Part shown: positions 1-64,000 of the stretch, in pieces
How the letters are laid out: every line of letters starts with the position of its first letter
Numbering within the stretch: the first letter of the stretch is position 1
Origin: Nitrosomonadales bacterium
GTDB taxonomy: Bacteria; Pseudomonadota; Gammaproteobacteria; Burkholderiales; Gallionellaceae
DNA length: 64,000 bases
NCBI GenBank assembly: GCA_023259055.1
Contig: JAHFQZ010000004.1
Coordinates: 1 to 64,000 of the forward strand
Direction: 5' to 3'
Position numbers and translations under genes: made by a program
Notes under the pieces: model-generated
What the model saw: the letters and a program-made list of their open reading frames with translations, nothing else
Databases searched by the model: none
Told to the model about the DNA's origin: nothing

Positions 1-201
1 AATGAATTCTCCGGCAGGGACGACCACCATTTCGTCATAATTCTTGGCTTCTTCCTTCCGGGATTTTTCCTTCTTTGCGGAAGGATGCTTCTTTGCGGAA
101 GGATGCTCTGAGGCTTCGCCTGCACCGGCGCTCGACATCCCCGCCATCAGAATAGTCAAAAGCCCAAGAACAACCTTGCTCCCCATGAATCGATTCTTCA
201 T
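1..201 (-). CDS. Exported formylglycine-generating-enzyme (SUMF1/FGE-sulfatase) family protein, N-terminal part only
   Basis: The gene runs off the left edge; only its first 67 codons are visible. The start is the ATG at 201, preceded by AAGGAG about 10 bases upstream. Residues 1 to about 27 form a signal peptide (KNR, hydrophobic LLTILMAGMSS, then an Ala/Gly cleavage zone). A charged linker with a tandem HPSAKK duplication follows, then MVVVPAGEF, the usual opening of SUMF1 domains (VPAGEFxMG). Proteins of this domain family include formylglycine-generating enzymes and many related non-catalytic secreted proteins. The domain core, with any catalytic cysteines, is outside the window, so no activity can be assigned. 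The ATG overlaps the stop of the small ORF upstream (ATGA), suggesting translational coupling. Confidence 0.7.
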   Translation of the reverse strand, partial: MKNRFMGSKVVLGLLTILMAGMSSAGAGEASEHPSAKKHPSAKKEKSRKEEAKNYDEMVVVPAGEFI

Positions 202-416
202 AATAAATGAACTCCTTGTATGTTATGGACGATGCCAACCAATTTGCCACTCGCACCACTGCGAATTTCGTTAGCAGTGCGGGAAATAACACCGCAAATA
301 GCGAAGCAGTCAAACAGCGAGGTCAGGCCACTAGCCACAATTGCAGCATAGATACCTTGCTCATAATTAAACCCTGACACGATGGCGAAAGCGATTGCCA
401 GTAACAACCATGCCAA
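198..416 (-). CDS. Small membrane protein, unknown function, coupled to the SUMF1-like gene
   Basis: A 72-residue frame starting at TTG 416 with AGAGGTG a few bases upstream; an in-frame TGA just before the TTG excludes a longer form. Residues 2-15 (AWLLLAIAFAIVSG) form a membrane segment and about 22-45 a second hydrophobic stretch, so a two-pass inner-membrane protein is plausible. Its stop TGA overlaps the ATG of the SUMF1-like gene, the arrangement of co-translated genes. I do not recognise a family. The non-ATG start and short length keep confidence moderate. Confidence 0.4.
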   Translation of the reverse strand: MAWLLLAIAFAIVSGFNYEQGIYAAIVASGLTSLFDCFAICGVISRTANEIRSGASGKLVGIVHNIQGVHLL

Positions 417-419
417 CGA

Positions 420-500
420 TCACACCTCTTCTAGGATGTTGTTCACTCGATGCTCACGGGATATCAAGCTGGCGCGCTTGGCTTCAAGAATGCCAATCAT
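420..500 (-). CDS. Possible 26-residue leader ORF of the same operon
   Basis: ATG at 500 opens a 26-codon frame with charged, helical-looking composition (starting MIGILEAKRASL, ending EEV) and stops 3 bases before the TTG of the 72-residue membrane ORF. The Shine-Dalgarno-like AGAGGTG of the next gene lies inside its last codons. There is no convincing ribosome site for this ORF itself. It could be a leader peptide, the true N-terminus of a gene now broken by the TGA, or chance. Confidence 0.2.
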   Translation of the reverse strand: MIGILEAKRASLISREHRVNNILEEV

Positions 501-524
501 AATTGCAACGATATTTGTGATCGA

Positions 525-550
525 ATGCAAATTATATTAACATGCAATTA
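525..550. promoter_or_regulatory. Direct repeat between divergent genes, possible operator
   Basis: ATGCAAATTA (525-534) and ATGCAATTA (542-550) are direct repeats with starts 17 bases apart, in the AT-rich gap between the minus-strand SUMF1-like operon and the plus-strand ribbon-helix-helix gene. RHH proteins commonly bind short repeated sites near their own promoter. Autoregulation here is inference only. Confidence 0.25.
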
Positions 551-573
551 ACATTAAATGGAAGTGTCTAAAT

Positions 574-768
574 ATGGAAAGCCGTACCGCCCGACTTACC
601 CTGTTGATTGATCCCACCAAGAAAGAGATATTCGAGGAAGTCTGTACCCTGCACGATCTGACACCATCACAAGTAGTGCGTCAGATGATTCGGGATTATA
701 TTCAACAGCACGGCACTTCCGAACAGATTGCCCGCATGCCGCTTAACGCCAATGTGAATGGACGATGA
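574..768 (+). CDS. Ribbon-helix-helix (CopG/Arc-like) DNA-binding protein
   Basis: A 64-residue protein. RTARLTLLIDPTKKEIFEEV gives the antiparallel beta-strand (residues 4-11) and first helix of the RHH fold. LTPSQVVRQMIRDYIQQH gives the second turn and helix. The size is usual for the family, which binds DNA as dimers and often represses its own or a neighbouring promoter. GGAAG lies about 9 bases before the ATG. There is no toxin-like gene immediately downstream, so an antitoxin role is not supported. It is divergent from the SUMF1-like operon, and the intervening direct repeat is a candidate operator. Confidence 0.75.
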   Translation: MESRTARLTLLIDPTKKEIFEEVCTLHDLTPSQVVRQMIRDYIQQHGTSEQIARMPLNANVNGR

Positions 769-953
769 AGTTCGCGATGTCTATTATAAATATTAAATGG
801 CGCATCTATTGGAAAGTTACATAGCTTTTCATTGAAAAGCATAACACTCAGCTCCATCCAATACGATCGATTGCATAATCCAACTCGAACAAAACATTTG
901 AATCAGGAGCTCTGCGTAAACATGATGAGAAGCTACAGTAAAATCGAAGCCAC

Positions 954-1481
954 ATGAATCCTGCCACGCAAAAATTGAAGCGTCTGCTGTTCGCCCCATT
1001 CGTATGGCTGGCCGCAGTCATCTTTCTTGTTGAAGAAGCAATCTGGGATTGGACCGCCGCGGTCATGGCCCGGCTTGGCGCCGTGCGCGCCGTTCACGCA
1101 GTCGAGCGGCGTATTGCATCCTTGCGCCCGCGCTGGGCGTTCTTTGCTTTTATCCTGCCCAGCACCATTCTGATCCCGGCAAAACTCTTTGGTTTGCATG
1201 CCATTGCCACCGGACATTGGCTGCTTGGCAGCGCGATCTTTATCATCGCCAAATTTGCCGGATTGGCACTGTTCTCGCGCATCTTCAACCTCACGCGCCC
1301 GGCACTCTTGCAGCTTGGCTGGTTCGCGCGCTTCTACGCATGGGTCATGTATTACCGCAACCGCATCCACGCTTACCTCGACCATTGGCAAGCCTATCAG
1401 GACATCAAACAGCGTCTCTCTTTCATAGTTATGGCATTTAAGGCGAAGTTGGCGGCTCCGCTAAGCGAAGTCAGGAAGTAG
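954..1481 (+). CDS. Conserved hypothetical membrane protein
   Basis: A 175-residue protein. Hydrophobic segments lie at about 10-27 (LLFAPFVWLAAVIFLVEE), 61-78 (WAFFAFILPSTILIPAKL) and 84-105 (AIATGHWLLGSAIFIIAKF region), with basic loops between them and a basic C-terminus. It resembles uncharacterised inner-membrane proteins of betaproteobacteria; I know no function. The start is the first ATG of the frame; no strong ribosome site is visible. It stands alone between the RHH gene and the esterase. Confidence 0.65.
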   Translation: MNPATQKLKRLLFAPFVWLAAVIFLVEEAIWDWTAAVMARLGAVRAVHAVERRIASLRPRWAFFAFILPSTILIPAKLFGLHAIATGHWLLGSAIFIIAKFAGLALFSRIFNLTRPALLQLGWFARFYAWVMYYRNRIHAYLDHWQAYQDIKQRLSFIVMAFKAKLAAPLSEVRK

Positions 1482-1587
1482 CTGGATTAAAAGTGCCGGG
1501 ATTAAAGGGGTGTTTTTAAATATAAATTTCATCTTCACCTTCCAGAAACAGAGTGGCATATTTCCATTTAATACCATAACGTATCGG

Positions 1588-1655
1588 CAACTTGGAGTTG
1601 GCGTAAGCGTTGCAGGCATCGAATTGGCGTCTGCCATTCAGGTTGCCGAAATAGC
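1588..1655 (-). pseudogene. Remnant of a short-chain dehydrogenase gene
   Basis: On the minus strand this stretch reads FGNLNGRRQFDACNAYANSKL, which matches FGNLNGERNFDAYHAYADSKL of the intact SDR gene at 2386-3192 and keeps the YxxxK-type active-site spacing. Similarity stops on both sides and there is no gene-length frame. This is the scar of a second, now deleted SDR copy or of a partial duplication. It lies between the membrane-protein gene and the esterase gene. Confidence 0.6.
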
Positions 1656-1717
1656 GCAGTTAACGCAATACTCATCACTTCAATATGTGGGCTTGGCGAA
1701 CACACCGGAGTTCAATA

Positions 1718-2383
1718 ATGAGTCCAACCGATTATCCGTACCAGTTCAATACTGATTTTTTCCGACGCATCATTTTGCTGGCTGCCGCAATTGTCCTTGT
1801 CGCCGCCTGCGGCAGCAAGGCTAAGGAGGACGCAATTCCTCAAGGCAGCCGGGTTCTTGCATTAGGCGATAGTTTGACCGAGGGGGCAGGCGTGGCTCCC
1901 GGGGAAGCGTGGCCCATTCTTCTGGCGAGCCGAACTGGCTGGGTTGTAATTAATGGCGGGGTGAGCGGCGACACGAGCGGCGGTGCTTTGCGTCGATTGC
2001 CGGCGCTCCTTGAGGAACACAACCCTGTTCTTGTGCTGGTGGCGCTGGGGGGCAACGACATGCTGCGCCACGTTCCCCAAGAAGAGACCATCGCCAATCT
2101 GGGGCAGATACTCGCCATGATAAAGGCGCATGGAGCGAAGCCAGTTCTGCTCGCAACGCCGAAGCCGACTGTCGCAGGTGCCGTTTTTCAAAATCTGTCT
2201 GCGGCAGATTTCTACCGCAGGGTAGCCGATGAGCAACATGTTCCGATCATAGAAGACGCGATCGCCGAAGTCCTTTCCGATCCGCAAATGAAGGGCGACC
2301 CCCTGCACCCCAATATCGCCGGACATGCAAAATTGTCGCAGAAGATTTTCGATGCACTGAAGTCAATCGGGTATGCCGCCTGA
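1718..2383 (+). CDS. SGNH/GDSL-family lipoprotein esterase (arylesterase/TesA-like)
   Basis: A 221-residue protein. The ATG at 1718 is chosen because GGAG lies 8 bases upstream and the protein then begins with a lipoprotein signal (hydrophobic IILLAAAIVLVAAC, lipobox ending at Cys). SGNH blocks follow in order: GDSLTEG with the nucleophile Ser, GVSGDTSGG with the oxyanion Gly, GGND with the oxyanion Asn, and DPLHPN with the catalytic Asp and His. It probably hydrolyses ester or thioester substrates at the membrane surface in the periplasm; the natural substrate is unknown. It ends 2 bases before the convergent SDR stop. Confidence 0.85.
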   Translation: MSPTDYPYQFNTDFFRRIILLAAAIVLVAACGSKAKEDAIPQGSRVLALGDSLTEGAGVAPGEAWPILLASRTGWVVINGGVSGDTSGGALRRLPALLEEHNPVLVLVALGGNDMLRHVPQEETIANLGQILAMIKAHGAKPVLLATPKPTVAGAVFQNLSAADFYRRVADEQHVPIIEDAIAEVLSDPQMKGDPLHPNIAGHAKLSQKIFDALKSIGYAA

Positions 2384-2385
2384 TT

Positions 2386-3192
2386 TCAAACCGGAAGCCA
2401 AGGCCGCGCGGCGTTCTCGGACCACTCCCACAATTGTCGCGCCAGTTGCTGATCCTCTGCCAGCGGCGCAGGCTGGACGGCGACGCAGTTGTCGAAGTAT
2501 TTTCCCGAAATGCCTTTGACGTCAGGCGAAATGGCAAGGTACACCGGAGTGCGTGCGCCCACAACAACGCTGTCACCCTTTGCGTTGAAGCCGGTATGCA
2601 GCAGCTTGGTATCTATCACGCCGGGATGCAGGCTGTTGGAAGCGAGCCACGGTTCGCGCCGCGCCAGTTCGCTGGCGAACAGGGCGTCGGCGAGCTTCGA
2701 GTCGGCATAGGCGTGGTAGGCATCAAAATTGCGCTCGCCATTCAGGTTGCCGAAGTCGATGCGTCCGCTTTTGTGCGCAATCGAGCTGACCGTGACCACG
2801 CGCGGCTCGGATGATTTCTTCAAGAGCGGCAGCAGCAATAGGGTGAGCAGGAAGTGCGCGAGGTAGTTCACCGCCAGCGTCATCTCGAAACCTGCTTTCG
2901 AAACCCTGCGCCCTGTCAGGTATACGCCGGCATTGTTGATCAGCACATCCAGCTTGGGCAGGAGCGCCGCGAGGTCTTGCGCCATCAGCGCCACGGCGGC
3001 GAAATCGGCAAGGTCGGCATGGGCGGTGTGCAGCATGGCATCCGGCGCGGCACGCTGGATCACCTTGCGTGCGTGCTGCACTTTTTCCTCGTTGCGCCCG
3101 TGCAGTACCAGTTCATGTCCTTGAAGCGCAAGTTCCAGCGCGGTTTCCAGTCCTATTCCGTCGGTCGAACCGGTGATGAGGATCGTTTTCAT
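2386..3192 (-). CDS. Short-chain dehydrogenase/reductase (retinol dehydrogenase/WWOX-like subgroup)
   Basis: A 268-residue Rossmann-fold NAD(P)H oxidoreductase. TGSTDGIG at residues 7-14 is the TGxxxGIG nucleotide-binding motif, NNAG lies near residue 85, VTVSS contains the catalytic Ser, and YADSK the catalytic Tyr/Lys. Sequence style and length fit the retinol-dehydrogenase-like SDRs; the substrate cannot be told. It is a single gene, convergent with the esterase. A fragment of a close homologue lies at 1588-1655. Confidence 0.85.
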   Translation of the reverse strand: MKTILITGSTDGIGLETALELALQGHELVLHGRNEEKVQHARKVIQRAAPDAMLHTAHADLADFAAVALMAQDLAALLPKLDVLINNAGVYLTGRRVSKAGFEMTLAVNYLAHFLLTLLLLPLLKKSSEPRVVTVSSIAHKSGRIDFGNLNGERNFDAYHAYADSKLADALFASELARREPWLASNSLHPGVIDTKLLHTGFNAKGDSVVVGARTPVYLAISPDVKGISGKYFDNCVAVQPAPLAEDQQLARQLWEWSENAARPWLPV

Positions 3193-3372
3193 GGTTACCC
3201 GATTACCGCGCCTTGCACGCGTCCATGAATCACAAGGCGCAGCGTCTTCCAGTGTTCAATTTGGAGGTGCATTCCTTTTCTCCTGCAATTGTTTGCCTAA
3301 GGAGCGGCATTTAATTGTAGAGCCGTGTTTCGTAATTGGCCTTACTCATATTACACCTGCGTTCGCTCCGAA

Positions 3373-4656
3373 TCAGACGACCAGCTTGATATGTTCCTTT
3401 AGGAAGGTCAAGCCAAATGCCAGCACAGCAACAGCCATTACGCCGGTGGCCAGCCAGCCCAACCACCGCAGACGGGGACCGATTACAAATTTACCCATGA
3501 TTTTTTGTTGCGTCGCGATGCGCATCATTGCGATCATCAATGGAACGGAAATCACGCCGTTAATCACAGCACTCCACAGCAGCGCTTTGACCGGGTCAAT
3601 GGGGCTGAAATCCAGAAGCACGCCGACTATGGTTGAGAGGGCGATGATTGCATAAAAGCCTTTCGCTGCTTTGAGTTCCAGGCCAAGGCTGGATGACCAG
3701 CGAAATGTTTCTCCTACCGCATAGGCTGCCGAACCAGCCAGTACCGGCACGGCCAACATCCCGGTGCCGATGATGCCAGCAGCAAATAATAAAAACGTGA
3801 ATTCGCCGCCGATAGGGCGTAATGCTTCAGCAGCTTGAGCAGAAGTTTGAATGTCATGCAGGCCGTTTGTGTACAGGGTGACCGCTGTAGTCAGGATGAT
3901 GAAAAAGGCAATGATGTTGGAGAATGCCATGCCCAGCATAGTGTCGATATTGATGCGGCGCAAATGCTGATGCGCATCTCCCGGCGAACTGAGCAAGGAA
4001 TTGCCGTCACGCTGCACATGAAGCTCTTCTACCTCTTGTGCCGCCTGCCAGAAAAACAAATAGGGGCTGATGGTCGTGCCAAAAATCGCCACGATGATCA
4101 GCAAATAATCCTGCGATGTTTCAAGTTTCGGCACCAGTGTTCCATGCAACACTTCGCCCCACGGTATATGCGAGGCAAATACGGTTCCCACATAAGCAAA
4201 TAATGTCAGCGTCAGCCACTTCAATATGCCCACGTAACGTTGGTAAGGGATGAATACCTGCAACAGCAAACAGATCATCCCAAGCACGACGGCATAGACG
4301 TGTCGCGGCCCGCCAAACACTAATCTTATGGCATCCGCCATCGCTGCAAGGTCGGCTCCGATATTGATGGTATTGGCTACCAACAGCAGAGTAACCAGAG
4401 ACAGTGTGACTCCGTGCGAATTGGTTTTTGCCAGATTGGCCGCCAATCCCCGGCCCGTGACGCAACCGATACGCGCACTGATCACTTGGATTCCGACCAT
4501 CAGCGGATAAGTGAGAAGCAGCGTCCACAAGGTGCCAAAGCCATATTGCGCGCCGCCTTGGGAATATGTGGCAATGCCGCTGGGATCATCATCGGCGGCT
4601 CCGGTGATTAGCCCGGGGCCAAGCTTGCTAAGCCATTTGGAGAGCGTTTTTTTCAT
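3373..4656 (-). CDS. Nramp-family divalent metal transporter, non-canonical binding motifs
   Basis: A 427-residue polytopic inner-membrane protein with about 11 hydrophobic segments. The ATG at 4656 (MKKTLSKWLSK) matches the family N-terminus; an in-frame TTG at 4728 would add 24 residues but has no better ribosome site. In transition-metal Nramps, TM1 carries DPGN and TM6 carries MPH. Here TM1 has DPSG (residues 24-27) and TM6 has ISPY (196-199), so both the Asn and the Met metal ligands are replaced. The protein is clearly of the fold (LGPGLITGAADDDPSG start, later QAAQEVEE), but its ion may not be Mn or Fe. It stands alone. Confidence 0.8.
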   Translation of the reverse strand: MKKTLSKWLSKLGPGLITGAADDDPSGIATYSQGGAQYGFGTLWTLLLTYPLMVGIQVISARIGCVTGRGLAANLAKTNSHGVTLSLVTLLLVANTINIGADLAAMADAIRLVFGGPRHVYAVVLGMICLLLQVFIPYQRYVGILKWLTLTLFAYVGTVFASHIPWGEVLHGTLVPKLETSQDYLLIIVAIFGTTISPYLFFWQAAQEVEELHVQRDGNSLLSSPGDAHQHLRRINIDTMLGMAFSNIIAFFIILTTAVTLYTNGLHDIQTSAQAAEALRPIGGEFTFLLFAAGIIGTGMLAVPVLAGSAAYAVGETFRWSSSLGLELKAAKGFYAIIALSTIVGVLLDFSPIDPVKALLWSAVINGVISVPLMIAMMRIATQQKIMGKFVIGPRLRWLGWLATGVMAVAVLAFGLTFLKEHIKLVV

Positions 4657-4772
4657 CGGGAAAAGGGACGGTTTGATTAAATGTGGACAGAGCCGATTTT
4701 GCCATATTTCGACACAGGTAATTCTCAAATTTCCCGGAGGTTGAAAAGTTGGTGCAGTCGAATGATTCGATA

Positions 4773-6554
4773 CTAGTCCGCTGGCGGTGCAACCTTGATG
4801 ACCTCATCCAGCGTCGTTGTTCCCGCTGCGACCTTTATGGCTCCTGAAATTCTTAGTGGCTTCATGCCCTCGCGGTAGGCTACCTCCCGGATGCGCGCTA
4901 CGTCGGTGGTTGGGGTGACGAGTTTGCGCAATTCTGGAGACATGAGCAGGATTTCGTATATGCCGATGCGCCCCTGATAGCCAGTCATCCGGCATTCCAG
5001 GCAGCCGGTTTCATGCTGAAATTGTGGCGGATGGCTGGTTTTCCACGGAGCAACAAGGTCGTTCCATAGTTCGTTTTCATCGGCCCGTACCGACAGCGAC
5101 CGCTTGCAGTGCGGGCATAGCGTACGCACCAGACGTTGCGCCATGATGCCGAGTACCGTGGAGTTGATCATGAAGGGTGCTACGCCGAGATCAAGCAGGC
5201 GGGTGATGGCTGACGGCGCGTCGTTGGTGTGCAGAGTGGACAGCACGAGATGGCCGGTCAATGCGGCCTGGATCGCCATGTCGGCGGTCTCAAGGTCGCG
5301 GATTTCGCCTACCATGATGATGTCTGGATCCTGACGCATCAGTGCCCGCAGCCCGTCAACGAAATTGAGGTCAATCCCGCTCTGCACCTGCATCTGGTTA
5401 AACGCCGGTTCGACCATTTCGATCGGGTCTTCGATGGTGCAGACGTTGACTTCTGGCGTTGCCAATTGCTTGAGCGTGGAATACAGCGTGGTGGTCTTGC
5501 CAGACCCGGTCGGGCCGGTAACGAGGATGATGCCGTTCGGCTGCGATGTCATTTTTTCCCAGCGTTCGCGATCTTCGTCGGAAAACCCGAGTTCGGAAAA
5601 ATCGCGCACCAGCACCTCGGGGTCGAAAATCCGCATCACCAGTTTTTCGCCAAATGCGGTCGGCAGCGTGGACAGGCGCAACTCGACTTCCTGTCCGTCT
5701 GCGGTACGCGTTTTGATGCGGCCATCCTGGGGGCGGCGTTTCTCGATGACGTCCATGCGCCCAAGAAGTTTGATGCGGCTGGTCATGGCAACCATCACCG
5801 ACATCGGAATCTGGTATACCTGATGCAGCACGCCATCGATGCGGAAGCGCACCAAGCCAAGGTCGCGCCGCGGCTCGATGTGGATGTCCGAGGCGCGCAG
5901 CTCGAAAGCATACTGCCACAGCCAGTCAACGATCGTGACGATGTGCTGGTCGTTGGCATCGAACTGCTGCTTGGTTTTGCCCAGCTCCACCAGTTGCTCA
6001 AACGAAGTTTGCCCAACCCTATTCTGCCGATCAGTCTGCGCCGCATTCTTCACCGAGCGCGCCAGACTGTAGAACTCGACAAGGTAGCGGCTGATGTCAT
6101 CCGGGTTGGCGATGACTCGGCGAATTTCCCTGCGCTGGGTGTGCTTGAGCACATTTTCCCATTCACGCAGGAAGGGTTCGGACGTGGCTATTACCACCTC
6201 GCTTGGTGTCACCTGCACCGGCAGGATGCCGAAACGAGCGGCATAGTCGTTGGACATGACGTTGGTGACAGCAGAAAAATCAATTTTCAGCGGATCAATA
6301 TGGTAATACTCGAGGCCGACGCGCACTGCCAGCCATTCTGTCAGTGAGTCCAGATGCAGCAGCTTGTGCGGAGGCAGTAACGATTTCAAGTTCCGCTTGG
6401 CGATCAACGTCAGCGGGTGGGTATCGCTGCGTTGGCCGCGCCGTTCCGCAATCAACGCGTCAGCAACAGTTTGGCTGACCATACCATCGGCAACGAGCAA
6501 GCCTAGAATTTCCGGCAATGACAATTTGTGCTCTTTGGTATTAATCTGTTCCAT
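4773..6554 (-). CDS. Type II secretion/type IV pilus assembly ATPase (GspE/PilB family), orphan
   Basis: A 593-residue protein. The ATG at 6554 is preceded by GGGAG at 7 bases. The N-terminal part (about 10-160) is a divergent GspE-N/MshEN-like region. Then come SDIHIEPR (222-229), Walker A GPTGSGKT (347-354), Asp box TIEDPIE, Walker B DPDIIMVGEIRD (409-420), His box LTGHLVLSTLHTND and a zinc-type CPHC (480-483) with a later CLEC. All ATPase elements look intact. It would drive pilin or pseudopilin polymerisation as a cytoplasmic hexamer. No pilin, platform (GspF/PilC) or prepilin peptidase gene lies nearby, so its partner system is encoded elsewhere. Confidence 0.85.
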   Translation of the reverse strand: MEQINTKEHKLSLPEILGLLVADGMVSQTVADALIAERRGQRSDTHPLTLIAKRNLKSLLPPHKLLHLDSLTEWLAVRVGLEYYHIDPLKIDFSAVTNVMSNDYAARFGILPVQVTPSEVVIATSEPFLREWENVLKHTQRREIRRVIANPDDISRYLVEFYSLARSVKNAAQTDRQNRVGQTSFEQLVELGKTKQQFDANDQHIVTIVDWLWQYAFELRASDIHIEPRRDLGLVRFRIDGVLHQVYQIPMSVMVAMTSRIKLLGRMDVIEKRRPQDGRIKTRTADGQEVELRLSTLPTAFGEKLVMRIFDPEVLVRDFSELGFSDEDRERWEKMTSQPNGIILVTGPTGSGKTTTLYSTLKQLATPEVNVCTIEDPIEMVEPAFNQMQVQSGIDLNFVDGLRALMRQDPDIIMVGEIRDLETADMAIQAALTGHLVLSTLHTNDAPSAITRLLDLGVAPFMINSTVLGIMAQRLVRTLCPHCKRSLSVRADENELWNDLVAPWKTSHPPQFQHETGCLECRMTGYQGRIGIYEILLMSPELRKLVTPTTDVARIREVAYREGMKPLRISGAIKVAAGTTTLDEVIKVAPPAD

Positions 6555-6773
6555 TCGCGGCTCCCTGATCTGTCTTGCCAAACTATACTGGTATCGAGCT
6601 TGTTGCTCAATGCTTATGCAAATGCCTGCTTATGCGAATTCATGTTCGAAGTGCGTTGTGTTGTATGTTTTGCAATCCAGATATGTAGTCAACAAAAAAT
6701 ACACCGATGCAATCCGCCATATTATTATGTGAATACGCCGAAAGCTTTTTCGGACTATTCAGGAGCGCTCAAT

Positions 6774-6989
6774 ATGGCAAAAAATACGCAAGCGGTGACT
6801 AAAGCAGCCGGGATTGTTCTTGTTGTTGCAGGAATCGGAATCGCATATTGGGGTTACCAGATATCAGGTTCTGTCGGGTCGCAGCTTCACCAGGCATTTT
6901 CGGGTTCACACTCGAATGAGGTAATGATCCGTTATATAGCCGGTGCCGCAAGCTTCGCCGTTGGGCTGTTTCTGTTTTTGAAGAGATAA
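6774..6989 (+). CDS. DUF3185-like small membrane protein
   Basis: A 71-residue protein starting at ATG 6774, with AGGAG 8 bases upstream. Two hydrophobic segments (about 9-27, AAGIVLVVAGIGIAYWGYQ, and 52-68) are separated by a short polar loop. This two-helix layout with a central Ser/Gly/His-rich loop resembles the DUF3185 family of small inner-membrane proteins of unknown role. It is convergent with proB. Confidence 0.6.
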   Translation: MAKNTQAVTKAAGIVLVVAGIGIAYWGYQISGSVGSQLHQAFSGSHSNEVMIRYIAGAASFAVGLFLFLKR

Positions 6990-7059
6990 CGCCATCGAAT
7001 AGCTACTCACGTTTACCCTCCGGGCCCGAGAGCCTGGGCCGCAACCCGCTTCTGTTGCT

Positions 7060-8178
7060 TTACATCAGAACCAGGTTGTCACGGTGGATGATTTCGGCGT
7101 CGCCGCCATAGCCGAGCAGGGCCTCGATCTCCTGGCTGGCATGTTGCGCGATCAGCCGCGCTTCATCGGCGTTATAGTTGATCAGACCGCGCGCGATGTC
7201 GCTGCCATCTTCGCTGACGCAGGCGACGATTTCGCCACGCTCGAATGTTCCCGATACGCTCTTGACACCGATTGGCAGCAAGCTTTTTCCGCCGGAACGC
7301 AATGCCATGATCGCACCGGCATCCAGCACCAGCTTCCCCGCAACCTGCAGATGGTCTGCGAGCCATTGTTTGCGTGCTGCCAAAGTCAGGGTGGTCGCAG
7401 TGAGCAGTGTCCCAATTGCTTCGCCATGCAGCAGGCGCAACAGCACATCGCGTTCATGCCCGGAGGCGATGACGGTATGAGCGCCGCTACGCGCAGCACG
7501 TTTCGCCGCGAGTATTTTGGTGATCATTCCGCCGCGCCCGATAGAGCTGCCTGCGCCGCCAGCCATGTTTTCCAGCCGAGCATCACCAGCCTGAGCTTCG
7601 CTGACCAGCGTGGCACTAGCGTCTTTGCGCGGATCGGCAGTGTAGAGGCCGCTTTGATCGGTGAGTATGATGAGCACATCTGCCTCGATCAGATTGGCAA
7701 CCAGCGCGCCCAGAGTGTCGTTGTCGCCGAATTTGATTTCGTCAGTGACGACAGTGTCGTTCTCGTTGATGATGGGAATGACCTGCAGCGAAAGCAGCGT
7801 GGTCAGCGTGGTGCGTGCGTTCAGATAACGTTCGCGGTCGGCCAGGTCGGCGTGGGTGAGCAGCACCTGTGCGGCATGCAAGTCGTGTTTGCGAAAACAG
7901 CTTTCATAGGCTTGCACCAAGCCCATTTGACCGACTGCGGCGGCAGCCTGCAAGTCGTGTATCGAAGCAGGACGTGTGCTCCAGCCGAGGCGTTGCATAC
8001 CTTCGGCAATCGCACCGGAAGAAACCAGCACCACCTCGTAGCCGCTGGCGTTGAGTGCGGCAATCTGCCGTGCCCAATTGCCTAGCGCGTTAAGGTCAAG
8101 TCCTGCGCCCTGATTCGTCACCAGGCTGCTGCCTACCTTGACGACGATGCGCTTGCATTGAGTTAGTACGGTTTTCAT
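7060..8178 (-). CDS. proB: Glutamate 5-kinase
   Basis: A 372-residue cytosolic enzyme that phosphorylates L-glutamate with ATP, the first step of proline synthesis. The amino-acid-kinase domain opens with [11 protein letters not shown] and contains the SSGAIAEG and NENDTV motifs and the GTGGM-equivalent [10 protein letters not shown]-terminal PUA domain covers roughly residues 275-372. Length and architecture match proteobacterial ProB. It starts 7 bases downstream of obgE, so the two are probably co-transcribed. The order rplU-rpmA-obgE-proB is typical of betaproteobacteria. Confidence 0.95.
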
Positions 8179-8185
8179 GGTGTTT

Positions 8186-9259
<1,074 letters not shown>

Positions 9260-9283
9260 CTATTTAATTAAACAACTGGCACA

Positions 9284-9313
9284 AATAAAAAAAGCCCTAC
9301 CTTGCGATAGGGC
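9284..9313 (-). terminator. Intrinsic terminator between rpmA and obgE
   Basis: Read on the minus strand, a GCCCTA/TAGGGC stem (9308-9313 with 9294-9299) is followed at once by a run of T. It lies just after rpmA and before obgE. It should end or attenuate rplU-rpmA transcription, making obgE-proB expression lower or separately driven. Confidence 0.75.
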
Positions 9314-9348
9314 TGGTTTTATTCCAAAGAGCGCTGCCAGCGGAGAGG

Positions 9349-9609
9349 TTAGGCTGCAGCTACGATGGAAACTGTCCTACGCTGTTTCGCGCCCTTGATG
9401 GCGAACACCACTTTGCCGGTGATTTTGGCAAACAGAGTGTGATCCTTGCCCATGCCGACGTTGTCGCCGGGGTGGAATTCGGTGCCGCGCTGGCGCACGA
9501 TGATGCTTCCCGCGCTGATCAATTCGCCGCCGTAGCTTTTAACGCCCAGACGCTTTGAGTGTGAGTCGCGTCCGTTACTGGTACTGCCGCCGCCTTTTTT
9601 TGATGCCAT
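9349..9609 (-). CDS. rpmA: 50S ribosomal protein L27
   Basis: An 86-residue basic protein with the L27 signature [20 protein letters not shown] and [10 protein letters not shown]. It sits at the peptidyl-transferase centre of the large subunit. It follows rplU by 44 bases on the same strand and is followed by an intrinsic terminator, so rplU-rpmA form the core transcript. A Shine-Dalgarno-like AAGGAG lies upstream of the ATG. Confidence 0.97.
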
Positions 9610-9653
9610 GTTATATGCTCCTTAAAAATTACGCTCAGAACTAAGCCCGGAAA

Positions 9654-9965
9654 TTAGGCAGAGATGCCGTCGATACGGATCTCGGTGTAGTTCTGACGAT
9701 GACCTTGATTTTTCTGGTAGTGCTTGCGGCGTCGCATCTTGAAAATGCGCACCTTGTCGCCACGGCCATGCGAAATGATAGTCGCTTTAACGGAAGCGCC
9801 GGTCAGCAAAGGCCGGCCTACGGACAGTTTATCGCCGTCAGCCACCATCAGTACTTTATCCAGCACTATGGCACTACCCACGTCGCCGGGAATGATCTCG
9901 ACTTTTAAAGTTTCGCCGGAAATGACGCGATACTGTTTACCACCGGTTTTAATGACTGCGTACAT
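9654..9965 (-). CDS. rplU: 50S ribosomal protein L21
   Basis: A 103-residue large-subunit protein starting [14 protein letters not shown] and ending with the [14 protein letters not shown] block typical of L21. It is first gene of the rplU-rpmA-obgE-proB cluster and is driven by a near-consensus promoter directly upstream. Confidence 0.97.
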
Positions 9966-10003
9966 AACAACCTCGATTTAGAGCGGTTTTTGCGAAGGCG
10001 CGC

Positions 10004-10031
10004 ATTATACCTAAATATCCGCACGGGTCAA
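10004..10031 (-). promoter_or_regulatory. Sigma-70 promoter of rplU
   Basis: On the minus strand TTGACC (-35, 10026-10031) and TATAAT (-10, 10004-10009) are separated by 16 bases, leaving a short leader before the rplU ATG at 9965. A near-consensus promoter fits a ribosomal protein operon. Confidence 0.8.
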
Positions 10032-10331
10032 AACCATTTTTTGGCGAGCCATCTGTCCAAGCCAGCCAACAATACAGGTAAGGTTAAAGATTATCGGAGG
10101 CGAGCGGACGCTCGCCAAGTTGGCGGCCATTCCGTCTGTGCTGAACCATGTGCCACCGTTGCATGATTCCATTTCGTTGCGTAGTATTCATTTCAGGCGT
10201 TGATGAAGCATTCAGAGTCTCTGTCATTGCCAGCAATGACCACCCGTCTCCATCCTGTTTCGCACCCCATTTGGCAGTTAATTCCTTATGTCTGGGGGCA
10301 AAAAGCTTAGTAAGCATTTTTTGGCCATATT
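10032..10331. other. Intergenic region upstream of the histidine kinase
   Basis: I find no convincing gene here. It holds a perfect hairpin GGCGAGCG/CGCTCGCC (10099-10116) without a clear U-tract, and it must contain the promoter of the histidine kinase gene. I could not pick out a near-consensus plus-strand promoter. Confidence 0.4.
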
Positions 10332-12524
10332 ATGCGTACAAATAGATTATTCACTTCTTTTGCGCCAGTGACTACCATCACGCTGGCTGCAATATTGGCG
10401 GTTGGTTTGGCGGTGGCATCTGCGATGCTTGCCTTGAGCGGGCCATGGTTGGGCGTAGTATTTGATCGAACCTATGACGGTGCCGGAGTGCGTGTCGAAC
10501 AGGTTCTGGGCAACAGTCCTGTAGCAGGAAAATTGAATGTTGGCGACATTATCAAGTCCTTTGAAACGAAGTCGCTTGGCAGGGTAGAGGTCGATCATCT
10601 CGACATAGTGGATGATCCCGATCACTTGGCAAGCTACGCCGAATACAACGCGTTTTTTTCTCGTCAGCAGGCATTATGGGAATCCATTGCATCCCCATTG
10701 TTCACAGCCATAATGAGCGATGGTGAAAAAATCGAACTTACCTCTGCGAGTTACCCGGGTCCGACAGTATTGCCAGCGGATTTCTGGTGGTTGCTATTCT
10801 TCGGTGGAGTCTCTTTTCTCCTTGGCGTAACCGTCTGGAGCATGCGTCCTGGCGATCCGGTTACACGGGTGCTGGCGATATCGGGTATGGGGTTTATGGT
10901 TGGCGCCTACAGCTGTGCCATCTATATGTCGCGCGAACTCGCTATGCCATCAAATCTGTTTTTTAGTTTGGCCGCCGCCAATCATCTTGGCATTATGGTG
11001 TTCGCCTATGCTGCAAATTTGTTTTTCTGGTACTACCCGATAAAGTTGGGAAAAGGCTCAGCGGCTTGGGTAATCTTTCTTTTTGGAGTTGCGGCTTTAT
11101 GGCTAAACGAGACGCTGCAGTGGTTGACTTGGCCAGCTCACGCATATTACGCGCATTTTGTGGTGGCCTACTCACTGCTGGTTCTTTTTGCATTTCTTCA
11201 GTGGCGTAAATCCCGTAGTGCGCCTTTGGAACGCTCGATGCTCAAATGGTTGCTGGTTACCATCCTGCTAAGTTTGGGTTTCACCATTGCCTTGTTTTAC
11301 CTCCCCATCATATTAACGGGCGAATCTATTGCTTCAACCGTGCTTACCTTTGGTTCTGTATTCGGGTTCTATCTGGGGATTGTCATCAGCAATATTCGTT
11401 TCCAACAATTTGATATGGAGCACTGGTGGCTCAGGGCTTGGCAATGGCTGATCTTTATATTGATTGTGCTGGTCTCCGATTCATTGTTTGTTTATTTCCT
11501 GCACTTGACCGGTACAACCTCAATCAGTTTAGCCATCAGTGCCGGCAGTGTTTATTTGATGATACGTCAGTGGTTTTGGGGGCGCTTCTCGGGAAATAGC
11601 AGCCGCGCAATGGATCGTGCCTTGCCCCATTTGCTTGACGCGCTCGTACTGAAACAACATAAAATTCCGCCAGACCAGCAATGGCGAAATCTCGTTGAGC
11701 GTGTCTTCAATCCGCTTAAAGTTAAGGTTGTTTCTGACAAGTGCGATACCGTGAACATAAAACAGAGAGGCATGACATTACAAATCCCCAGCCTGGATGG
11801 TCTTGCAACAATAGATGCGTTCTGCTGTGACCAGGGGAAGCGTTTATTTGTCTTCTCCGATGTGAATTTGGCCAATCGCTTGCTGGAATTGATGCGCCAT
11901 TCAAGAGACATCTTTGCCGCGCACGAAAAGGGCGCGCAAGATGAGCGTCATCGCATCCAGCGAGATCTTCATGATGACGTTGCGGCACGGCTGCTGTCGC
12001 TGCTCCACCAAACACGCGAACCCATGATCAGCAGAGTTGCAAGCAATGCCTTGCGCGGTTTGCGCGATGTTATCCATCTTCTAGGCGCCGAAGAGGCAGT
12101 GCTTGAGGATGTGATGACCGATATCGAAGCCGGAGCGCGCGAACAGCTCACAGGCTTGGGCGTGCGTTTTGAGTGGCTCTCACCTGATAAATGGCCTGCC
12201 GTCATGTTGAGCTCTCAACAACATATCAATTTGCGGCGAATTGCGCGTGAGGCAATTGCCAATGCGCTCAAACATGCCCAACCGGAAAATGTCATTATGG
12301 AAATTGAGCTTGTTGATGGAGAGCTGTGTTTTCGTATCAGCAACGACGGTACAAAAACCGAACCATCCAGTTGGATAGCGGGCAGAGGTTTGAACAATAT
12401 CAAATCCCGTGTCTCAGAGGTGGGCGGCTCCCACGAATGGGGGATTGAGCACAAGGCTGCCAATAAGCGATACTGCTATCTGGCTGTGCGCATGCCATTA
12501 TCCCCAAGTGACAAACTTGAATAA
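10332..12524 (+). CDS. Membrane sensor histidine kinase, NarL/DesK-type (HisKA_3)
   Basis: A 730-residue protein. A first membrane segment lies at about 15-40, then an extracytoplasmic region of about 110 residues whose start (GAGVRVEQVLGNSPVAGKLNVGD) resembles a small PDZ-like fold. Several more membrane helices follow between about 150 and 415, then a cytoplasmic part. The phospho-acceptor is His547 in RIQRDLHDDVAARLL, a HisKA_3 motif. A HATPase domain follows with an N box (REAIANALKHA) and a G box (GRGLNNIKSRV). It autophosphorylates and passes the phosphate to the response regulator gene that overlaps its 3' end. The signal is unknown; the many-helix input region resembles 7TM-type sensors. 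Confidence 0.85.
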   Translation: MRTNRLFTSFAPVTTITLAAILAVGLAVASAMLALSGPWLGVVFDRTYDGAGVRVEQVLGNSPVAGKLNVGDIIKSFETKSLGRVEVDHLDIVDDPDHLASYAEYNAFFSRQQALWESIASPLFTAIMSDGEKIELTSASYPGPTVLPADFWWLLFFGGVSFLLGVTVWSMRPGDPVTRVLAISGMGFMVGAYSCAIYMSRELAMPSNLFFSLAAANHLGIMVFAYAANLFFWYYPIKLGKGSAAWVIFLFGVAALWLNETLQWLTWPAHAYYAHFVVAYSLLVLFAFLQWRKSRSAPLERSMLKWLLVTILLSLGFTIALFYLPIILTGESIASTVLTFGSVFGFYLGIVISNIRFQQFDMEHWWLRAWQWLIFILIVLVSDSLFVYFLHLTGTTSISLAISAGSVYLMIRQWFWGRFSGNSSRAMDRALPHLLDALVLKQHKIPPDQQWRNLVERVFNPLKVKVVSDKCDTVNIKQRGMTLQIPSLDGLATIDAFCCDQGKRLFVFSDVNLANRLLELMRHSRDIFAAHEKGAQDERHRIQRDLHDDVAARLLSLLHQTREPMISRVASNALRGLRDVIHLLGAEEAVLEDVMTDIEAGAREQLTGLGVRFEWLSPDKWPAVMLSSQQHINLRRIAREAIANALKHAQPENVIMEIELVDGELCFRISNDGTKTEPSSWIAGRGLNNIKSRVSEVGGSHEWGIEHKAANKRYCYLAVRMPLSPSDKLE

Positions 12525-13152
12525 CATACTATTAATCGAAGACTTTGAAGAAATCCGGCGCTGGCTTGCCGGTTTGTTGCGCGAGGCATTCGCAGGGGTG
12601 AATATCACTGAGGCGGCTACCGTTGCCCAAGCCTTCTCGTATCTCGATGTGCAACCGTTCGATTTGATTGTCATTGATCTCAACCTTCCCGATGGAACCG
12701 GGGTCGATATCCTGCACCGGATTAAAATACAAGGTTTAATGGCACACTGTGTAGTCGCGACAGCTTATGACGACGATACCCATCTGTTATCCGCACTGCA
12801 TGCCGGTGCGGATGGATACTTGCTCAAGAGTCAGCCTGGCGAACAGTTAATCCGTGATCTTCACGGGATTCTTAACGGTTCTCCCCCTCTCTCGCCGCCA
12901 ATCGCACGGCGCATCATGCGGCTGGCCAAGCAGGAACCCGCCACATTGTCGTTAATTCCTATCACCCCGCGTGAAGAGGAAGTATTGACCTATATTGCCA
13001 AAGGATTAAACCGTTCAGAAGTTGCACAATTGCTCAGCGTGAGTGCTCATACCATTACCACACATGTGCGGTCTATCTATACCAAGCTTGATATCTCCTC
13101 ACGCGCAGAAGCCACTGTCGAAGCAATACGGCGGGGCTTGATCAGCACATAG
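12508..13152 (+). CDS. NarL/FixJ-type response regulator
   Basis: A 214-residue cognate regulator of the kinase just upstream. GTG at 12508 is the earliest sensible start (TNLNNILLIEDFEEIRR is a normal receiver opening), giving a 17-base overlap with the kinase gene and implying coupled translation. The receiver phospho-site is Asp57 (IVIDLNLPDGTG), the conserved Thr is in ATAY and the Lys in LLKSQPGE. A LuxR-type HTH (about 150-212) has TPREEEVLTYIAKGLNRSEV and VSAHTITTHVRSIYTKL. It should bind DNA as a phosphorylated dimer. Target genes are unknown. Confidence 0.9.
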   Translation: MTNLNNILLIEDFEEIRRWLAGLLREAFAGVNITEAATVAQAFSYLDVQPFDLIVIDLNLPDGTGVDILHRIKIQGLMAHCVVATAYDDDTHLLSALHAGADGYLLKSQPGEQLIRDLHGILNGSPPLSPPIARRIMRLAKQEPATLSLIPITPREEEVLTYIAKGLNRSEVAQLLSVSAHTITTHVRSIYTKLDISSRAEATVEAIRRGLIST

Positions 13153-13346
13153 GCCGCATCACCCCTTCGTGGGATACCGCGTTTCCTTTCCCTAAGCCAA
13201 AATATGACATAAAGTCGCCACAACAAGTCGGGGAATACGATCAAGCTAGCGCGCCACTAATCCATGATCGTTATTGGATACCTGCAACTCAAGGCGATGG
13301 GGCACTTCATCAACGCCAAAAAGCAACAAAGAATAGGGGGTGGGCA

Positions 13347-14489
13347 ATGGCAGTTTCCGAAGACGTCGTGCTCAATCTGGTGGGCAAGGTTTACGACGCC
13401 GCACTGGACGAGCAAAAATGGCCTTTTTTTCTTGAAGCGTTTGCGCAAGCCGTTGGTGGTAGCTCTGCCTTGTTGCGCTCGTCTGATTTGCATTCCAAAT
13501 CTGCCAGTTTTGTCGCCAGCGTTTGCTACGACTCCGGCTGGAAGGAAGCCTACTGCAACCACTTCGTCAAACAGGACTACTTCAATCCCATCATAAGTCA
13601 ATTTACACCGGGCGCGATTTTTACATCTGACCAACATTGTGACCTGACCGAATTACGCAAGAGTGAATTTTACAACGATTACCTCGTGCCTCAGGATAAG
13701 GTGCATGTGTTTGGAGTTCTCCTGCACAAGGAGGGCAACCACTCGGTGGTATTGGGAGTTCAGCGCGGCAAACGCGCCGGTGCGTTTGGTGAAGAGCAGG
13801 CGCAGCTGATGAATGTCATCGCACCGCACGTCATCCGCGCCATGCAGGTGCATCGCAGGATCACCAGCATCACCGTCGAAAAGGATTGGGCACTCAGTGC
13901 GCTGGATCAGCTGCGTATGGGTGTGATCCTGACCAACCGTTCCGGTAAACCGCTGTTCGTTAACCGTGCGGCTGATCAAATGCTAACCAAAAGTCAGGGG
14001 ATAAGCGTCTACCACGACAAGCTGCTTCTGAACTCCACTCAGGAAAACGCACAGCTCTACAGGCTCGTCACAGACGCGGCACAAGGCACTCCGGGCGCAA
14101 ACAGTGGTGGCGACATGCGGATCTCAATGTCCAGCAGGTTTGACTTTTTGCATTGCCTGGTAATGCCTGTTTCGATGGAGCTTTCCGCACGCCTGGGAGT
14201 TGCACTTGCATCAGGCTGTGTCGCTATTTTTCTCTCCAAGCCGGGAAGCCTGCAACTACCACCCAAACGGCTGGCCATCTTGTATGGCCTCAGCCCAGCG
14301 GAATCAAGGCTGGCAGCAAAGCTTGCCGAATTCAACAGCCTTGAGCAGGCAGCGTATGATTTGGGAATTGCTCTGGGCACAGCGCGTTCTCAACTTGCAG
14401 CCGTGTTTGCCAAGACTGGCGCGAAAGGGCAGGCCGAATTGCTGATGCTGCTGGCGACCGGTACGCTGGCGCACTGCCGGGATGAATAA
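13347..14489 (+). CDS. LuxR-family transcriptional regulator with N-terminal sensor-like region
   Basis: A 380-residue protein with GGGGGTGGGC just before the ATG. Residues 1 to about 170 form an uncharacterised sensory region, and about 185-260 look PAS-like (LDQLRMGVILTNRSGKPLFVN). The C-terminal 65 residues form a divergent LuxR-type HTH: YGLSPAESRLAAKLAEFNS, then LGIALGTARSQLAAVFAKTG. The same layout is found in uncharacterised proteobacterial LuxR-like regulators. There is no autoinducer-binding signature. It follows the two-component pair on the same strand after a 194-base gap and may have its own promoter. Confidence 0.75.
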   Translation: MAVSEDVVLNLVGKVYDAALDEQKWPFFLEAFAQAVGGSSALLRSSDLHSKSASFVASVCYDSGWKEAYCNHFVKQDYFNPIISQFTPGAIFTSDQHCDLTELRKSEFYNDYLVPQDKVHVFGVLLHKEGNHSVVLGVQRGKRAGAFGEEQAQLMNVIAPHVIRAMQVHRRITSITVEKDWALSALDQLRMGVILTNRSGKPLFVNRAADQMLTKSQGISVYHDKLLLNSTQENAQLYRLVTDAAQGTPGANSGGDMRISMSSRFDFLHCLVMPVSMELSARLGVALASGCVAIFLSKPGSLQLPPKRLAILYGLSPAESRLAAKLAEFNSLEQAAYDLGIALGTARSQLAAVFAKTGAKGQAELLMLLATGTLAHCRDE

Positions 14490-14498
14490 ATTTACCCC

Positions 14499-14544
14499 GT
14501 AGGTCGGATTTTAGCCCGACATGTCGGGTTAAAATCTGACCTAC
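14499..14544. repeat. Palindromic REP-like element between convergent genes
   Basis: Inverted repeat with arms of about 22 bases: GTAGGTCGGATTTTAGCCCG at 14499 pairs with CGGGTTAAAATCTGACCTAC ending at 14544, with few mismatches. It lies between the stop codons of the LuxR-type gene and the hydrolase gene. It could act as a bidirectional transcription barrier. Such palindromes are usually dispersed in many copies per genome. Confidence 0.7.
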
Positions 14545-14548
14545 ACAC

Positions 14549-15403
14549 TCATATCAATCGCTCCAGAATTTCTTCCCAGTGCCCGTAGAGCGCAAAATGC
14601 CCTTCGTCCGGTAGCATGAAGGTGCGGCTGTTTGGAAGTATTGACGACTGGTAAGCCGTCATGGCGGGCGGGGTATTGCAGTCATCTGTTCCGCACCAAA
14701 GATGCGCTTCGATGTTGATGCCATCCAGCGGAAACCCCCAACCACCTGACGCCAGCACGAAGTCTGAGGCAACACCCTCAACTCCACTACGCAGTGTTTG
14801 CGTGTACTCAATTTCAAATTCAGAGTGTCGTGCATGAATCACATTTTTGTCCCGCTCACTGGCGGATGCGGACATGGCTTCCATCAGAGCGATAGGCGAA
14901 GGGGCTATAGCGGCGATGGTATTACTTAATTCGCCCGGGTTTGCTTGTGCAAGCAAATACAGTCCACTGGCGGCAGATGACATCCCTTCTGTTACACCGG
15001 GAACATCCAGTGGGGCAAGCGTGCCGACCAGAGCTATTTTTGTTACCCGACTGTGTAATTTGTAAGCACATGCAAGGGCGTATGGGCTGCCCATCGAGAA
15101 GCCGATGGCCGCGAACCGCTTGATGCCAAGCGCATCCGTCAATGCCGCGATGTCGTCCGGCCAATCCAGCATCGTGCGGCCGGGTTGCTGGCTGGACCAT
15201 CCATATCCGGGGCGATCCACCGCAACCAGCCTGATGCCGCGCCGCGCCGCGATAGCAGCCATGTCCGCATGAATATAACTAGAACCAGGTGAGCCATGAA
15301 AAAACACCACTGGACTGCCAGTAGGCACACCATATTCGGCATAGCCCAGCTTCCGCCCATCCGGTAACGTAATGAATCGGTCTTGTGTGTTGTGAAGGCT
15401 CAT
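14549..15403 (-). CDS. Alpha/beta hydrolase
   Basis: A 284-residue alpha/beta-hydrolase-fold protein. HGSPGS (about 35-40) gives the oxyanion loop, GFSMGS the nucleophile elbow with the catalytic Ser, CGTDD the probable acid and DEGHF the catalytic His. There is no signal peptide, so it is cytoplasmic. The substrate is unknown; relatives include esterases, epoxide hydrolases and haloperoxidase-like enzymes. It is a single gene convergent with the LuxR-type regulator. Confidence 0.8.
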   Translation of the reverse strand: MSLHNTQDRFITLPDGRKLGYAEYGVPTGSPVVFFHGSPGSSYIHADMAAIAARRGIRLVAVDRPGYGWSSQQPGRTMLDWPDDIAALTDALGIKRFAAIGFSMGSPYALACAYKLHSRVTKIALVGTLAPLDVPGVTEGMSSAASGLYLLAQANPGELSNTIAAIAPSPIALMEAMSASASERDKNVIHARHSEFEIEYTQTLRSGVEGVASDFVLASGGWGFPLDGINIEAHLWCGTDDCNTPPAMTAYQSSILPNSRTFMLPDEGHFALYGHWEEILERLI

Positions 15404-15605
15404 TAAATTGACTTTCTAGGTGTTAGAGATTGGTTAAAGAGGTATGTGTTAGGTATTGATTTCATAGTTTTTGGAATCAGGCCGCGATGTTTTTTAATTG
15501 AGATGGCGGCTAAAACGAGCTGGCAAATTTTACCCGCACTAGTCTATTTGGACTAGTTCATTTGAGTGATGTGCGAATGCCGGGAAGAGGGTTTAATGAG
15601 CTGCT

Positions 15606-15983
15606 ATGGACAAAACACAATTTATTAAGCGCATCGCCGAGATGCATCCGCAGCTTAAGACAAAAGATGCTGAATACACAGTCAAGGTGATACTGGACGC
15701 AATGTGCTGCACTCTGGCAAAGGGAGGGCGCATCGAAATTCGCGGCTTCGGCAGCTTTTCGCTGAATCAGCGTCCGCCTAAACGGAAACCTAATCCCAAG
15801 GCTGGCTTTATAGTAAATGAGCCGCCAAAGTACATCCCTTATTTCAAGCCGGCCAAGGAGCTCCGTGCGCGTGCAAGCAACGGCAATGAAATCGCTGAAA
15901 TATACCTCCCTCTGCAAATGTCGACGGACCAGCTTAACCGCGAGGCAACAAACGACATCGAGCAGATCGCGAATTATGCTTAA
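15606..15983 (+). CDS. IHF/HU-family DNA-binding protein with C-terminal extension
   Basis: A 125-residue protein. Residues 1-92 follow the IHF-beta/HU fold: helices DKTQFIKRIAE, then GGRIEIRGFGSFSL and the arm RPPKRKPNPKAGF with PYFKPAKELRAR. About 33 extra residues follow (ending IEQIANYA), which normal IhfB (about 95-100 residues) lacks. It probably bends DNA. It is not in the usual rpsA-ihfB context, so it is likely a paralogue. The last 8 bases overlap the start of the diguanylate cyclase gene. Confidence 0.8.
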   Translation: MDKTQFIKRIAEMHPQLKTKDAEYTVKVILDAMCCTLAKGGRIEIRGFGSFSLNQRPPKRKPNPKAGFIVNEPPKYIPYFKPAKELRARASNGNEIAEIYLPLQMSTDQLNREATNDIEQIANYA

Positions 15984-17301
15984 AGACAGTGCCGAAAAAG
16001 TAATGCATGTGGGTTCCGTTCTGAGTGAACGGCTATCCCCTGTATCTTTGACTTTGTCACAGGAAATGAACAGTCTGGGTTCAAGATTTCTGAAGTTTTG
16101 CCGCTCACCAGTCGGTGCGGCGGGCATGATGGCATACATCATCCTGGTCGCCAATCTTGCAATGTTGCTGGCCATAGAAGGCGTTTTCAAGCTGACTCTG
16201 GACCAGAATGTTTCGGGTTTCAACTGGGAGTTCCTGAACGCCATGTTGACCGCTTTTATTTGCATTCCCGCACTTAATGTTTTTGTCTTGCGCCCCATGT
16301 CGGAGCAACAGGCAAAACTTAGGCAGCAAAATAACGAACTGTGCATTGCGGCTGCTACGTTCGAGTCACAGGAAGGAATACTGATCACCGATGCTGAAAA
16401 AAATATTCTCAAGGTCAATCGGTCATTCACGGAGATAACGGGTTACGCCAGCGAGGAAGTAGTGGGTAAAAAACCGGCTTTGCTGGTATCCGGCCAACAG
16501 GACAAAAAATTTTACCGCCGCCTGTGGGCTACCGTAAAACGCGAAAATAACTGGCGCGGTGAAATATTGAACCGCCGCAAGAACGGCAAGATATACCCGA
16601 TGTCGCTGACCATTACCGCCGTAATTGGGGAAGAGGGCCAAATCGCCAACTATATCGGCATTTTTACCGATATTACCCAGCAAAAATTTGCCGAATCCGA
16701 GATCCATAATCTTGCCTATTATGACCCGCTGACCCATTTGCCCAATCGCCGCTTGCTGAACGACCGGCTGATAATGACTGCGGCGACAAGCAGGCGTAGC
16801 GGCCGTTATGGAGCGGTGATGTTCGTCGACCTGGATAACTTTAAGCCGCTCAATGATGCACACGGGCACGTTGCCGGCGACCTGCTCCTGATCGAAGCGG
16901 CGCGCCGTATCACCCAATGCGTGCGTGCAGTGGATACGGTTGCACGTTTCGGCGGAGACGAGTTTGTGGTGATACTCGGTGAGTTGGACATATGTGAAAG
17001 CGGTTCTGCCGCACAGGCGAACATCGTTGCCGAAAAAATCCGCGCTTCGCTAGCCGAACCGTATTTTCTGTCATTGCAGAAAAAGGAAAAAACGAAACAC
17101 ATCACCGTCGAACATCGCTGCACATCGAGTATCGGCGTGACCATATTTGCCGACCACCAGGAAAGCCATGAAACGCTCCTCAAAGAGGCTGATATTGCAA
17201 TGTATCAGGCAAAAAACAACGGGCGAAACCAAATTAGTTTTCTAAACATTGAATCAAAAATGTTTGAAAAACTGCCTCTCAATAATTCAACGGTTCATTA
17301 A
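15976..17301 (+). CDS. Membrane PAS-GGDEF diguanylate cyclase
   Basis: A 441-residue protein. ATG 15976 overlaps the IHF-like stop by 8 bases. Two membrane helices (about 49-72 and 86-105) are followed by a coiled linker, a PAS domain (about 122-235, ATFESQEGILITDAEKNIL) and a GGDEF domain. The active-site motif GGDEF is intact (326-330), and RAVD (317-320) lies 5 residues before it, the position of the inhibitory I-site. It should make c-di-GMP from two GTP under product inhibition. No EAL domain is present. The C-terminus after the cyclase core is short. Confidence 0.9.
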   Translation: MLKDSAEKVMHVGSVLSERLSPVSLTLSQEMNSLGSRFLKFCRSPVGAAGMMAYIILVANLAMLLAIEGVFKLTLDQNVSGFNWEFLNAMLTAFICIPALNVFVLRPMSEQQAKLRQQNNELCIAAATFESQEGILITDAEKNILKVNRSFTEITGYASEEVVGKKPALLVSGQQDKKFYRRLWATVKRENNWRGEILNRRKNGKIYPMSLTITAVIGEEGQIANYIGIFTDITQQKFAESEIHNLAYYDPLTHLPNRRLLNDRLIMTAATSRRSGRYGAVMFVDLDNFKPLNDAHGHVAGDLLLIEAARRITQCVRAVDTVARFGGDEFVVILGELDICESGSAAQANIVAEKIRASLAEPYFLSLQKKEKTKHITVEHRCTSSIGVTIFADHQESHETLLKEADIAMYQAKNNGRNQISFLNIESKMFEKLPLNNSTVH

Positions 17302-17695
17302 CGATGATGAGGCAGCTAACAAGGGTGAGCCACATATTCGGAAGTGGTCTTTTAAAGTTGGTCCAAATAAGTGATAAGGAGCAGGTACCTGGATGTTTAT
17401 GTTGATTTATTGAATCTCTTCAACCTCTGCGGGTTCAACCTCCCACCCCCTGGGGCGAAGGCTGGCTTCAAGCCAGCGGTTTGATGGACGCAGTTCATAC
17501 CCGGCCACTAATAGCCGGGTATTTTTTTGTTGGGTAAACCTCCGTTCGGAGTGATTTCCGAAGTTTGACAGTTCCGGAGTATGCTTCACCACATGGACGG
17601 GGCTTGGGTTTGGCTTAATTCAGTCCTGAGTGAAGTCGAAGGAAGTGGTAATGCGGACTTGCTCTATCTGGCCGAACGGATTGGCCAAAGCCTCT
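17302..17695. other. Intergenic region between the diguanylate cyclase gene and rho
   Basis: No supported gene. It contains a perfect 8-bp-stem palindrome (17461-17477), an intrinsic terminator (17499-17528) and, at 17625-17642, a stretch CTGAGTGAAGTCGAAGG that looks like half of a common dispersed palindrome. A 61-codon minus-strand frame (17407-17592) overlaps these hairpins and is not credible. Confidence 0.5.
17499..17528 (+). terminator. Intrinsic terminator downstream of the diguanylate cyclase gene
   Basis: Stem ACCCGGC (17499-17505) and GCCGGGT (17514-17520) with an 8-base loop, followed by A and a run of seven T on the plus strand. It ends transcription of the IHF-like/GGDEF operon. 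Confidence 0.8.
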
Positions 17696-18952
17696 TTAAC
17701 GGCGCATCGAGTCGAAGAACTCCGCGTTGTTCTTGGTCGCCTTGATCTTGTCGAGCAGGAATTCCATCGCTTCCAGTTCGTCCATCGGGTAGAGCAGCTT
17801 ACGCAGCAGCCAGATTCTCTGCAGAATATCCTGTTTGATCAGCAATTCTTCCTTACGCGTGCCTGAGCGGTTGACGTTGATTGCCGGGTAGATGCGTTTC
17901 TCGGCCATACGGCGATCCAGATGGATTTCCATATTGCCGGTACCCTTGAATTCCTCGTAGATCACATCGTCCATGCGCGAGCCGGTATCCACCAGCGCTG
18001 TGGCGATGATGGTCAGCGAGCCGCCTTCCTCAATGTTGCGGGCTGCGCCGAAGAAGCGCTTGGGGCGATGCAGCGCGTTGGCATCCACGCCGCCGGTCAA
18101 TACCTTGCCGGAAGAGGGGATCACCGTGTTGTAGGCGCGCGCCAGACGGGTGATGGAATCTAACAGGATCACCACATCTTTCTTGTGTTCAACCAGTCGT
18201 TTGGCTTTTTCCAGCACCATTTCCGCCACCTGCACATGGCGGCTGGCCGGTTCGTCGAAGGTGGAAGCGACCACTTCTCCGCGCACGGTGCGGGTCATTT
18301 CAGTCACCTCTTCGGGGCGTTCATCAATCAGCAGCACAATCAAAATTGCATCGGGATTGTTCGAAGAAATGGAATGTGCAATGTGTTGCAGCATCACGGT
18401 CTTGCCGGACTTCGGCGATGCCACCAGCAGGCCGCGCTGTCCCTTGCCTATCGGTGCAACGATATCGATGATGCGCCCGGTGATGTTTTCCTCGGCGCGT
18501 ATGTCGCGCTCAAGTAACAGAGGCTGTGTGGGGAATAAAGGGGTGAGGTTTTCAAACAGGATCTTGTTTTTTGCGTTTTCGGGCGGCTCGTCGTTGACTT
18601 TATCCACCTTCACCAGCGCGACATAACGTTCACCGTCTTTAGGGGTGCGTATCTCGCCATCAATTGAGTCGCCAGTGTGCAGGTTAAAACGGCGAATCTG
18701 GCTCGGGCTAACGTAAATGTCGTCCGGGCCTGCCAGGTATGAGGTGTCAGGCGATCGCAGAAAACCGAAACCATCCGGCAAAATTTCCAAAGTGCCATCG
18801 CCAAAAATGCTTTCGCCTTTTTTCGCCTGGCTTTTCAGCAAAGCGAAAATAAGGTCTTGCTTGCGCATTCGGTTGGCATTTTCAATTTGATTGGCCGCAG
18901 CCATTTCAACGAGTTCAGTGACGTGTTTGGTTTTTAGGTCGGATAGGTGCAT
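17696..18952 (-). CDS. rho: Transcription termination factor Rho
   Basis: A 418-residue hexameric RNA/DNA helicase that ends untranslated transcripts. The N-terminal domain opens [18 protein letters not shown]. The RNA-binding cold-shock fold contains [22 protein letters not shown]-type sequence. Walker A is SPKSGKT, Walker [16 protein letters not shown], and the Q-loop/R-loop region is [11 protein letters not shown]. Length is standard. It stands between the diguanylate cyclase terminator and trxA on the minus strand; trxA-rho is a common order. Confidence 0.97.
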
Positions 18953-19077
18953 AGCGATGCGAGAAGGGTGATTGAAAGAAGAATGAATGGAAAAATTGAA
19001 ATGTAAACGGTTGTGTCTAGGGTGAAACAGTATTGTTTGGGGTGGAAGATGGCCACCCGCATGGCCTAAAGGTTGTT

Positions 19078-19133
19078 CGTTTTTGTTTTGGTTGCTAAGG
19101 GATAAAGCCGTTTTTTGTTTTGGTTGCTTAAGG
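19078..19133. repeat. Tandem near-identical 23-25-base repeat between trxA and rho
   Basis: CGTTTTTGTTTTGGTTGCTA (from 19078) is repeated from 19109 with one extra T in the T-run and one in the end, about 31 bases apart. It lies in the trxA-rho spacer, where the rho promoter and leader should be. It may reflect slippage or a duplicated leader element. Confidence 0.6.
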
Positions 19134-19174
19134 AACGAAACCGAGGAGGCGATGCAGGTGTGACAGTAAACGGA

Positions 19175-19501
19175 TTAAAGATGGCTGTCAATAAAAGCCG
19201 TTAATTGGGATTTTGACAATGCACCGACTTTCGTGGCTGCAATGTCGCCGTTTTTGAACAGCATCAAAGTTGGAATGCCGCGAATACCGAATTTTGCAGG
19301 GGTTTGCTGGTTATCATCTACATTCAGTTTGGCTACCGTCAAACGGCCAGCGTATTCCTTGGAGACCTCTTCCAGAATGGGCGCGATCATACGGCATGGG
19401 CCGCACCATTCAGCCCAGTAATCCACCAGCACGGGCAGGGGAGCCTGTAATACTTCTGCATCAAAAGTGGTATCGGAAACGTAATGTATATGCTCGCTCA
19501 T
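19175..19501 (-). CDS. trxA: Thioredoxin 1
   Basis: A 108-residue cytosolic disulfide reductase with active site WCGPC, the cis-proline loop [10 protein letters not shown] and standard length. It supplies electrons to ribonucleotide reductase, peroxiredoxins and similar enzymes. It is transcribed towards rho and is divergent from fdxA, with a 153-base shared upstream region. Confidence 0.96.
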
Positions 19502-19654
19502 GTTTTGTTCTCGTTTTGTGAAGTTTGACTTGGAATACTAAGGCAACTGGCTATTTTTTATTTGCATCCTAACCAAAAACGGCTACGATGTGAAGCGAAT
19601 TAAATACCCTTTATTTTACTAATATATCACGCCGTTGATTATTGGAGTTCCAAC

Positions 19655-19978
19655 ATGACCTACGTTGTTTCCGAATCCTGTATCAAATGCAAATACACCG
19701 ATTGTGTTGAGGTGTGCCCGGTTGATTGTTTTCGCGAGGGGCCTAATTTTCTGGTGATTGATCCGGACGAATGTATTGATTGTACGCTGTGTGTGGCGGA
19801 ATGTCCGGTAGAGGCGATTTACGCCGAGGATGATCTGCCGGAAAGCATGCGCCAGTTCATTGCGCTAAATGCCGAACTTGCAAAACTGTGGAAGCCTATT
19901 GTCGAGAAGCATGATGCGTCTGCTGATGCAGATGAGTGGAGCAAGGTGAAGGACAAGTTGCGCTTTCTTGAGCGTTGA
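19655..19978 (+). CDS. fdxA: Seven-iron ferredoxin (3Fe-4S/4Fe-4S)
   Basis: A 107-residue protein of the FdxA type. [17 protein letters not shown] and [16 protein letters not shown] carry the ligands of the two clusters, followed by the long C-terminal tail typical of FdxA (ends KDKLRFLER). It is a low-potential cytosolic electron carrier. GGAG lies before the ATG. addB begins 37 bases downstream on the same strand, so partial co-transcription is possible. Confidence 0.95.
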
Positions 19979-20015
19979 GATACTAATGAAATTATGACTG
20001 TGCCAGATTCATTCC

Positions 20016-22625
20016 TTGAGTTCAGTCTTTCTTGATCGAGTAGCCCGCCATATATTGTCCTGCCATGCGCGGGACTTGCCCGATTTACGCAGGGCAACGG
20101 TATTGTTGCCCAACTATCATGTTGCTCAACCGTTGGCGCAGGCGTTAAGTGCTGCTGCCAACCTGCCTGCCTTGCTGTTGCCGCAGATGGTGACGCTCAA
20201 CGATTGGGTGCAATCCGTTGCGCTCGACGCACCCGTCGTCACTGACAGTCAACGCAGCGCCTTGCTGTATCAACACCTGCGCAAGCAGAAATGGTTCGAG
20301 AACGCAGACCTGTGGAGCATGACACAGGAGTTGCTTACGCTGTTCGATGAACTCACTCAGTCGCTAAACACATTGCCATCGGATGCAGAAGCCTTTGCCG
20401 CTGCCGTGCTGCAGGCGTACCAGGCGCGGCAGAATACTGCGCTGCAACTGGAGGCGCGGCTGGTGTTCGAGCTGTGGTACGCGATGCAGAGCGGCGATGA
20501 ACCGGATGCGGCGCGTGCCTGCCAGCAACGGATGGCGAAGCTGGCGGCACAGGCAAGTCAGCCATTGTTTGTGCTGCGCGCTTCCGATTGGGATGCGTTT
20601 GAGCAACGCTTCCTTGATGAGTATGCCAAAGGTGCGGCGGTAGAGGTGTTCGATTTGCGCGAGATGGCGCCCCAATGGAGCGGGTTGCTGCGCGATCATA
20701 CAGCCGGGCTGCGTTCGCAAAATGTTCCGCCGCTCGGCGACAAGCTGCGCTTCTTTGCCGCAACCAGTCTCGAACAGGAAGCACGTGCAGCAGCCATGCA
20801 AGTGCGCCGCTGGCTCGCAGTAGGCAAGCGCGACATCGCCATCGTGGCGCAGGACCGTGTGGCGGCAAGGCGCATGCGTGCCTTGCTGGAACGCGCGCAA
20901 GTGCTGGTGGCGGACGAGACCGGCTGGACCTTCGATACACTGTCGGTGAGCACGGTCCTGGATCGCTGGCTCACAGCGCTGCAAAGCGATTTCTATCATC
21001 ACGACCTGCTCGACCTGTTCAAATCGCCTTTCATCTTCGCCGATATAACTGCCGCCGAACGCAAGGCTGCGGTGTATCAACTGGAACAACTGCTGCGCAA
21101 ACAGGGGGTGGTGGCAGGGCTGGAAAAATTCATTACCCTTGCCGAACACGAAACGGTGCTGCATCAACCGCTGGCGCGCCTGCGCCAAGCTGCCATGCTG
21201 CTGGAGCAGAACAGGAAACGAACACTGATGGAATGGCTGGAAGCATTAAGAGCAAGTCTGCGCGTGCTGGGTATCGATACCGGCCTGCAACAGGACGAGG
21301 CCGGCGCGCAATTGCTGCGCGCGCTTGAGGTATGGCAACAGGAATTGGCGGCCGACGAAGGGCGTTACCGCTTTGCCGAATGGCGGCGCTGGCTGGCGCA
21401 GCAACTGGGTACGCAGACTTATCACGACAGTGGCATCGACAGCCCGATACGCTTCACCCACCTCGCAGCGACGCGCTGGCGGACGTTCGATGCAGTGCTG
21501 CTGCTGGGGTGCGATGCCGACCATCTGCCCAGTGTGACGGACGGCGGGCGCTGGTTCAACGATGCGGTGCGTAGCGCACTCAACCTGCCTACGTGCAGCA
21601 CCCACGCCACAAGGCAAAGCGACGATCTGCTTGCGCTGCTTGCGCTGAACGACTGCGTGCTGGTCACCTGGCAGAAGGACCGCAACGGCGAGCAAGGTTT
21701 GCTCAGTCCGTACCTGGAGATGCTGCGCGACTTGCATACGCTGACCCACGGAGACGATCTGGGTGAGCGCGAGTTGCATGCGTATCTCGCGGTGGAAGAG
21801 GCGCATAACGTGGCGTTGCCGCAGGCTGTGCAGCCAGCGCCGAAGGTAACGGCGGGGGCTGTACCGGCAAGCGTCTCCATTAGCGCCTACAACTCACTGG
21901 TGGCCTGCCCCTACCAGTTCTATGCGCGGCACATCCTGCGCCTGAACGAACTCGACGAAGTGCAGGAGGGCATCGAGAAGCGCGATTACGGCGAGCGCGT
22001 GCATAACATCCTGCAGCGCTTCCACGAACACTACCCGCAAGTGAGCGGACACCCTGCTGATGAACTGGAAGCGGCTTTGCGCCGGATCAGCGAAGAAGTG
22101 TTCGCCGATCTGCTGCAGCAGGATTTCGCCGCGCGCGCCTGGCTGGCGCGCTGGTTCGCGGCATTGCCCGCCTACCTTGAATGGCAACTGGAGAACGAAG
22201 TGCAAGGCTGGCGTTACGCCGAAGCGGAGAGCGTTTTTGATTGGGAACTGGAAGGCGTGAGGTTGCGCGGGCGCATCGATCGCCTGGATGTGAGAGAAGA
22301 AGAGAAACGCGTGCTGGATTACAAGACGCAGAGCGAGCAAGTCCTGCGCAATAAGCTGCGCGAGCCGGGCGAAGACGTACAGCTCGCGTGCTACGCCTAC
22401 GCGCATGAAGCGGCGGGCGCGGCATTCGTCAGTATCGAGAATAAAAAAGTGAAGCTGGTGGAACCCAAACACGATGTTCCGCATCTGGCGCAACTCAATG
22501 CCGAGCGTTTGGTACGAGTGATGGGTGACATACGCGGCGGCGCGGGTCTGCCCGCGAACGGCATTGACCAGGCCTGTATGCACTGCGAGATGCGCGGTGT
22601 GTGCCGCAAGGGTGAATGGTCATGA
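20016..22625 (+). CDS. addB: AddB-like helicase/nuclease subunit with iron-sulfur PD-(D/E)XK domain
   Basis: An 869-residue protein. The frame has no early ATG; TTG 20016 gives an N-terminus (DRVARHIL, DLRRATVLLPN) like other family members. The central part is a UvrD-like fold without a Walker A motif. The C-terminal RecB-type nuclease has the iron-staple cysteines CPYQFYAR and CMHCEMRGVC and catalytic residues in GRIDRLD and VLDYKT. With AddA it would resect double-strand breaks for RecA-dependent repair. Its stop overlaps the addA start (ATGA), a strong sign of one complex. Confidence 0.85.
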   Translation: MSSVFLDRVARHILSCHARDLPDLRRATVLLPNYHVAQPLAQALSAAANLPALLLPQMVTLNDWVQSVALDAPVVTDSQRSALLYQHLRKQKWFENADLWSMTQELLTLFDELTQSLNTLPSDAEAFAAAVLQAYQARQNTALQLEARLVFELWYAMQSGDEPDAARACQQRMAKLAAQASQPLFVLRASDWDAFEQRFLDEYAKGAAVEVFDLREMAPQWSGLLRDHTAGLRSQNVPPLGDKLRFFAATSLEQEARAAAMQVRRWLAVGKRDIAIVAQDRVAARRMRALLERAQVLVADETGWTFDTLSVSTVLDRWLTALQSDFYHHDLLDLFKSPFIFADITAAERKAAVYQLEQLLRKQGVVAGLEKFITLAEHETVLHQPLARLRQAAMLLEQNRKRTLMEWLEALRASLRVLGIDTGLQQDEAGAQLLRALEVWQQELAADEGRYRFAEWRRWLAQQLGTQTYHDSGIDSPIRFTHLAATRWRTFDAVLLLGCDADHLPSVTDGGRWFNDAVRSALNLPTCSTHATRQSDDLLALLALNDCVLVTWQKDRNGEQGLLSPYLEMLRDLHTLTHGDDLGERELHAYLAVEEAHNVALPQAVQPAPKVTAGAVPASVSISAYNSLVACPYQFYARHILRLNELDEVQEGIEKRDYGERVHNILQRFHEHYPQVSGHPADELEAALRRISEEVFADLLQQDFAARAWLARWFAALPAYLEWQLENEVQGWRYAEAESVFDWELEGVRLRGRIDRLDVREEEKRVLDYKTQSEQVLRNKLREPGEDVQLACYAYAHEAAGAAFVSIENKKVKLVEPKHDVPHLAQLNAERLVRVMGDIRGGAGLPANGIDQACMHCEMRGVCRKGEWS

Positions 22626-25600
22626 CCAACCACATCGCCCTCGACCCCAAGCGTAGCGTCGTCGTCGAAGCCTGCGCGGGCAGCGGCAAGACCTGGCTGC
22701 TGGTGTCGCGCATCGTGCGCCTGCTGCTGGACGGCGCGCAGCCTTCGCAGATCCTCGCGATCACCTTCACGCGCAAGGCGGCGCAGGAGATGCAGGCGCG
22801 CATGCAGCTCTGGCTGCGCGATCTGGCGATGGGCGACGAGGCGGCAGTGCGCCAGTTCTTTGCCGATCGCGGAGTCGATAACCTGAGCAATGCGCAACTG
22901 CAACGCGCCCGCAGCCTTTATGGCAACGTGCTGTTAGCGCAGCCCGGCATCACCATCAGCACCTTCCACGGCTGGTTCATGCAGGTCATGCAGCGCGCGC
23001 CGCTGAACGCCGACGTGATGCAGGGCTCGTCGCTGCTGGAACGCGCGGGCAGCGAGCAGGAAGAGGCGTGGGAAGAACTGCTGGAGCAAATGCGCAAGCA
23101 GCCGGATGGAGTCGAGGCGCAGCACATGCAATGGCTGTTCGGCGAATGCGGCCTGTATAACACGCGCAAGCTGCTGTTCAACTTCCTCGCCAAGCGCGCC
23201 GAGTGGTGGGCTTATACCCAAGGGCAGGCTGATACGTTGACGTTCGCATTGGATAACCTGCGCGCCGATCTCGACGTGGATATGGAATTTGACCCGGTCG
23301 CGGACTGGGGTATGTGCGGCAACAGCGAAGAGGTGTTTTTCGCTTTTGTTCATCAACTGGCGGGCAACGCAACACAAACGCAGAAAGACAAGGCGAGCGA
23401 GCTGGAACGCGCCTGGACGGACGCCGCACCGGAGGCACGTTTTAATCAAATGTGCCCGCTGCTGTTCACTCAGGCAGGTGAACCGCGCAGTTTCAAGCCG
23501 ACCAAGAAACAGGATGCTGAAGCCTTTCTGTTTTCGCGCGATACGTTATTCGACAAGTTGCAAGCCGTGCGCGACACGCTCGCCGAGCATCAGGCGTATC
23601 GCCTGAATGAGGCGGTGCTGCACTGCGGCGTGGCGTTCCTTGAGCGTTATCAGGCGCTCAAGCAGCAAAAGCAGCAGATGGATTTCTCTGATCTGGAATG
23701 GCAACTTTGCCGCCTGCTGCAACAGAGCGAACACGCCGAGACCATGCAATACAAGCTCGACAGCCGCTACCGACATGTGTTGCTGGACGAGTTTCAGGAC
23801 ACTAACCCGTTGCAATGGCAAATCTTGCGCGCGTGGTTCGATGCGGCGGTGGCGGTGGATTCGCAGCCCACCGTGTTTGTCGTCGGCGACCCCAAGCAAT
23901 CCATCTATCGCTTCCGCCGTGCCGATGCGCGACTGTTTGGCATGGCGCGCGACTATCTGAAAGAGCATTTCGCGGCGCATGAGCTGCACAACAATCACAC
24001 CCGCCGCAACGCGCCCGCCGTGCTGGATGCGGTGAATGCCGTGTTCGCCAGCCATCCCGAAGGCTTCGTGGATTTCGAGCCGCACACTGCCGAGCTCACC
24101 GGCTTGCCCGGCCATGTGGCGGTGCTGCCGTTGGCAGTTGCCGAGCAAAACAAGGAAGAGTCGGCTGAGGATGCGCCGCTCATCTTGCGCAATCCGCTGA
24201 CCACGCCGAGAGATGAAGCCGGGGAGGGCGCGCGCCACAAGGAGGCCGTGCAGTTCGCCGACCTGCTGAAAAGCATCGCCAGCGATTGGTCTGTGAACGA
24301 GGATGGCAAAGAACGCCGCGCCCGCTACGGTGACATCATGGTGCTGGTGCGCAGCCGCACCCATCTCGCGGTATACGAAGAAGCCTTGCGCGCGCGCCAC
24401 ATTCCTTTTATCAGCTCGCGGCGCGGCGGTCTGCTCGACACGCTGGAAGCGGAAGACGTGCAGGCGCTGCTGATGTTCCTCATCACCCCTTTCGCCGACC
24501 TCGCGCTGGCGCAAGTGCTGCGTACGCCGATCTTCGCGTGCAGCGATGCAGACCTGATGGAAATTGCAGGAACAAGGAGCAACGGACAAGGAGCAAACGG
24601 GGAGACTTCACCTCAGTCCTTAGTCCTCAGCACTGGTTTCTCATGGTGGCAACGCCTGCAACACCTCACCGATCCATCGCCTGCATTGCAACGCGCCGCC
24701 AGCCTGTTGAAAGACTGGCTCGCGCTGGCCGACAAGTTGCCGGTGCACGACCTGCTCGACCGCATCTATTTCGAGGGCGATGTGCTGGCACGTTACAGCG
24801 CCGTGCTGCCTCCCGAGATGCGCGCCAAGGTTGCTGCCAACCTGCACGCCTTCATGGAGATCGCGCTGAGCGTGGATGCCGGACGCTACCCCAGCCTGCC
24901 GCGTTTCCTGCAGGAGCTGCGCGAATTGCGCGACAGCCGCGACGACGCGCCGGACGAAGGCAGGCTCGGCACTGCGGGGAACGCGGTGCGCATCTACACC
25001 GTGCATGAATCGAAAGGGCTGGAAGCGCCCATCGTCTGGCTGCTGGATGCGAACGCGGAAAAGAAGAACAAGGAAGGCAACGACGTGCTGCTCGACTGGC
25101 CCGCGCACGAGCCGCAACCGTTGCACTTCTCGCTGTATGCCGACCAGGCCTCGCGCGGCAGGAAACGCACACCGCTGTTCGAGCAGGACGCCGCGCAACA
25201 GGCGCGTGAGGAGATGAACCTGCTCTACGTCGCCATGACCCGCGCGCAACAGGCGCTCATCGTAAGCGGCAACAGCAAGGGAGAGGACAAGGAGGAAAAC
25301 AAGAAAGCGCCATCGTGGTACGACCGCATCGCGGCAGCCGTGGTGCAACACGAAACATCAAATCCGCTCGCCCTGAGCCTGTCGAAGGGTGAACGCTCGG
25401 GCGACTCAAGACATGCTTCGACAGGCTCAGCCCGAACGGAAGGTATGTCGATTCAGTTTCCCGCCATCATCCCTACCGGCAAACGCGCCGCCCGCAACAC
25501 CGCGCAACAACAGCGCGGCATCTGGCTGCATGCGCTGCTGCAACACCTCACCGAATACTCCCCTCGCCCGCAGGCGGGAGAGGGGCAGGGGGAGAGGGTC

Positions 25601-25954
25601 GCGTTGCAACAGCGCCTCGCCATCCCCTACACCGAAATAGATTCTCTCTGGCAACAAGCCCAACACCTGCTCACCTTGCCGCAACTCGCGCGCTTCTTCG
25701 ATGCGCAACTCCATCGCGGCGCCTGCAACGAAATGCCTTACGTCAATTTGCGCGGCGAAATGAAACGCATCGACCGACTGGTGGAATTCGATGACGAAGT
25801 GTGGGTGCTGGATTACAAACTCGGCGACAGCGAAGATGCGTCGCGCTACCGCGCGCAAATGCAAGAATATCAATCTGCGATGCAAACGGTGTATGTGGGC
25901 AAGACGGTGCGCTGTGCGCTGCTGTTTGCGGATGGGTCGTTGAGCGAGATATAG
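22622..25954 (+). CDS. addA: AddA-like UvrD/RecB helicase-nuclease
   Basis: A 1110-residue protein from ATG 22622 (AGGGTG 7 bases upstream); an ATG 6 bases earlier is too close to that site. SF1 helicase motifs: Walker A ACAGSGKTWLL, motif Ia ITFTRKAAQEM, Walker B LLDEFQDT, motif III VVGDPKQSIYRFR, motif V TVHESKGLEAP and motif VI LLYVAMTRAQQ. The C-terminal RecB nuclease keeps IDRLV and VLDYK. It is the motor subunit of the break-processing complex with AddB. Oddities: three low-conservation inserts, near residues 650-675, 917-940 and 979-992. The last two are encoded by palindromic repeat elements in frame. Confidence 0.88.
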   Translation: MTNHIALDPKRSVVVEACAGSGKTWLLVSRIVRLLLDGAQPSQILAITFTRKAAQEMQARMQLWLRDLAMGDEAAVRQFFADRGVDNLSNAQLQRARSLYGNVLLAQPGITISTFHGWFMQVMQRAPLNADVMQGSSLLERAGSEQEEAWEELLEQMRKQPDGVEAQHMQWLFGECGLYNTRKLLFNFLAKRAEWWAYTQGQADTLTFALDNLRADLDVDMEFDPVADWGMCGNSEEVFFAFVHQLAGNATQTQKDKASELERAWTDAAPEARFNQMCPLLFTQAGEPRSFKPTKKQDAEAFLFSRDTLFDKLQAVRDTLAEHQAYRLNEAVLHCGVAFLERYQALKQQKQQMDFSDLEWQLCRLLQQSEHAETMQYKLDSRYRHVLLDEFQDTNPLQWQILRAWFDAAVAVDSQPTVFVVGDPKQSIYRFRRADARLFGMARDYLKEHFAAHELHNNHTRRNAPAVLDAVNAVFASHPEGFVDFEPHTAELTGLPGHVAVLPLAVAEQNKEESAEDAPLILRNPLTTPRDEAGEGARHKEAVQFADLLKSIASDWSVNEDGKERRARYGDIMVLVRSRTHLAVYEEALRARHIPFISSRRGGLLDTLEAEDVQALLMFLITPFADLALAQVLRTPIFACSDADLMEIAGTRSNGQGANGETSPQSLVLSTGFSWWQRLQHLTDPSPALQRAASLLKDWLALADKLPVHDLLDRIYFEGDVLARYSAVLPPEMRAKVAANLHAFMEIALSVDAGRYPSLPRFLQELRELRDSRDDAPDEGRLGTAGNAVRIYTVHESKGLEAPIVWLLDANAEKKNKEGNDVLLDWPAHEPQPLHFSLYADQASRGRKRTPLFEQDAAQQAREEMNLLYVAMTRAQQALIVSGNSKGEDKEENKKAPSWYDRIAAAVVQHETSNPLALSLSKGERSGDSRHASTGSARTEGMSIQFPAIIPTGKRAARNTAQQQRGIWLHALLQHLTEYSPRPQAGEGQGERVALQQRLAIPYTEIDSLWQQAQHLLTLPQLARFFDAQLHRGACNEMPYVNLRGEMKRIDRLVEFDDEVWVLDYKLGDSEDASRYRAQMQEYQSAMQTVYVGKTVRCALLFADGSLSEI
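25373..25430. repeat. Dispersed palindrome inserted in frame in addA
   Basis: CTGAGCCTGTCGAAG (25373-25387) and its perfect reverse complement CTTCGACAGGCTCAG (25416-25430) flank a 28-base loop. The same core is a very common intergenic repeat in proteobacterial genomes. Here it is translated as LSLSKGERSGDSRHASTGSA inside AddA, between the helicase and nuclease domains. Confidence 0.8.
25558..25598. repeat. Second dispersed hairpin repeat in frame in addA
   Basis: A GC-rich hairpin (CTCCCCTCGCCCG pairing imperfectly with GGCGGGAGAGGGG), followed by CAGGGGGAGAGGG. This has the form of the familiar CCTCTCCCGCAGGCGGGAGAGG repeat of proteobacteria. It is read as SPRPQAGEGQGERV within AddA, about 60 codons after the first element. 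Confidence 0.7.
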
Positions 25955-26052
25955 GGCGGTCTGCCGTTTTCATCTGTCCGGCGGAGCCGTCACTCCTTCG
26001 CCTCATGTGCGGGCCGTCTTGCTGGAAGGATCAGTGGGGTGTTCGCAGCTTA

Positions 26053-27060
26053 TTACAACCCGCCCATTCGTTTGGCGAACGAAAACGCGTAGGCTGGTGA
26101 GCGGAAGAGAAGGATGGGGTCATTCGTCGGTGCAATGCCGTCCGCCATTACCAGAGGGTCGAAGTTGATTTTCTCGCACTCGCCACCCTTCTGCGGCATT
26201 GCCAGAGAAATCGACAGGGTTCCAACCTTAACCGTCTTGCGCTTTTCGGGCCATTCTATCGTCGGGTTGTCCTCGGTGTCACCCGGCTCACCAAGGGAAA
26301 TCAGCATGTCCCAACGCACCGGCCCCCGCTTCGTCCGTTCAATCAACGCCTGCTCAAGGAAGTTTGGCGGCGCGGTTTTGAGTTCGTCATCGGACAGCCG
26401 TTTCTCACCATCACGTGGAACGAAACGCCAGCGTACATACGTGGTCTTGTTATCGCGATTGATAAACTTGAACGTGTGAATGCCAAAATAGGCGCTGCTG
26501 GCATAACTCGTTGGCGGGTTGTTGTTGGCGAGAAATGCCGCTTGCGCCATGCTGTCGGGGTGACTTGCCTTGAATGCCTTGATCTTCTCAGGGTCGGGTT
26601 TGCCTGTCGACGGATCCGGCTTTGAGGCGACAATCATATCGAGAAATGTCTGTGGCTGTATGGCGCCGAACACGGGCGTGTTCAGCATCGTTATATGCTG
26701 CAGGTTGTCACCGGGCAGTTTGAATTCCAGTGCCATGCCTCGCGCACTTTTTGCCGTATCGGGCGCTTTTGGATTGCCACCGGCCAGGGAGAAGCGCGCG
26801 ACGACAGGAACGTGCTTTCCCGAAAACAGCGCCGAACGCGAATAGGCAGCAGCTTCGGGCGTGCCGACAAATTCACCGGCTGCGCAAGTACCTTTGGTGT
26901 GATTGCGGCGTTCACCGGGTGTCACGCCAAAAGTATCCTCTAGGGCAGTTACCACCTGCTCAGCAGAAACTTCATTTGCTGCCACCGCGCAGCACGGAGC
27001 GGTGAGGGCCAGTATCCCGGTTAACAGACAAGTCAGCAGAGCGTTTTTATTGGTATCCAT
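26053..27060 (-). CDS. Exported catalase-related peroxidase (SrpA-like)
   Basis: A 335-residue protein. ATG 27060 has AAAGGA about 8 bases upstream and gives a clear signal peptide (NKNALLTCLLTGILALTAPCCAVA-A). The mature part is a minimal catalase fold: distal His in RRNHTKGTCAAGEF, then RFSLAGGNPKAPD and GMALEFKLPG, and proximal heme-ligand region RSPAYAFSFAKR with the Tyr. At about 310 mature residues it is much shorter than true catalases (about 480 or more). The family is usually regarded as organic-peroxide-type heme peroxidases. It probably works in the periplasm. It is convergent with addA. Confidence 0.85.
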   Translation of the reverse strand: MDTNKNALLTCLLTGILALTAPCCAVAANEVSAEQVVTALEDTFGVTPGERRNHTKGTCAAGEFVGTPEAAAYSRSALFSGKHVPVVARFSLAGGNPKAPDTAKSARGMALEFKLPGDNLQHITMLNTPVFGAIQPQTFLDMIVASKPDPSTGKPDPEKIKAFKASHPDSMAQAAFLANNNPPTSYASSAYFGIHTFKFINRDNKTTYVRWRFVPRDGEKRLSDDELKTAPPNFLEQALIERTKRGPVRWDMLISLGEPGDTEDNPTIEWPEKRKTVKVGTLSISLAMPQKGGECEKINFDPLVMADGIAPTNDPILLFRSPAYAFSFAKRMGGL

Positions 27061-27462
27061 ATCAGTTCCTTTCATTGGTTTGAAGAACTTATAAGCGACA
27101 TCAAGTGTTTGGCAACTACAATTTGAGAACATCCCGGCAGTTCCTGCTGATGCAGCGGCTGCAGCGACGAGACGCACGATGACAAGTAGACACCATAAAA
27201 CGTGCTGCTGCAACAACTCAAAGAGAATACTGGAGAATGTCCGCTTCACAAACCAGATGCTTGCGCTATGTCAGGCAAACACTGACAGCAGAATTTCTCT
27301 GTCCCCTACCCAACAATCAGACAAACACCTATACAATTTCCATGTGCAGCAGAGCAATATGAAAATATGATTTTGGACTATAATAAATTGATTCACAAAA
27401 GTTGCGCTTCAAGGTTGAATCCGGCTTTATAAACAGCTTAATTTTTTAAGGAGTAATTGTTC
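27061..27462. other. Intergenic region between the catalase-like gene and the secreted-protein pair
   Basis: No gene supported. It must hold the minus-strand promoter of the catalase-like gene and a plus-strand promoter for the pair at 27463-28238. Bases 27270-27344 match, without gaps, the upstream region of the lipoprotein gene at 57543. A TATAAT at 27379-27384 is a possible -10 element, but no matching -35 is visible. Confidence 0.5.
27270..27344 (+). promoter_or_regulatory. 75-bp block shared with 57397-57471, copy A
   Basis: Gap-free similarity of roughly 80 per cent to the block upstream of the triple-repeat lipoprotein gene. It contains a direct repeat TCAGGCAAACAC (27271) and TCAGACAAACACC (27317), with starts 46 bases apart; spacing is identical in copy B. 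It ends about 120 bases before the ATG at 27463. The role is unknown: candidate binding sites or a promoter module. Confidence 0.6.
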
Positions 27463-27846
27463 ATGACTAACAAACTCAGATTGAACATTGCCGCCGCAAT
27501 GCTCTTGTCAGCCTACGCAGCTTCCCTGCTTGCGGCCGATTTGCCATCGGCCACGGATGTATCAATGCGGGTGCAGCCGCAGATCGTAGAAATTATGAAG
27601 GGGCAGGTGTTGACTTTGGAGGTGGATACGACGGGGGTAAGCGGCTTGGGCGTGCAGACTCCCGTGTTGGTCGCTGGAGCACCGGCCGGTACCAATATCG
27701 ACGTAACCGCCATTACTGGACAGCGCGCCGCAGTAAGCCTTGTTTTCCCACTGGCAGTAGCTAGCGGAAGGTATGAATTATTGGTAACAGTCGGGAACAC
27801 AGCGCCGCTGGTCGAACAAAAAGTAGAACTAACAATTAAGGAATAA
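27463..27846 (+). CDS. Small exported protein, unknown function
   Basis: A 127-residue protein starting at ATG 27463, with AAGGAG at 9 bases. Residues 1-25 form a signal peptide (RLNIAAAMLLSAYAASLLA-A). The mature 100 residues are rich in V/T/G and short strands (QIVEIMKGQVLTLEVDTTG, SLVFPLAVASGRYELLVTV) and look like a single beta-sandwich domain of Ig type. There are no cysteines in the mature part. I do not recognise a family. The next gene begins 2 bases after its stop, so the two form an operon. Confidence 0.7.
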   Translation: MTNKLRLNIAAAMLLSAYAASLLAADLPSATDVSMRVQPQIVEIMKGQVLTLEVDTTGVSGLGVQTPVLVAGAPAGTNIDVTAITGQRAAVSLVFPLAVASGRYELLVTVGNTAPLVEQKVELTIKE

Positions 27847-27848
27847 TC

Positions 27849-28238
27849 ATGCAAACACACACACAACTTCCTGGAAAAAAAGAGGGCTGGCTGCGCATTG
27901 CCATGACGATAGCCTTGCTCAGCGCAAGCCTCCCCCTTGTGACAGCTTGCAACCCCTTTTCAAAGGCGACAACAACAATAACGCCTGCTTGCCAGACAAA
28001 CAATACGGCAGACGTTAGATTCTACGGTGGTTCGGCCACCGGTTTGACCAACACTGTTGTATGGGATGGGTCTGTAGTGGCTACTGTAGCGCCCGGCCAG
28101 TACTCTTCATATACCGCACAAAACGCTGGTCCGCACGTTCTCTTTTTCAGGAATGCTGCGACTGGCGCGCAAGTTTGTTCTACTGCATACCCCAATTTGG
28201 CTCAGTGTTCCTCTCACACATATTATTGTTCGATTTAA
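27849..28238 (+). CDS. Small lipoprotein, unknown function
   Basis: A 129-residue protein. A long, basic N-region (1-17) precedes hydrophobic IAMTIALLSASLPLVTAC, a lipobox with Cys at about 34. The mature part is Thr/Asn/Ala-rich, with beta-type patterns (NTVVWDGSVVATVAPGQYSS) and four further cysteines near residues 48, 109, 119 and 127 that could form disulfides. It is encoded 2 bases after the preceding exported protein. The pair may act together at the periplasmic face of a membrane. No homologue family is recognised. Confidence 0.65.
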   Translation: MQTHTQLPGKKEGWLRIAMTIALLSASLPLVTACNPFSKATTTITPACQTNNTADVRFYGGSATGLTNTVVWDGSVVATVAPGQYSSYTAQNAGPHVLFFRNAATGAQVCSTAYPNLAQCSSHTYYCSI

Positions 28239-28506
28239 TAAGGTCACCCACTAGGTGCAAGAATCGCCAGAAAACCCGGGCATCGACTCTACAGAACCCC
28301 GTGAGTCCATGCGCATAGCAAGTGCAGATTGGGTAGCTATGCATAGCCATCTGATTCGGCCGTCCAAAAACGACAGCCAAGCCAGTGTTTATCGCCTCGT
28401 TCTACCCGACTTGCAACTGCGAAGCAGATATCAAATACGTTAGGTTTTTCTAACAAGTACTTTCGATTTCGCTCCCCGACCAACCCGCACCTCAAGGAGA
28501 ACAAGA

Positions 28507-29091
28507 ATGGAACATACTCTACCTGCACTGCCCTATGCCATGGACGCGCTGCAACCGTACATGTCCAAGGAAACCTTCGAGTACCATTATGCCAAGCATC
28601 ATCAGGCCTATGTCACCAACCTCAATAACCTGATCAAGGGTGGTGAATATGAGAAACTGGGCCTGGAGGCCATCATCAAGAAGGCCCCTGCCGGCGGTAT
28701 CTACAACAATGCGGCGCAAGTGTGGAACCACACTTTTTTCTGGAACTGCATGAAGCCGAATGGCGGCGGCGCACCGGCTGGCGCGCTGGCAAATGCCATC
28801 AATAAAAAATGGGGAAGCCTGGACGAATTCAAAAAAGCTTTCCAGACATCCGCAGTAGGTAATTTTGGTTCCGGATGGACTTGGCTGGTGAAGAAGGCCG
28901 ACGGAAGCCTGGATATCGCCAACATGGGCCCTGCCGGGACGCCATTGACTACTGCCGACAAAGCCTTGCTGTGCGTGGACGTGTGGGAGCATGCCTACTA
29001 CATCGACTACCGTAACTTGCGACCCAAGTACGTTGAGACTTTCCTGAATAATCTGGCAAACTGGGATTTTGCTGCAAAAAATTTCGCCTGA
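28507..29091 (+). CDS. sodB: Superoxide dismutase, Fe type
   Basis: A 194-residue cytosolic enzyme converting superoxide to peroxide and oxygen. Metal ligands are in the usual blocks: His in [11 protein letters not shown], His in WNHTFFW, Asp and His in [19 protein letters not shown] and FGSGWTWLV fit the iron-dependent SodB group, though metal choice cannot be proven from sequence. AAGGAG lies before the ATG. It is probably monocistronic, with a hairpin after the stop. Confidence 0.95.
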
Positions 29092-29115
29092 GCTTAAGCT
29101 AATATTATTGAATAT

Positions 29116-29142
29116 GGAATCCCGGAGAGGCACAGGGATTCC
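29116..29142 (+). terminator. Hairpin after sodB, possible weak terminator
   Basis: GGAATCCC (29116-29123) pairs perfectly with GGGATTCC (29135-29142) across an 11-base loop, 25 bases after the sodB stop. There is no T-run directly after it, so intrinsic termination is uncertain. Confidence 0.4.
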
Positions 29143-29223
29143 AACTCCATTTCTGAATTTATTTGGTTGTTGTTCAGGCCGGATAAACTTCGCGTCAATC
29201 CATCAATGGGTTTCTTGTCATAA

Positions 29224-29490
29224 ATGGACGAAGTAAATCTCAACTCGGGTTACGAAACGGGCGGCGCAAACGATCGCCGTGCCCAGCACAATCTTCGCCT
29301 GATTTTTGATAAAGCCTGCCAGGTAACGGCACCATTTTTCGATTCAAAACAGAGTTGGGGAGGCTCATCGTTAACCATGTATGCACGCCAAACTCTGCGC
29401 GAAACATTTCCGGATCTGACGCAGCAGGAGATTGCGCTCCTGTTTTCAGCAGTGACGCGACATCACAGGAGCCATCCGAAAACTGGCTAG
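29224..29490 (+). CDS. Hypothetical protein
   Basis: An 88-residue soluble protein without signal peptide or membrane helix. The middle (DRRAQHNLRLIFDKACQVTAPFF) and the end (LTMYARQTLRETFPDLTQQEIALLFSAV) look like two or three amphipathic helices. The composition is that of a real protein and codon use is like its neighbours, but I recognise no family. It lies 62 bases before the exonuclease gene on the same strand. Confidence 0.5.
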   Translation: MDEVNLNSGYETGGANDRRAQHNLRLIFDKACQVTAPFFDSKQSWGGSSLTMYARQTLRETFPDLTQQEIALLFSAVTRHHRSHPKTG

Positions 29491-29551
29491 GCGCCTTCCA
29501 CTATATTTATGCAACAATTCGCTTCTGATCGACATTCCTGAATATTTTGCC

Positions 29552-30331
29552 ATGAAACCAACCCTCGTATTCGATATCGAAACCGTTCCCGATATTGCCG
29601 GGCTGCGCATACTGCATGAGCTGGATACGCACGTCAGCGATGCGGAAGTGGCGGAGATGGCCTTCCAGCTGCGCCGCCAGAAGACCGGCAGCGACTTCAT
29701 GCCGCACCATTTGCAGCGGGTGGTGGCTATTTCATGCGCATTGCGCGAGGGCGACAACTTCAAGGTTTGGTCGCTGGGCGGACTGGCAGACGATGAGGGC
29801 AGCATCATCCAGCGCTTCTACGACGGCATTGACAAATACACACCACAACTGGTGTCGTGGAACGGCGGCGGTTTCGATCTTCCGGTGCTGCACTATCGCG
29901 GGTTGGTCCACGGTGTGCAGTGCGCGCGCTACTGGGATCAGGGCGAGGACGACAAGGAATTCAAGTGGAACAACTACATCAGCCGCTACCATTCGCGCCA
30001 TCTCGACCTGATGGATTTGCTTGCGATGTACACCGGGCGCGCCAACGCGCCGCTGGATGAACTGGCGAAACTGATCGGCTTTCCCGGCAAGCTCGGCATG
30101 GACGGCAGCAAGGTGTGGGAGGCATATCAGCAAGGCGGACTGGACGAGATCCGCAACTATTGTGAGACCGATGTGGCGAATACTTATCTGGTGTTCGCGC
30201 GTTTCCAGATGATGCGCGGCGTGCTGACACGCGCACGCTACAAGAAGGAATGTGAATTGGTGCGTGCCGAGCTGGGCAAGCTGGATCAGCCGCACTGGAA
30301 AGAATTTTTGGCTGCCTGGCCACAACAGTAA
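29552..30331 (+). CDS. 3'-5' exonuclease, PolB-like DEDD family
   Basis: A 259-residue protein of the predicted PolB-like 3'-5' exonuclease family. Exo I is VFDIETVPD with the metal-binding Asp and Glu. Exo II is in [14 protein letters not shown] and the segment HLDLMDLL. Exo III is [13 protein letters not shown]. Length is typical of the stand-alone family, which carries no polymerase part. Its role in DNA or RNA 3'-end processing is not established. It is followed after 5 bases by rlmD, so the two form an operon. Confidence 0.85.
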
Positions 30332-30336
30332 TTTCT

Positions 30337-31659
30337 ATGACTAAAATTGACAGGGTATTGGTTGAGTCACTCGACCAGGAAGGCCGTGGCGTAACGCACG
30401 CAGATGGCAAGGTGATTTTCATCGAAGGCGCGCTGACCGGCGAGGTGGTGAGCTATAGCACCTATCGCAAGAAGCCCTCGTTCGAGTTGGCGCAGGTCAC
30501 GCAGATACACAAGCTTTCTTCGATGCGGGTGCAACCGAAGTGCGCCCACTTCGGCGTGTGCGGCGGGTGCTCGATGCAGCATCTCGAAGCCAGCGCGCAG
30601 GTCGCGGTGAAACAGCGCATCCTCGAAGACAGCCTGTGGCATATCGGCAAGGTGAAGGCGGAAACCGTCTTGCCGTCGATCCACGGGCAGACTTGGGGCT
30701 ATCGCGAACGCGCACGCCTTTCGGCCAGGCATGTCATCAAGAAAAACAAGACGCTGGTCGGCTTCCACGAAAAGCGCAGCAGCTACGTCGCCGATATGCA
30801 GAGTTGCGAAATCCTCGCGCCGAAAATCGCCATGATGTTGCCACTGCTGGCGGAGTTGATCAGCGGCTTGTCGATCCGCGATCGCCTGCCGCAGATCGAA
30901 GTGGCGGTCGGCGAGCATGTCGATGCACTGGTGCTGCGCGTGATGGACACGCCATCAGGCGATGATGACGCTGCGCTGCGCGCCTTTGCCGACAAGCATC
31001 AAATCCAGTTCTGGCTGCAATCCGGGGGGCCTGACACCGTCGTCCCGTTTCACCCGATCAGCGCTCCGCAGCTTTCCTACAGCCTGCCTGAATTCGGCAT
31101 CACCATGCCGTTTGCGCCGGGCGAATTTACCCAGGTGAACAGCGCGCTGAACCGCGTGATGGTCAGCCGCGCCATACGCTTGCTTGACCCGCAACCGGGT
31201 GAACGCATCGCCGATTTTTTCTGCGGGCTGGGCAACTTTACTTTGCCGATTGCGCGCAGCGGCGCACAGGTACTCGGTATCGAAGGCAGCACCGCGCTGG
31301 TCGAGCGCGCCAGACAGAATGCCGCCTCTAATGGATTGTCAGGCAACACCAAATACGCAGCGATGAATCTGTTCGCGATGACCGAAGAGGCTTTCGCCAT
31401 GCTTGGGAAGTTTGACAAGCTGTTGATAGACCCGCCGCGCGACGGCGCGCTGGAACTGGTTAAATCGCTTGGTTGCAGCAATGGAGGCGGTGAAAATTAT
31501 CCGCACCGCATCGTGTACGTCTCCTGCAATCCCGCCACACTGGCGCGCGACGCGCAAATACTGGTGCAAATTCACGGCTACACGCTGAAAGCGGCGGGAG
31601 TGATGAATATGTTTCCGCATACTTCGCACGTGGAATCGATAGCGTTATTTGAACGTTAA
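30337..31659 (+). CDS. rlmD: 23S rRNA (uracil-5-)-methyltransferase RlmD
   Basis: A 440-residue enzyme that methylates 23S rRNA (U1939 in E. coli numbering) using SAM. An N-terminal TRAM domain covers about 1-60. A 4Fe-4S motif is seen as [14 protein letters not shown] with a later Cys in MQSCEIL. The SAM-binding site includes [14 protein letters not shown] and DPPRDGA. The catalytic Cys is in [12 protein letters not shown]. Family length is standard. It is downstream of the exonuclease gene and ends about 60 bases before a bidirectional terminator. Confidence 0.95.
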
Positions 31660-31721
31660 TAGATGAAACAACATCCGTTTATTAACTAATACTGACGGCT
31701 CGAATGGAGATATTGGGTTTC

Positions 31722-31752
31722 AAAAAAAAGGCAGGGTTTCCCCTGCCTTTCT
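31722..31752. terminator. Bidirectional intrinsic terminator
   Basis: GGCAGGG (31730-31736) and CCCTGCC (31741-31747) form a perfect 7-bp stem with a TTTC loop, with A-run before and T-run after. It serves the plus-strand exonuclease-rlmD operon and the minus-strand Ala-rich gene. Confidence 0.85.
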
Positions 31753-31767
31753 TAAGCGTGCGCTGAA

Positions 31768-31995
31768 TTACTTGGCAGCAGCTTCTTTTTTGGCAGCCTT
31801 CTTGGCGCCCTTCTTGGCAGGTGCAGCAGCGGCAGCAGCGGCAGCAGCAGGAGCGGCAGCAGGTGCAGCAGCGGCAGCAGGTGCAGCAGGTGCAGCAGCG
31901 GCAGCAGGAGCGGCAGCAGCATGTTCAGCAGCTACAGCGGAGAAAGAAACTGCAGCAAATGCAGCGAGGATTAATGCAGATAACAGTTTGCTCAT
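31768..31995 (-). CDS. Exported alanine/lysine-rich small protein
   Basis: A 75-residue protein from ATG 31995 with GGAG at 9 bases; a 4-codon longer frame lacks support. Residues 1-23 form a signal peptide (SKLLSALILAAFAAVSFSAVA-A). The mature protein is almost only Ala and Pro, then Lys-rich (KKGAKKAAKKEAAAK), similar in style to histone-H1-like tails. It should be a basic, unstructured periplasmic or secreted peptide. The coding DNA is built of GCAGCGGCAG-type repeats and is prone to slippage, so length may vary among strains. Function unknown. Confidence 0.6.
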   Translation of the reverse strand: MSKLLSALILAAFAAVSFSAVAAEHAAAAPAAAAAPAAPAAAAAPAAAPAAAAAAAAAPAKKGAKKAAKKEAAAK

Positions 31996-32393
31996 TGTAA
32001 ACTCCAATATTATTAAGTTAATAAACGTTTATACGGCACTAATGTGCCGGAGTGTTAAACGCGCTGCATATTTGTTTGGTTGACACCGTTTAAGTGTATT
32101 TGTTTGAGGGGTTCTCCAAATTAGTGGATAAGATTGAGGCAATTTCCAACGCAGGATAATCCTTGTATGCTGAAAAAGATGCAGTGTTTATGCACCGTCT
32201 TTATTAATGAGTGCGCTGCTTTGGGCAACTGCCCTCCTCGCTATCGTAGTGCAGGGTATTGATTATATGCAGAGAAAAGGAAGGCGATACACTTTCCTGT
32301 TTGCCGGGCAGCGGAGCCAAAACAACTACAGCCGTTTCCCGCTGAATAGAGTAAAAATCAAGCTGATTTTCAACAACTTGCTAGCGGCATAAT
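31996..32393. other. Intergenic region between divergent Ala-rich and rhodanese genes
   Basis: No supported gene. CGGCAC/GTGCCG (32034-32049) is a perfect small palindrome in the likely leader or promoter of the Ala-rich gene, next to a TATAAA on the minus strand. A 61-codon plus-strand frame at 32207-32392 has no ribosome site or recognisable sequence. Confidence 0.4.
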
Positions 32394-32864
32394 ATGAAAA
32401 ACTACACTGATCTTGTTGCCGATGCCCTCACGCGTGTAAGGGAAATTCAGCCTTGGGATTTGCGCAACCTGCTTGCTTCGGGACGCGAGCCCGTTCTGCT
32501 CGACGTGCGCGAGCCAACCGAGTTCGCCATCCTGCGTATTCCCGGGTCGATCAACGTGCCCCGCGGCATTCTGGAGCAATCCTGCGAATGGGATTATGAC
32601 GAGACCGTGCCGTTGCTTGCTTCCAACCGGGAATTGGATATTGTTGTGATCTGCCGCTCCGGTTATCGCTCAGCACTTGCCGCTGATGTGATGCAGCAGA
32701 TGGGTTTCACCAGTGTGGTTTCACTCAAGACAGGAGTGCGAGGCTGGAATGACCTGGAGCAGCCGCTGGAGAATGCCGCTGGCGACCCGGTGGATGCCGA
32801 TACTGCGGACGGTTTGCTTGTTTCACGACTGCGCCCGGAACAGCGCAAACCGAAAGTTTCCTGA
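32394..32864 (+). CDS. Rhodanese-domain protein
   Basis: A 156-residue single-domain rhodanese. LLDVREPTEFAILRIPGSIN is the N-terminal signature, the persulfide-forming Cys lies in VICRSGYRS, and GVRGW closes the fold. There is no signal peptide, so it is cytoplasmic. It may transfer sulfane sulfur; donor and acceptor are unknown. It is followed by the AsmA gene after 121 bases. Confidence 0.85.
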   Translation: MKNYTDLVADALTRVREIQPWDLRNLLASGREPVLLDVREPTEFAILRIPGSINVPRGILEQSCEWDYDETVPLLASNRELDIVVICRSGYRSALAADVMQQMGFTSVVSLKTGVRGWNDLEQPLENAAGDPVDADTADGLLVSRLRPEQRKPKVS

Positions 32865-32985
32865 TTGGCTGAAGGATGAGTGAGACCATGGTTGATGCTC
32901 ATGGTTAATGCTTTCGGCGCTTCGTGTGGAGCGGGTACAATCAGCTGCCAGTATTATTTGCGGATCAATTCGCCAGGAACGACGA

Positions 32986-35370
32986 ATGAAAGCAATCAAG
33001 AATTCAGCGCTCGGACTGACCGGCATAATCGGTGTCGTGGTTTCATTGTTCGGGATCAAGGTGCCTTATGCCGAGTCGCTCGCCAAGGAACATTGGCGCT
33101 ATGGACTGGCCGCGCTGCTGCTCATCATTCTGATGATTCCGGTTGCCATTGGTTTGTTTGTCTATTTGGTTGACGCCAACAAATTCAAGGGGGAGATCGT
33201 CCAGTTTGTTAAAGTGCATGCGCAACGCGACCTGGTGTTGGAGGGCGACATCAGAGTGACGCTGTTCCCCAAGCTGGGGCTGGATTCAGGGAAGATGTCG
33301 CTGAGCCAGCGCAACAGCGCGAAGGAATTCGCGTCCGTCAACAATGCACGTCTTTATATCGCCTGGCTGCCGCTGTTGAAAAAGCAATTGATATTCGACC
33401 GGGTGGTGGTCGACGGCATACACGCGAATTTGAACCGCCTCAAGGACGGTTCCACCAACTTTGACGACCTGTTGATTCGTGATGAAAACCTCGCACCTTT
33501 GACGCTCGACATTGACGGGGTGCGCATCACCAATTCATCCATTAATTGGCAGGACGACATGGAGTCGCAACGCGTTACGTTGCAAGACTTGCAGTTTGAA
33601 ACTGGCCGTCTTGCCGACACGGTACCCGGCCACCTGACAGCGAGCTTCCGGCTTAATTCGGAAAAGGCGATCAGCGATGCCAAAGTCGAATTGAGGAGCA
33701 GTTTATTCTTTGACCGCAAAGCGGGTCGATATGAGTTCGCCGATATCACAGGAAAACTGGAAGGTACAGCAGCCGGTTTTAATGATTTATTGCTCAACTT
33801 CGAGGGCAGCGCGGACACCTATCCGGCACAGGGAAAGCTTTCGTTCGAGAACATCCGCACGACGATGACCGGTAAATACGGGCAGCGTAATATCGAGGCC
33901 GCGCTCGGTGTTCCCAAGCTGCAAATCGTCAAGGGCACATTGAGCGGTAACCAGCTCACAATCGATGCAACTTCGTCGCAGCCTGGCGAGACATTGACGA
34001 CGACGCTGCAACTGCCGGCGTTCGACATCGCCAATAAGATTATGAAGGCCCCCGAGCTCAGTGCGGATTTCGATTTCAAGGGCGATGGGCGCACATTGCA
34101 GGGCAAGCTGGCCAGCCCGTTCAGCATCAACTTCGAAACCGCGTCCAAGGTGCAGCTCGGCAACATCATCCTGAGTCTTGTTGCCAGGCATCCGGCTTTG
34201 TCCGGCGAGCTGGCCGCAAAAGCGACGGGCAGCGTGCAGGCGGATTTTGCCGCGCAGAATGCGAGCCTCGACTTCAACGCAAAAATCGACGACAGCGAGA
34301 TCGCCGGCAAAGCGGTACTCAGGGATTTCAGCCATCCCGCCTGCTCTTTTGAGATCAATACAAACCGCCTCGACCTTGATCGTTATGTTGCGGCCGATTG
34401 GATCAAGCGGTTTCAAGACAATGCCATGCCGCTAGATCTAGGTGCCATCAAGGAGCTGAACCTGAGCGGAAGTCTCCGCGTCGGCGAGTTCAAGATGGCG
34501 AAGCTCAAGGCCAACAAGCTGGCCGCGGACATCAGGATCGAGAAGTCCACGCTCACGATAGCGCCGCTTTCGGCCAATTTCTATGGCGGCACATTGTCGG
34601 GCAGTATCAGCGCGACAGCGCAGGGTACGCCGCAGATGACGCTCAAGCAGAACCTTAAAGGATTCCAGATGAGCGCGCTGCTCGCCGACACATCAGCTGC
34701 CGGCAAACTTGCGGGTAAGGGCAGCCTGGTCATTGACCTCAGTGCAGAAGGCGACACTGTCGATATGGTGCGCAAGTCGCTGAATGGCAGCGCCACGCTT
34801 GCACTTGTGCGCGGATCGATTGCGGGTATCAATCTGGGCACAGCACTGATCGATGGAAAGAACGAATTGGGTAATCCAGGTGACGCTCGAACGCGCGCTG
34901 CGAATTTTGCCGAGAAAACCGAATTCAGCGAACTTAAAGCGGCGTTCAATTTCAGGGAAGGTAATTCAACCGCCAACAGCTTCGAGATGAAATCACCGCT
35001 GATGCGCGTTGCGGGCGAAGGCGATATCGCACTGGATTCCGGCAACATCGGCTATCGCCTTAATGCCACGGTAGCACCCGCACTCACCCGGCTCGCCGCA
35101 GGCGAGCTGGCCGAACTGAAGGGAGTCGCCGTGCCGGTCCTCCTAAGCGGCCCCTATGCCACGCCCACAATTACATTGGATTTTGCAGCGGCCAGTGGAG
35201 GCATCGTTGCCAAGCGGATCGCAGCCAGGGTAGCAGCAGAGCAGGCGGCGGCTAAAGCAGCAGCCAAGGCTGCGGCAGAACAGGCAGCAGCAGACAAGGC
35301 AGCAGCTGCTGAGGTCGCAAAGCGCAATGCCACGCCAAAAAAGCGGGTGACCAAAGCAATCAAAAAATAA
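32986..35370 (+). CDS. AsmA-family protein
   Basis: A 794-residue protein starting at ATG 32986 (AGGA 8 bases upstream). After a cytoplasmic segment of about 35 residues lies one membrane helix (YGLAALLLIILMIPVAIGLFVY, 38-60), then the AsmA N-terminal block (DLVLEGDIRVTLFPKLGLD). The long beta-rich periplasmic body ends in the AsmA C-terminal domain (LSANFYGGTLSGSISATA, later KSLNGSATLALVRGSIAGINL). AsmA-like proteins are thought to bridge the periplasm and take part in lipid transport. The last 60 residues are an Ala/Lys-rich tail (AAKAAAEQAAADKAAAAEVA). Confidence 0.88.
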   Translation: MKAIKNSALGLTGIIGVVVSLFGIKVPYAESLAKEHWRYGLAALLLIILMIPVAIGLFVYLVDANKFKGEIVQFVKVHAQRDLVLEGDIRVTLFPKLGLDSGKMSLSQRNSAKEFASVNNARLYIAWLPLLKKQLIFDRVVVDGIHANLNRLKDGSTNFDDLLIRDENLAPLTLDIDGVRITNSSINWQDDMESQRVTLQDLQFETGRLADTVPGHLTASFRLNSEKAISDAKVELRSSLFFDRKAGRYEFADITGKLEGTAAGFNDLLLNFEGSADTYPAQGKLSFENIRTTMTGKYGQRNIEAALGVPKLQIVKGTLSGNQLTIDATSSQPGETLTTTLQLPAFDIANKIMKAPELSADFDFKGDGRTLQGKLASPFSINFETASKVQLGNIILSLVARHPALSGELAAKATGSVQADFAAQNASLDFNAKIDDSEIAGKAVLRDFSHPACSFEINTNRLDLDRYVAADWIKRFQDNAMPLDLGAIKELNLSGSLRVGEFKMAKLKANKLAADIRIEKSTLTIAPLSANFYGGTLSGSISATAQGTPQMTLKQNLKGFQMSALLADTSAAGKLAGKGSLVIDLSAEGDTVDMVRKSLNGSATLALVRGSIAGINLGTALIDGKNELGNPGDARTRAANFAEKTEFSELKAAFNFREGNSTANSFEMKSPLMRVAGEGDIALDSGNIGYRLNATVAPALTRLAAGELAELKGVAVPVLLSGPYATPTITLDFAAASGGIVAKRIAARVAAEQAAAKAAAKAAAEQAAADKAAAAEVAKRNATPKKRVTKAIKK

Positions 35371-35554
35371 AGAGTCAGGTTCAGAAAAAAAGTAACTGGA
35401 TCGAGTGTTAAATTCATATCAGCCTGAGGCTGTAACGCGGATCGGCCTGTGGAATTTTCGCAGATAGGCGAGTCAGTCTGGAATGTGCCAAGAGCGGACG
35501 GTAAGTCGAGGTTGCTAGAGTTGGAAGTCGGATAAAATTCTTGGGAAGAAAGCC

Positions 35555-36382
35555 ATGTTGATCAAAATCGCTTTACCATTGGGTTGCCTGATATTTTCTA
35601 CGGCTGCATTTGCAGGCACATCCGATATCATGGCATCCAACAACCAGGTCAGCATCCAGGCCGTGTCGACGCATGTCGATTATACTGAAACGGGTAATGG
35701 ATTATTTGGTACGCAGACGGGAACGCTTAATACGGAAACTGGCTATATACCCGGCTTTGCTCTTTCCTCATCCTCAATGAGTAATTTGTGGCTTGGAACT
35801 GACTATATCAAAACCGAATTTGATTATTCCAGTGGTCACACGAACTATACAGGTTCGTTTCAAGATGATATGTTCGGCTCAGTAGTGGCAACTTCCCGCG
35901 TGAAATTGATTAATTTCAGTGTCCGTTACGGAAAAGGCTTCATTGCAAATGAACAGCTTATGCTGACTCCCTACACTGAACTTGGCTATCACGGATGGGG
36001 CAGAGGGGTCAATTATGGTGAGACGTACACCCATTATTATTTTGGGCTCGGTATGTTGGGCCAATATTCTCCTGCTGGAAAGCTGGTGTTTTCGGCCAAT
36101 GCACTGTTAGGAAATACGTTCAGATCGCACATTACATGTAATTCCGGTCCCGGCTTTAATGGATTTTCGGGTGACCTCGGTAACTCCACCATATACAAGG
36201 CTGGGGTATCCGCAGATTATGCGTTTATGAATAACTTTCATGGAAATATCGGTGTTGATCATACGCGTTTCAGTTATGGCATGAGCGCGGTGTACCCTGT
36301 TGGTGGGGGTGTCGTCGCGTGGGAGCCAGACAGTAAAACAAAATACACCACTATTAAAGTTGGGCTGGGATACGCACTTTGA
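35555..36382 (+). CDS. Outer-membrane beta-barrel protein
   Basis: A 275-residue protein with signal peptide (LIKIALPLGCLIFSTAAFA-G). The mature part shows alternating hydrophobic strands rich in aromatic, Gly, Ser and Thr residues (NQVSIQAVSTHVDYTETG, KLINFSVRYGKGFI, TYTHYYFGLGMLGQY) and ends in KYTTIKVGLGYAL, a terminal strand though with Leu instead of the usual Phe. The pattern suggests an 8-12-stranded barrel of the OmpA/opacity type. There is no recognised family and no neighbour that hints at its role. Confidence 0.65.
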   Translation: MLIKIALPLGCLIFSTAAFAGTSDIMASNNQVSIQAVSTHVDYTETGNGLFGTQTGTLNTETGYIPGFALSSSSMSNLWLGTDYIKTEFDYSSGHTNYTGSFQDDMFGSVVATSRVKLINFSVRYGKGFIANEQLMLTPYTELGYHGWGRGVNYGETYTHYYFGLGMLGQYSPAGKLVFSANALLGNTFRSHITCNSGPGFNGFSGDLGNSTIYKAGVSADYAFMNNFHGNIGVDHTRFSYGMSAVYPVGGGVVAWEPDSKTKYTTIKVGLGYAL

Positions 36383-36579
36383 CTCGGCAATGTGGCACCT
36401 TAGAAAACCTCGTTTAAGGAGCTTGGAGTACTCGCTTCTGAAAACATCGACCGGTTGAATCCGCAGTCGAAAGCAGCCATACACACAGCGTCATACCCGC
36501 CCGTTTTCACACCGGTAAGGCGGCAATAAAGGAAGCTTGGCTAATGCGTTTTGCACACTGTATTCCGAATACCCAATAA

Positions 36580-36607
36580 AAAAGGCGACCATCCGGTCGC
36601 CTTTTTG
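36580..36607. terminator. Bidirectional intrinsic terminator
   Basis: GGCGACC (36584-36590) and GGTCGCC (36595-36601) with a 4-base loop, A-run before and T-run after. It ends the minus-strand BI-1 gene and could stop read-through from the barrel gene. Confidence 0.85.
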
Positions 36608-36623
36608 TTGTTGCTATGTTTCG

Positions 36624-37307
36624 TTAATCCCGTTCGCCGCTTAAAGCCATCAGCAGGCTCAGCAGGTTGATGAAAATGTTGTAGATATCCAGATACAAAC
36701 CAAGCGTCGCCATCACGTAGTTGGTCTCGCCGCCATTCACGATCTGGCTGATGTCGTACAGGATGTACGCAGAGAAGATCAGCACCGCGATCGCAGAAAT
36801 GGTCAGCGACAGGACGGGTATCGCGAAGAACATGTTCGCCAGCGAAGCGACGATCAGCAGGATGAGCCCGATGAACAGGAACTTGCCCATGAAGCTGAAA
36901 TCCTTCTTGGTTACGGTGGCGATGGTTGCCAGCGAGAAGAAGATGATACCGGTGCCGCCCGCCGCCATGCCGATCAGCTGTGCGCCGTTCTTCAAGTGCA
37001 ATGCGACTTGAAGGATCGGGCCGAGGAATATGCCCGCCAGTAGAGTGAAGCCGAGCAAGGCAACGACGCCCCATACGCTGTTGCGCAATGCGGTAACGGC
37101 GAACAGCATACCCATCATCGCGCCGAACATCAGCAGCGCGCCCATGATCGGGTGTTCGGCCATGAACGAGAAATTCATCGACATGCCGACAAACGCGCCG
37201 ATGACCGTCGGGATCATGGTCAGCGCCAGCATCATGTAGGTGTTGCGCAATACCTTGTTCTGTTCGGTGGCTAGTGCGCCGGTTTGCGTTACGGTTTGGA
37301 ATTGCAT
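36624..37307 (-). CDS. Bax inhibitor-1/YccA family membrane protein
   Basis: A 227-residue inner-membrane protein with seven hydrophobic helices, starting MQFQTVTQTGALATEQNKVLRNTY, typical of bacterial BI-1/YbhL/YccA proteins. It ends with SLLMALSGERD, and the segment YILYDISQIVNGG contains the conserved Asp of the putative ion-conducting pore. Roles proposed for the family are Ca2+/H+ leak and modulation of FtsH. It is a single gene with a terminator. Confidence 0.92.
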   Translation of the reverse strand: MQFQTVTQTGALATEQNKVLRNTYMMLALTMIPTVIGAFVGMSMNFSFMAEHPIMGALLMFGAMMGMLFAVTALRNSVWGVVALLGFTLLAGIFLGPILQVALHLKNGAQLIGMAAGGTGIIFFSLATIATVTKKDFSFMGKFLFIGLILLIVASLANMFFAIPVLSLTISAIAVLIFSAYILYDISQIVNGGETNYVMATLGLYLDIYNIFINLLSLLMALSGERD

Positions 37308-37399
37308 GTATGGCCTCCTGAGGTTAATCGCTAAAAACTATTAGTTAAGACTACAAAACTATTGGAAAAGTTTCAATATGGAATACGGCGGGGTTTGTT

Positions 37400-37489
37400 T
37401 GGCGGAGGGCGTGAGATTCGAACTCACGAAGGGCGCGAACCCTTGCCAGTTTTCAAGACTGGTGCATTCAACCGCTCTGCCAGCCCTCC
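37400..37489 (-). tRNA. tRNA-Ser(UGA)
   Basis: On the minus strand GGAGGGC pairs with GCCCTCC in the acceptor stem, followed by discriminator G and an encoded CCA (37400-37402). The anticodon loop CTTGAAA gives UGA. A long variable arm (CAAGGGTTCGCGCCCTT) and the T loop GTTCGAATC confirm a class II serine tRNA of 90 bases with CCA. It lies between the BI-1 gene and queD. Confidence 0.95.
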
Positions 37490-37577
37490 GAGGCCGCGCA
37501 TTTTGAACCAAGCCGCCTGCCATGTCCAGAAGAGAAACTCCATGTCCAGAAAAACGCCAAGTGTGCCCTGAAATAAG

Positions 37578-38021
37578 CTAACCGCGTACGCTGTCTGCCC
37601 AGCAGTTGGGCGTTTCGAAGAGGCGCACTCTTTCCAGGCGAAGATGATTGCCATAGGTGTCCTGATAAGCGGGTTCAAGGATGTTGAATGCGACTTGAGC
37701 GAGATTTTCCGCGGTTGGCACGACATCGAGAATGACGGTTCTGTGATTTGGCAGGCTTGCCAGAAAATCGCACACTACCTTGTCGCCGCGATACGCCAGG
37801 AAAGCATGATCCCACTCGTCAACCAGCTTTTCCTTCGCGATGCGCTTGACGTCGGCGAAATCCATTACCATACCCTGTTCGGATTGCCCTTCGTTGGCGA
37901 TGATGTCGCCAGATAAAGTGATCTCAATTGCGTAACGATGCCCGTGCAGGTGCTTGCACTGACTGTTGTGGTTGGGGATGCGATGTCCGGCATCGAATTC
38001 CAGGCGGCGGGTGATAAACAT
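37578..38021 (-). CDS. queD: 6-carboxy-5,6,7,8-tetrahydropterin synthase
   Basis: A 147-residue enzyme of the queuosine/7-deazaguanine pathway that converts dihydroneopterin triphosphate to 6-carboxytetrahydropterin. Zinc ligands are in EFDAGHRI and HLHGHRY, and the catalytic Cys in NSQCKHLHG. The length is slightly above the E. coli enzyme but usual for betaproteobacterial copies. No other que genes are adjacent. It ends about 90 bases from the tRNA-Ser gene. Confidence 0.93.
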   Translation of the reverse strand: MFITRRLEFDAGHRIPNHNSQCKHLHGHRYAIEITLSGDIIANEGQSEQGMVMDFADVKRIAKEKLVDEWDHAFLAYRGDKVVCDFLASLPNHRTVILDVVPTAENLAQVAFNILEPAYQDTYGNHLRLERVRLFETPNCWADSVRG

Positions 38022-38060
38022 ATTATTTTGAACAGTTGTTGTTACGCGGATTATACCCCG

Positions 38061-39989
38061 TCATACTTTCAGGGCGGCAGCGCGTTGCAGAAATTCATGC
38101 CTCGCCTGCTCATCCTGATTCGCTCCGTAGCGTAATGCGCTGTAGCGGACGGCGAGGTCGAAAAAGACATCGGCGAGTTCGGGGCGCGCGGCAGCGATGC
38201 GTTCAGCGTAGTCAAGAGCGCCCTCGTGGGCGGCGCGTGGAAGGCCGTATTTAGCCAGTTTGCGGCACAGTTTGAGCCATGCGGCCTGCACTTTGTCCGG
38301 CTGGTGCGTAATCAGGTGGCGCAGCATGAACAGTGCAAACAGCGCGATCACCAGTCCCAGCCCTGCCAGCATGTTCAGGGCAATTTTTTGCCAGGTAATC
38401 GATTCCATGCCGAGGCGGGTCAGGAAAGCGAATTGGCGTTCGGTGTCATAGCCCAGCACCCACTGGTTCCACTGATTGGCCAGGGTGTCCCAATTCAGGC
38501 GAAGGTCGCGCATCCATTGAGGAGGATTGCGCGCCATGAAGGGCAGGGCGGCATTGCTGAGCACGGATGCCGACAAACCGAGTTGCACGCGTTCCGGGGC
38601 TATGGCGCCGGTCGGATCGACGCGCACCCAGCCTTGTCCTTCCAGCCACACTTCCGCCCAGGCGTGCGCATCGGATTGGCGCACGATGTAGTAGTTGCCG
38701 ACATCGTTGAATTCTCCGCCCTGATAGCCTGTCACAACGCGCGCAGGGACGTTTGCGGCGCGCATCAGGAATACAAAGGCCGAAGCATAGTGTTCGCAGA
38801 AGCCCTGTTTGCTGCCAAACATGAAATCGTCCACGCTGTGGACGCCGAGCAAAGGCGGTTCGAGGGTGTATTGAAATCCTTGCTGGTTGAAATAGGACAG
38901 CGCGGTGCGAACGATGGCAGCGTCATTCGCACTGTTGGCTCGCCACTCTGCGGCAAGCTTTTGCGCGCGCGGGTTGTATAGCTTGGGTAGCTGCAAGCCG
39001 CGCTGCAGCTGCCGCGTTGCTTCCTGCAAATTGGCGCGGTAGCTGAGATTCGAACGTGCCGTGTAGCGCAACCGCGCAGTTACCGGCTCTTTACGCAACA
39101 CCTGGAAGTCGTAAGTGAGCGTGACTGGCACGGAGAGTTTATTCGGCACATCGAGCGCGAACAGCCAGATTTTGTTGTGCGGCTCCAGCGTGACAACGTA
39201 ATCGATTTCCTGGCCGAGTTCGGTAAATTTTGGCGGGGAAGTGAGCGCGGTTCTGCCGAGAGTCCAGGTGCGGCCGTCAAATTCCCACAGCACAGGCCCG
39301 CGCCAGTACATCTGGTTGCGAAGCGGCGGTTTGCCCTCGTAGCTGACGCGAAATGCTACTGCCTCGGACAGGCTCAAGCGGCTTAAACTGCCCGGCGACA
39401 TCTTGTCGTCCAGCCCGCTACTGGCATAAGCATCCTGCGGCATGCCCCACAGCGGCCCTTGCACGCGCGGGAATAGGATGAACAGGATCAGCGTGAGCGG
39501 GAGCGCTTGCATTAAAAGCACGGCGGCGATGCGTAAACGCGGCTTGAGCGCGATGTTTGGTGCTTGCAGGTGCACCCAGGCCGTTACGATCACCATCAAA
39601 GTGGCGAGCATGTACAGCGCGGTGGGGATGCTCTGCGAGTAGAAAAAATTGGTGATGATGATGAAGCAGGAAAGATAAATCAGCACCATCGCATCGCGCG
39701 GTTTGCGCAGTTCCATCAGTTTTAACGTGGCGAGCAACATCAGCAAAGTGACACCGACCTCCCGCCCGAACAGGGTGTGGAAGTTGACTGCGATTCCGCC
39801 TGTGCCGGCAAAGGTGATCAGCATCAATAGCCAGCGCTTCGGCAGCGGGTTGCTGCTGTATGTGAGATAGGTGCGCCACAGCAGCAAGCCCAGGCACAAG
39901 CTGCTGACCCATAGCGGCAGATGCTCGGCATGCGGTGCGATGACCATCAGGATGCTGAGCAGAAGCCCGTAGGTGAGGGCTTTGTTCAT
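38061..39989 (-). CDS. TgpA-like membrane transglutaminase-fold protein
   Basis: A 642-residue protein. ATG 39989 overlaps the stop of the DUF58 gene (ATGA). Several membrane helices fill about 1-175 (DUF3488-type region). A periplasmic transglutaminase-like core follows, with Cys in GFCEHYASAF, His in SDAHAWAEVW and Asp in RVDPTGA. One more helix lies near 550 (MLAGLGLVIALFALFMLRHL), with a cytoplasmic DUF4129-like tail. The order MoxR-DUF58-TgpA is widespread and suggests an envelope protein-modifying or peptidoglycan-related complex; TgpA is essential in Pseudomonas. Confidence 0.9.
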   Translation of the reverse strand: MNKALTYGLLLSILMVIAPHAEHLPLWVSSLCLGLLLWRTYLTYSSNPLPKRWLLMLITFAGTGGIAVNFHTLFGREVGVTLLMLLATLKLMELRKPRDAMVLIYLSCFIIITNFFYSQSIPTALYMLATLMVIVTAWVHLQAPNIALKPRLRIAAVLLMQALPLTLILFILFPRVQGPLWGMPQDAYASSGLDDKMSPGSLSRLSLSEAVAFRVSYEGKPPLRNQMYWRGPVLWEFDGRTWTLGRTALTSPPKFTELGQEIDYVVTLEPHNKIWLFALDVPNKLSVPVTLTYDFQVLRKEPVTARLRYTARSNLSYRANLQEATRQLQRGLQLPKLYNPRAQKLAAEWRANSANDAAIVRTALSYFNQQGFQYTLEPPLLGVHSVDDFMFGSKQGFCEHYASAFVFLMRAANVPARVVTGYQGGEFNDVGNYYIVRQSDAHAWAEVWLEGQGWVRVDPTGAIAPERVQLGLSASVLSNAALPFMARNPPQWMRDLRLNWDTLANQWNQWVLGYDTERQFAFLTRLGMESITWQKIALNMLAGLGLVIALFALFMLRHLITHQPDKVQAAWLKLCRKLAKYGLPRAAHEGALDYAERIAAARPELADVFFDLAVRYSALRYGANQDEQARHEFLQRAAALKV

Positions 39990-41053
39990 GGCTGCATCTG
40001 CTGCGGCAAATTGAACAGTGCGATCCGGCGCAGGCATTCATCGCGTTGCGCGATGCCGTTATTGGGAGGCAGTTCACTGTCCGGCAGGCGCAGGCCATAG
40101 CGCAGACCCTGTGCTTCGGCATCCAGCACCCAGCGCGTCATGCGCGATAATTTTTCTTCTTCGGTGCGATCCGGGGCGTTTGAAATATCCAGCCACAATT
40201 CCTCGCCGACCGGCGTGGAGAATTGTTTTACCTGCAAACCGCGTTCGCGCGCATAGGCTTTCCAGGAAATGCGCGGCAAGGCATCACCTGCGACATAAGT
40301 GCGCAACCCGGCGAAATCGTCATCTCCGGTAATGTTGCGCTTGCCTGTGCCATCCGGTGAATCCCCGAGCGGCAGCGGCGCGTCGCTTAAGGGTTTCGGA
40401 TAAACCAGGCAGCGTGTATCGAAATGCAGATACGACCATGAATAAAACAACCCGAGCGGAAATTCGGTGTACAGCGTCAAGCGGCCCGTTTCCAGCCAGC
40501 CGCGCTTTGTGGCGGGCAGCGGAAAGGCAACCACGCTGTCTTGCTGTGCAGGAACGTCGAAGCAGACGACGCGGCGATCGCTGTTGCGCCGTCGCCACAA
40601 GCGGAACGCCGCGATGTGGCCAATAATTTTACCGGTGCGAATTTCGCCGGAAAGCTGTTCTCTTGTGGGAATGCCGTCGCCGCTGCTTTCGCGCAGGCAA
40701 AGCTGGTAGCGCGGCAGCTTGCTGCGATTACGGAAGTGCAATAAAAATTGCGCTGTCTCCCCGCTGAACACCGCATCGGCACGACCGGCGCTGACCTCAA
40801 GATGTGCCAAGTTGCGAAAGGCATGCAGCATGGACATCACCGCCATCATCGTCAGCAGAAAGGTCAGGACGTAACCGAGACTGAGGTTGTAGTTGATGTC
40901 GCCAAGCAGCATCAATACCAGCACGAAGCAAAGAGTGAAACCCTGTTTGGTAGGGATGATGAAGATGCGGCGTTGCGTGAGCGTGACCGTACCATGCTCG
41001 ATTCTGGGGCGGAACAGCCAGTTGCTAAAACGTGTTTTCAACCTGGTTAGCAT
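39986..41053 (-). CDS. DUF58 protein of the MoxR-DUF58-TgpA operon
   Basis: A 355-residue protein with two adjacent membrane helices (about 35-80, GFTLCFVLVLMLLGDINYN, YVLTFLLTMMAVMSML). The DUF58 segment is DFAGLRTYVAGDALPRISWKAYAR, a variant of the EFxxxRxYxxGDxxRxIDWxxxAR signature. The C-terminal half resembles a vWA fold without a full metal site. It lies between moxR and tgpA, with stop/start overlap to tgpA and 59 bases from moxR. Confidence 0.88.
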   Translation of the reverse strand: MLTRLKTRFSNWLFRPRIEHGTVTLTQRRIFIIPTKQGFTLCFVLVLMLLGDINYNLSLGYVLTFLLTMMAVMSMLHAFRNLAHLEVSAGRADAVFSGETAQFLLHFRNRSKLPRYQLCLRESSGDGIPTREQLSGEIRTGKIIGHIAAFRLWRRRNSDRRVVCFDVPAQQDSVVAFPLPATKRGWLETGRLTLYTEFPLGLFYSWSYLHFDTRCLVYPKPLSDAPLPLGDSPDGTGKRNITGDDDFAGLRTYVAGDALPRISWKAYARERGLQVKQFSTPVGEELWLDISNAPDRTEEEKLSRMTRWVLDAEAQGLRYGLRLPDSELPPNNGIAQRDECLRRIALFNLPQQMQP

Positions 41054-41112
41054 GGTGTTATGTCTTCACCTTTTTTGCCTTTGGCAACACGCTCCCGGAA
41101 GAGTTGCGTGGT

Positions 41113-42030
41113 TTATGGAATCGCCACAGCCTCAACCAGTTCACGCACCAGCACATCGCTGTTTTGTTTCGAGTATTCACCCACCGCCTGCAAGCGGTGG
41201 CTGACCACACCCGGCAAGATGGCTTGCACATCTTCGGGAATAACGGCATCGCGTCCGTCCAGCAAAGCCCACGCACGTGAGGCGGAAAGCAGCGCGAGGC
41301 CGGCGCGCGGACTGAGGCCGTGCGTAAAGCGTGCCGCCTCACGCGTGTAGCGCAAGATAGCCTGCACATAATCGAGCAGCGCGGGCGAGACGAATATCTC
41401 CCGGGCGCTTTTTTGCATCGCGAGCAATTCGCTGCTTTCCATTTGCGGGGTAAGTTGGGCGACGATCTCGCGCCTGTCCACGCCGGATAACAAACCGCGT
41501 TCGGCTTGCGCGTCGGGATAACCCATCTGGATGCGCATCAAAAACCGGTCGAGCTGCGATTCTGGCAGCGCGTACGTGCCGATCTGATACGCCGGATTCT
41601 GCGTGGCGATGACGAAAAACGGCGAGGGCAGGGGGCGAGTCTTGCCTTCGACAGTCACCTGCTGCTCCTCCATTGCTTCCAGTAGCGCGCTCTGCGCCTT
41701 GGGGGTAGCGCGATTGATTTCATCCGCCAGGATCATCTGCGCGAAGATCGGGCCTGGGTGGAACTCGAACTTGCCGTTGTCGCGCTGATACACCGATACG
41801 CCGAGGATGTCGGCGGGAAGCAAGTCGCTGGTGAACTGGATGCGCTGGAACTGCAACCCCAGCGTGCGTGACAGGACATGCGCCAGCGTCGTCTTGCCGA
41901 CTCCGGGTAAATCCTCGATAAGCAAATGGCCTCGCGCCAGCAGGCAAGCCAGCGCAAGGCGAATTTGCTGCGGCTTGCCGAGGATGATTTTTTCGGCTTG
42001 CTGGATGACGTTATGCAGAGATTGGCTCAT
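41113..42030 (-). CDS. MoxR-family AAA+ ATPase
   Basis: A 305-residue AAA+ protein. Walker A is DLPGVGKTTLAH, Walker B/sensor region LADEINRATPKAQSALLEAMEEQQ, sensor 1 FVIATQNP and sensor 2 SPRAGLALLSASRAWALLDGRD. MoxR proteins act as chaperone-like remodellers together with vWA/DUF58 partners, here the two genes downstream. It is the first gene of this minus-strand operon. A second MoxR gene with a different partner set lies at 49308. Confidence 0.93.
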   Translation of the reverse strand: MSQSLHNVIQQAEKIILGKPQQIRLALACLLARGHLLIEDLPGVGKTTLAHVLSRTLGLQFQRIQFTSDLLPADILGVSVYQRDNGKFEFHPGPIFAQMILADEINRATPKAQSALLEAMEEQQVTVEGKTRPLPSPFFVIATQNPAYQIGTYALPESQLDRFLMRIQMGYPDAQAERGLLSGVDRREIVAQLTPQMESSELLAMQKSAREIFVSPALLDYVQAILRYTREAARFTHGLSPRAGLALLSASRAWALLDGRDAVIPEDVQAILPGVVSHRLQAVGEYSKQNSDVLVRELVEAVAIP

Positions 42031-42042
42031 GTTGTTCCCGGA

Positions 42043-42435
42043 CTAAATAAGGATTGCCGCAATCACTTTGCGGTCTTCAGCGACCAGTATGTTGTATGTG
42101 CGGCATGCCGCCGGAGTGGTCATGAACTCTACGCCGATACCTGCATCAATCAGCGCACGATACAGGCTTGGATGGGGAAAGCGTTGCATTGCTCCGGTTC
42201 CGAGCAGCAGCACGTCCGGTTTGAGTGCAAGAAAATAGGCGAAATGCGCTTCAGTCAATTCGTCGAATTTGGCGGCAACCCAGTCGCAACGGACATCTCC
42301 AGCCAGCACAACGATGCTGTGGTCATAGCGTTCGCCGTTGACCATGACGTAATCCGGGCCATGGGCGGTGAACATTTTGGTCTCGCCGAGATTGTCCAGT
42401 TGCAGTTTCAAAATAACCTCGCTTGTGTGCAGCAT
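42043..42435 (-). CDS. Mth938-like (DUF498) domain protein
   Basis: A 130-residue protein from ATG 42435; a longer frame through the repeats upstream is not credible. The Mth938/Xcc1710-like fold is recognised from VMVNGERYDHSIVVLAGDV and PDVLLLGTGAMQRFP, with the terminal GVEFMTTPAACRTYNILVAEDR block. Human NDUFAF3 belongs to the same superfamily, but the function of bacterial members is unclear. It ends 12 bases before moxR and could be the first gene of that operon. Confidence 0.85.
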   Translation of the reverse strand: MLHTSEVILKLQLDNLGETKMFTAHGPDYVMVNGERYDHSIVVLAGDVRCDWVAAKFDELTEAHFAYFLALKPDVLLLGTGAMQRFPHPSLYRALIDAGIGVEFMTTPAACRTYNILVAEDRKVIAAILI

Positions 42436-42498
42436 GAATGCGGGGAGTTTAGGGTTTGGCGCAGGATGCGTCAAACTGCGGCGGCAGGGTGGCGGCCA

Positions 42499-42675
42499 TG
42501 ACACGGCGTTGCGAAGCATCCGGGGCGGGAATGGCCGCCTCACACCCACTCCCGCAAACGGCTGGCTTCGCCAGTAACGTGTCGCGGGATGTGGCGGCAC
42601 TGACACGGCGTTGCGAAGCATCCGGGGCGGGAATGGCCGCCTCACACCCGCTCCCGCAAACGGCTGGCTTCGCCA
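42499..42675. repeat. Tandem repeat, 102-base period
   Basis: A 75-base segment at 42499-42573 recurs at 42601-42675 with a single visible mismatch; the bases between are partly similar. A piece of the linker (AGTAACGTGTCGCG) reappears at 42736, suggesting a third, decayed unit. The remaining gap (42436-42801) upstream of the Mth938-like gene holds no supported gene. Translated frames through it are simply repeats and match nothing I know. Confidence 0.8.
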
Positions 42676-42801
42676 TAACCAGCGACTTGGCGAGTGTGGT
42701 TGGCTCGCCTGGTCGAATGGCTAGTAGTTACTATCAGTAACGTGTCGCGAGATGTGCGCTGTGCGCACTAAGAGAGCTACATCGATTGAAGCATGGGGAG
42801 T

Positions 42802-44127
42802 TCAATAATTTTTATAAAGCCGCACATCTGGTAAATGAGTTACGGTTACGGAAGAACGGTTAACTACGCTTGGCTGCTGAATTTTGATCTTTGAGGATGA
42901 AGTGCGCAACTCCACAGGGTAAGTAATCGCTTGATCGCTCCAGCCCATCCACAGGTATTCCGGGAGATAACGGACAAAGCGGTAATTGAAGCTGGGATCA
43001 AGTTCTTGTTTCAGCTTGCTGGTACTTTCCTCATAGCCTTCCCGCGAGATTTCCATCCCCTTCAGAATGCTGGCGCCAGCAATTGCCAGCCCGGCTTCGA
43101 CCATACTTCCTGAGCTAGCGTAATAAATGATGGCTGCACCCAGCACCGTCCCGCCTATACCCACGACCAGCCCCGCGCTGGTTGTGGCAGCGATTTTTCC
43201 TCCGGCGATGGTGCTGCTGACCGCTGCTTTTCCGCCGTAAGTGGAATCCAGGATCAACTCGTGCAGCTCGCTCTCTCGCGCCAAATGGCGCTCATACCAC
43301 TTGCCGGCATCGGGGGAACGCTGCGGCTCAATGTTGATGCCGTTCCGGTCGGTGAGGGAGATGCGGCTCTTCTGCCCGCGGAGTTTGAAGCTGACTTGGC
43401 GCTCCGAGCGCAAAGGGTTGGCCGTCAACCCGGGATTCCACACCGGCTCCGGCCCCGGTCCGCCCAGCACCAGGAATAAATTGGCGGGAGGCTGGCTGTG
43501 CTCTGCCAGCTCCTTGGCCCAAGTGAGGCTGTTGTCCATGAACCATGCCGCACGCAAATCCACCTGCGCCTCGCGCCACTCGCCGCACATGGTCCATAAC
43601 CCGGCCAGGAACAAGCGCATGGCCGGATCATCGAAGTGTCCCGCCGGGCTCCACGGCAGCGACAACAGGCTGCTGGCGATGCGTGCCTCCACGCAGGCGT
43701 CCTCATACTTACCGTGAAGTGAATATCCCCAGCTCAACAGGAAATGCAGCCAGATCACCTCATGTTCCGAGGCGTAATAATCCTCGGGTGTTTGCACATA
43801 GAAAAAAGTCCGGGCCTCTCGCGAGACGTGGTAGCGCACCCGGTTCTCCAGCACATCCGCCTGTTTTTGCAGTCCCTTGATCTGAGGCTTGCCCTGGATC
43901 AGGGACAGGTAGCCCTTTTCCATCGTGGTGATGAACGTGCCGTTCTCTGCTTCGCGCGGAAAATTCAGCAGCGCATCATCGGCATTACCACTCAAAAAAT
44001 ACTGCTGGCTTTTCTGATAGTCCTGCCTGGTAAGCAAAGTGGGTTGGCTGCATCCAGAACCAAGCAGAGCCAACACCAGCAAGCAAGCGGAATTGAATGG
44101 GTTCAGCCGCGTTTTATATTTTTGCAT
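42802..44127 (-). CDS. Lipoprotein with central helical/TPR-like region and glycine-rich membrane segment
   Basis: A 441-residue protein from ATG 44127. Signal FNSACLLVLALLGSGC ends in a lipobox Cys at about 26. Residues 40-220 are helical and resemble tetratricopeptide-type repeats (QKSQQYFLSGNADDALLNF, then LHGKYEDACVEARIASSLL). At about 300-345 there is a Gly/Ala-rich hydrophobic stretch (AGLVVGIGGTVLGAAIIYYA, GLAIAGASILKG) that could insert into a membrane. The C-terminus (VVNRSSVTVTHLPDVRLYKNY) is beta-like. I know similar uncharacterised lipoproteins but no function. It is a single gene between two repeat regions. Confidence 0.7.
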   Translation of the reverse strand: MQKYKTRLNPFNSACLLVLALLGSGCSQPTLLTRQDYQKSQQYFLSGNADDALLNFPREAENGTFITTMEKGYLSLIQGKPQIKGLQKQADVLENRVRYHVSREARTFFYVQTPEDYYASEHEVIWLHFLLSWGYSLHGKYEDACVEARIASSLLSLPWSPAGHFDDPAMRLFLAGLWTMCGEWREAQVDLRAAWFMDNSLTWAKELAEHSQPPANLFLVLGGPGPEPVWNPGLTANPLRSERQVSFKLRGQKSRISLTDRNGINIEPQRSPDAGKWYERHLARESELHELILDSTYGGKAAVSSTIAGGKIAATTSAGLVVGIGGTVLGAAIIYYASSGSMVEAGLAIAGASILKGMEISREGYEESTSKLKQELDPSFNYRFVRYLPEYLWMGWSDQAITYPVELRTSSSKIKIQQPSVVNRSSVTVTHLPDVRLYKNY

Positions 44128-44157
44128 GTTGCATTCACTGTTCAAAATTCAAAGTAT

Positions 44158-44251
44158 CGTAGCCTGGATGCAGGCCGAAGGCCGAAATCCGGGGTGATGG
44201 TGTGTGTGCCCAAAGCTGCCCCGGATTGCATTGCATTTCATCCGGGCTACG
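44158..44251. repeat. REP-like inverted repeat upstream of alaA
   Basis: CGTAGCCTGGATGCAGGCCG at 44158 and its near reverse complement ending CATCCGGGCTACG at 44251 flank AATCCGGGG/CCCCGGATT. This has the GTAGCCCGGATG consensus of REP elements spread by RAYT-type transposases. It lies between divergent genes. Confidence 0.75.
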
Positions 44252-44399
44252 ATTTGCGGTATGACATTTGCTGTGCGGGGGCGGCGCGGGTAAAATCGCG
44301 CTCTTTGCAGCCTTGTGGTGAATTCTAGCATTGTGCATTTGGCATTTGGCATTGGGCCGAGCCCGGGCAACTCGAGTAAATATCCAGAGTAAATATAAA

Positions 44400-45629
44400 G
44401 TGAAACCAATTTTAAAATCGACAAAACTTGCCAACGTGTGCTACGACATCCGCGGGCCGGTGATGGAACGCGCCAAGCAGATGGAGGAGGAAGGGCAACG
44501 TATCATCAAGCTGAACATCGGCAACCTGGCGCCATTCGGTTTCGAGGCGCCGGAAGAAATTCAGCAGGATGTGATCCTGAATATGCCGAATTCGTCTGGC
44601 TACTCCGATTCCAAAGGCATGTTCGCGCCGCGCAAGGCCATCATGCATTACTGCCAGTCGAAGAACATCAAGGGGGTTGGGCTGGAAGACATTTACCTCG
44701 GCAACGGCGCGTCGGAACTGATCGTGATGACGATGCAGGGCCTGCTCAACACCGGCGACGAAGTGCTGGTGCCTGCGCCGGACTACCCGCTGTGGACGGC
44801 GGCGGTGACGCTGGCGGGTGGCACGCCGCGACATTACGTCTGCGACGAGGCCAACGACTGGAATCCCGATCTGGCCGATATGCGCAGCAAGATCACGCCG
44901 AATACGCGCGCCATCGTGGTCATCAACCCGAACAACCCGACCGGCGCGCTGTATTCCGACGAGATTCTGAAAGAGATTATCCAGCTCGCGCGTGAACATG
45001 GGCTGATCATCTTCGCCGACGAAATCTATGACAAGATGCTGTACGACGGCGCGACGCATACCTCGATTGCCTCGCTGGCTGACGACGTGCTGTTCGTGAC
45101 GATGAACGGCTTGTCGAAAAACTATCGCGCCTGCGGTTATCGCGCCGGCTGGATGGTACTCTCCGGCGAGAAAAAGCACGCGCAGGACTACATCAACGGT
45201 CTGACCATCCTTGCTTCGATGCGCCTGTGTTCCAACGTGCCCGGCCAGTTCGCGATCCAGACCGCGCTTGGTGGTTATCAGAGCATCAACGACCTGGTCG
45301 CCCCGACCGGGCGGCTGTGCAGGCAGCGCGATTTGGCCTATAAACTCCTGACAGCGATTCCCGGCGTGACCTGCGTCAAGCCGAAGGCCGCGCTGTATTT
45401 GTTTCCACGCTTTGATCCGAAAATTTACCCGATCGAGGACGACCAGAAATTCATTCTGGAGTTGCTGGAAACCGAGAAGGTCTTGGTGGTGCAGGGTACC
45501 GGATTTAACTGGATACACCCCGATCACATCCGCGTGGTGTTCCTGCCGAATGCCGATGACCTGACCGATGCAATCGGGCGCATTGCAAGATTCCTGGAAA
45601 ATTATCGCAAGAAACACGGCACGAATTAG
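44400..45629 (+). CDS. alaA: Alanine-synthesising transaminase (AlaA-like)
   Basis: A 409-residue class I PLP aminotransferase. GTG 44400 is chosen because VKPILKSTKLANVCYDIRGP aligns with the start of E. coli AlaA. Motifs: NIGNLAPFGF, NPNNPTGALY, FADEIYDKM and the PLP Lys in NGLSKNYRACGYRAGW; the phosphate-binding Arg block is in DHIRVVFLP. It should make alanine from pyruvate and glutamate. It is followed, after a palindrome, by hom and thrC, an order seen in other betaproteobacteria. Confidence 0.92.
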   Translation: MKPILKSTKLANVCYDIRGPVMERAKQMEEEGQRIIKLNIGNLAPFGFEAPEEIQQDVILNMPNSSGYSDSKGMFAPRKAIMHYCQSKNIKGVGLEDIYLGNGASELIVMTMQGLLNTGDEVLVPAPDYPLWTAAVTLAGGTPRHYVCDEANDWNPDLADMRSKITPNTRAIVVINPNNPTGALYSDEILKEIIQLAREHGLIIFADEIYDKMLYDGATHTSIASLADDVLFVTMNGLSKNYRACGYRAGWMVLSGEKKHAQDYINGLTILASMRLCSNVPGQFAIQTALGGYQSINDLVAPTGRLCRQRDLAYKLLTAIPGVTCVKPKAALYLFPRFDPKIYPIEDDQKFILELLETEKVLVVQGTGFNWIHPDHIRVVFLPNADDLTDAIGRIARFLENYRKKHGTN

Positions 45630-45632
45630 CAA

Positions 45633-45697
45633 GTAGGGTGGGCACGATTTTGTGCCCACCGTTTTTCCGCGTGGGCACAAAATCGTGCCCACCCTAC
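45633..45697. repeat. Perfect 27-bp inverted repeat between alaA and hom
   Basis: Arms at 45633-45659 and 45671-45697 are exact reverse complements around an 11-base loop. Each arm is itself a hairpin (GTGGGCAC with GTGCCCAC around GATTTT), so a cruciform is possible. The form GTAGGGTGGGCAC is a frequently dispersed repeat in proteobacteria. It may attenuate transcription into hom. Confidence 0.85.
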
Positions 45698-45712
45698 AAT
45701 TTAGGAAATTAA

Positions 45713-47023
45713 ATGAAACCAATCAACGTAGGACTTCTCGGCATCGGCACAGTTGGCGGCGGCACGTTCACGGTGTTGCAGCGCAACGCGGAAGAGATTA
45801 CGCGTCGCGCCGGACGTCCGATACGCATTACTGTGGTCGCCGACCGCGATCTGGCCCTGGCGAAAAAAGTCACCGGCGGTGCATGCCGCATTACCGACGA
45901 TGCGTTCTCGGTAGTGAGTGATCCGGAAGTGGATATCGTCGTTGAATTGATCGGCGGCTATGGCGTGGCAAAAGAACTGGTGATGAAAGCGATTGCGAAC
46001 GGCAAGCATGTGGTTACCGCGAACAAGGCGCTGCTCGCGATATACGGCAACGAGATTTTCAAGGCGGCGCAAGACAAGGGCGTTATGGTCGCGTTCGAGG
46101 CGGCGGTAGCCGGCGGTATCCCGATCATCAAGGCGGTGCGCGAAGGCTTGACCGCGAACCGCATCCAGTGGATCGCAGGGATTATCAACGGCACGACCAA
46201 TTTCATCCTGTCCGAAATGCGCGACAAGGGCCTGAGCTTCGACACTGTGCTGAAGGAAGCGCAGCGTCTTGGTTACGCCGAGGCCGACCCGACATTCGAC
46301 ATCGAAGGCGTGGACGCGGCGCACAAGATCACCATCCTTTCCGCTTTGGCTTTCGGCATCCCGATGCAATTCGACAAGGCGCACATCGAGGGGATTTCGA
46401 AGCTGGATGCCACCGACATACGCTACGCCGAACAACTCGGCTATCGCATCAAATTGCTCGGCATCACCAAGCGCACGCCGGAAGGCGTGGAGCTACGCGT
46501 TCACCCGACCTTGATCCCGTCAAAACGCCTGATTGCCAATGTCGAAGGCGCGATGAATGCGGTGCTGGTGCAGGGCGATGCGGCGGGCTCGACAATGTAT
46601 TACGGCAAAGGTGCGGGTGCGGAACCCACCGCCAGCGCGGTGATCGCCGATCTGGTCGATGTCACGCGCATGCACACCGCCGACCCTGAACACCGTGTGC
46701 CGCATCTGGCGTTCCAGCCGGATCAGCTTTCCGATCTGCCGATACTGGCGATGGATGATGTGATCACCAGTTACTACCTGCGCATGCGTGTGCAGGACAA
46801 GCCGGGCGTGCTGGCCGATATCACGCGCATCCTTGCGGATGAACAGATTTCCATCGATGCGGTGATCCAGAAAGAACCCGGCGAAGGCGAAGACCAGACC
46901 GACCTGATCCTGCTCACCCACCAGACACGAGAGAGGCGCATCAACGCCGCAATTGCCAAAGTGGAAGCGTTGCCGATAGTTGCGGGCAAGGTGACGCGCT
47001 TGCGGTTGGAAGAGTTGGGTTGA
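45713..47023 (+). CDS. hom: Homoserine dehydrogenase
   Basis: A 436-residue enzyme that reduces aspartate semialdehyde to homoserine with NAD(P)H. The Rossmann motif GLLGIGTVGGGTF is at 8-20, with TANKALLA and the catalytic region GIINGTTNFILSEM, EAQRLGYAEADPTFDIEGVDAAHK. A C-terminal ACT domain (about 355-430, RVQDKPGVLADITRILADE) indicates feedback control, usually by threonine. AGGAAA lies before the ATG. It belongs with thrC downstream. Confidence 0.96.
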   Translation: MKPINVGLLGIGTVGGGTFTVLQRNAEEITRRAGRPIRITVVADRDLALAKKVTGGACRITDDAFSVVSDPEVDIVVELIGGYGVAKELVMKAIANGKHVVTANKALLAIYGNEIFKAAQDKGVMVAFEAAVAGGIPIIKAVREGLTANRIQWIAGIINGTTNFILSEMRDKGLSFDTVLKEAQRLGYAEADPTFDIEGVDAAHKITILSALAFGIPMQFDKAHIEGISKLDATDIRYAEQLGYRIKLLGITKRTPEGVELRVHPTLIPSKRLIANVEGAMNAVLVQGDAAGSTMYYGKGAGAEPTASAVIADLVDVTRMHTADPEHRVPHLAFQPDQLSDLPILAMDDVITSYYLRMRVQDKPGVLADITRILADEQISIDAVIQKEPGEGEDQTDLILLTHQTRERRINAAIAKVEALPIVAGKVTRLRLEELG

Positions 47024-47043
47024 TTTATAACCCATTAAATAGC

Positions 47044-47154
47044 CCGTCATTTCCGCGCAGGCTGGAACCCAGCGGTTTAATTAATATGCCTTTTGGGTGT
47101 CTCGCGTTGCGAGCGATTATTTGATTGATTGGTTTCCCGCCTGCGCGGGAAAGA
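47044..47154. repeat. Paired dispersed palindrome in the hom-thrC spacer
   Basis: CCGTCATTTCCGCGCAGGCT (47044) and TTTCCCGCCTGCGCGGGAAA (47133-47152) are inverted halves of the widespread GTCATTCCCGC..GCGGGAATGAC repeat, degraded on the left. The same family recurs at 54769-54929. Confidence 0.7.
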
Positions 47155-47175
47155 CAAAATTATAGGTTTGATGAA

Positions 47176-48582
47176 ATGAGATACACCAGCACCCGTGGCG
47201 GCATGGCCGCAAAATCCTTCACTGAAATCCTGCTCGGCGGCCTCGCCGATGACGGAGGTCTTGCGGTTCCCGACCATTATCCGAAACTGAGCAAGACAGA
47301 ACTTGCGGCCATGCGCAGCATGAATTACCGCGAACTGGCGTTCGAGGTGATCAGCCGTTTCGCTACCGATATTCCGGCGGGTGATCTCAAGGCCATCATC
47401 AATAAAACATACACCGCCAATACTTTCGGCAGTGAGGAGATCACGCCGGTCAAGACGCTGGAACCCGGTCTGCACATTCTCGGCCTGTCTTACGGCCCGA
47501 CGCTGGCGTTCAAGGATGTCGCGATGCAGTTGCTCGGCAATTTGTTCGAGTACGCACTGGCTAAAGACCACGCCGAACTCAACATCCTCGGCGGAACTTC
47601 CGGCGACACCGGATCGGCAGCGGAATATGCGATGCGCGGCAAGCGCGGCATCCGCGTGTTCATGCTGTCTCCGCTGGGCAAGATGAGCCCGTTCCAGACT
47701 GCGCAGATGTATTCGCTGCAAGACCCGAATATCTTCAACATCGCCATCACTGCGCCGTTCGATGCCTGTCAGGATATGGTGAAAGCGGTGTCGAATGACC
47801 TCGCCTTCAAGGAAAAATACCAGATTGGTACGGTCAACTCGATCAACTGGGCGCGGGTCGTCGCGCAGGCCGTTTACTATTTCAAGACCTACTTCGCGCT
47901 GACCAAAACAAACGATGAGCATGTCTCTTTTGCCGTGCCATCAGGTAATTTTGGCAACGTCTGCGCCGGGCACATCGCGCGCCAGATGGGATTGCCGATC
48001 CGCAAATTGATCGTCGCGACCAACGAGAACGACGTGCTCGACGAGTTCTTCAAGACCGGCGTATACCGCCCGCGTCCGGAAACGATGCATACCAGCAGCC
48101 CGTCGATGGATATCACCAAAGCCTCCAATTTCGAGCGTTTTGCCTATGACCTGGTAGGGCGTGATCCAGAAATCCTCAAGGGTTTGTGGAAGCAACTGGA
48201 AAAGGATGGGTATTTCGATTTGAGCGGGACGCCTTATTTTGACAGGGTGCAGGAATACGGCCTTGCCTCCGGTGCAAGCAGCCATGCCAATCGCGTCGCC
48301 ACGATACGCCGCATGCATCAACAGTACGGCGTGGTCATCGATCCGCACACTGCCGATGGTATGAAGGCCGGGCTGGAACACCGCGAAGCGGGTATCCCGC
48401 TGGTATGCCTGGAAACCGCGCTGCCTGCCAAGTTCGAGGAAACCATCCGCGAGGCATTGGGGCAAGACCCGCAACGTCCGGCTGGTTACGAGAACATCGA
48501 AAATCTGCCGCAACGCTTCGATACCCTGCCGCCGGATGTCGCACAACTCAAGGCATTCATAGCGGCACGCGTCCCGTCATAG
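47176..48582 (+). CDS. thrC: Threonine synthase
   Basis: A 468-residue PLP enzyme that converts O-phosphohomoserine to threonine. ATG 47176 gives MRYTSTRGG, the standard N-terminus; the 17 codons upstream run through a repeat element and are excluded. Motifs: the PLP Lys in PTLAFKDVAMQ, LGGTSGDTGSAAEYAM, and VPSGNFGNV. It is of the long, ThrC fold group III type of proteobacteria. It follows hom by 152 bases that include an inserted palindrome. Confidence 0.96.
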   Translation: MRYTSTRGGMAAKSFTEILLGGLADDGGLAVPDHYPKLSKTELAAMRSMNYRELAFEVISRFATDIPAGDLKAIINKTYTANTFGSEEITPVKTLEPGLHILGLSYGPTLAFKDVAMQLLGNLFEYALAKDHAELNILGGTSGDTGSAAEYAMRGKRGIRVFMLSPLGKMSPFQTAQMYSLQDPNIFNIAITAPFDACQDMVKAVSNDLAFKEKYQIGTVNSINWARVVAQAVYYFKTYFALTKTNDEHVSFAVPSGNFGNVCAGHIARQMGLPIRKLIVATNENDVLDEFFKTGVYRPRPETMHTSSPSMDITKASNFERFAYDLVGRDPEILKGLWKQLEKDGYFDLSGTPYFDRVQEYGLASGASSHANRVATIRRMHQQYGVVIDPHTADGMKAGLEHREAGIPLVCLETALPAKFEETIREALGQDPQRPAGYENIENLPQRFDTLPPDVAQLKAFIAARVPS

Positions 48583-48744
48583 TGATGCATTAAATTCACC
48601 AAATTCGCGATGAATGCAGGGTGGTGTAAAAATTCAAGGGGCGTCTCCTGCTGTGTGATGCGGTGAATATAATCGTGCCATATTCTGCATGAATAACCTA
48701 ATGCTCCTCACCCTCACCCTCAGCTTCTTCAAAGTCGAATAAAA

Positions 48745-49092
48745 ATGAATCACCTTACCCGTACTCCAAACACAACCAGCCCCTTGCGCAACGTGCTTGC
48801 ATTTATTGCGACACTGGCGCTGGCAGCTTTGATATTGATGTTTTCAGCCATCCTGCTGATGGTCATTCTGGTCATGGGCGTGCTGGCTTTCGCTTTTCTG
48901 TGGTGGAAAACGCGTCATCTGCGCAAGCAAATGCGCGACTTTTCCCCGCATGATGCTGCGACGAATGGAGCTGTGTTCGAGGGTGAGGAGTTTAAAGGTG
49001 AGGTGATCGAGGGCGAGGTGATCCGAGTGGTCGATCCAGCAACGGAAGAGGAAGCCAAAGGCCGTGCGGTAGTAAAGCCGGATTCTCGCTAA
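48745..49092 (+). CDS. Small membrane protein, unknown function
   Basis: A 115-residue protein. A long hydrophobic region (residues 18-54, VLAFIATLALAALILMFSAI, LMVILVMGVLAFAFLWW) forms one or two membrane helices, followed by basic KTRHLRKQM and a cytoplasmic acidic tail with a repeated GE pattern (VFEGEEFKGEVIEGEVIRV). Similar short proteins occur in betaproteobacteria; no function is known. It lies between thrC and the second moxR operon. Confidence 0.6.
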   Translation: MNHLTRTPNTTSPLRNVLAFIATLALAALILMFSAILLMVILVMGVLAFAFLWWKTRHLRKQMRDFSPHDAATNGAVFEGEEFKGEVIEGEVIRVVDPATEEEAKGRAVVKPDSR

Positions 49093-49307
49093 ACTGCAAA
49101 CCAGTTTCGAAGCTCGCGGGCAGCCACATTTACAAATATATAATTATTCGTCTGCAAATTCACCGGGGCACAATTTCAGTTCTTGAAAATTTTCTGCACA
49201 GCCCTTATATTTTTTGCCGGTTTTTGCAGGGAACAATTTGCATCTTTTTATGCCTTACCCGCCAGGAATATATTCAGGACCATTAACCACTCGCGAGAAC
49301 GGAAAAT

Positions 49308-50300
49308 ATGTCAGAAAATTTAACCGCAAATTCATCTGCTCAAGTCGCTTTTCAATCGCTTAAAAATCATATTTCGCAGCAAATTATCGGGCAGGAAACG
49401 CTGGTCGACCGGCTGCTGATCGCACTGCTGGCTGACGGGCATTTGCTGGTAGAGGGCGCACCCGGATTGGCGAAGACGCGCGCGATCAAGGTGCTGGGCG
49501 AGGGGCTGGAGGGGGATTTTCACCGCATCCAGTTCACGCCGGATTTGTTGCCTGCCGACCTGACCGGAACGGATATTTTCAGGCCTCAGGACGGCTCTTT
49601 CCAGTTTCAACGCGGCCCGTTATTCCACAATCTGGTGCTGGCCGACGAGGTGAACCGCGCGCCGGCGAAAGTGCAATCGGCGCTGCTCGAAGCGATGGCG
49701 GAGCGTCAGATCACCGTGGGCACGACCACGTATCCGCTGCCGAAATTATTTCTGGTGATGGCGACCCAGAACCCGATCGAGCAGGAAGGAACTTATCCGC
49801 TGCCCGAAGCGCAGTTAGACCGGTTTTTGCTGCACGTGAAAGTCGATTATCCTCAGGCAGAAGCCGAGCGAAAAATTCTGCAACTGTCCCGCAACGAAGC
49901 GGCGCAGCAGATACAGGGGACAGCGCCTGCCGTAGCCAAGCTGAACCAGAAAACGCTGTTCGCCGCGCGCGAAGAAGTGCTGAACATCCACATGGCTGAA
50001 AACCTGGAGCGTTATCTGGTCGAAATTATTCTGGCCACCCGCAAGCCGGGCATATACAAAGCTGCGTTGGCCAGCTGGGTGCAGTGGGGCGCAAGCCCTC
50101 GAGCCACCATTGCGCTGGACCGATGTGCGCGCGCCCACGCATGGCTGGCGGGGCGAGATTATGTCGGGCCGGAAGATATTCAGACGATGGCTTACGATGT
50201 GCTGCGCCACCGCGTGCTGCTGAGCTACGAGGCGGAAGCCGAGGGGCATACGCCCGATCAATTTGTCGAGACACTGATCAATCTGATACCCGTGCCATGA
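49308..50300 (+). CDS. MoxR-family AAA+ ATPase of the Bat operon
   Basis: A 330-residue AAA+ protein. Walker A-like GAPGLAKTRAIKVL, Walker B LADEVNRAPAKVQSALLEAM, sensor 1 FLVMATQNP, and sensor 2 SPRATIALDRCARAHAWLAGRD. First gene of a six-gene plus-strand operon whose members are joined by ATGA overlaps. Such MoxR proteins are thought to remodel or insert cofactors into vWA-containing partners. It differs clearly from the MoxR at 41113, so the two loci are separate systems rather than a recent duplication. Confidence 0.93.
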   Translation: MSENLTANSSAQVAFQSLKNHISQQIIGQETLVDRLLIALLADGHLLVEGAPGLAKTRAIKVLGEGLEGDFHRIQFTPDLLPADLTGTDIFRPQDGSFQFQRGPLFHNLVLADEVNRAPAKVQSALLEAMAERQITVGTTTYPLPKLFLVMATQNPIEQEGTYPLPEAQLDRFLLHVKVDYPQAEAERKILQLSRNEAAQQIQGTAPAVAKLNQKTLFAAREEVLNIHMAENLERYLVEIILATRKPGIYKAALASWVQWGASPRATIALDRCARAHAWLAGRDYVGPEDIQTMAYDVLRHRVLLSYEAEAEGHTPDQFVETLINLIPVP

Positions 50301-51289
50301 TTTCGTTGTTGCGTCGCAACAAAGCACAGATTGCCTCTCAAACGTCATCCGACAGCTCGGTCATGAAAGATGACGGCGTGGTGAGCGTCAGCCTGGATTC
50401 GCTGATCGCGCTGCACCACTCGGCGGAATCGCTGGCGCTCAAGCCTGCTCGTATCCGCGCGTTGAGCGGCGGCGATTACCGCTCGCCGTTCAAGGGGCGC
50501 GGCATGGAGTTCGACGAGGTGCGCGCCTACTCACAGGGAGACGACGTGCGCACGCTCGATTGGCGCGTGACGGCGCGCACCGGACACCCCCACACCAAGC
50601 TGTTCCGCGAAGAACGCGAGCGACCGGTGCTGTTGTTTGTAGATATGCGATGTGCGATGTTCTTCGCGACGCAGGGCGCGTTCAAGGCGGTGCGCGCGGC
50701 ACAGGCGGCTGCGTTGCTGGGCTGGAGCGCCGTGCAGCAGGGAGAGCGGCTGGGCGGGCTGATATTTTCCGAGGGGTCTCATATCGAGCTGCGCCCCCGG
50801 CGCGGCAAACCGCCGTTGCTGCATTTGCTGCAAAAACTTGCCGTTCATCCCGCATGGCAAAAGCACAACACAGCCAGCGATCCGCTTGCCAGCAGAATCG
50901 CCTTGAATCAGGCGCTTACCCGGCTGCGCAGCGTGGCGCAACCAGGCAGCCTGATCGTGCTGCTGAGCGACTTCGCCGATCTCAACGAGCAGGGCAGCGC
51001 GCAGCTTGCGCAACTGGCCCGCCACAACGAGCTCATGCTGGTCGATATCCACGACCCGCTGGAAAAAGAGCTGCCGCCGCCTGGTCAATATCGGCTGGGC
51101 GATGGCGCAAATTTCATGACGCTGTACACCAGCGACAATCGCCTGCGCGAAAATTATCGCGCGCGATTTAATCAGCAGCAGGAAACGCTGCAACAACTTT
51201 GCCGCCGCTACAAAATGACGCTGCTGCCGCTGGCGACGAACGATAATCCGCTGCGTGCGTTGCAGCAGGGGCTTGAAGTAAGGGTATGA
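50297..51289 (+). CDS. DUF58 protein of the Bat operon
   Basis: A 330-residue soluble protein from ATG 50297, overlapping the moxR stop. The canonical DUF58 signature is present: FKGRGMEFDEVRAYSQGDDV and RTLDWRVTAR. The C-terminal half has a vWA-like fold (VLLFVDMRCAMFF, LIVLLSDFADLNEQG), where the metal-site DxSxS is replaced by DMRCA. No membrane helix is present, unlike the DUF58 at 39986. It is a likely partner of the adjacent MoxR. Confidence 0.88.
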   Translation: MISLLRRNKAQIASQTSSDSSVMKDDGVVSVSLDSLIALHHSAESLALKPARIRALSGGDYRSPFKGRGMEFDEVRAYSQGDDVRTLDWRVTARTGHPHTKLFREERERPVLLFVDMRCAMFFATQGAFKAVRAAQAAALLGWSAVQQGERLGGLIFSEGSHIELRPRRGKPPLLHLLQKLAVHPAWQKHNTASDPLASRIALNQALTRLRSVAQPGSLIVLLSDFADLNEQGSAQLAQLARHNELMLVDIHDPLEKELPPPGQYRLGDGANFMTLYTSDNRLRENYRARFNQQQETLQQLCRRYKMTLLPLATNDNPLRALQQGLEVRV

Positions 51290-51792
51290 AGCCGGACTTG
51301 AGTCAATTGCGCGACATCCATTTGCCTGAACCGGTTTCCTGGTGGCCGCCTGCCATTGGCTGGTGGATGTTGCTGGGGATTGTGTTGCTGGCCGCGACCG
51401 GGGTTTGGTGGATGCATCGTCGCCGCCAGCGCAATGCCTGGCGGCGTAGCTCGCTGGCAGAGCTGGCACGGCTGCGCCAGCAATATCAGGCAAACCCCTC
51501 ATCTCCGCAACCTGTCGTCAGCGAGCTGTCGGTGCTGCTGCGCCGCGTGGCGATCAGCCGCTTTCCGCGCGAGGAATCAGCGAAACTCAGTGGTGAGCAA
51601 TGGCTGGTATTTCTGGATCGCAGCAATACCGATGGCTCGCGTTTTCAATCCGGGGAAGGACGCTTGCTGGTGGTGGCGCCCTATGCGCAGCAGATAAATA
51701 TCGCGTCCGAACAGATGGACCATCTGTTCGCGTTGTGTGAAAACTGGATCACCAAATTGTCGGCCAAATCGTTTTCAGGAGTTCGGCAATGA
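51286..51792 (+). CDS. DUF4381 membrane protein
   Basis: A 168-residue protein with one membrane helix (about 24-42, IGWWMLLGIVLLAATGVWW) preceded by LPEPVSWWPPA, the usual N-terminal signature of the family, and a cytoplasmic helical domain (VSELSVLLRRVAISRFPREE, KLSGEQWLVFLD). It overlaps both neighbours by ATGA. The family is found almost only in MoxR/Bat operons. Confidence 0.85.
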   Translation: MKPDLSQLRDIHLPEPVSWWPPAIGWWMLLGIVLLAATGVWWMHRRRQRNAWRRSSLAELARLRQQYQANPSSPQPVVSELSVLLRRVAISRFPREESAKLSGEQWLVFLDRSNTDGSRFQSGEGRLLVVAPYAQQINIASEQMDHLFALCENWITKLSAKSFSGVRQ

Positions 51793-52787
51793 TCCATTTC
51801 GAATGGCCCTGGATATTTTTCGCGGCCCCGCTGCCGTTGTTGTTGCGCCTGTTCTTGCCGCCCGCGAATGCGGTCAGGGAAGCCGCGTTGCGCGTGCCCA
51901 GCCTCAAGGCATTCGCGCTGGATACCGGCGCGCAACCCGACAAAAGTATGCAACGCCGCTGGCTGCTGTTGCCCGCTCTGCTGGCATGGCTGATGTTGGT
52001 CTGCGCTGCGGCGCGCCCGATGTGGCTGGGCGATCCGGTCGAGCTGCCGGTCAGCGGGCGCGACCTGATGCTGGCGGTGGACATCTCCGGCAGCATGCAA
52101 ATCGAGGACATGGAGTTGCGCGGCAAACAGGTGAGCCGCCTGGTCGCCAACAAAGAAGTAGCAGGTAATTTTATCGAGCGGCGCGTCGGCGACCGCATCG
52201 GGCTGATCCTGTTCGGCAGCCAGGCTTATGTGCAAACACCGCTGACCTTCGACCGCAAGACAGTGCAGAGCCTGTTGCAGGACGCCGCCATCGGGCTGGC
52301 GGGCGAGCAGACCGCAATCGGCGACGCCATCGGTCTGGCGGTGAAACGGCTGCTGGAAAATCCGCAGGGAAACAAGGTGCTGGTGCTGCTGACCGACGGC
52401 GCGAGCAACGCGGGCGAAGTGCAGCCGCTCAAGGCAGCGGAGCTGGCCGCCAAGGAGGGGCTGACGATCTACACGATAGGCATCGGCGCGGACGAAATGG
52501 TGGTGAATTCATTTTTCGGCAGTCAGCGCGTGAATCCTTCTGCTGACCTGGACGAGAAAACTCTGAGCGCAATCGCCAAGGCCACCGGCGGAAAATATTT
52601 CCGCGCGCGCGACGGCAAACAGCTCAATCAAATCTACGCGATGCTCGACGAATTGCAGCCGGTCGCGCAGGACAAACAGACCTTCCGCCCGCAACACGCG
52701 CTGTTTTACTGGCCGCTGGGTGCGGCAATGCTAATGGCGGGACTGCTGGCGGGGTTACTGATGTTGCCGGTGGCGCGCAGGAGATAA
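51789..52787 (+). CDS. batA: BatA-like von Willebrand factor A protein
   Basis: A 332-residue membrane protein. An N-terminal helix pair (about 4-22 and 58-74) and a C-terminal helix (about 309-328) frame a vWA domain. The metal-ion site is complete: LAVDISGSMQ (DxSGS), a Thr in the loop EQTAIGDA, and LLTDGASNAGE. The name follows the Bacteroides aerotolerance genes; in proteobacteria the system is linked with envelope stress and oxygen tolerance. ATGA overlap with the DUF4381 gene; 4 bases to batB/C. Confidence 0.88.
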   Translation: MIHFEWPWIFFAAPLPLLLRLFLPPANAVREAALRVPSLKAFALDTGAQPDKSMQRRWLLLPALLAWLMLVCAAARPMWLGDPVELPVSGRDLMLAVDISGSMQIEDMELRGKQVSRLVANKEVAGNFIERRVGDRIGLILFGSQAYVQTPLTFDRKTVQSLLQDAAIGLAGEQTAIGDAIGLAVKRLLENPQGNKVLVLLTDGASNAGEVQPLKAAELAAKEGLTIYTIGIGADEMVVNSFFGSQRVNPSADLDEKTLSAIAKATGGKYFRARDGKQLNQIYAMLDELQPVAQDKQTFRPQHALFYWPLGAAMLMAGLLAGLLMLPVARRR

Positions 52788-52791
52788 GGCG

Positions 52792-54717
52792 ATGAACATG
52801 CCGACTGAATTTCATTTCCTTCGCCCCGAGTGGTTCTACGCGCTGCTTCCGCTGGCGTTGCTGTTGTGGTTGCTGTGGCGGCAGCGCTTGACCAGCCGCA
52901 GTTGGCAGAATGTGGTCGAGCCGCGTTTGTTGGCGCATTTGCTGATCGGGCAGCGTACTGTTCAGAGGCCGTGGATATTATTCGCGGTGGGGCTGGGCGG
53001 GCTGCTCTCCATTATTGCGATGGCGGGCCCGGCCTGGCAGAAGCTGGAAGTGCCGGTGTTTCGCAAGCCTTCGGCGCTGGTGGTGTTGCTGGATTTGTCG
53101 CGCTCGATGGACGCGGCGGACATCAAGCCCAGCCGCTTGCAGCGGGCGCAAATGAAGTTGCGCGATATTCTCAACCAGCAGAAGGAAGGCGAGACCGCGC
53201 TGATCGTGTATGCCGCCACGCCGTTCGTGGTGAGCCCGCTCAGCTCGGATGCAAAAACCATCGCCAGCCAGCTCGGCAGCCTGAGCACCGACCTGATGCC
53301 CGCGCAGGGTTCGCGTCCCGACCGCGCCATAGTCATGGCGCAGCAACTGTTGCAACAATCGGGCGCCAGTCATGGCGGCGTGCTGCTGATCAGCGATGGA
53401 ATAGACGGGGAGGAATCTGCCGAACTGAAAAGCGCAATCAAGGAACTAGTCAACGCCGGGCACCGCTTGTCGGTGCTGGGCGTGGGCAGCCCGGAGGGTG
53501 CGCCCATACCCTCAGCCAATGGCGGCTTCCTCAAGGATCGCAACGGCGCGATTGTTCTGCCCAGGCTGGATGATGCCGCACTGGACGCGCTCGCCCGACA
53601 AGGCAACGGCGCTTACCGCCGCATCAGCACCGATGACAGCGATTTTCAAGCGGCGCTTGCGCCGTTCAAAAATACGCTGGCGCAACTTCAAAGCAAACAG
53701 GCCGAAGGCCAGAGTGGAGAACAATGGCGCAGCGACCAATGGCGCGACGAAGGTCCGTGGCTATTGCTGCCGCTGCTACTGCTCGGCGCGTTCGCGTTCC
53801 GACGCGGTTATGTGCTGCTCGTGTTGATGCTGGCTTTGCCGCTGCCGCGCCAAGCTTATGCGTTCGATTGGCAAAGTCTGTGGCAACGCGACGACCAGCG
53901 TGCGCAGCAAGTCATGCAGGCCAACGATCCCAAACAGGCTGCGCAGCTTTTCAAAAATCCGGAATGGCGCGCTGCTGCCAATTACCGTGCGGGAAATTAT
54001 CAGGACGCGGCGAAAGACCTGCAAAATATAGATAGCGTCGACGCAAATTACAATCGCGGCAACGCGCTGGCACGGCAGGGTCAGTTGCAGGAGGCGATGA
54101 ACGCCTACGATGAAGCATTGAAGCGCGACCCGAAAAATGCGGATGCAAAATTCAATCGCGATCTGGTTGAGGAAATGCTGAAGCAGCAGCAAGATCAGTC
54201 CCAGCAAAACCAGCAGCAAAAAGGGGACGGCAAGGATCAGCAAAACAAATCGGATGACAAGAACGGACAAGGCCAATCTTCCAAGCCTCAATCCGACCAG
54301 TCCGGACCAGAAAAAAAACCGGAGCAGAAATCCGCGCAACAGGATGGCAAAGAAGGCCAGCAGAAAGATACCGAACAACAGAATGCTGCAAAGAATGACA
54401 AGCAGGACGCCGGGCAAAAAAGCGGGAAGGACGATGCCGCAAAACAGCAAGCTGCCAAGCAGGGAAGCCCCAGCAAGGAAAACAGGCAAGAGAAAAATGA
54501 CCAGCAGGGAGCGTCAGCTCAACCGGATAGTGGCGATACCAAAGGAAAACCTGAAGGCGCAGTTGATGGGCAACAGGATGCCAGCGAACTGAAACAAGCC
54601 GACAAACAGTGGTTGCAGCGCATTCCCGATGACCCGGGCGGTTTATGGCGGCGCAAGTTTTTGTATCAGTACAAGCAGCAACAGCAATCTGGCAAGAGCG
54701 AGGAAAAAACATGGTGA
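52792..54717 (+). CDS. batB: BatB/BatC fusion: vWA domain plus TPR and Gln/Lys-rich tail
   Basis: A 641-residue protein. Membrane helices at about 15-28 and 62-80, vWA domain at about 90-300 with MIDAS LLDLSRSMDAAD and LLISDGIDGEE, then two more hydrophobic segments (323-335 and 340-352). TPR-type repeats follow (about 360-460, AAANYRAGNYQDAAKDLQNI and NYNRGNALARQGQLQEAMNAYDEAL). The last 170 residues are a low-complexity Gln/Lys/Asp/Ser tail. In other species BatB and BatC are separate; here they are one chain. The tail is probably unstructured. Confidence 0.88.
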   Translation: MNMPTEFHFLRPEWFYALLPLALLLWLLWRQRLTSRSWQNVVEPRLLAHLLIGQRTVQRPWILFAVGLGGLLSIIAMAGPAWQKLEVPVFRKPSALVVLLDLSRSMDAADIKPSRLQRAQMKLRDILNQQKEGETALIVYAATPFVVSPLSSDAKTIASQLGSLSTDLMPAQGSRPDRAIVMAQQLLQQSGASHGGVLLISDGIDGEESAELKSAIKELVNAGHRLSVLGVGSPEGAPIPSANGGFLKDRNGAIVLPRLDDAALDALARQGNGAYRRISTDDSDFQAALAPFKNTLAQLQSKQAEGQSGEQWRSDQWRDEGPWLLLPLLLLGAFAFRRGYVLLVLMLALPLPRQAYAFDWQSLWQRDDQRAQQVMQANDPKQAAQLFKNPEWRAAANYRAGNYQDAAKDLQNIDSVDANYNRGNALARQGQLQEAMNAYDEALKRDPKNADAKFNRDLVEEMLKQQQDQSQQNQQQKGDGKDQQNKSDDKNGQGQSSKPQSDQSGPEKKPEQKSAQQDGKEGQQKDTEQQNAAKNDKQDAGQKSGKDDAAKQQAAKQGSPSKENRQEKNDQQGASAQPDSGDTKGKPEGAVDGQQDASELKQADKQWLQRIPDDPGGLWRRKFLYQYKQQQQSGKSEEKTW

Positions 54718-54768
54718 TTTCTGGAATAAAACAAATACCCGGTTTAAATCCGAGCAATCCATTGGCAC

Positions 54769-54929
54769 CGTCATTCCCGCACAGGCGGGAATCCAGCAAA
54801 AATAAAAATTCGCGAAGCGGACAACACGAGTTGCTTGTGGCGGATTTTGAGGAATGCCCAAACCTTAAAGTTGATCCGCTGCGCGGGAATCAATCAATTG
54901 ACTGGATTCCCGCCTGCGCGGGAATGACG
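54769..54929. repeat. Inverted dispersed repeat separating batB/C from batD
   Basis: CGTCATTCCCGCACAGGCGG (54769 on) and CTGGATTCCCGCCTGCGCGG (54902 on, ending GGAATGACG at 54929) are inverted ends of one element, with a degraded internal copy GCTGCGCGGGAATCA at 54878-54892. This is a very common repeat of proteobacterial intergenic DNA. It fills most of the 248-base gap between batB/C and batD. Confidence 0.85.
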
Positions 54930-54965
54930 AAATTTAGATTTAATAGACGATCCAGATTAAATGGA

Positions 54966-56744
54966 ATGATCTGGATACTCTTCACCCTCATTTCCCTGCT
55001 GGCCGCCACACCCGCACTGGCCGCATTCCAGGCTTCTGTCGATCGCAACCCGGTAGCCGAGGGAGAATCGTTTACGTTGACGCTGAAGAGCGATGAAAAT
55101 CTGGGCGACGATCCCGACCTGAGTCCGTTGCAGCAAGACTTCGAGGTGCTGGGAAAAAGCAGCGGTAGCAGCATGCAAATGATTAACGGCTCCGTCACGC
55201 GCAGCATCCATTGGCAGATCAGCCTGATGCCCAAACACAGCGGCCCGTCGGTCATTCCGGCCATCAAGGCGGGCGGGCAATCCACGCAGCCCATCGTGAT
55301 CGGCGTGACCAAGGCCGACCAGGCCAAAGCCGCGCAACAGAGCGGCGAGCTGTTCGTGGAGGTCATTGCGGAGCCGCACTCGGCTTATGTGCAGCAGCAG
55401 ATTATGTTCACCGTGCGCCTGCATCGCGCGGTTAATATCGGCAACGGCAGTAGCCTCAGCGACCCCAAGTTTCCGGGCATGGACGCGATGGTGGAACGCA
55501 TCGGCGAAGATCGCACCTATCAGACCATGCTCAACGGGCAGGCATATGCCGTAACAGAACGGCGCTATGCGGTTTACCCGCAGAAGAGCGGACAGTTCAA
55601 CAGCGAGCCGGTGCAGTTTGACGGGGAAATTATTGAGACCAGCCGTGGTGGCGGTTTTATGTTTAATCCATTCGTCCAGAGCAGCCGCTACAAACGGGTG
55701 AACTCCAAATCAATTTCATTCTCGATCAAACCCGCGCCCGCCGGACTGGGCGGCGTGCAGTGGCTGCCCGCAAGCCAGTTGCAATTGACGGAACAGTGGT
55801 CGGAGAACCCGCCAAAATTCACTGCAGGTGAACCGATCACGCGCACGCTGACGATCTCTGCAAAAGGTCTGAGTGCCGCGCAGTTGCCTGCGCTGGATGG
55901 GCAGAATATTGATGGCCTCAAACTTTATCCAGACCAGCCGGTGTTAAAAGACAATAAGGATGACAACGGCATCAGCGGGGTGCGCACCCACAAGATCGCC
56001 ATCATGCCCACCCGCCCCGGCAGCTTCATCCTGCCCGCCATCGAGGTGAAGTGGTGGAACGTCAACACCGACAAAATGGAAGTGGCGCGCCTGCCCCCGA
56101 GGGAGATCACCGTGCTGGCTGGCAATACTAATTCTGGCAGCGCGAATGCCGCGAATACAAATCAGCTCCCGGCGCTAGCGGCAGGAGCTTCACCGGGCGC
56201 GCCTTCCGAGCTCACGGCGCCATCTCCTGATATTTTTTCAAACACCGCATTAGCGCCGACAGGCTTGGCCGATACAAAATATTCGCGCGGCTGGTGGCCG
56301 TGGCTGTCCCTGATTTTAGGGACGGGCTGGCTGGCGACTCTTATTCTGTGGTGGTGGCAGGCGCGCAAAAAACAGCCATCGGCAAAAACGGGATCGGGAA
56401 ATGAGGAATCGGCCCGTGTGAAATCAATGGCGCAACTGGAGAATCAGTTGAAGAAAAGCTGCATGAGCAATGACGCGGCGCAGGCCAAATCTAAACTGCT
56501 CGGCTGGGCAAAATTGCGCTGGCCGCAAAACCCACCTACCAGTCTCACCGCCATGGCAGGGCTATGCCAGCAGCCACTGGCAGGTGCGCTGAATGAATTG
56601 GACAGAGCGCTTTATGCGCAAAACAAAGATGAGTGGCAAGGCGAAAAATTTTGGGAGTTATTCAGCAAACACAAACCTGTTAACGAAGCGATGCAGGAAG
56701 GGAAGAGTGATTCGCTGGAGCCACTGTTTCTGGCTTCGCGGTGA
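54966..56744 (+). CDS. batD: BatD-like protein (oxygen-tolerance family)
   Basis: A 592-residue protein. ATG 54966 gives a clear signal peptide (IWILFTLISLLAATPALA-A). The open frame extends upstream through a repeat element to an ATG overlapping the batB/C stop, but that would put 85 odd residues before the signal. The periplasmic part has repeated beta-sandwich modules (ASVDRNPVAEGESFTLTLKS, QQQIMFTVRLHRAVNIG). A membrane helix lies at about 445-465 (WPWLSLILGTGWLATLILWWW), with a cytoplasmic helical tail. It is the last clear gene of the MoxR/Bat operon. Confidence 0.88.
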   Translation: MIWILFTLISLLAATPALAAFQASVDRNPVAEGESFTLTLKSDENLGDDPDLSPLQQDFEVLGKSSGSSMQMINGSVTRSIHWQISLMPKHSGPSVIPAIKAGGQSTQPIVIGVTKADQAKAAQQSGELFVEVIAEPHSAYVQQQIMFTVRLHRAVNIGNGSSLSDPKFPGMDAMVERIGEDRTYQTMLNGQAYAVTERRYAVYPQKSGQFNSEPVQFDGEIIETSRGGGFMFNPFVQSSRYKRVNSKSISFSIKPAPAGLGGVQWLPASQLQLTEQWSENPPKFTAGEPITRTLTISAKGLSAAQLPALDGQNIDGLKLYPDQPVLKDNKDDNGISGVRTHKIAIMPTRPGSFILPAIEVKWWNVNTDKMEVARLPPREITVLAGNTNSGSANAANTNQLPALAAGASPGAPSELTAPSPDIFSNTALAPTGLADTKYSRGWWPWLSLILGTGWLATLILWWWQARKKQPSAKTGSGNEESARVKSMAQLENQLKKSCMSNDAAQAKSKLLGWAKLRWPQNPPTSLTAMAGLCQQPLAGALNELDRALYAQNKDEWQGEKFWELFSKHKPVNEAMQEGKSDSLEPLFLASR

Positions 56745-56767
56745 CGGGGATGCGATAAGGTGTTCTT

Positions 56768-57364
56768 ATGAGCATGTGGGACGAACGCTTTGCGCAAGAA
56801 GGATATTTGTTCGGCACCGAACCGAATGAGTTTCTGGTGACGCAGCAGCATTTGCTCAAACCCGGGATGAGCTGCCTCGCGGTGGCGGACGGCGAAGGGC
56901 GCAACGGCGTGTGGCTGGCGCAACAGGGCTTGCAGGTGCTGTCGGTGGAGGCCTCGGCGGTGGCGTTGGCAAAAGCGCAGAAGCTGGCGCAGCAGCGCGG
57001 TGTGACGGTAACGTTTGAGCAGGCTGATCTGGCGGAGTGGCAATGGGGCGAGAGCCGCTTTGATGTGGTGGCGGCGATCTTCATCCAGTTTGCGCCCCCC
57101 GCGTTGCGCGAGCAGATGTTTGCAGGCATCAAGCGCAGCCTGAAGCCCGGCGGGCTGTTATTGCTGCAAGGCTACACGCCGCGCCAGCTCGAATACAAAA
57201 CCGGTGGCCCGCCCCATGCGGAGAATATGTACACGGAAACGCTGTTGCGCAACGCATTTGGCGACATGGAAATATTGCATCTGCGCGAGCATGACGATCA
57301 CATCAGCGAAGGTACGGGGCACAGCGGTATGTCGGCGTTGATTGACATGGTGGCGAGAAAGTAA
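56768..57364 (+). CDS. SAM-dependent methyltransferase (class I, TehB-like)
   Basis: A 198-residue protein. Motif I is LAVADGEGRNGVWLAQQG (SAM binding), motif II LSVEASAVAL, motif III in FDVVAAIFIQF, then LKPGGLLLLQGY. The N-terminus MWDERFAQEGYLFGTEPNEFL is typical of small TehB/thiopurine-type methyltransferases. The substrate is unknown. It starts 24 bases after batD on the same strand and may be transcribed with it, but there is no functional link I can support. Confidence 0.82.
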   Translation: MSMWDERFAQEGYLFGTEPNEFLVTQQHLLKPGMSCLAVADGEGRNGVWLAQQGLQVLSVEASAVALAKAQKLAQQRGVTVTFEQADLAEWQWGESRFDVVAAIFIQFAPPALREQMFAGIKRSLKPGGLLLLQGYTPRQLEYKTGGPPHAENMYTETLLRNAFGDMEILHLREHDDHISEGTGHSGMSALIDMVARK

Positions 57365-57396
57365 ACGGCCTCGGCTGCGCTTCGCCATCAACAACG

Positions 57397-57471
57397 GTCA
57401 GGCAAACACTGACAGCAAAATCTCCAGGTGCCCTACACCAAAATCAGGCAAACACCTATATAACCTCAATG
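57397..57471 (+). promoter_or_regulatory. 75-bp block shared with 27270-27344, copy B
   Basis: Matches copy A without gaps at roughly 80 per cent. It contains TCAGGCAAACAC at 57398 and TCAGGCAAACACC at 57444, starts 46 bases apart as in copy A, and TATATAA right after the second repeat (TATACAA in copy A). It ends about 70 bases before the lipoprotein ATG at 57543. A shared regulator or promoter type is inferred. Confidence 0.6.
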
Positions 57472-57542
57472 CTCGAGAGCGCATTATTAGTGCACGTATT
57501 TCGGACTCAATCAGCATTTCTCAGATTAAAGAGGCGACCAAA

Positions 57543-58691
57543 ATGAAAAGCAAAAGTCTTATGTTTGGCGCGATGTGTTTGGGCGCGATGACCTTGTATG
57601 CTTGTAATGGGGGAAGCTACACTCCCACGAGTTCCTATAACTACAATACGCTTCTGAACGGTAACTATCAGGTTCATCAGGTTGGCGATGCAGGAGCTGG
57701 CGCAGTGACGGAAACCGTACGTGTGGACTTGACCGCTGACGGAACCGGCGCAGGTACTATGAACATCGCTGCCGGCAACCATTCGGCAGGAGCTACGGGC
57801 AGCGGAACATACAGCTATACCGTGGCAGCGGACAGGACGTTCAGTGTAACCACTACTACCGGGACTGTTCACGGGATTATATCGGTTACCGGGAATCCCT
57901 TCGTCCTTACAGATACAAATCGCACAGTCAGTGCTGTACCGCCAGAAGATGCCGGGGTCGTGATGGCCGTCGGCATGAAAAAGACGAGCGGCCTGACCAA
58001 TGCAATTTTGAACGGCAACTACCAGATTCATCAGGCCGGTGATGCACTTCTGGGTGCAGGGTTGTATACCACCCGCGTGGATGTTACCGCTAATGGTGCT
58101 GGTGCAGGCACGTGGACTATCGTGGGCCACTCAGCGGGTAGTACGGGCACTGGAGCGTACACCTATAGCGTCAACGCAATTGACGGGACGTTCAGTATGA
58201 CCACCGCTGCCGGAACCGATTACGGAATTGTGTCGGCTGACGGGAGCATGTTCGCCCTGACGGACACAAATCCTCCCGCAGACACTGATGCCGAGATCGT
58301 CATGGCCGTTGGCGTGAAAAAGTCCAGCGGCCTGACCAATGCCGTTTTGAGAGGCGGTTATCAGATTCATCAGGTCGGTAAAGGAGCTGCGGGCAGGTAC
58401 ACCAGCAGGGTGAATATTACTGCTGACGGGGCTGGTTCGGGCACGTGGAGTATCGCCAGTCATTCGGCAGGAGACACCGGCAGCGGATTGTTCACCTATT
58501 CAGTCGCGCCAGACGGGACGTTCAGTGTAACCACCAAAGACGCTACCGGTACTATCACGATAGGAACCGATTACGGGATCGTATCGGCTGACGGGAGCAT
58601 GTTCGCCATAACGGATACAAATCCCACAGCCAGTGCCGTGCCGCCCATAGAGGATGCCGAGATCATCTTGGCCGTCGGCGTGAAAAAATAG
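57543..58691 (+). CDS. Lipoprotein made of three internal repeats, unknown function
   Basis: A 382-residue protein. ATG 57543 has AGAGG at 8-9 bases upstream. Signal MFGAMCLGAMTLYAC ends in a lipobox Cys (about 20). Then three repeats of about 110-120 residues start near residues 36, 153 and 268. Each opens LLNGNYQVHQVGDA / ILNGNYQIHQAGDA / VLRGGYQIHQVGKG, has a middle ADGTGAGTMNI-like strand and SAGxTGSGxYxYxV, and ends in (G/D)ITxxG..F.LTDTN and an MAVGxKK-type boundary. The repeats look all-beta. They are similar at DNA level too, pointing to internal duplication. I know no family. Confidence 0.7.
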   Translation: MKSKSLMFGAMCLGAMTLYACNGGSYTPTSSYNYNTLLNGNYQVHQVGDAGAGAVTETVRVDLTADGTGAGTMNIAAGNHSAGATGSGTYSYTVAADRTFSVTTTTGTVHGIISVTGNPFVLTDTNRTVSAVPPEDAGVVMAVGMKKTSGLTNAILNGNYQIHQAGDALLGAGLYTTRVDVTANGAGAGTWTIVGHSAGSTGTGAYTYSVNAIDGTFSMTTAAGTDYGIVSADGSMFALTDTNPPADTDAEIVMAVGVKKSSGLTNAVLRGGYQIHQVGKGAAGRYTSRVNITADGAGSGTWSIASHSAGDTGSGLFTYSVAPDGTFSVTTKDATGTITIGTDYGIVSADGSMFAITDTNPTASAVPPIEDAEIILAVGVKK

Positions 58692-58710
58692 GCGAGGATG
58701 TGCAGTACGT

Positions 58711-60249
58711 TCAATTTACTGCACGCTTGGAAAAATCCTTGGGCCTGAAACCCAGCGCGGCGAGTACCGCAAAGTAAACCACTACTCCACCCGTCACCAG
58801 CGCCGACAGGCGCAGGATGCGTGACCACCCGGAACCGGTCAGCCAGCTTTGTTCGGTGCCCATGCCGAACCACAGGGTGATCGCCAGTGCTGCGACGGCG
58901 ACGCTTATCTTGGCAAAATACTTCGCCCAGCCCGGCTCGGGCTGGAAGATGTTGTGTTTGCGCAGGTAATAAAACAGGATCGCGGAATTCAGGCACGCGC
59001 CCAATCCTATCGACAAAGCCAATCCGGCGTGTTGTATCCAGCCGATGAACAGCGCGTTCATCGCCTGCGTCGCAATCAGCGTAACGATGCCGATCTTCAC
59101 CGGAGTTCTGATATCCTGCCGCGCGTAAAAACCGGGGGCGAGGATTTTCACAAGGATCATCCCGATCAGGCCGATGCTGTAACCGATCAGGGCATGACTC
59201 GTCATCAGCACGTCATGCGCGGCAAATGCGCCGCGCTGAAAAAAAGTGGAAAGCAGCGGCACGGCGATCATGCCCAGCGCCAGCGCGGCAGGCAGTGTCA
59301 GCATGATGGTCAGGCGCAATCCCCAATCCAGCAGCTTCGAGTATTCCGCCGTATTGTTGCTGGAATAGCATTTGGACAGCGAAGGCAGGAGAATCGTGCC
59401 AAGGGCCACGCCCAATATCCCGGAAGGAAACTCCATCAATCGATCAGCGTAATACAGCCACGACACGCTGCCCGCCACCAGGAACGAGGCGAAGATGGTG
59501 TTGATGATCAGGCTGATCTGGGCGATGGATACGCCGAACACCGCCGGACCCATTTGCCTGATGACGCGCCACATGCCTTCGTCCTTGAGGCTGAAGCGTA
59601 TCGTCGGCAACATGCCGATTTTTTTCAGGAACGGGATTTGAAAAGCGAGTTGCACGATGCCCGCGACGAACACTGCCCAGGCCAGCGCCATGATCGGCGG
59701 GTCACAATAGGGAGCCAGCCACAAAGCGCCGCCGATGAAGCAGGCGTTAAGCAGTATCGGCGCGAAGGCCGGCACCCAGAACTTGTTATATGTGTTGAGG
59801 ATGCCCGCCGCGACCGCGACAAGCGAGATGAAGAAAATATACGGCGAAGTGAGGCGCAGCAGTTGCACCGTGAGGTCGAACTTCGCGGGATCCTTGGCGA
59901 AGCCGGGCGCGCTGATATAAACGAGAATCGGTGCGGCGATGATGCCGATCAGTGTCACGACGAACAGGATGATTGCCAGCATCGTCGTGACGTGATCGAC
60001 CAGCAGTTTGGTATCGTCATGCCCGCGCCGGTTTTTGTATTCGCCGAAAATCGGCACGAACGCCTGCGAGAATGCACCCTCTGCGAACAGGCGGCGCAGC
60101 AGGTTGGGCAGTTTGAAAGCAACGAAGAACGCATCCGTTGCCATGCCCGCACCGAAGATCCGCGCAATCAGCACATCGCGCACGAACGCGAGGATGCGCG
60201 AAACCAGCGTCAGGCTGCTGATCGTGGCAAGAGCTTTGAGTAGATTCAT
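58711..60249 (-). CDS. murJ: Lipid II flippase MurJ
   Basis: A 512-residue MOP-superfamily protein with about 14 membrane helices, starting MNLLKALATISSLTLVSRILAFVRD. LFAEGAFSQAFVPIFGEYK is the conserved MviN/MurJ block carrying the functionally important Arg/charged positions. It flips lipid II across the inner membrane for peptidoglycan synthesis. In many betaproteobacteria murJ is next to and divergent from rpsT; here a protease operon of about 3.3 kb lies between them. Confidence 0.96.
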   Translation of the reverse strand: MNLLKALATISSLTLVSRILAFVRDVLIARIFGAGMATDAFFVAFKLPNLLRRLFAEGAFSQAFVPIFGEYKNRRGHDDTKLLVDHVTTMLAIILFVVTLIGIIAAPILVYISAPGFAKDPAKFDLTVQLLRLTSPYIFFISLVAVAAGILNTYNKFWVPAFAPILLNACFIGGALWLAPYCDPPIMALAWAVFVAGIVQLAFQIPFLKKIGMLPTIRFSLKDEGMWRVIRQMGPAVFGVSIAQISLIINTIFASFLVAGSVSWLYYADRLMEFPSGILGVALGTILLPSLSKCYSSNNTAEYSKLLDWGLRLTIMLTLPAALALGMIAVPLLSTFFQRGAFAAHDVLMTSHALIGYSIGLIGMILVKILAPGFYARQDIRTPVKIGIVTLIATQAMNALFIGWIQHAGLALSIGLGACLNSAILFYYLRKHNIFQPEPGWAKYFAKISVAVAALAITLWFGMGTEQSWLTGSGWSRILRLSALVTGGVVVYFAVLAALGFRPKDFSKRAVN

Positions 60250-60407
60250 GCTTGGTCGTGGACTGTTCGCTATAAACGCTGCGCATCATACCATCGCGCT
60301 CCGCGCCGCCTAGTATCCCAACTCACAACTGCGTTTTTTGGAAAAGAAATTCGTCCGCGAAGTGGGGTAAGCAGGCATTTCGCCACAAGGCGAAAGCTCG
60401 CAAAAAC

Positions 60408-60461
60408 ACGAAAGGCACGAAATAGAACAAGAAGTTTTTTCGTGTTTTTCGTGCCTTTCGT
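60408..60461. repeat. Inverted repeat downstream of the protease operon
   Basis: ACGAAAGGCACGAAA (60408-60422) and TTTCGTGCCTTTCGT (60447-60461) are exact reverse complements around a 24-base AT-rich loop with T-runs. The CACGAAAGGCACGAA repeat is common in proteobacterial genomes. It lies after the CPBP protease stop and could end its transcript. The rest of the 60250-60478 gap, upstream of murJ, shows no gene. Confidence 0.75.
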
Positions 60462-60478
60462 GGACAACTGCTTTTTAG

Positions 60479-60889
60479 TTACGCAGCGAAAAACAGGAGC
60501 CCGAGGTTGTAATAGCAATGGAGCAAGACCGGAACCAGAATGCCGCGATATCGTTCGCGAAAATAACCCAGCACCAGTGAAACGGCGAAATAACCGGGAG
60601 CGAGTGTCAAGGGGTGTTGCCATAGATGTGCGGAGGCAAAGGCGACGCTGGTTAACCAGTTTGCATTGCTGAAGCCTGCCGTCCTGTGTTTGAACCGATC
60701 CCTGGACAGCAATCCACCTTGAAGGAAACCCCGAAACAGCACTTCCTCCGCGATGGAGATCAACGTGAGCAGGATAATCGCGCTGGCCGTTCCTCCCTTG
60801 AGATAGGCGCTATCCCAGGGGGGAAGCCACGGCCAGATCAGCAGCGGCGCGACAACCGCAGTAATTAGCCGGTAATCAGGCCGCGCCAC
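60479..60889 (-). CDS. Minimal CPBP-family intramembrane protease, candidate JDVT-CTERM sorting protease (MrtJ-like)
   Basis: A 136-residue membrane protein with about four helices. GTG 60889 is the only likely start because an in-frame TAA lies 4 codons upstream; this gives a 14-base overlap with the subtilase gene. All three CPBP (Abi/Rce1-type) motifs are present: AEEVLFRGF (Glu48, Glu49, Arg53), FASAH (His88) and HCYYN (His124, Asn128). CPBP proteins are glutamic-type proteases; members next to CTERM proteins process or anchor their tails. Most CPBP proteins exceed 200 residues, so this is near the minimal core. The partner is inferred to be the subtilase tail encoded directly upstream. 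Confidence 0.78.
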   Translation of the reverse strand: MARPDYRLITAVVAPLLIWPWLPPWDSAYLKGGTASAIILLTLISIAEEVLFRGFLQGGLLSRDRFKHRTAGFSNANWLTSVAFASAHLWQHPLTLAPGYFAVSLVLGYFRERYRGILVPVLLHCYYNLGLLFFAA

Positions 60890-63317
60890 GGGTGCGGATT
60901 ACGCGCCGGCGCAACCAGTAAACCAGCACGACGAGCAAAGCCAATGGCAAGGAAGGATCAGGATTCGCGCCGGCTGGCATAACCGAACATCCGCCGCCGC
61001 CCCCTCCGGAAGGCGCTGCATTGGCGGTGCCGGAGATGGTTGCCTGGGTCGGTGAGGCGCCGCCTGCCAGGCTGGCTGTGACGGTTCCGGAATACGCACC
61101 GACTGCATGGGGTGTAATGGTGACCGTAACAAGGCATGTCGCGCCTGCGGCGAGTACGGCGTTGCTGCATGTGTCAAAGGACAGCGCCATGATTGTTGGC
61201 TGGGACAGTGTCACACTTCCCAATGTTACTTGGATCGCATTGGGGTTGGTGAACGACAGGTCGACGGTCGTTGACTGGCCGACAATAACCGTCGTTGCCG
61301 TCACAGCCGGCGTGGCGGTTGTCAGGGCTGCCGGTCCGCGTATTCCGCTGAGCCCTATGCCGATGGCTCCTGGGGCGGTTGTCGGGACTGACAGCGTTGC
61401 CGAGTGGCTGCCGGCCGAGGCCGGCGTGTAGTTCATCGTGATCTGGCAAGTGCCTGCGGGTCCAAGTAGAAGCGCTGTGGTGCAGGTATTAGTTGCCATC
61501 GTAAAGAGCGCCGCATTGGGGCCGGTGATCGTGGCTGTGCCGAGTGTTAAGCCTGCCGCATTGTTGTTGGTCAGGGTGACTGTTCTGCTGACCGTGCCAT
61601 TGGTTGTTAGCGTGCCAAAATCAACGTTCGTCAAAGAGGCGGTTAAGGGCGTGGTGCTGTTTTGCACGGCCAGATTGGCGTTGAGTATCCCTGCGCCGCA
61701 ATTCTTACTGGTGGCGCAATCCCAGGCGGGAAAGACAGAAAAGGACGGGAAAGCGGTCAGCGAATCCGGTGAGCTCAGGATGGTTTTGACCTGGGCCGGG
61801 GTAAGGGCGGGGGTGTTGGGCACGGACAGCATCAGCGCGACCGCTGCCGATACGTGCGGCGTCGCCATGCTGGTGCCCTGATAGTAATGGTAAGTCGACC
61901 CGGTCGGGGTGGTGTCGGGAGTGGTTAGTGAAAGATTGAACGTGGAAAGGATGCCGGGATCGAAAGCGACCGGGTAGGAGATTTGATCGCCTCCCGGAGC
62001 AGCCAGGGTTACATAGGCCGGGCTGGTGGTGTTGTACGCCGGCGAGCTGAAGTTGCTGTATGTGGCACGGCTGCCATCCCTTGCTATCGCCGCGACGGAA
62101 ATCACATTCCTGCAGTTTGCCGGGCTGGCATTGGCCACGTCCTGGTTCTCGTTTCCGGCGGCCACCACTACCACTGCGCCTGCGTTCACTACCGCGTCGA
62201 TCGTTGTCTGCTCGGCAACGCTGCATGGCCCGATTCCGCCCAGGCTCAGGTTGATGACCTTGGCCGGGTTGGGGTTCGGAATGGTATGCACGCCGGCTGC
62301 CCATGTAACCCCGTCTGTAATATCGGACAAATATCCGCCGCCCTTGCCCAGGACGCGGACCGGCAATATCTTCGCGCCGTACGCTCCGCCGATTACCCCA
62401 ATGGGAGTAGGAACATTATTGCCGATCGCTGCGATCGTGCCGGCGACATGGGTGCCGTGCCAGGAACTATCCGACACGGGCAGCCCAGAAAAGAACGTGG
62501 TCGCGACATCGGCTGCGGTGAGGTAGTCGCCAGTATCGGTCGCGTCGGCGGAAGGTGGAACTAGAGGACTGGTAGGACTAGATGCAGCACAACCACCGGT
62601 TGCCGTGATACCGCGAATCCTGCAGTCGGAAATAAAAGTGTATCCCGGTGAAACCAGATTGCCAGTGGCCGGGGAAACCGTGCCGCCGACGCCGACAATA
62701 TCCTCATGCGGGGTGATCCCGGTATCGACTACCGCGACGACTACGCCAGTGCCGGTACGGGTGACCCAAGCCGTCTCGAAATCGGCGCCATAGCTGCCAG
62801 TGCCACCGGGTGCAGGCGAAGCAACCGCGCTCACCGGCTGCATGCCCCACAGCCCGGGGGTGCCGGTAGGGGTATAGGTGGTGTAGTAGGGGTCGCTTAT
62901 GACTTGGGCAGTCATGATTCTGTCTTCTTCGACATACTCGACATTAGCCAGTCTGCCGATCCCTGCGATCGCCCGGTCCATGGCCTGTCTATTTGGCGTG
63001 CCCGGTATCGAGAGCACGTGCGCCCCGTTGGAAAGCGCACGAATTTCGGCCAGGTTTGCTCCTGCCGCAGCTTGCATCTGGCTGATGGTCTGGGCAGCAA
63101 ACGGTCTGTTCATTTCAGCATTGATTTGCGCGACACTCAGGCCTTTGGACAGGAAATTCGGCCTGAGTTTGACGATCAGCCGGTCGCTGACCCGTGGGAC
63201 GTTGTTTGGAGGTACATAATTTGCCTTGCCGGTTCCAGCTGCCAGTGCGGGCAGGCAATTAACCGCCCCGAATACGGAGAGTGTGAGCAATAACGCGTTT
63301 CTGGTATTTTGTTTCAT
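60876..63317 (-). CDS. Secreted S8 subtilisin-like protease with C-terminal CTERM-type sorting tail
   Basis: An 813-residue protein. ATG 63317 has GAGGA about 8 bases upstream. Signal peptide 1-26; I9-type propeptide about 44-136 (ends VEYVEEDRIM). Catalytic triad Asp198 (VVAVVDTGI), His287 (WHGTHVAGT) and Ser483 (GTSMATPHV), with oxyanion Asn389 (AAGNEN). Two beta-sandwich modules follow (about 555-660 and 660-765, ASH/choice-of-anchor-like). The end is Gly771-776, Cys777, SVMP, hydrophobic 789-802 and RRR 803-805. This Gly-run/Cys/helix/Arg tail resembles the JDVT-CTERM signal. After export it should be held by the tail, cut by the adjacent CPBP protease and perhaps modified at Cys777. Substrates are unknown. 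Confidence 0.85.
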   Translation of the reverse strand: MKQNTRNALLLTLSVFGAVNCLPALAAGTGKANYVPPNNVPRVSDRLIVKLRPNFLSKGLSVAQINAEMNRPFAAQTISQMQAAAGANLAEIRALSNGAHVLSIPGTPNRQAMDRAIAGIGRLANVEYVEEDRIMTAQVISDPYYTTYTPTGTPGLWGMQPVSAVASPAPGGTGSYGADFETAWVTRTGTGVVVAVVDTGITPHEDIVGVGGTVSPATGNLVSPGYTFISDCRIRGITATGGCAASSPTSPLVPPSADATDTGDYLTAADVATTFFSGLPVSDSSWHGTHVAGTIAAIGNNVPTPIGVIGGAYGAKILPVRVLGKGGGYLSDITDGVTWAAGVHTIPNPNPAKVINLSLGGIGPCSVAEQTTIDAVVNAGAVVVVAAGNENQDVANASPANCRNVISVAAIARDGSRATYSNFSSPAYNTTSPAYVTLAAPGGDQISYPVAFDPGILSTFNLSLTTPDTTPTGSTYHYYQGTSMATPHVSAAVALMLSVPNTPALTPAQVKTILSSPDSLTAFPSFSVFPAWDCATSKNCGAGILNANLAVQNSTTPLTASLTNVDFGTLTTNGTVSRTVTLTNNNAAGLTLGTATITGPNAALFTMATNTCTTALLLGPAGTCQITMNYTPASAGSHSATLSVPTTAPGAIGIGLSGIRGPAALTTATPAVTATTVIVGQSTTVDLSFTNPNAIQVTLGSVTLSQPTIMALSFDTCSNAVLAAGATCLVTVTITPHAVGAYSGTVTASLAGGASPTQATISGTANAAPSGGGGGGCSVMPAGANPDPSLPLALLVVLVYWLRRRVIRTRGAA

Positions 63318-63368
63318 GAAGCTTCCTCTTCTGGAATGGAGCAAATAGTGAATTGTTTGCGGCGAACG

Positions 63369-63725
63369 TTAATGCTGATGCCGCATCAGTTTGTCCTGTT
63401 CGACGGCCTGGATTCCCAGTGATGTGCCGTTCGCCCGCAATGCTTTTTCAAATGATGTGAAGGAATGATTCTCCGGCAGGCTTATTTGGTAGATCAGGGC
63501 GTTATTGCCGAATTGCCGGAAAAAGACCGGGTGGCAACGGCAGGCTTCGGAAATGACGGATAGCAGTTGTTGGCTGTCCGCTGCCGGTGAGTGGGAAAAG
63601 TGAATGATCGCGCGGACAGACGGCTGTGTTGTGCCGGCATGCCCTTCGGAGGGCAGAGCATCTTTTGTCGCATGAGCACAGCCGATCAGCAGACACCCTA
63701 TCAATGAAAACGCCAGCTTATTCAC
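63369..63725 (-). CDS. Small lipoprotein resembling a stand-alone subtilisin propeptide (I9-like)
   Basis: A 118-residue protein. Signal NKLAFSLIGCLLIGC has a lipobox with Cys16. After a 20-residue linker, residues 36-114 (SVRAIIHFSHSPAADSQQLL to VEQDKLM) have the length and pattern of the I9/propeptide ferredoxin-like fold. The end VEQDKLM aligns with VEEDRIM, the end of the propeptide inside the downstream S8 protease. Stand-alone I9 domains can act as folding helpers or inhibitors of subtilases. It lies 51 bases upstream of the protease gene on the same strand. The fold is inferred from pattern, not proven; it has two extra cysteines (CRC). Confidence 0.6.
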   Translation of the reverse strand: MNKLAFSLIGCLLIGCAHATKDALPSEGHAGTTQPSVRAIIHFSHSPAADSQQLLSVISEACRCHPVFFRQFGNNALIYQISLPENHSFTSFEKALRANGTSLGIQAVEQDKLMRHQH

Positions 63726-63994
63726 TATTCAGTAACCGCCGTGCTTTGTTTGTTAAAAATATCCATTTTGTTGCCGTATGCCGGCACCAATTAAATACCA
63801 GGCCGGAAGCGGCACAACGTTATTCGAACCGGGTACCTCCGTCAAGCATCTTGATGTTGAAAGCAAACAGAAATGTTGAATAATCCTGAAGCCAGACCGC
63901 CCGGCAGCCTGTCCCCACAAAAAGATTTGCAAAAGCTCGCTTGAGCCACTAGAATGCGCGCCTTTCCGTTGTACCGAATTCTCAAGGAGTAGTC
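63726..63994. other. Divergent intergenic region between the protease operon and rpsT
   Basis: It holds the rpsT promoter near its right end and must contain the promoter of the minus-strand protease operon. No gene is supported. I see no near-consensus minus-strand promoter. Confidence 0.5.
63927..63955 (+). promoter_or_regulatory. Sigma-70 promoter of rpsT
   Basis: TTGCAA (63927-63932) and TAGAAT (63950-63955) with a 17-base spacer, 40 bases before the rpsT ATG. The following GCGCGCC start region is usual for a stringently controlled ribosomal promoter. Confidence 0.7.
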
Positions 63995-64000
63995 ATGGCA
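63995..64000 (+). CDS. rpsT: Probable start of 30S ribosomal protein S20 (first two codons)
   Basis: ATGGCA at the right edge, preceded by AAGGAG at 8 bases and by a good promoter. S20 begins Met-Ala, and rpsT is the usual divergent neighbour of murJ in betaproteobacteria. Only six bases are visible, so the identity rests on context. Confidence 0.5.

Follow-up and report, generated by a model that had tools for sequence, protein, structure and literature searches.

In short C-terminal sorting systems, a protease may wait in the envelope of the very cell that makes it, and how the cell withstands this needs explaining. The question is posed by a three-gene cassette in the window, the 64,000-nucleotide stretch of DNA analysed here (contig 2, positions 1-64000, of a Gallionellaceae genome of 2.6 Mb that is 99.99% complete). 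All three genes lie on the minus strand and are transcribed in the order lipoprotein (LIP), S8 subtilase, and CPBP protease (MrtJ). LIP (63369..63725, minus strand) is a 118-aa putative outer-membrane lipoprotein, in which a lipobox (LLIG-C16) is followed by a linker and a free I9-type propeptide domain ending in VEQD-KLMRHQH, as delineated from the ORF, hhalign, and orthologue alignments. A spacing of 51 bases separates it from the 813-aa subtilase precursor (60876..63317, minus strand), for which the ORF and HMM matches indicate a signal peptide, its own propeptide, the catalytic domain, choice-of-anchor D domains, and a JDVT-CTERM tail. The mrtJ gene (60479..60889, minus strand) starts from a GTG codon at 60889, shares 14 bases (60876-60889) with the 3' end of the subtilase gene, and encodes a 136-aa CPBP-family glutamic intramembrane protease. 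Both the three co-directional genes and the 14-base overlap had been described in an initial annotation of this DNA and were confirmed at the level of the ORFs.

The subtilase was recognised by its S8 catalytic domain (residues 189-514; 61776..62753, minus strand; PF00082, E 5.8e-52), which contains the motifs DTG, HGTHVAG, and GTSMATPH. The cis propeptide (about residues 27-138; 62904..63239, minus strand) was placed by profile comparison and ends in VEYVEEDRIMTAQ before VISDPYY. Its cleavage position was deduced from the end of the BPN' prosegment and from the first residues of the solved mature relatives 5yl7 and 7w2a, both of which begin at Asp+7 by alignment, counting from the Asp of the Glu-x-Asp motif discussed below. 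The window subtilase has such a propeptide, and so do the subtilases of all ten cassettes that were compared. At the other end of the protein, inspection of residues 771-813 (GGGGGGCSVMPAGANPDPSLPLALLVVLVYWLRRRVIRTRGAA) revealed a tripartite tail composed of an invariant Cys, a transmembrane helix, and a C-terminal Arg cluster. The match to the JDVT-CTERM model NF033191 covers residues 772-813 (60879..61004, minus strand), from the Gly-Cys signature through the helix to the Arg cluster. The tail scored 28.5 bits against an NCBIfam cut-off of 27, and 34.8 bits in a whole-genome search with the JDVT-CTERM model; against the MYXO-CTERM model it scored 17.4, under the cut-off of 20. Several orthologous subtilase tails from the same family scored 15.8-24.3 bits, below the JDVT-CTERM cut-off of 27 despite having the same layout, which puts this clade at the margin of what the model covers. 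A subtilase with its own propeptide and a Gly-Cys/helix/Arg tail, as originally proposed, was thus borne out by sequence and profile alignment.

The CPBP protein scored 81.9 bits against NF033192, the equivalog model for MrtJ (cut-off 75), and its motif residues E48, E49, R53, H88, H124, and N128 (EExxxR, H, HxxxN) were conserved. The suggested assignment of tail and protease to these two families was therefore upheld, each exceeding its cut-off. This two-gene pairing is an already published system: PMC11980579, drawing on earlier in silico work, reports scattered beta- and gammaproteobacteria in which MrtJ has one JDVT-CTERM protein as its neighbour, and shows that the related MrtX cleaves a Cys-containing tail and is required for surface display. 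The window cassette agrees with the MrtJ/JDVT-CTERM system in having one JDVT-CTERM protein beside MrtJ, but differs in an extra upstream propeptide-like gene, which is confined to loci with subtilase cargo. The MrtX/MYXO-CTERM system of Myxococcus xanthus likewise joins a related CPBP protease to a Cys-containing tripartite tail, and cleavage and surface anchoring of TraA have been demonstrated there by experiment; however, it serves many substrates per genome, whereas there is one in this genome. Because the nearly complete host genome contains one JDVT-CTERM tail over the cut-off and one copy of MrtJ, the one-substrate sorting advanced in the initial annotation is supported. Since the JDVT/MrtJ pairing was published earlier, the third gene alone appears to be new. 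A search of open-licence papers found no description of a conserved propeptide-like third gene, and the LIP gene appears to be a new member of a cassette whose sorting pair is known.

The propeptide-like domain of LIP (residues 36-118; 63372..63620, minus strand) was delimited by alignments and fold prediction. In a profile-profile comparison with hhalign, LIP matched the cis propeptides at 97.1% (E 6e-11), with VEQDKLMRHQH of LIP paired with VEEDRIMTAQ of the cis propeptide. A profile built from LIP homologues retrieved the propeptide of the window subtilase (E 5.6e-5) and also matched subtilase propeptides from many other genomes. The AF2 model of LIP displayed propeptide topology with a core pLDDT of 91-96, and direct alignment to the BPN' prosegment was weak (E 0.38). 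Pfam Inhibitor_I9 matched neither LIP nor eight homologues, nor the propeptides of the three subtilases scanned; it was dropped as proof of identity for want of a match, and profile-profile comparison and fold were used instead. A Foldseek search of the PDB was not discriminating, with generic ferredoxin-like folds first and the BPN' prosegment at rank 37. As judged by profile and predicted fold, LIP is homologous to the propeptide of the adjacent subtilase but exists as a free protein, in keeping with its first description as a lipoprotein resembling a free subtilisin propeptide. Glu109 and Asp111 of LIP were invariant across 11 homologues in an alignment (A4) whose profile is slightly contaminated by the row for G513, a weak hit with no subtilase beside it. 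They correspond to the helix-capping pair of the BPN' propeptide, given as Glu69 and Asp71 in a paper on a stand-alone propeptide from the malaria parasite (PMC6993865). Within the family, identity to the window LIP was 31-42%.

The BPN' prosegment ends at Asp+6 (a chain of 78 residues, with the alignment reaching residue 77), and the window LIP ends at Asp+7. Among the 17 subtilase-linked LIPs with a readable Glu-x-Asp, 13 end at Asp+5 to +7 (seven at Asp+6, five at Asp+5, and one at Asp+7). The count leaves out G312, whose LIP domain has no tail and stops near Asp+1, and G748, in which the Glu-x-Asp motif is not conserved. By alignment, the LIP C-terminus coincides with the expected cut position of the cis propeptide. 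The other 4 of the 17 are longer, and three of these carry Pro at Asp+7 (P1'). Pro right after P1 normally prevents cleavage, and in these three LIPs it should block it. Of 13 pairs of LIP and adjacent cis propeptide that could be compared, 9 shared the residue at Asp+6 (P1) (four Gallionellaceae with Q/Q, then L/L, M/M, M/M, M/M, and L/L), and those of G706, G561, G838, and G748 did not; a rule that the P1 residue of LIP is always identical to that of the cis enzyme was rejected on this count. With one representative per lineage, agreement was 5/8 (permutation p 0.005, in a test chosen after seeing the data). Because the pattern was noticed before testing, the agreement between LIP and its neighbouring enzyme is suggestive.

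The lipobox of the window LIP, LLIGC, lies at the end of the signal peptide, and among the stand-alone LIP homologues inspected by eye, a lipobox-like Cys was seen in all except that of G301. In G312, a LIP-type propeptide domain forms the C-terminal part of a 313-residue protein with an N-terminal OmpA-type barrel (PF01389, E 7e-16). The C-terminus of an OmpA-type barrel faces the periplasm, and this domain is therefore argued to act at the inner face of the outer membrane. LIP itself is putatively an outer-membrane lipoprotein.

Among 150 Gallionellaceae genomes, seven carry the subtilase at >=57% identity, and all seven have MrtJ directly downstream and LIP upstream of the subtilase, so that the predicted co-occurrence of subtilase and CPBP genes held throughout. 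Related cassette loci are labelled Sideroxydans and Sideroxyarcus, among others. The order LIP-S8-MrtJ was also found outside this family, in another family of the same order (G016) and another family of the class (G706 and G561), and in G026 a LIP-subtilase pair with a JDVT tail lies on one contig and MrtJ on another. LIP recurs in at least three bacterial families. JDVT tails were first sought by a regular expression, which returned many spurious, wrong-frame ORFs; they were then counted by eye, requiring an obvious Gly-Cys/transmembrane/Arg end at a real gene end. Where the cargo of MrtJ was a subtilase, LIP adjoined it at 10 of 12 loci (all but G388 and G554); where the cargo was another protein, LIP was present at 0 of 16 (p 5e-6). 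Several of these 16 loci run off contig ends; among the about 9 that are apparently untruncated, LIP was again found in none (Fisher p 2e-4). Distance matrices of LIP, subtilase, and MrtJ from ten cassettes correlated with r 0.83-0.92, matching expectation for genes that travel together. LIP-like proteins also occurred beside subtilases without a nearby MrtJ (G492, G004, G419, G838, G620, G743, and G748), the subtilases of G419 and G838 having Cys-less, glycine-rich transmembrane tails. LIP therefore has the subtilase as its partner, with the sorting enzyme as an optional addition. Weak LIP-like hits in G513 and G844, with no subtilase found adjoining, were excluded from the counts, and one in G360 (E 0.004) was dropped because no subtilase was nearby.

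From these sequence comparisons, we consider it likely that the cassette is a one-cargo surface-sorting system in which an outer-membrane-tethered trans-propeptide holds the subtilase inactive in the periplasm. In the scheme that we infer for lipidation, cleavage, export route, periplasmic location, and inhibition, the subtilase precursor would be exported by Sec, fold on its own N-terminal propeptide, and be retained in the inner membrane by the JDVT-CTERM helix. MrtJ would then cut the tail near the invariant Cys, probably once this Cys has been lipidated, and the lipid-anchored protease so freed would be placed outside by the type II secretion system; GspD was found in the host genome. Any protease that matured early in the periplasm would be kept inactive by LIP, whose Glu-x-Asp pair would cap the protease helices and whose C-terminal strand would fill the S4-S1 subsites in the manner of a product and resist cleavage. 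The earlier guess that LIP is a helper or inhibitor of the subtilase is strengthened by its homology to the cis propeptide, its product-like C-terminus, and its restriction to loci with subtilase cargo.

Propeptide homologues are able to fold subtilases in trans, and LIP might instead serve mainly as an external foldase, in the manner of ORF2 of the Aeromonas sobria protease (ASP) or a lipase-specific foldase, and inhibit only secondarily. ORF2 is indeed encoded beside its subtilase, which requires it for maturation and is inhibited by the C-terminal residues of ORF2 at the active site (PMC5638518). However, ASP has no propeptide, whereas every cassette subtilase compared has one, and folding help is therefore already supplied in cis; the Pro after P1 in three LIP homologues also favours durable inhibition. 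A role as foldase is accordingly judged unlikely. LIP might also be aimed at subtilases other than the cassette enzyme, whether those of competitors, of predators, or of the same cell, as I9 proteins that stand alone are able to inhibit a single subtilase or several (PMC6993865). The position of LIP next to a subtilase, its absence from loci with other cargo, the correlated distances, and the frequent P1 agreement with the neighbouring enzyme all speak against such targets, which we regard as very improbable. On the least probable reading, LIP is a decayed propeptide duplicate that does little and is kept through linkage. Its divergence within the family and the missing Pfam I9 match would fit such decay, but LIP has been kept in at least three bacterial families with its Glu-x-Asp, lipobox, and C-terminal position conserved, its distances follow those of the subtilase, and one homologue has acquired a new anchor in the OmpA barrel.

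Restraint of a subtilase by a separate protein acting through its C-terminal residues is known from Aeromonas sobria ASP/ORF2 (PMC5638518). LIP resembles ORF2, by description, in being a small separate protein encoded beside a subtilase, and ORF2 acts as a temporary inhibitor with its C-terminus in the active site. The two arrangements differ in that the ORF2 gene lies downstream, and the description consulted mentions no sorting tail or MrtJ. Because ASP has no propeptide, the cassette is not a member of the ASP/ORF2 kind. A free propeptide fold with Glu/Asp capping and a C-terminal tail reaching into the active site is shared with Pbi2 of yeast, POIA1 of Pleurotus, SPI-1 of Arabidopsis, TgMIC5, and Plasmodium SUB1-ProM, and the SUB1-ProM gene also adjoins subtilase genes that have their own propeptides. 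These proteins are eukaryotic and, as far as described, not lipid-anchored; unlike them, the bacterial LIPs are equipped with a lipobox or OmpA barrel, and their partner enzymes are sorted to the surface. PopD of Myxococcus xanthus, likened to LIP by description, likewise restrains a secreted subtilisin-like protease, PopC, but acts on its secretion.

If LIP is a tethered trans-propeptide, it would provide an answer, for subtilases, to the survival of a cell with a protease in its envelope. We lean somewhat towards a general bacterial device in which outer-membrane-tethered, stand-alone propeptides guard subtilases in transit to the surface, with or without myxosortase-type sorting, their C-termini ending at the natural cleavage position or Pro-locked just after it and their anchor swapped between lipid and OmpA barrel. 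Compact, with three genes, the cassette would then allow sorting, activation, and restraint to be pulled apart genetically, and its free propeptide would offer a naturally occurring and probably enzyme-selective inhibitor. The single-cargo arrangement makes cleavage by MrtJ directly testable.

Downstream of mrtJ, a long, near-perfect hairpin (60407..60462, minus strand) was identified from the folding energy of the 121-nt region between mrtJ and murJ (-47.5 kcal/mol, z -6.8) and is a possible end of the cassette transcript. It was missing from the output of a simple terminator scan, and a consensus scan for promoters and terminators gave nothing useful. The cassette had been noted to sit between murJ and rpsT, genes said to be often neighbours, and this proved correct: the two are divergent neighbours in 13 congeners, with a start-to-start gap of 156-973 bases, and are 3746 bases apart in the window genome, where the window takes in just the start of rpsT (ATG at 63996). 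Next to the cassette of the other six Gallionellaceae genomes, murJ was not found, and the unit has therefore moved.

In genome G312, a propeptide-like domain follows an outer-membrane barrel of the OmpA type (PF01389, E 7e-16) in one fused protein (locus L068:7905-8846), and the fusion gene lies upstream of a subtilase with a JDVT tail and of MrtJ. In genome G388 (L069:1287-4691), the subtilase adjoining MrtJ has 1134 residues, contains tandem-95 repeats and carries a JDVT-like tail; a propeptide-like gene was missing at this subtilase/MrtJ locus. At L073:7865-10678 in genome G369, the MrtJ was very close to that of the window, with 63% identity; it adjoins a subtilase without a JDVT tail, and no cargo was found in its vicinity.

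Subtilases adjoining propeptide-like lipoproteins were also observed in genomes G419 (L296:812-3465) and G838 (L192:6348-8375), each with a transmembrane, glycine-rich C-terminal tail lacking Cys. By eye, these tails resemble GlyGly-CTERM, and they gave no NCBIfam matches.

Homologues of the putative lipoprotein LIP in Gallionellaceae share a Cys-x-Cys motif at the end of helix 1 (C62 and C64 in the window, within 63522-63560, LIP residues 56-68); the motif was absent from those homologues of other families that were read.

On the far side of murJ from the cassette, 57342-58691 encodes a putative lipoprotein with approximately three repeats of about 105 residues each, which gave a weak local match to the C-terminal portion of the window subtilase. 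In the mrtJ-murJ interval, TTTCGTGCCTTTCGTG and its complement make up a long hairpin that is nearly perfect (60407-60462), and folding of this region was far stronger than that of shuffled sequences (z -6.8).
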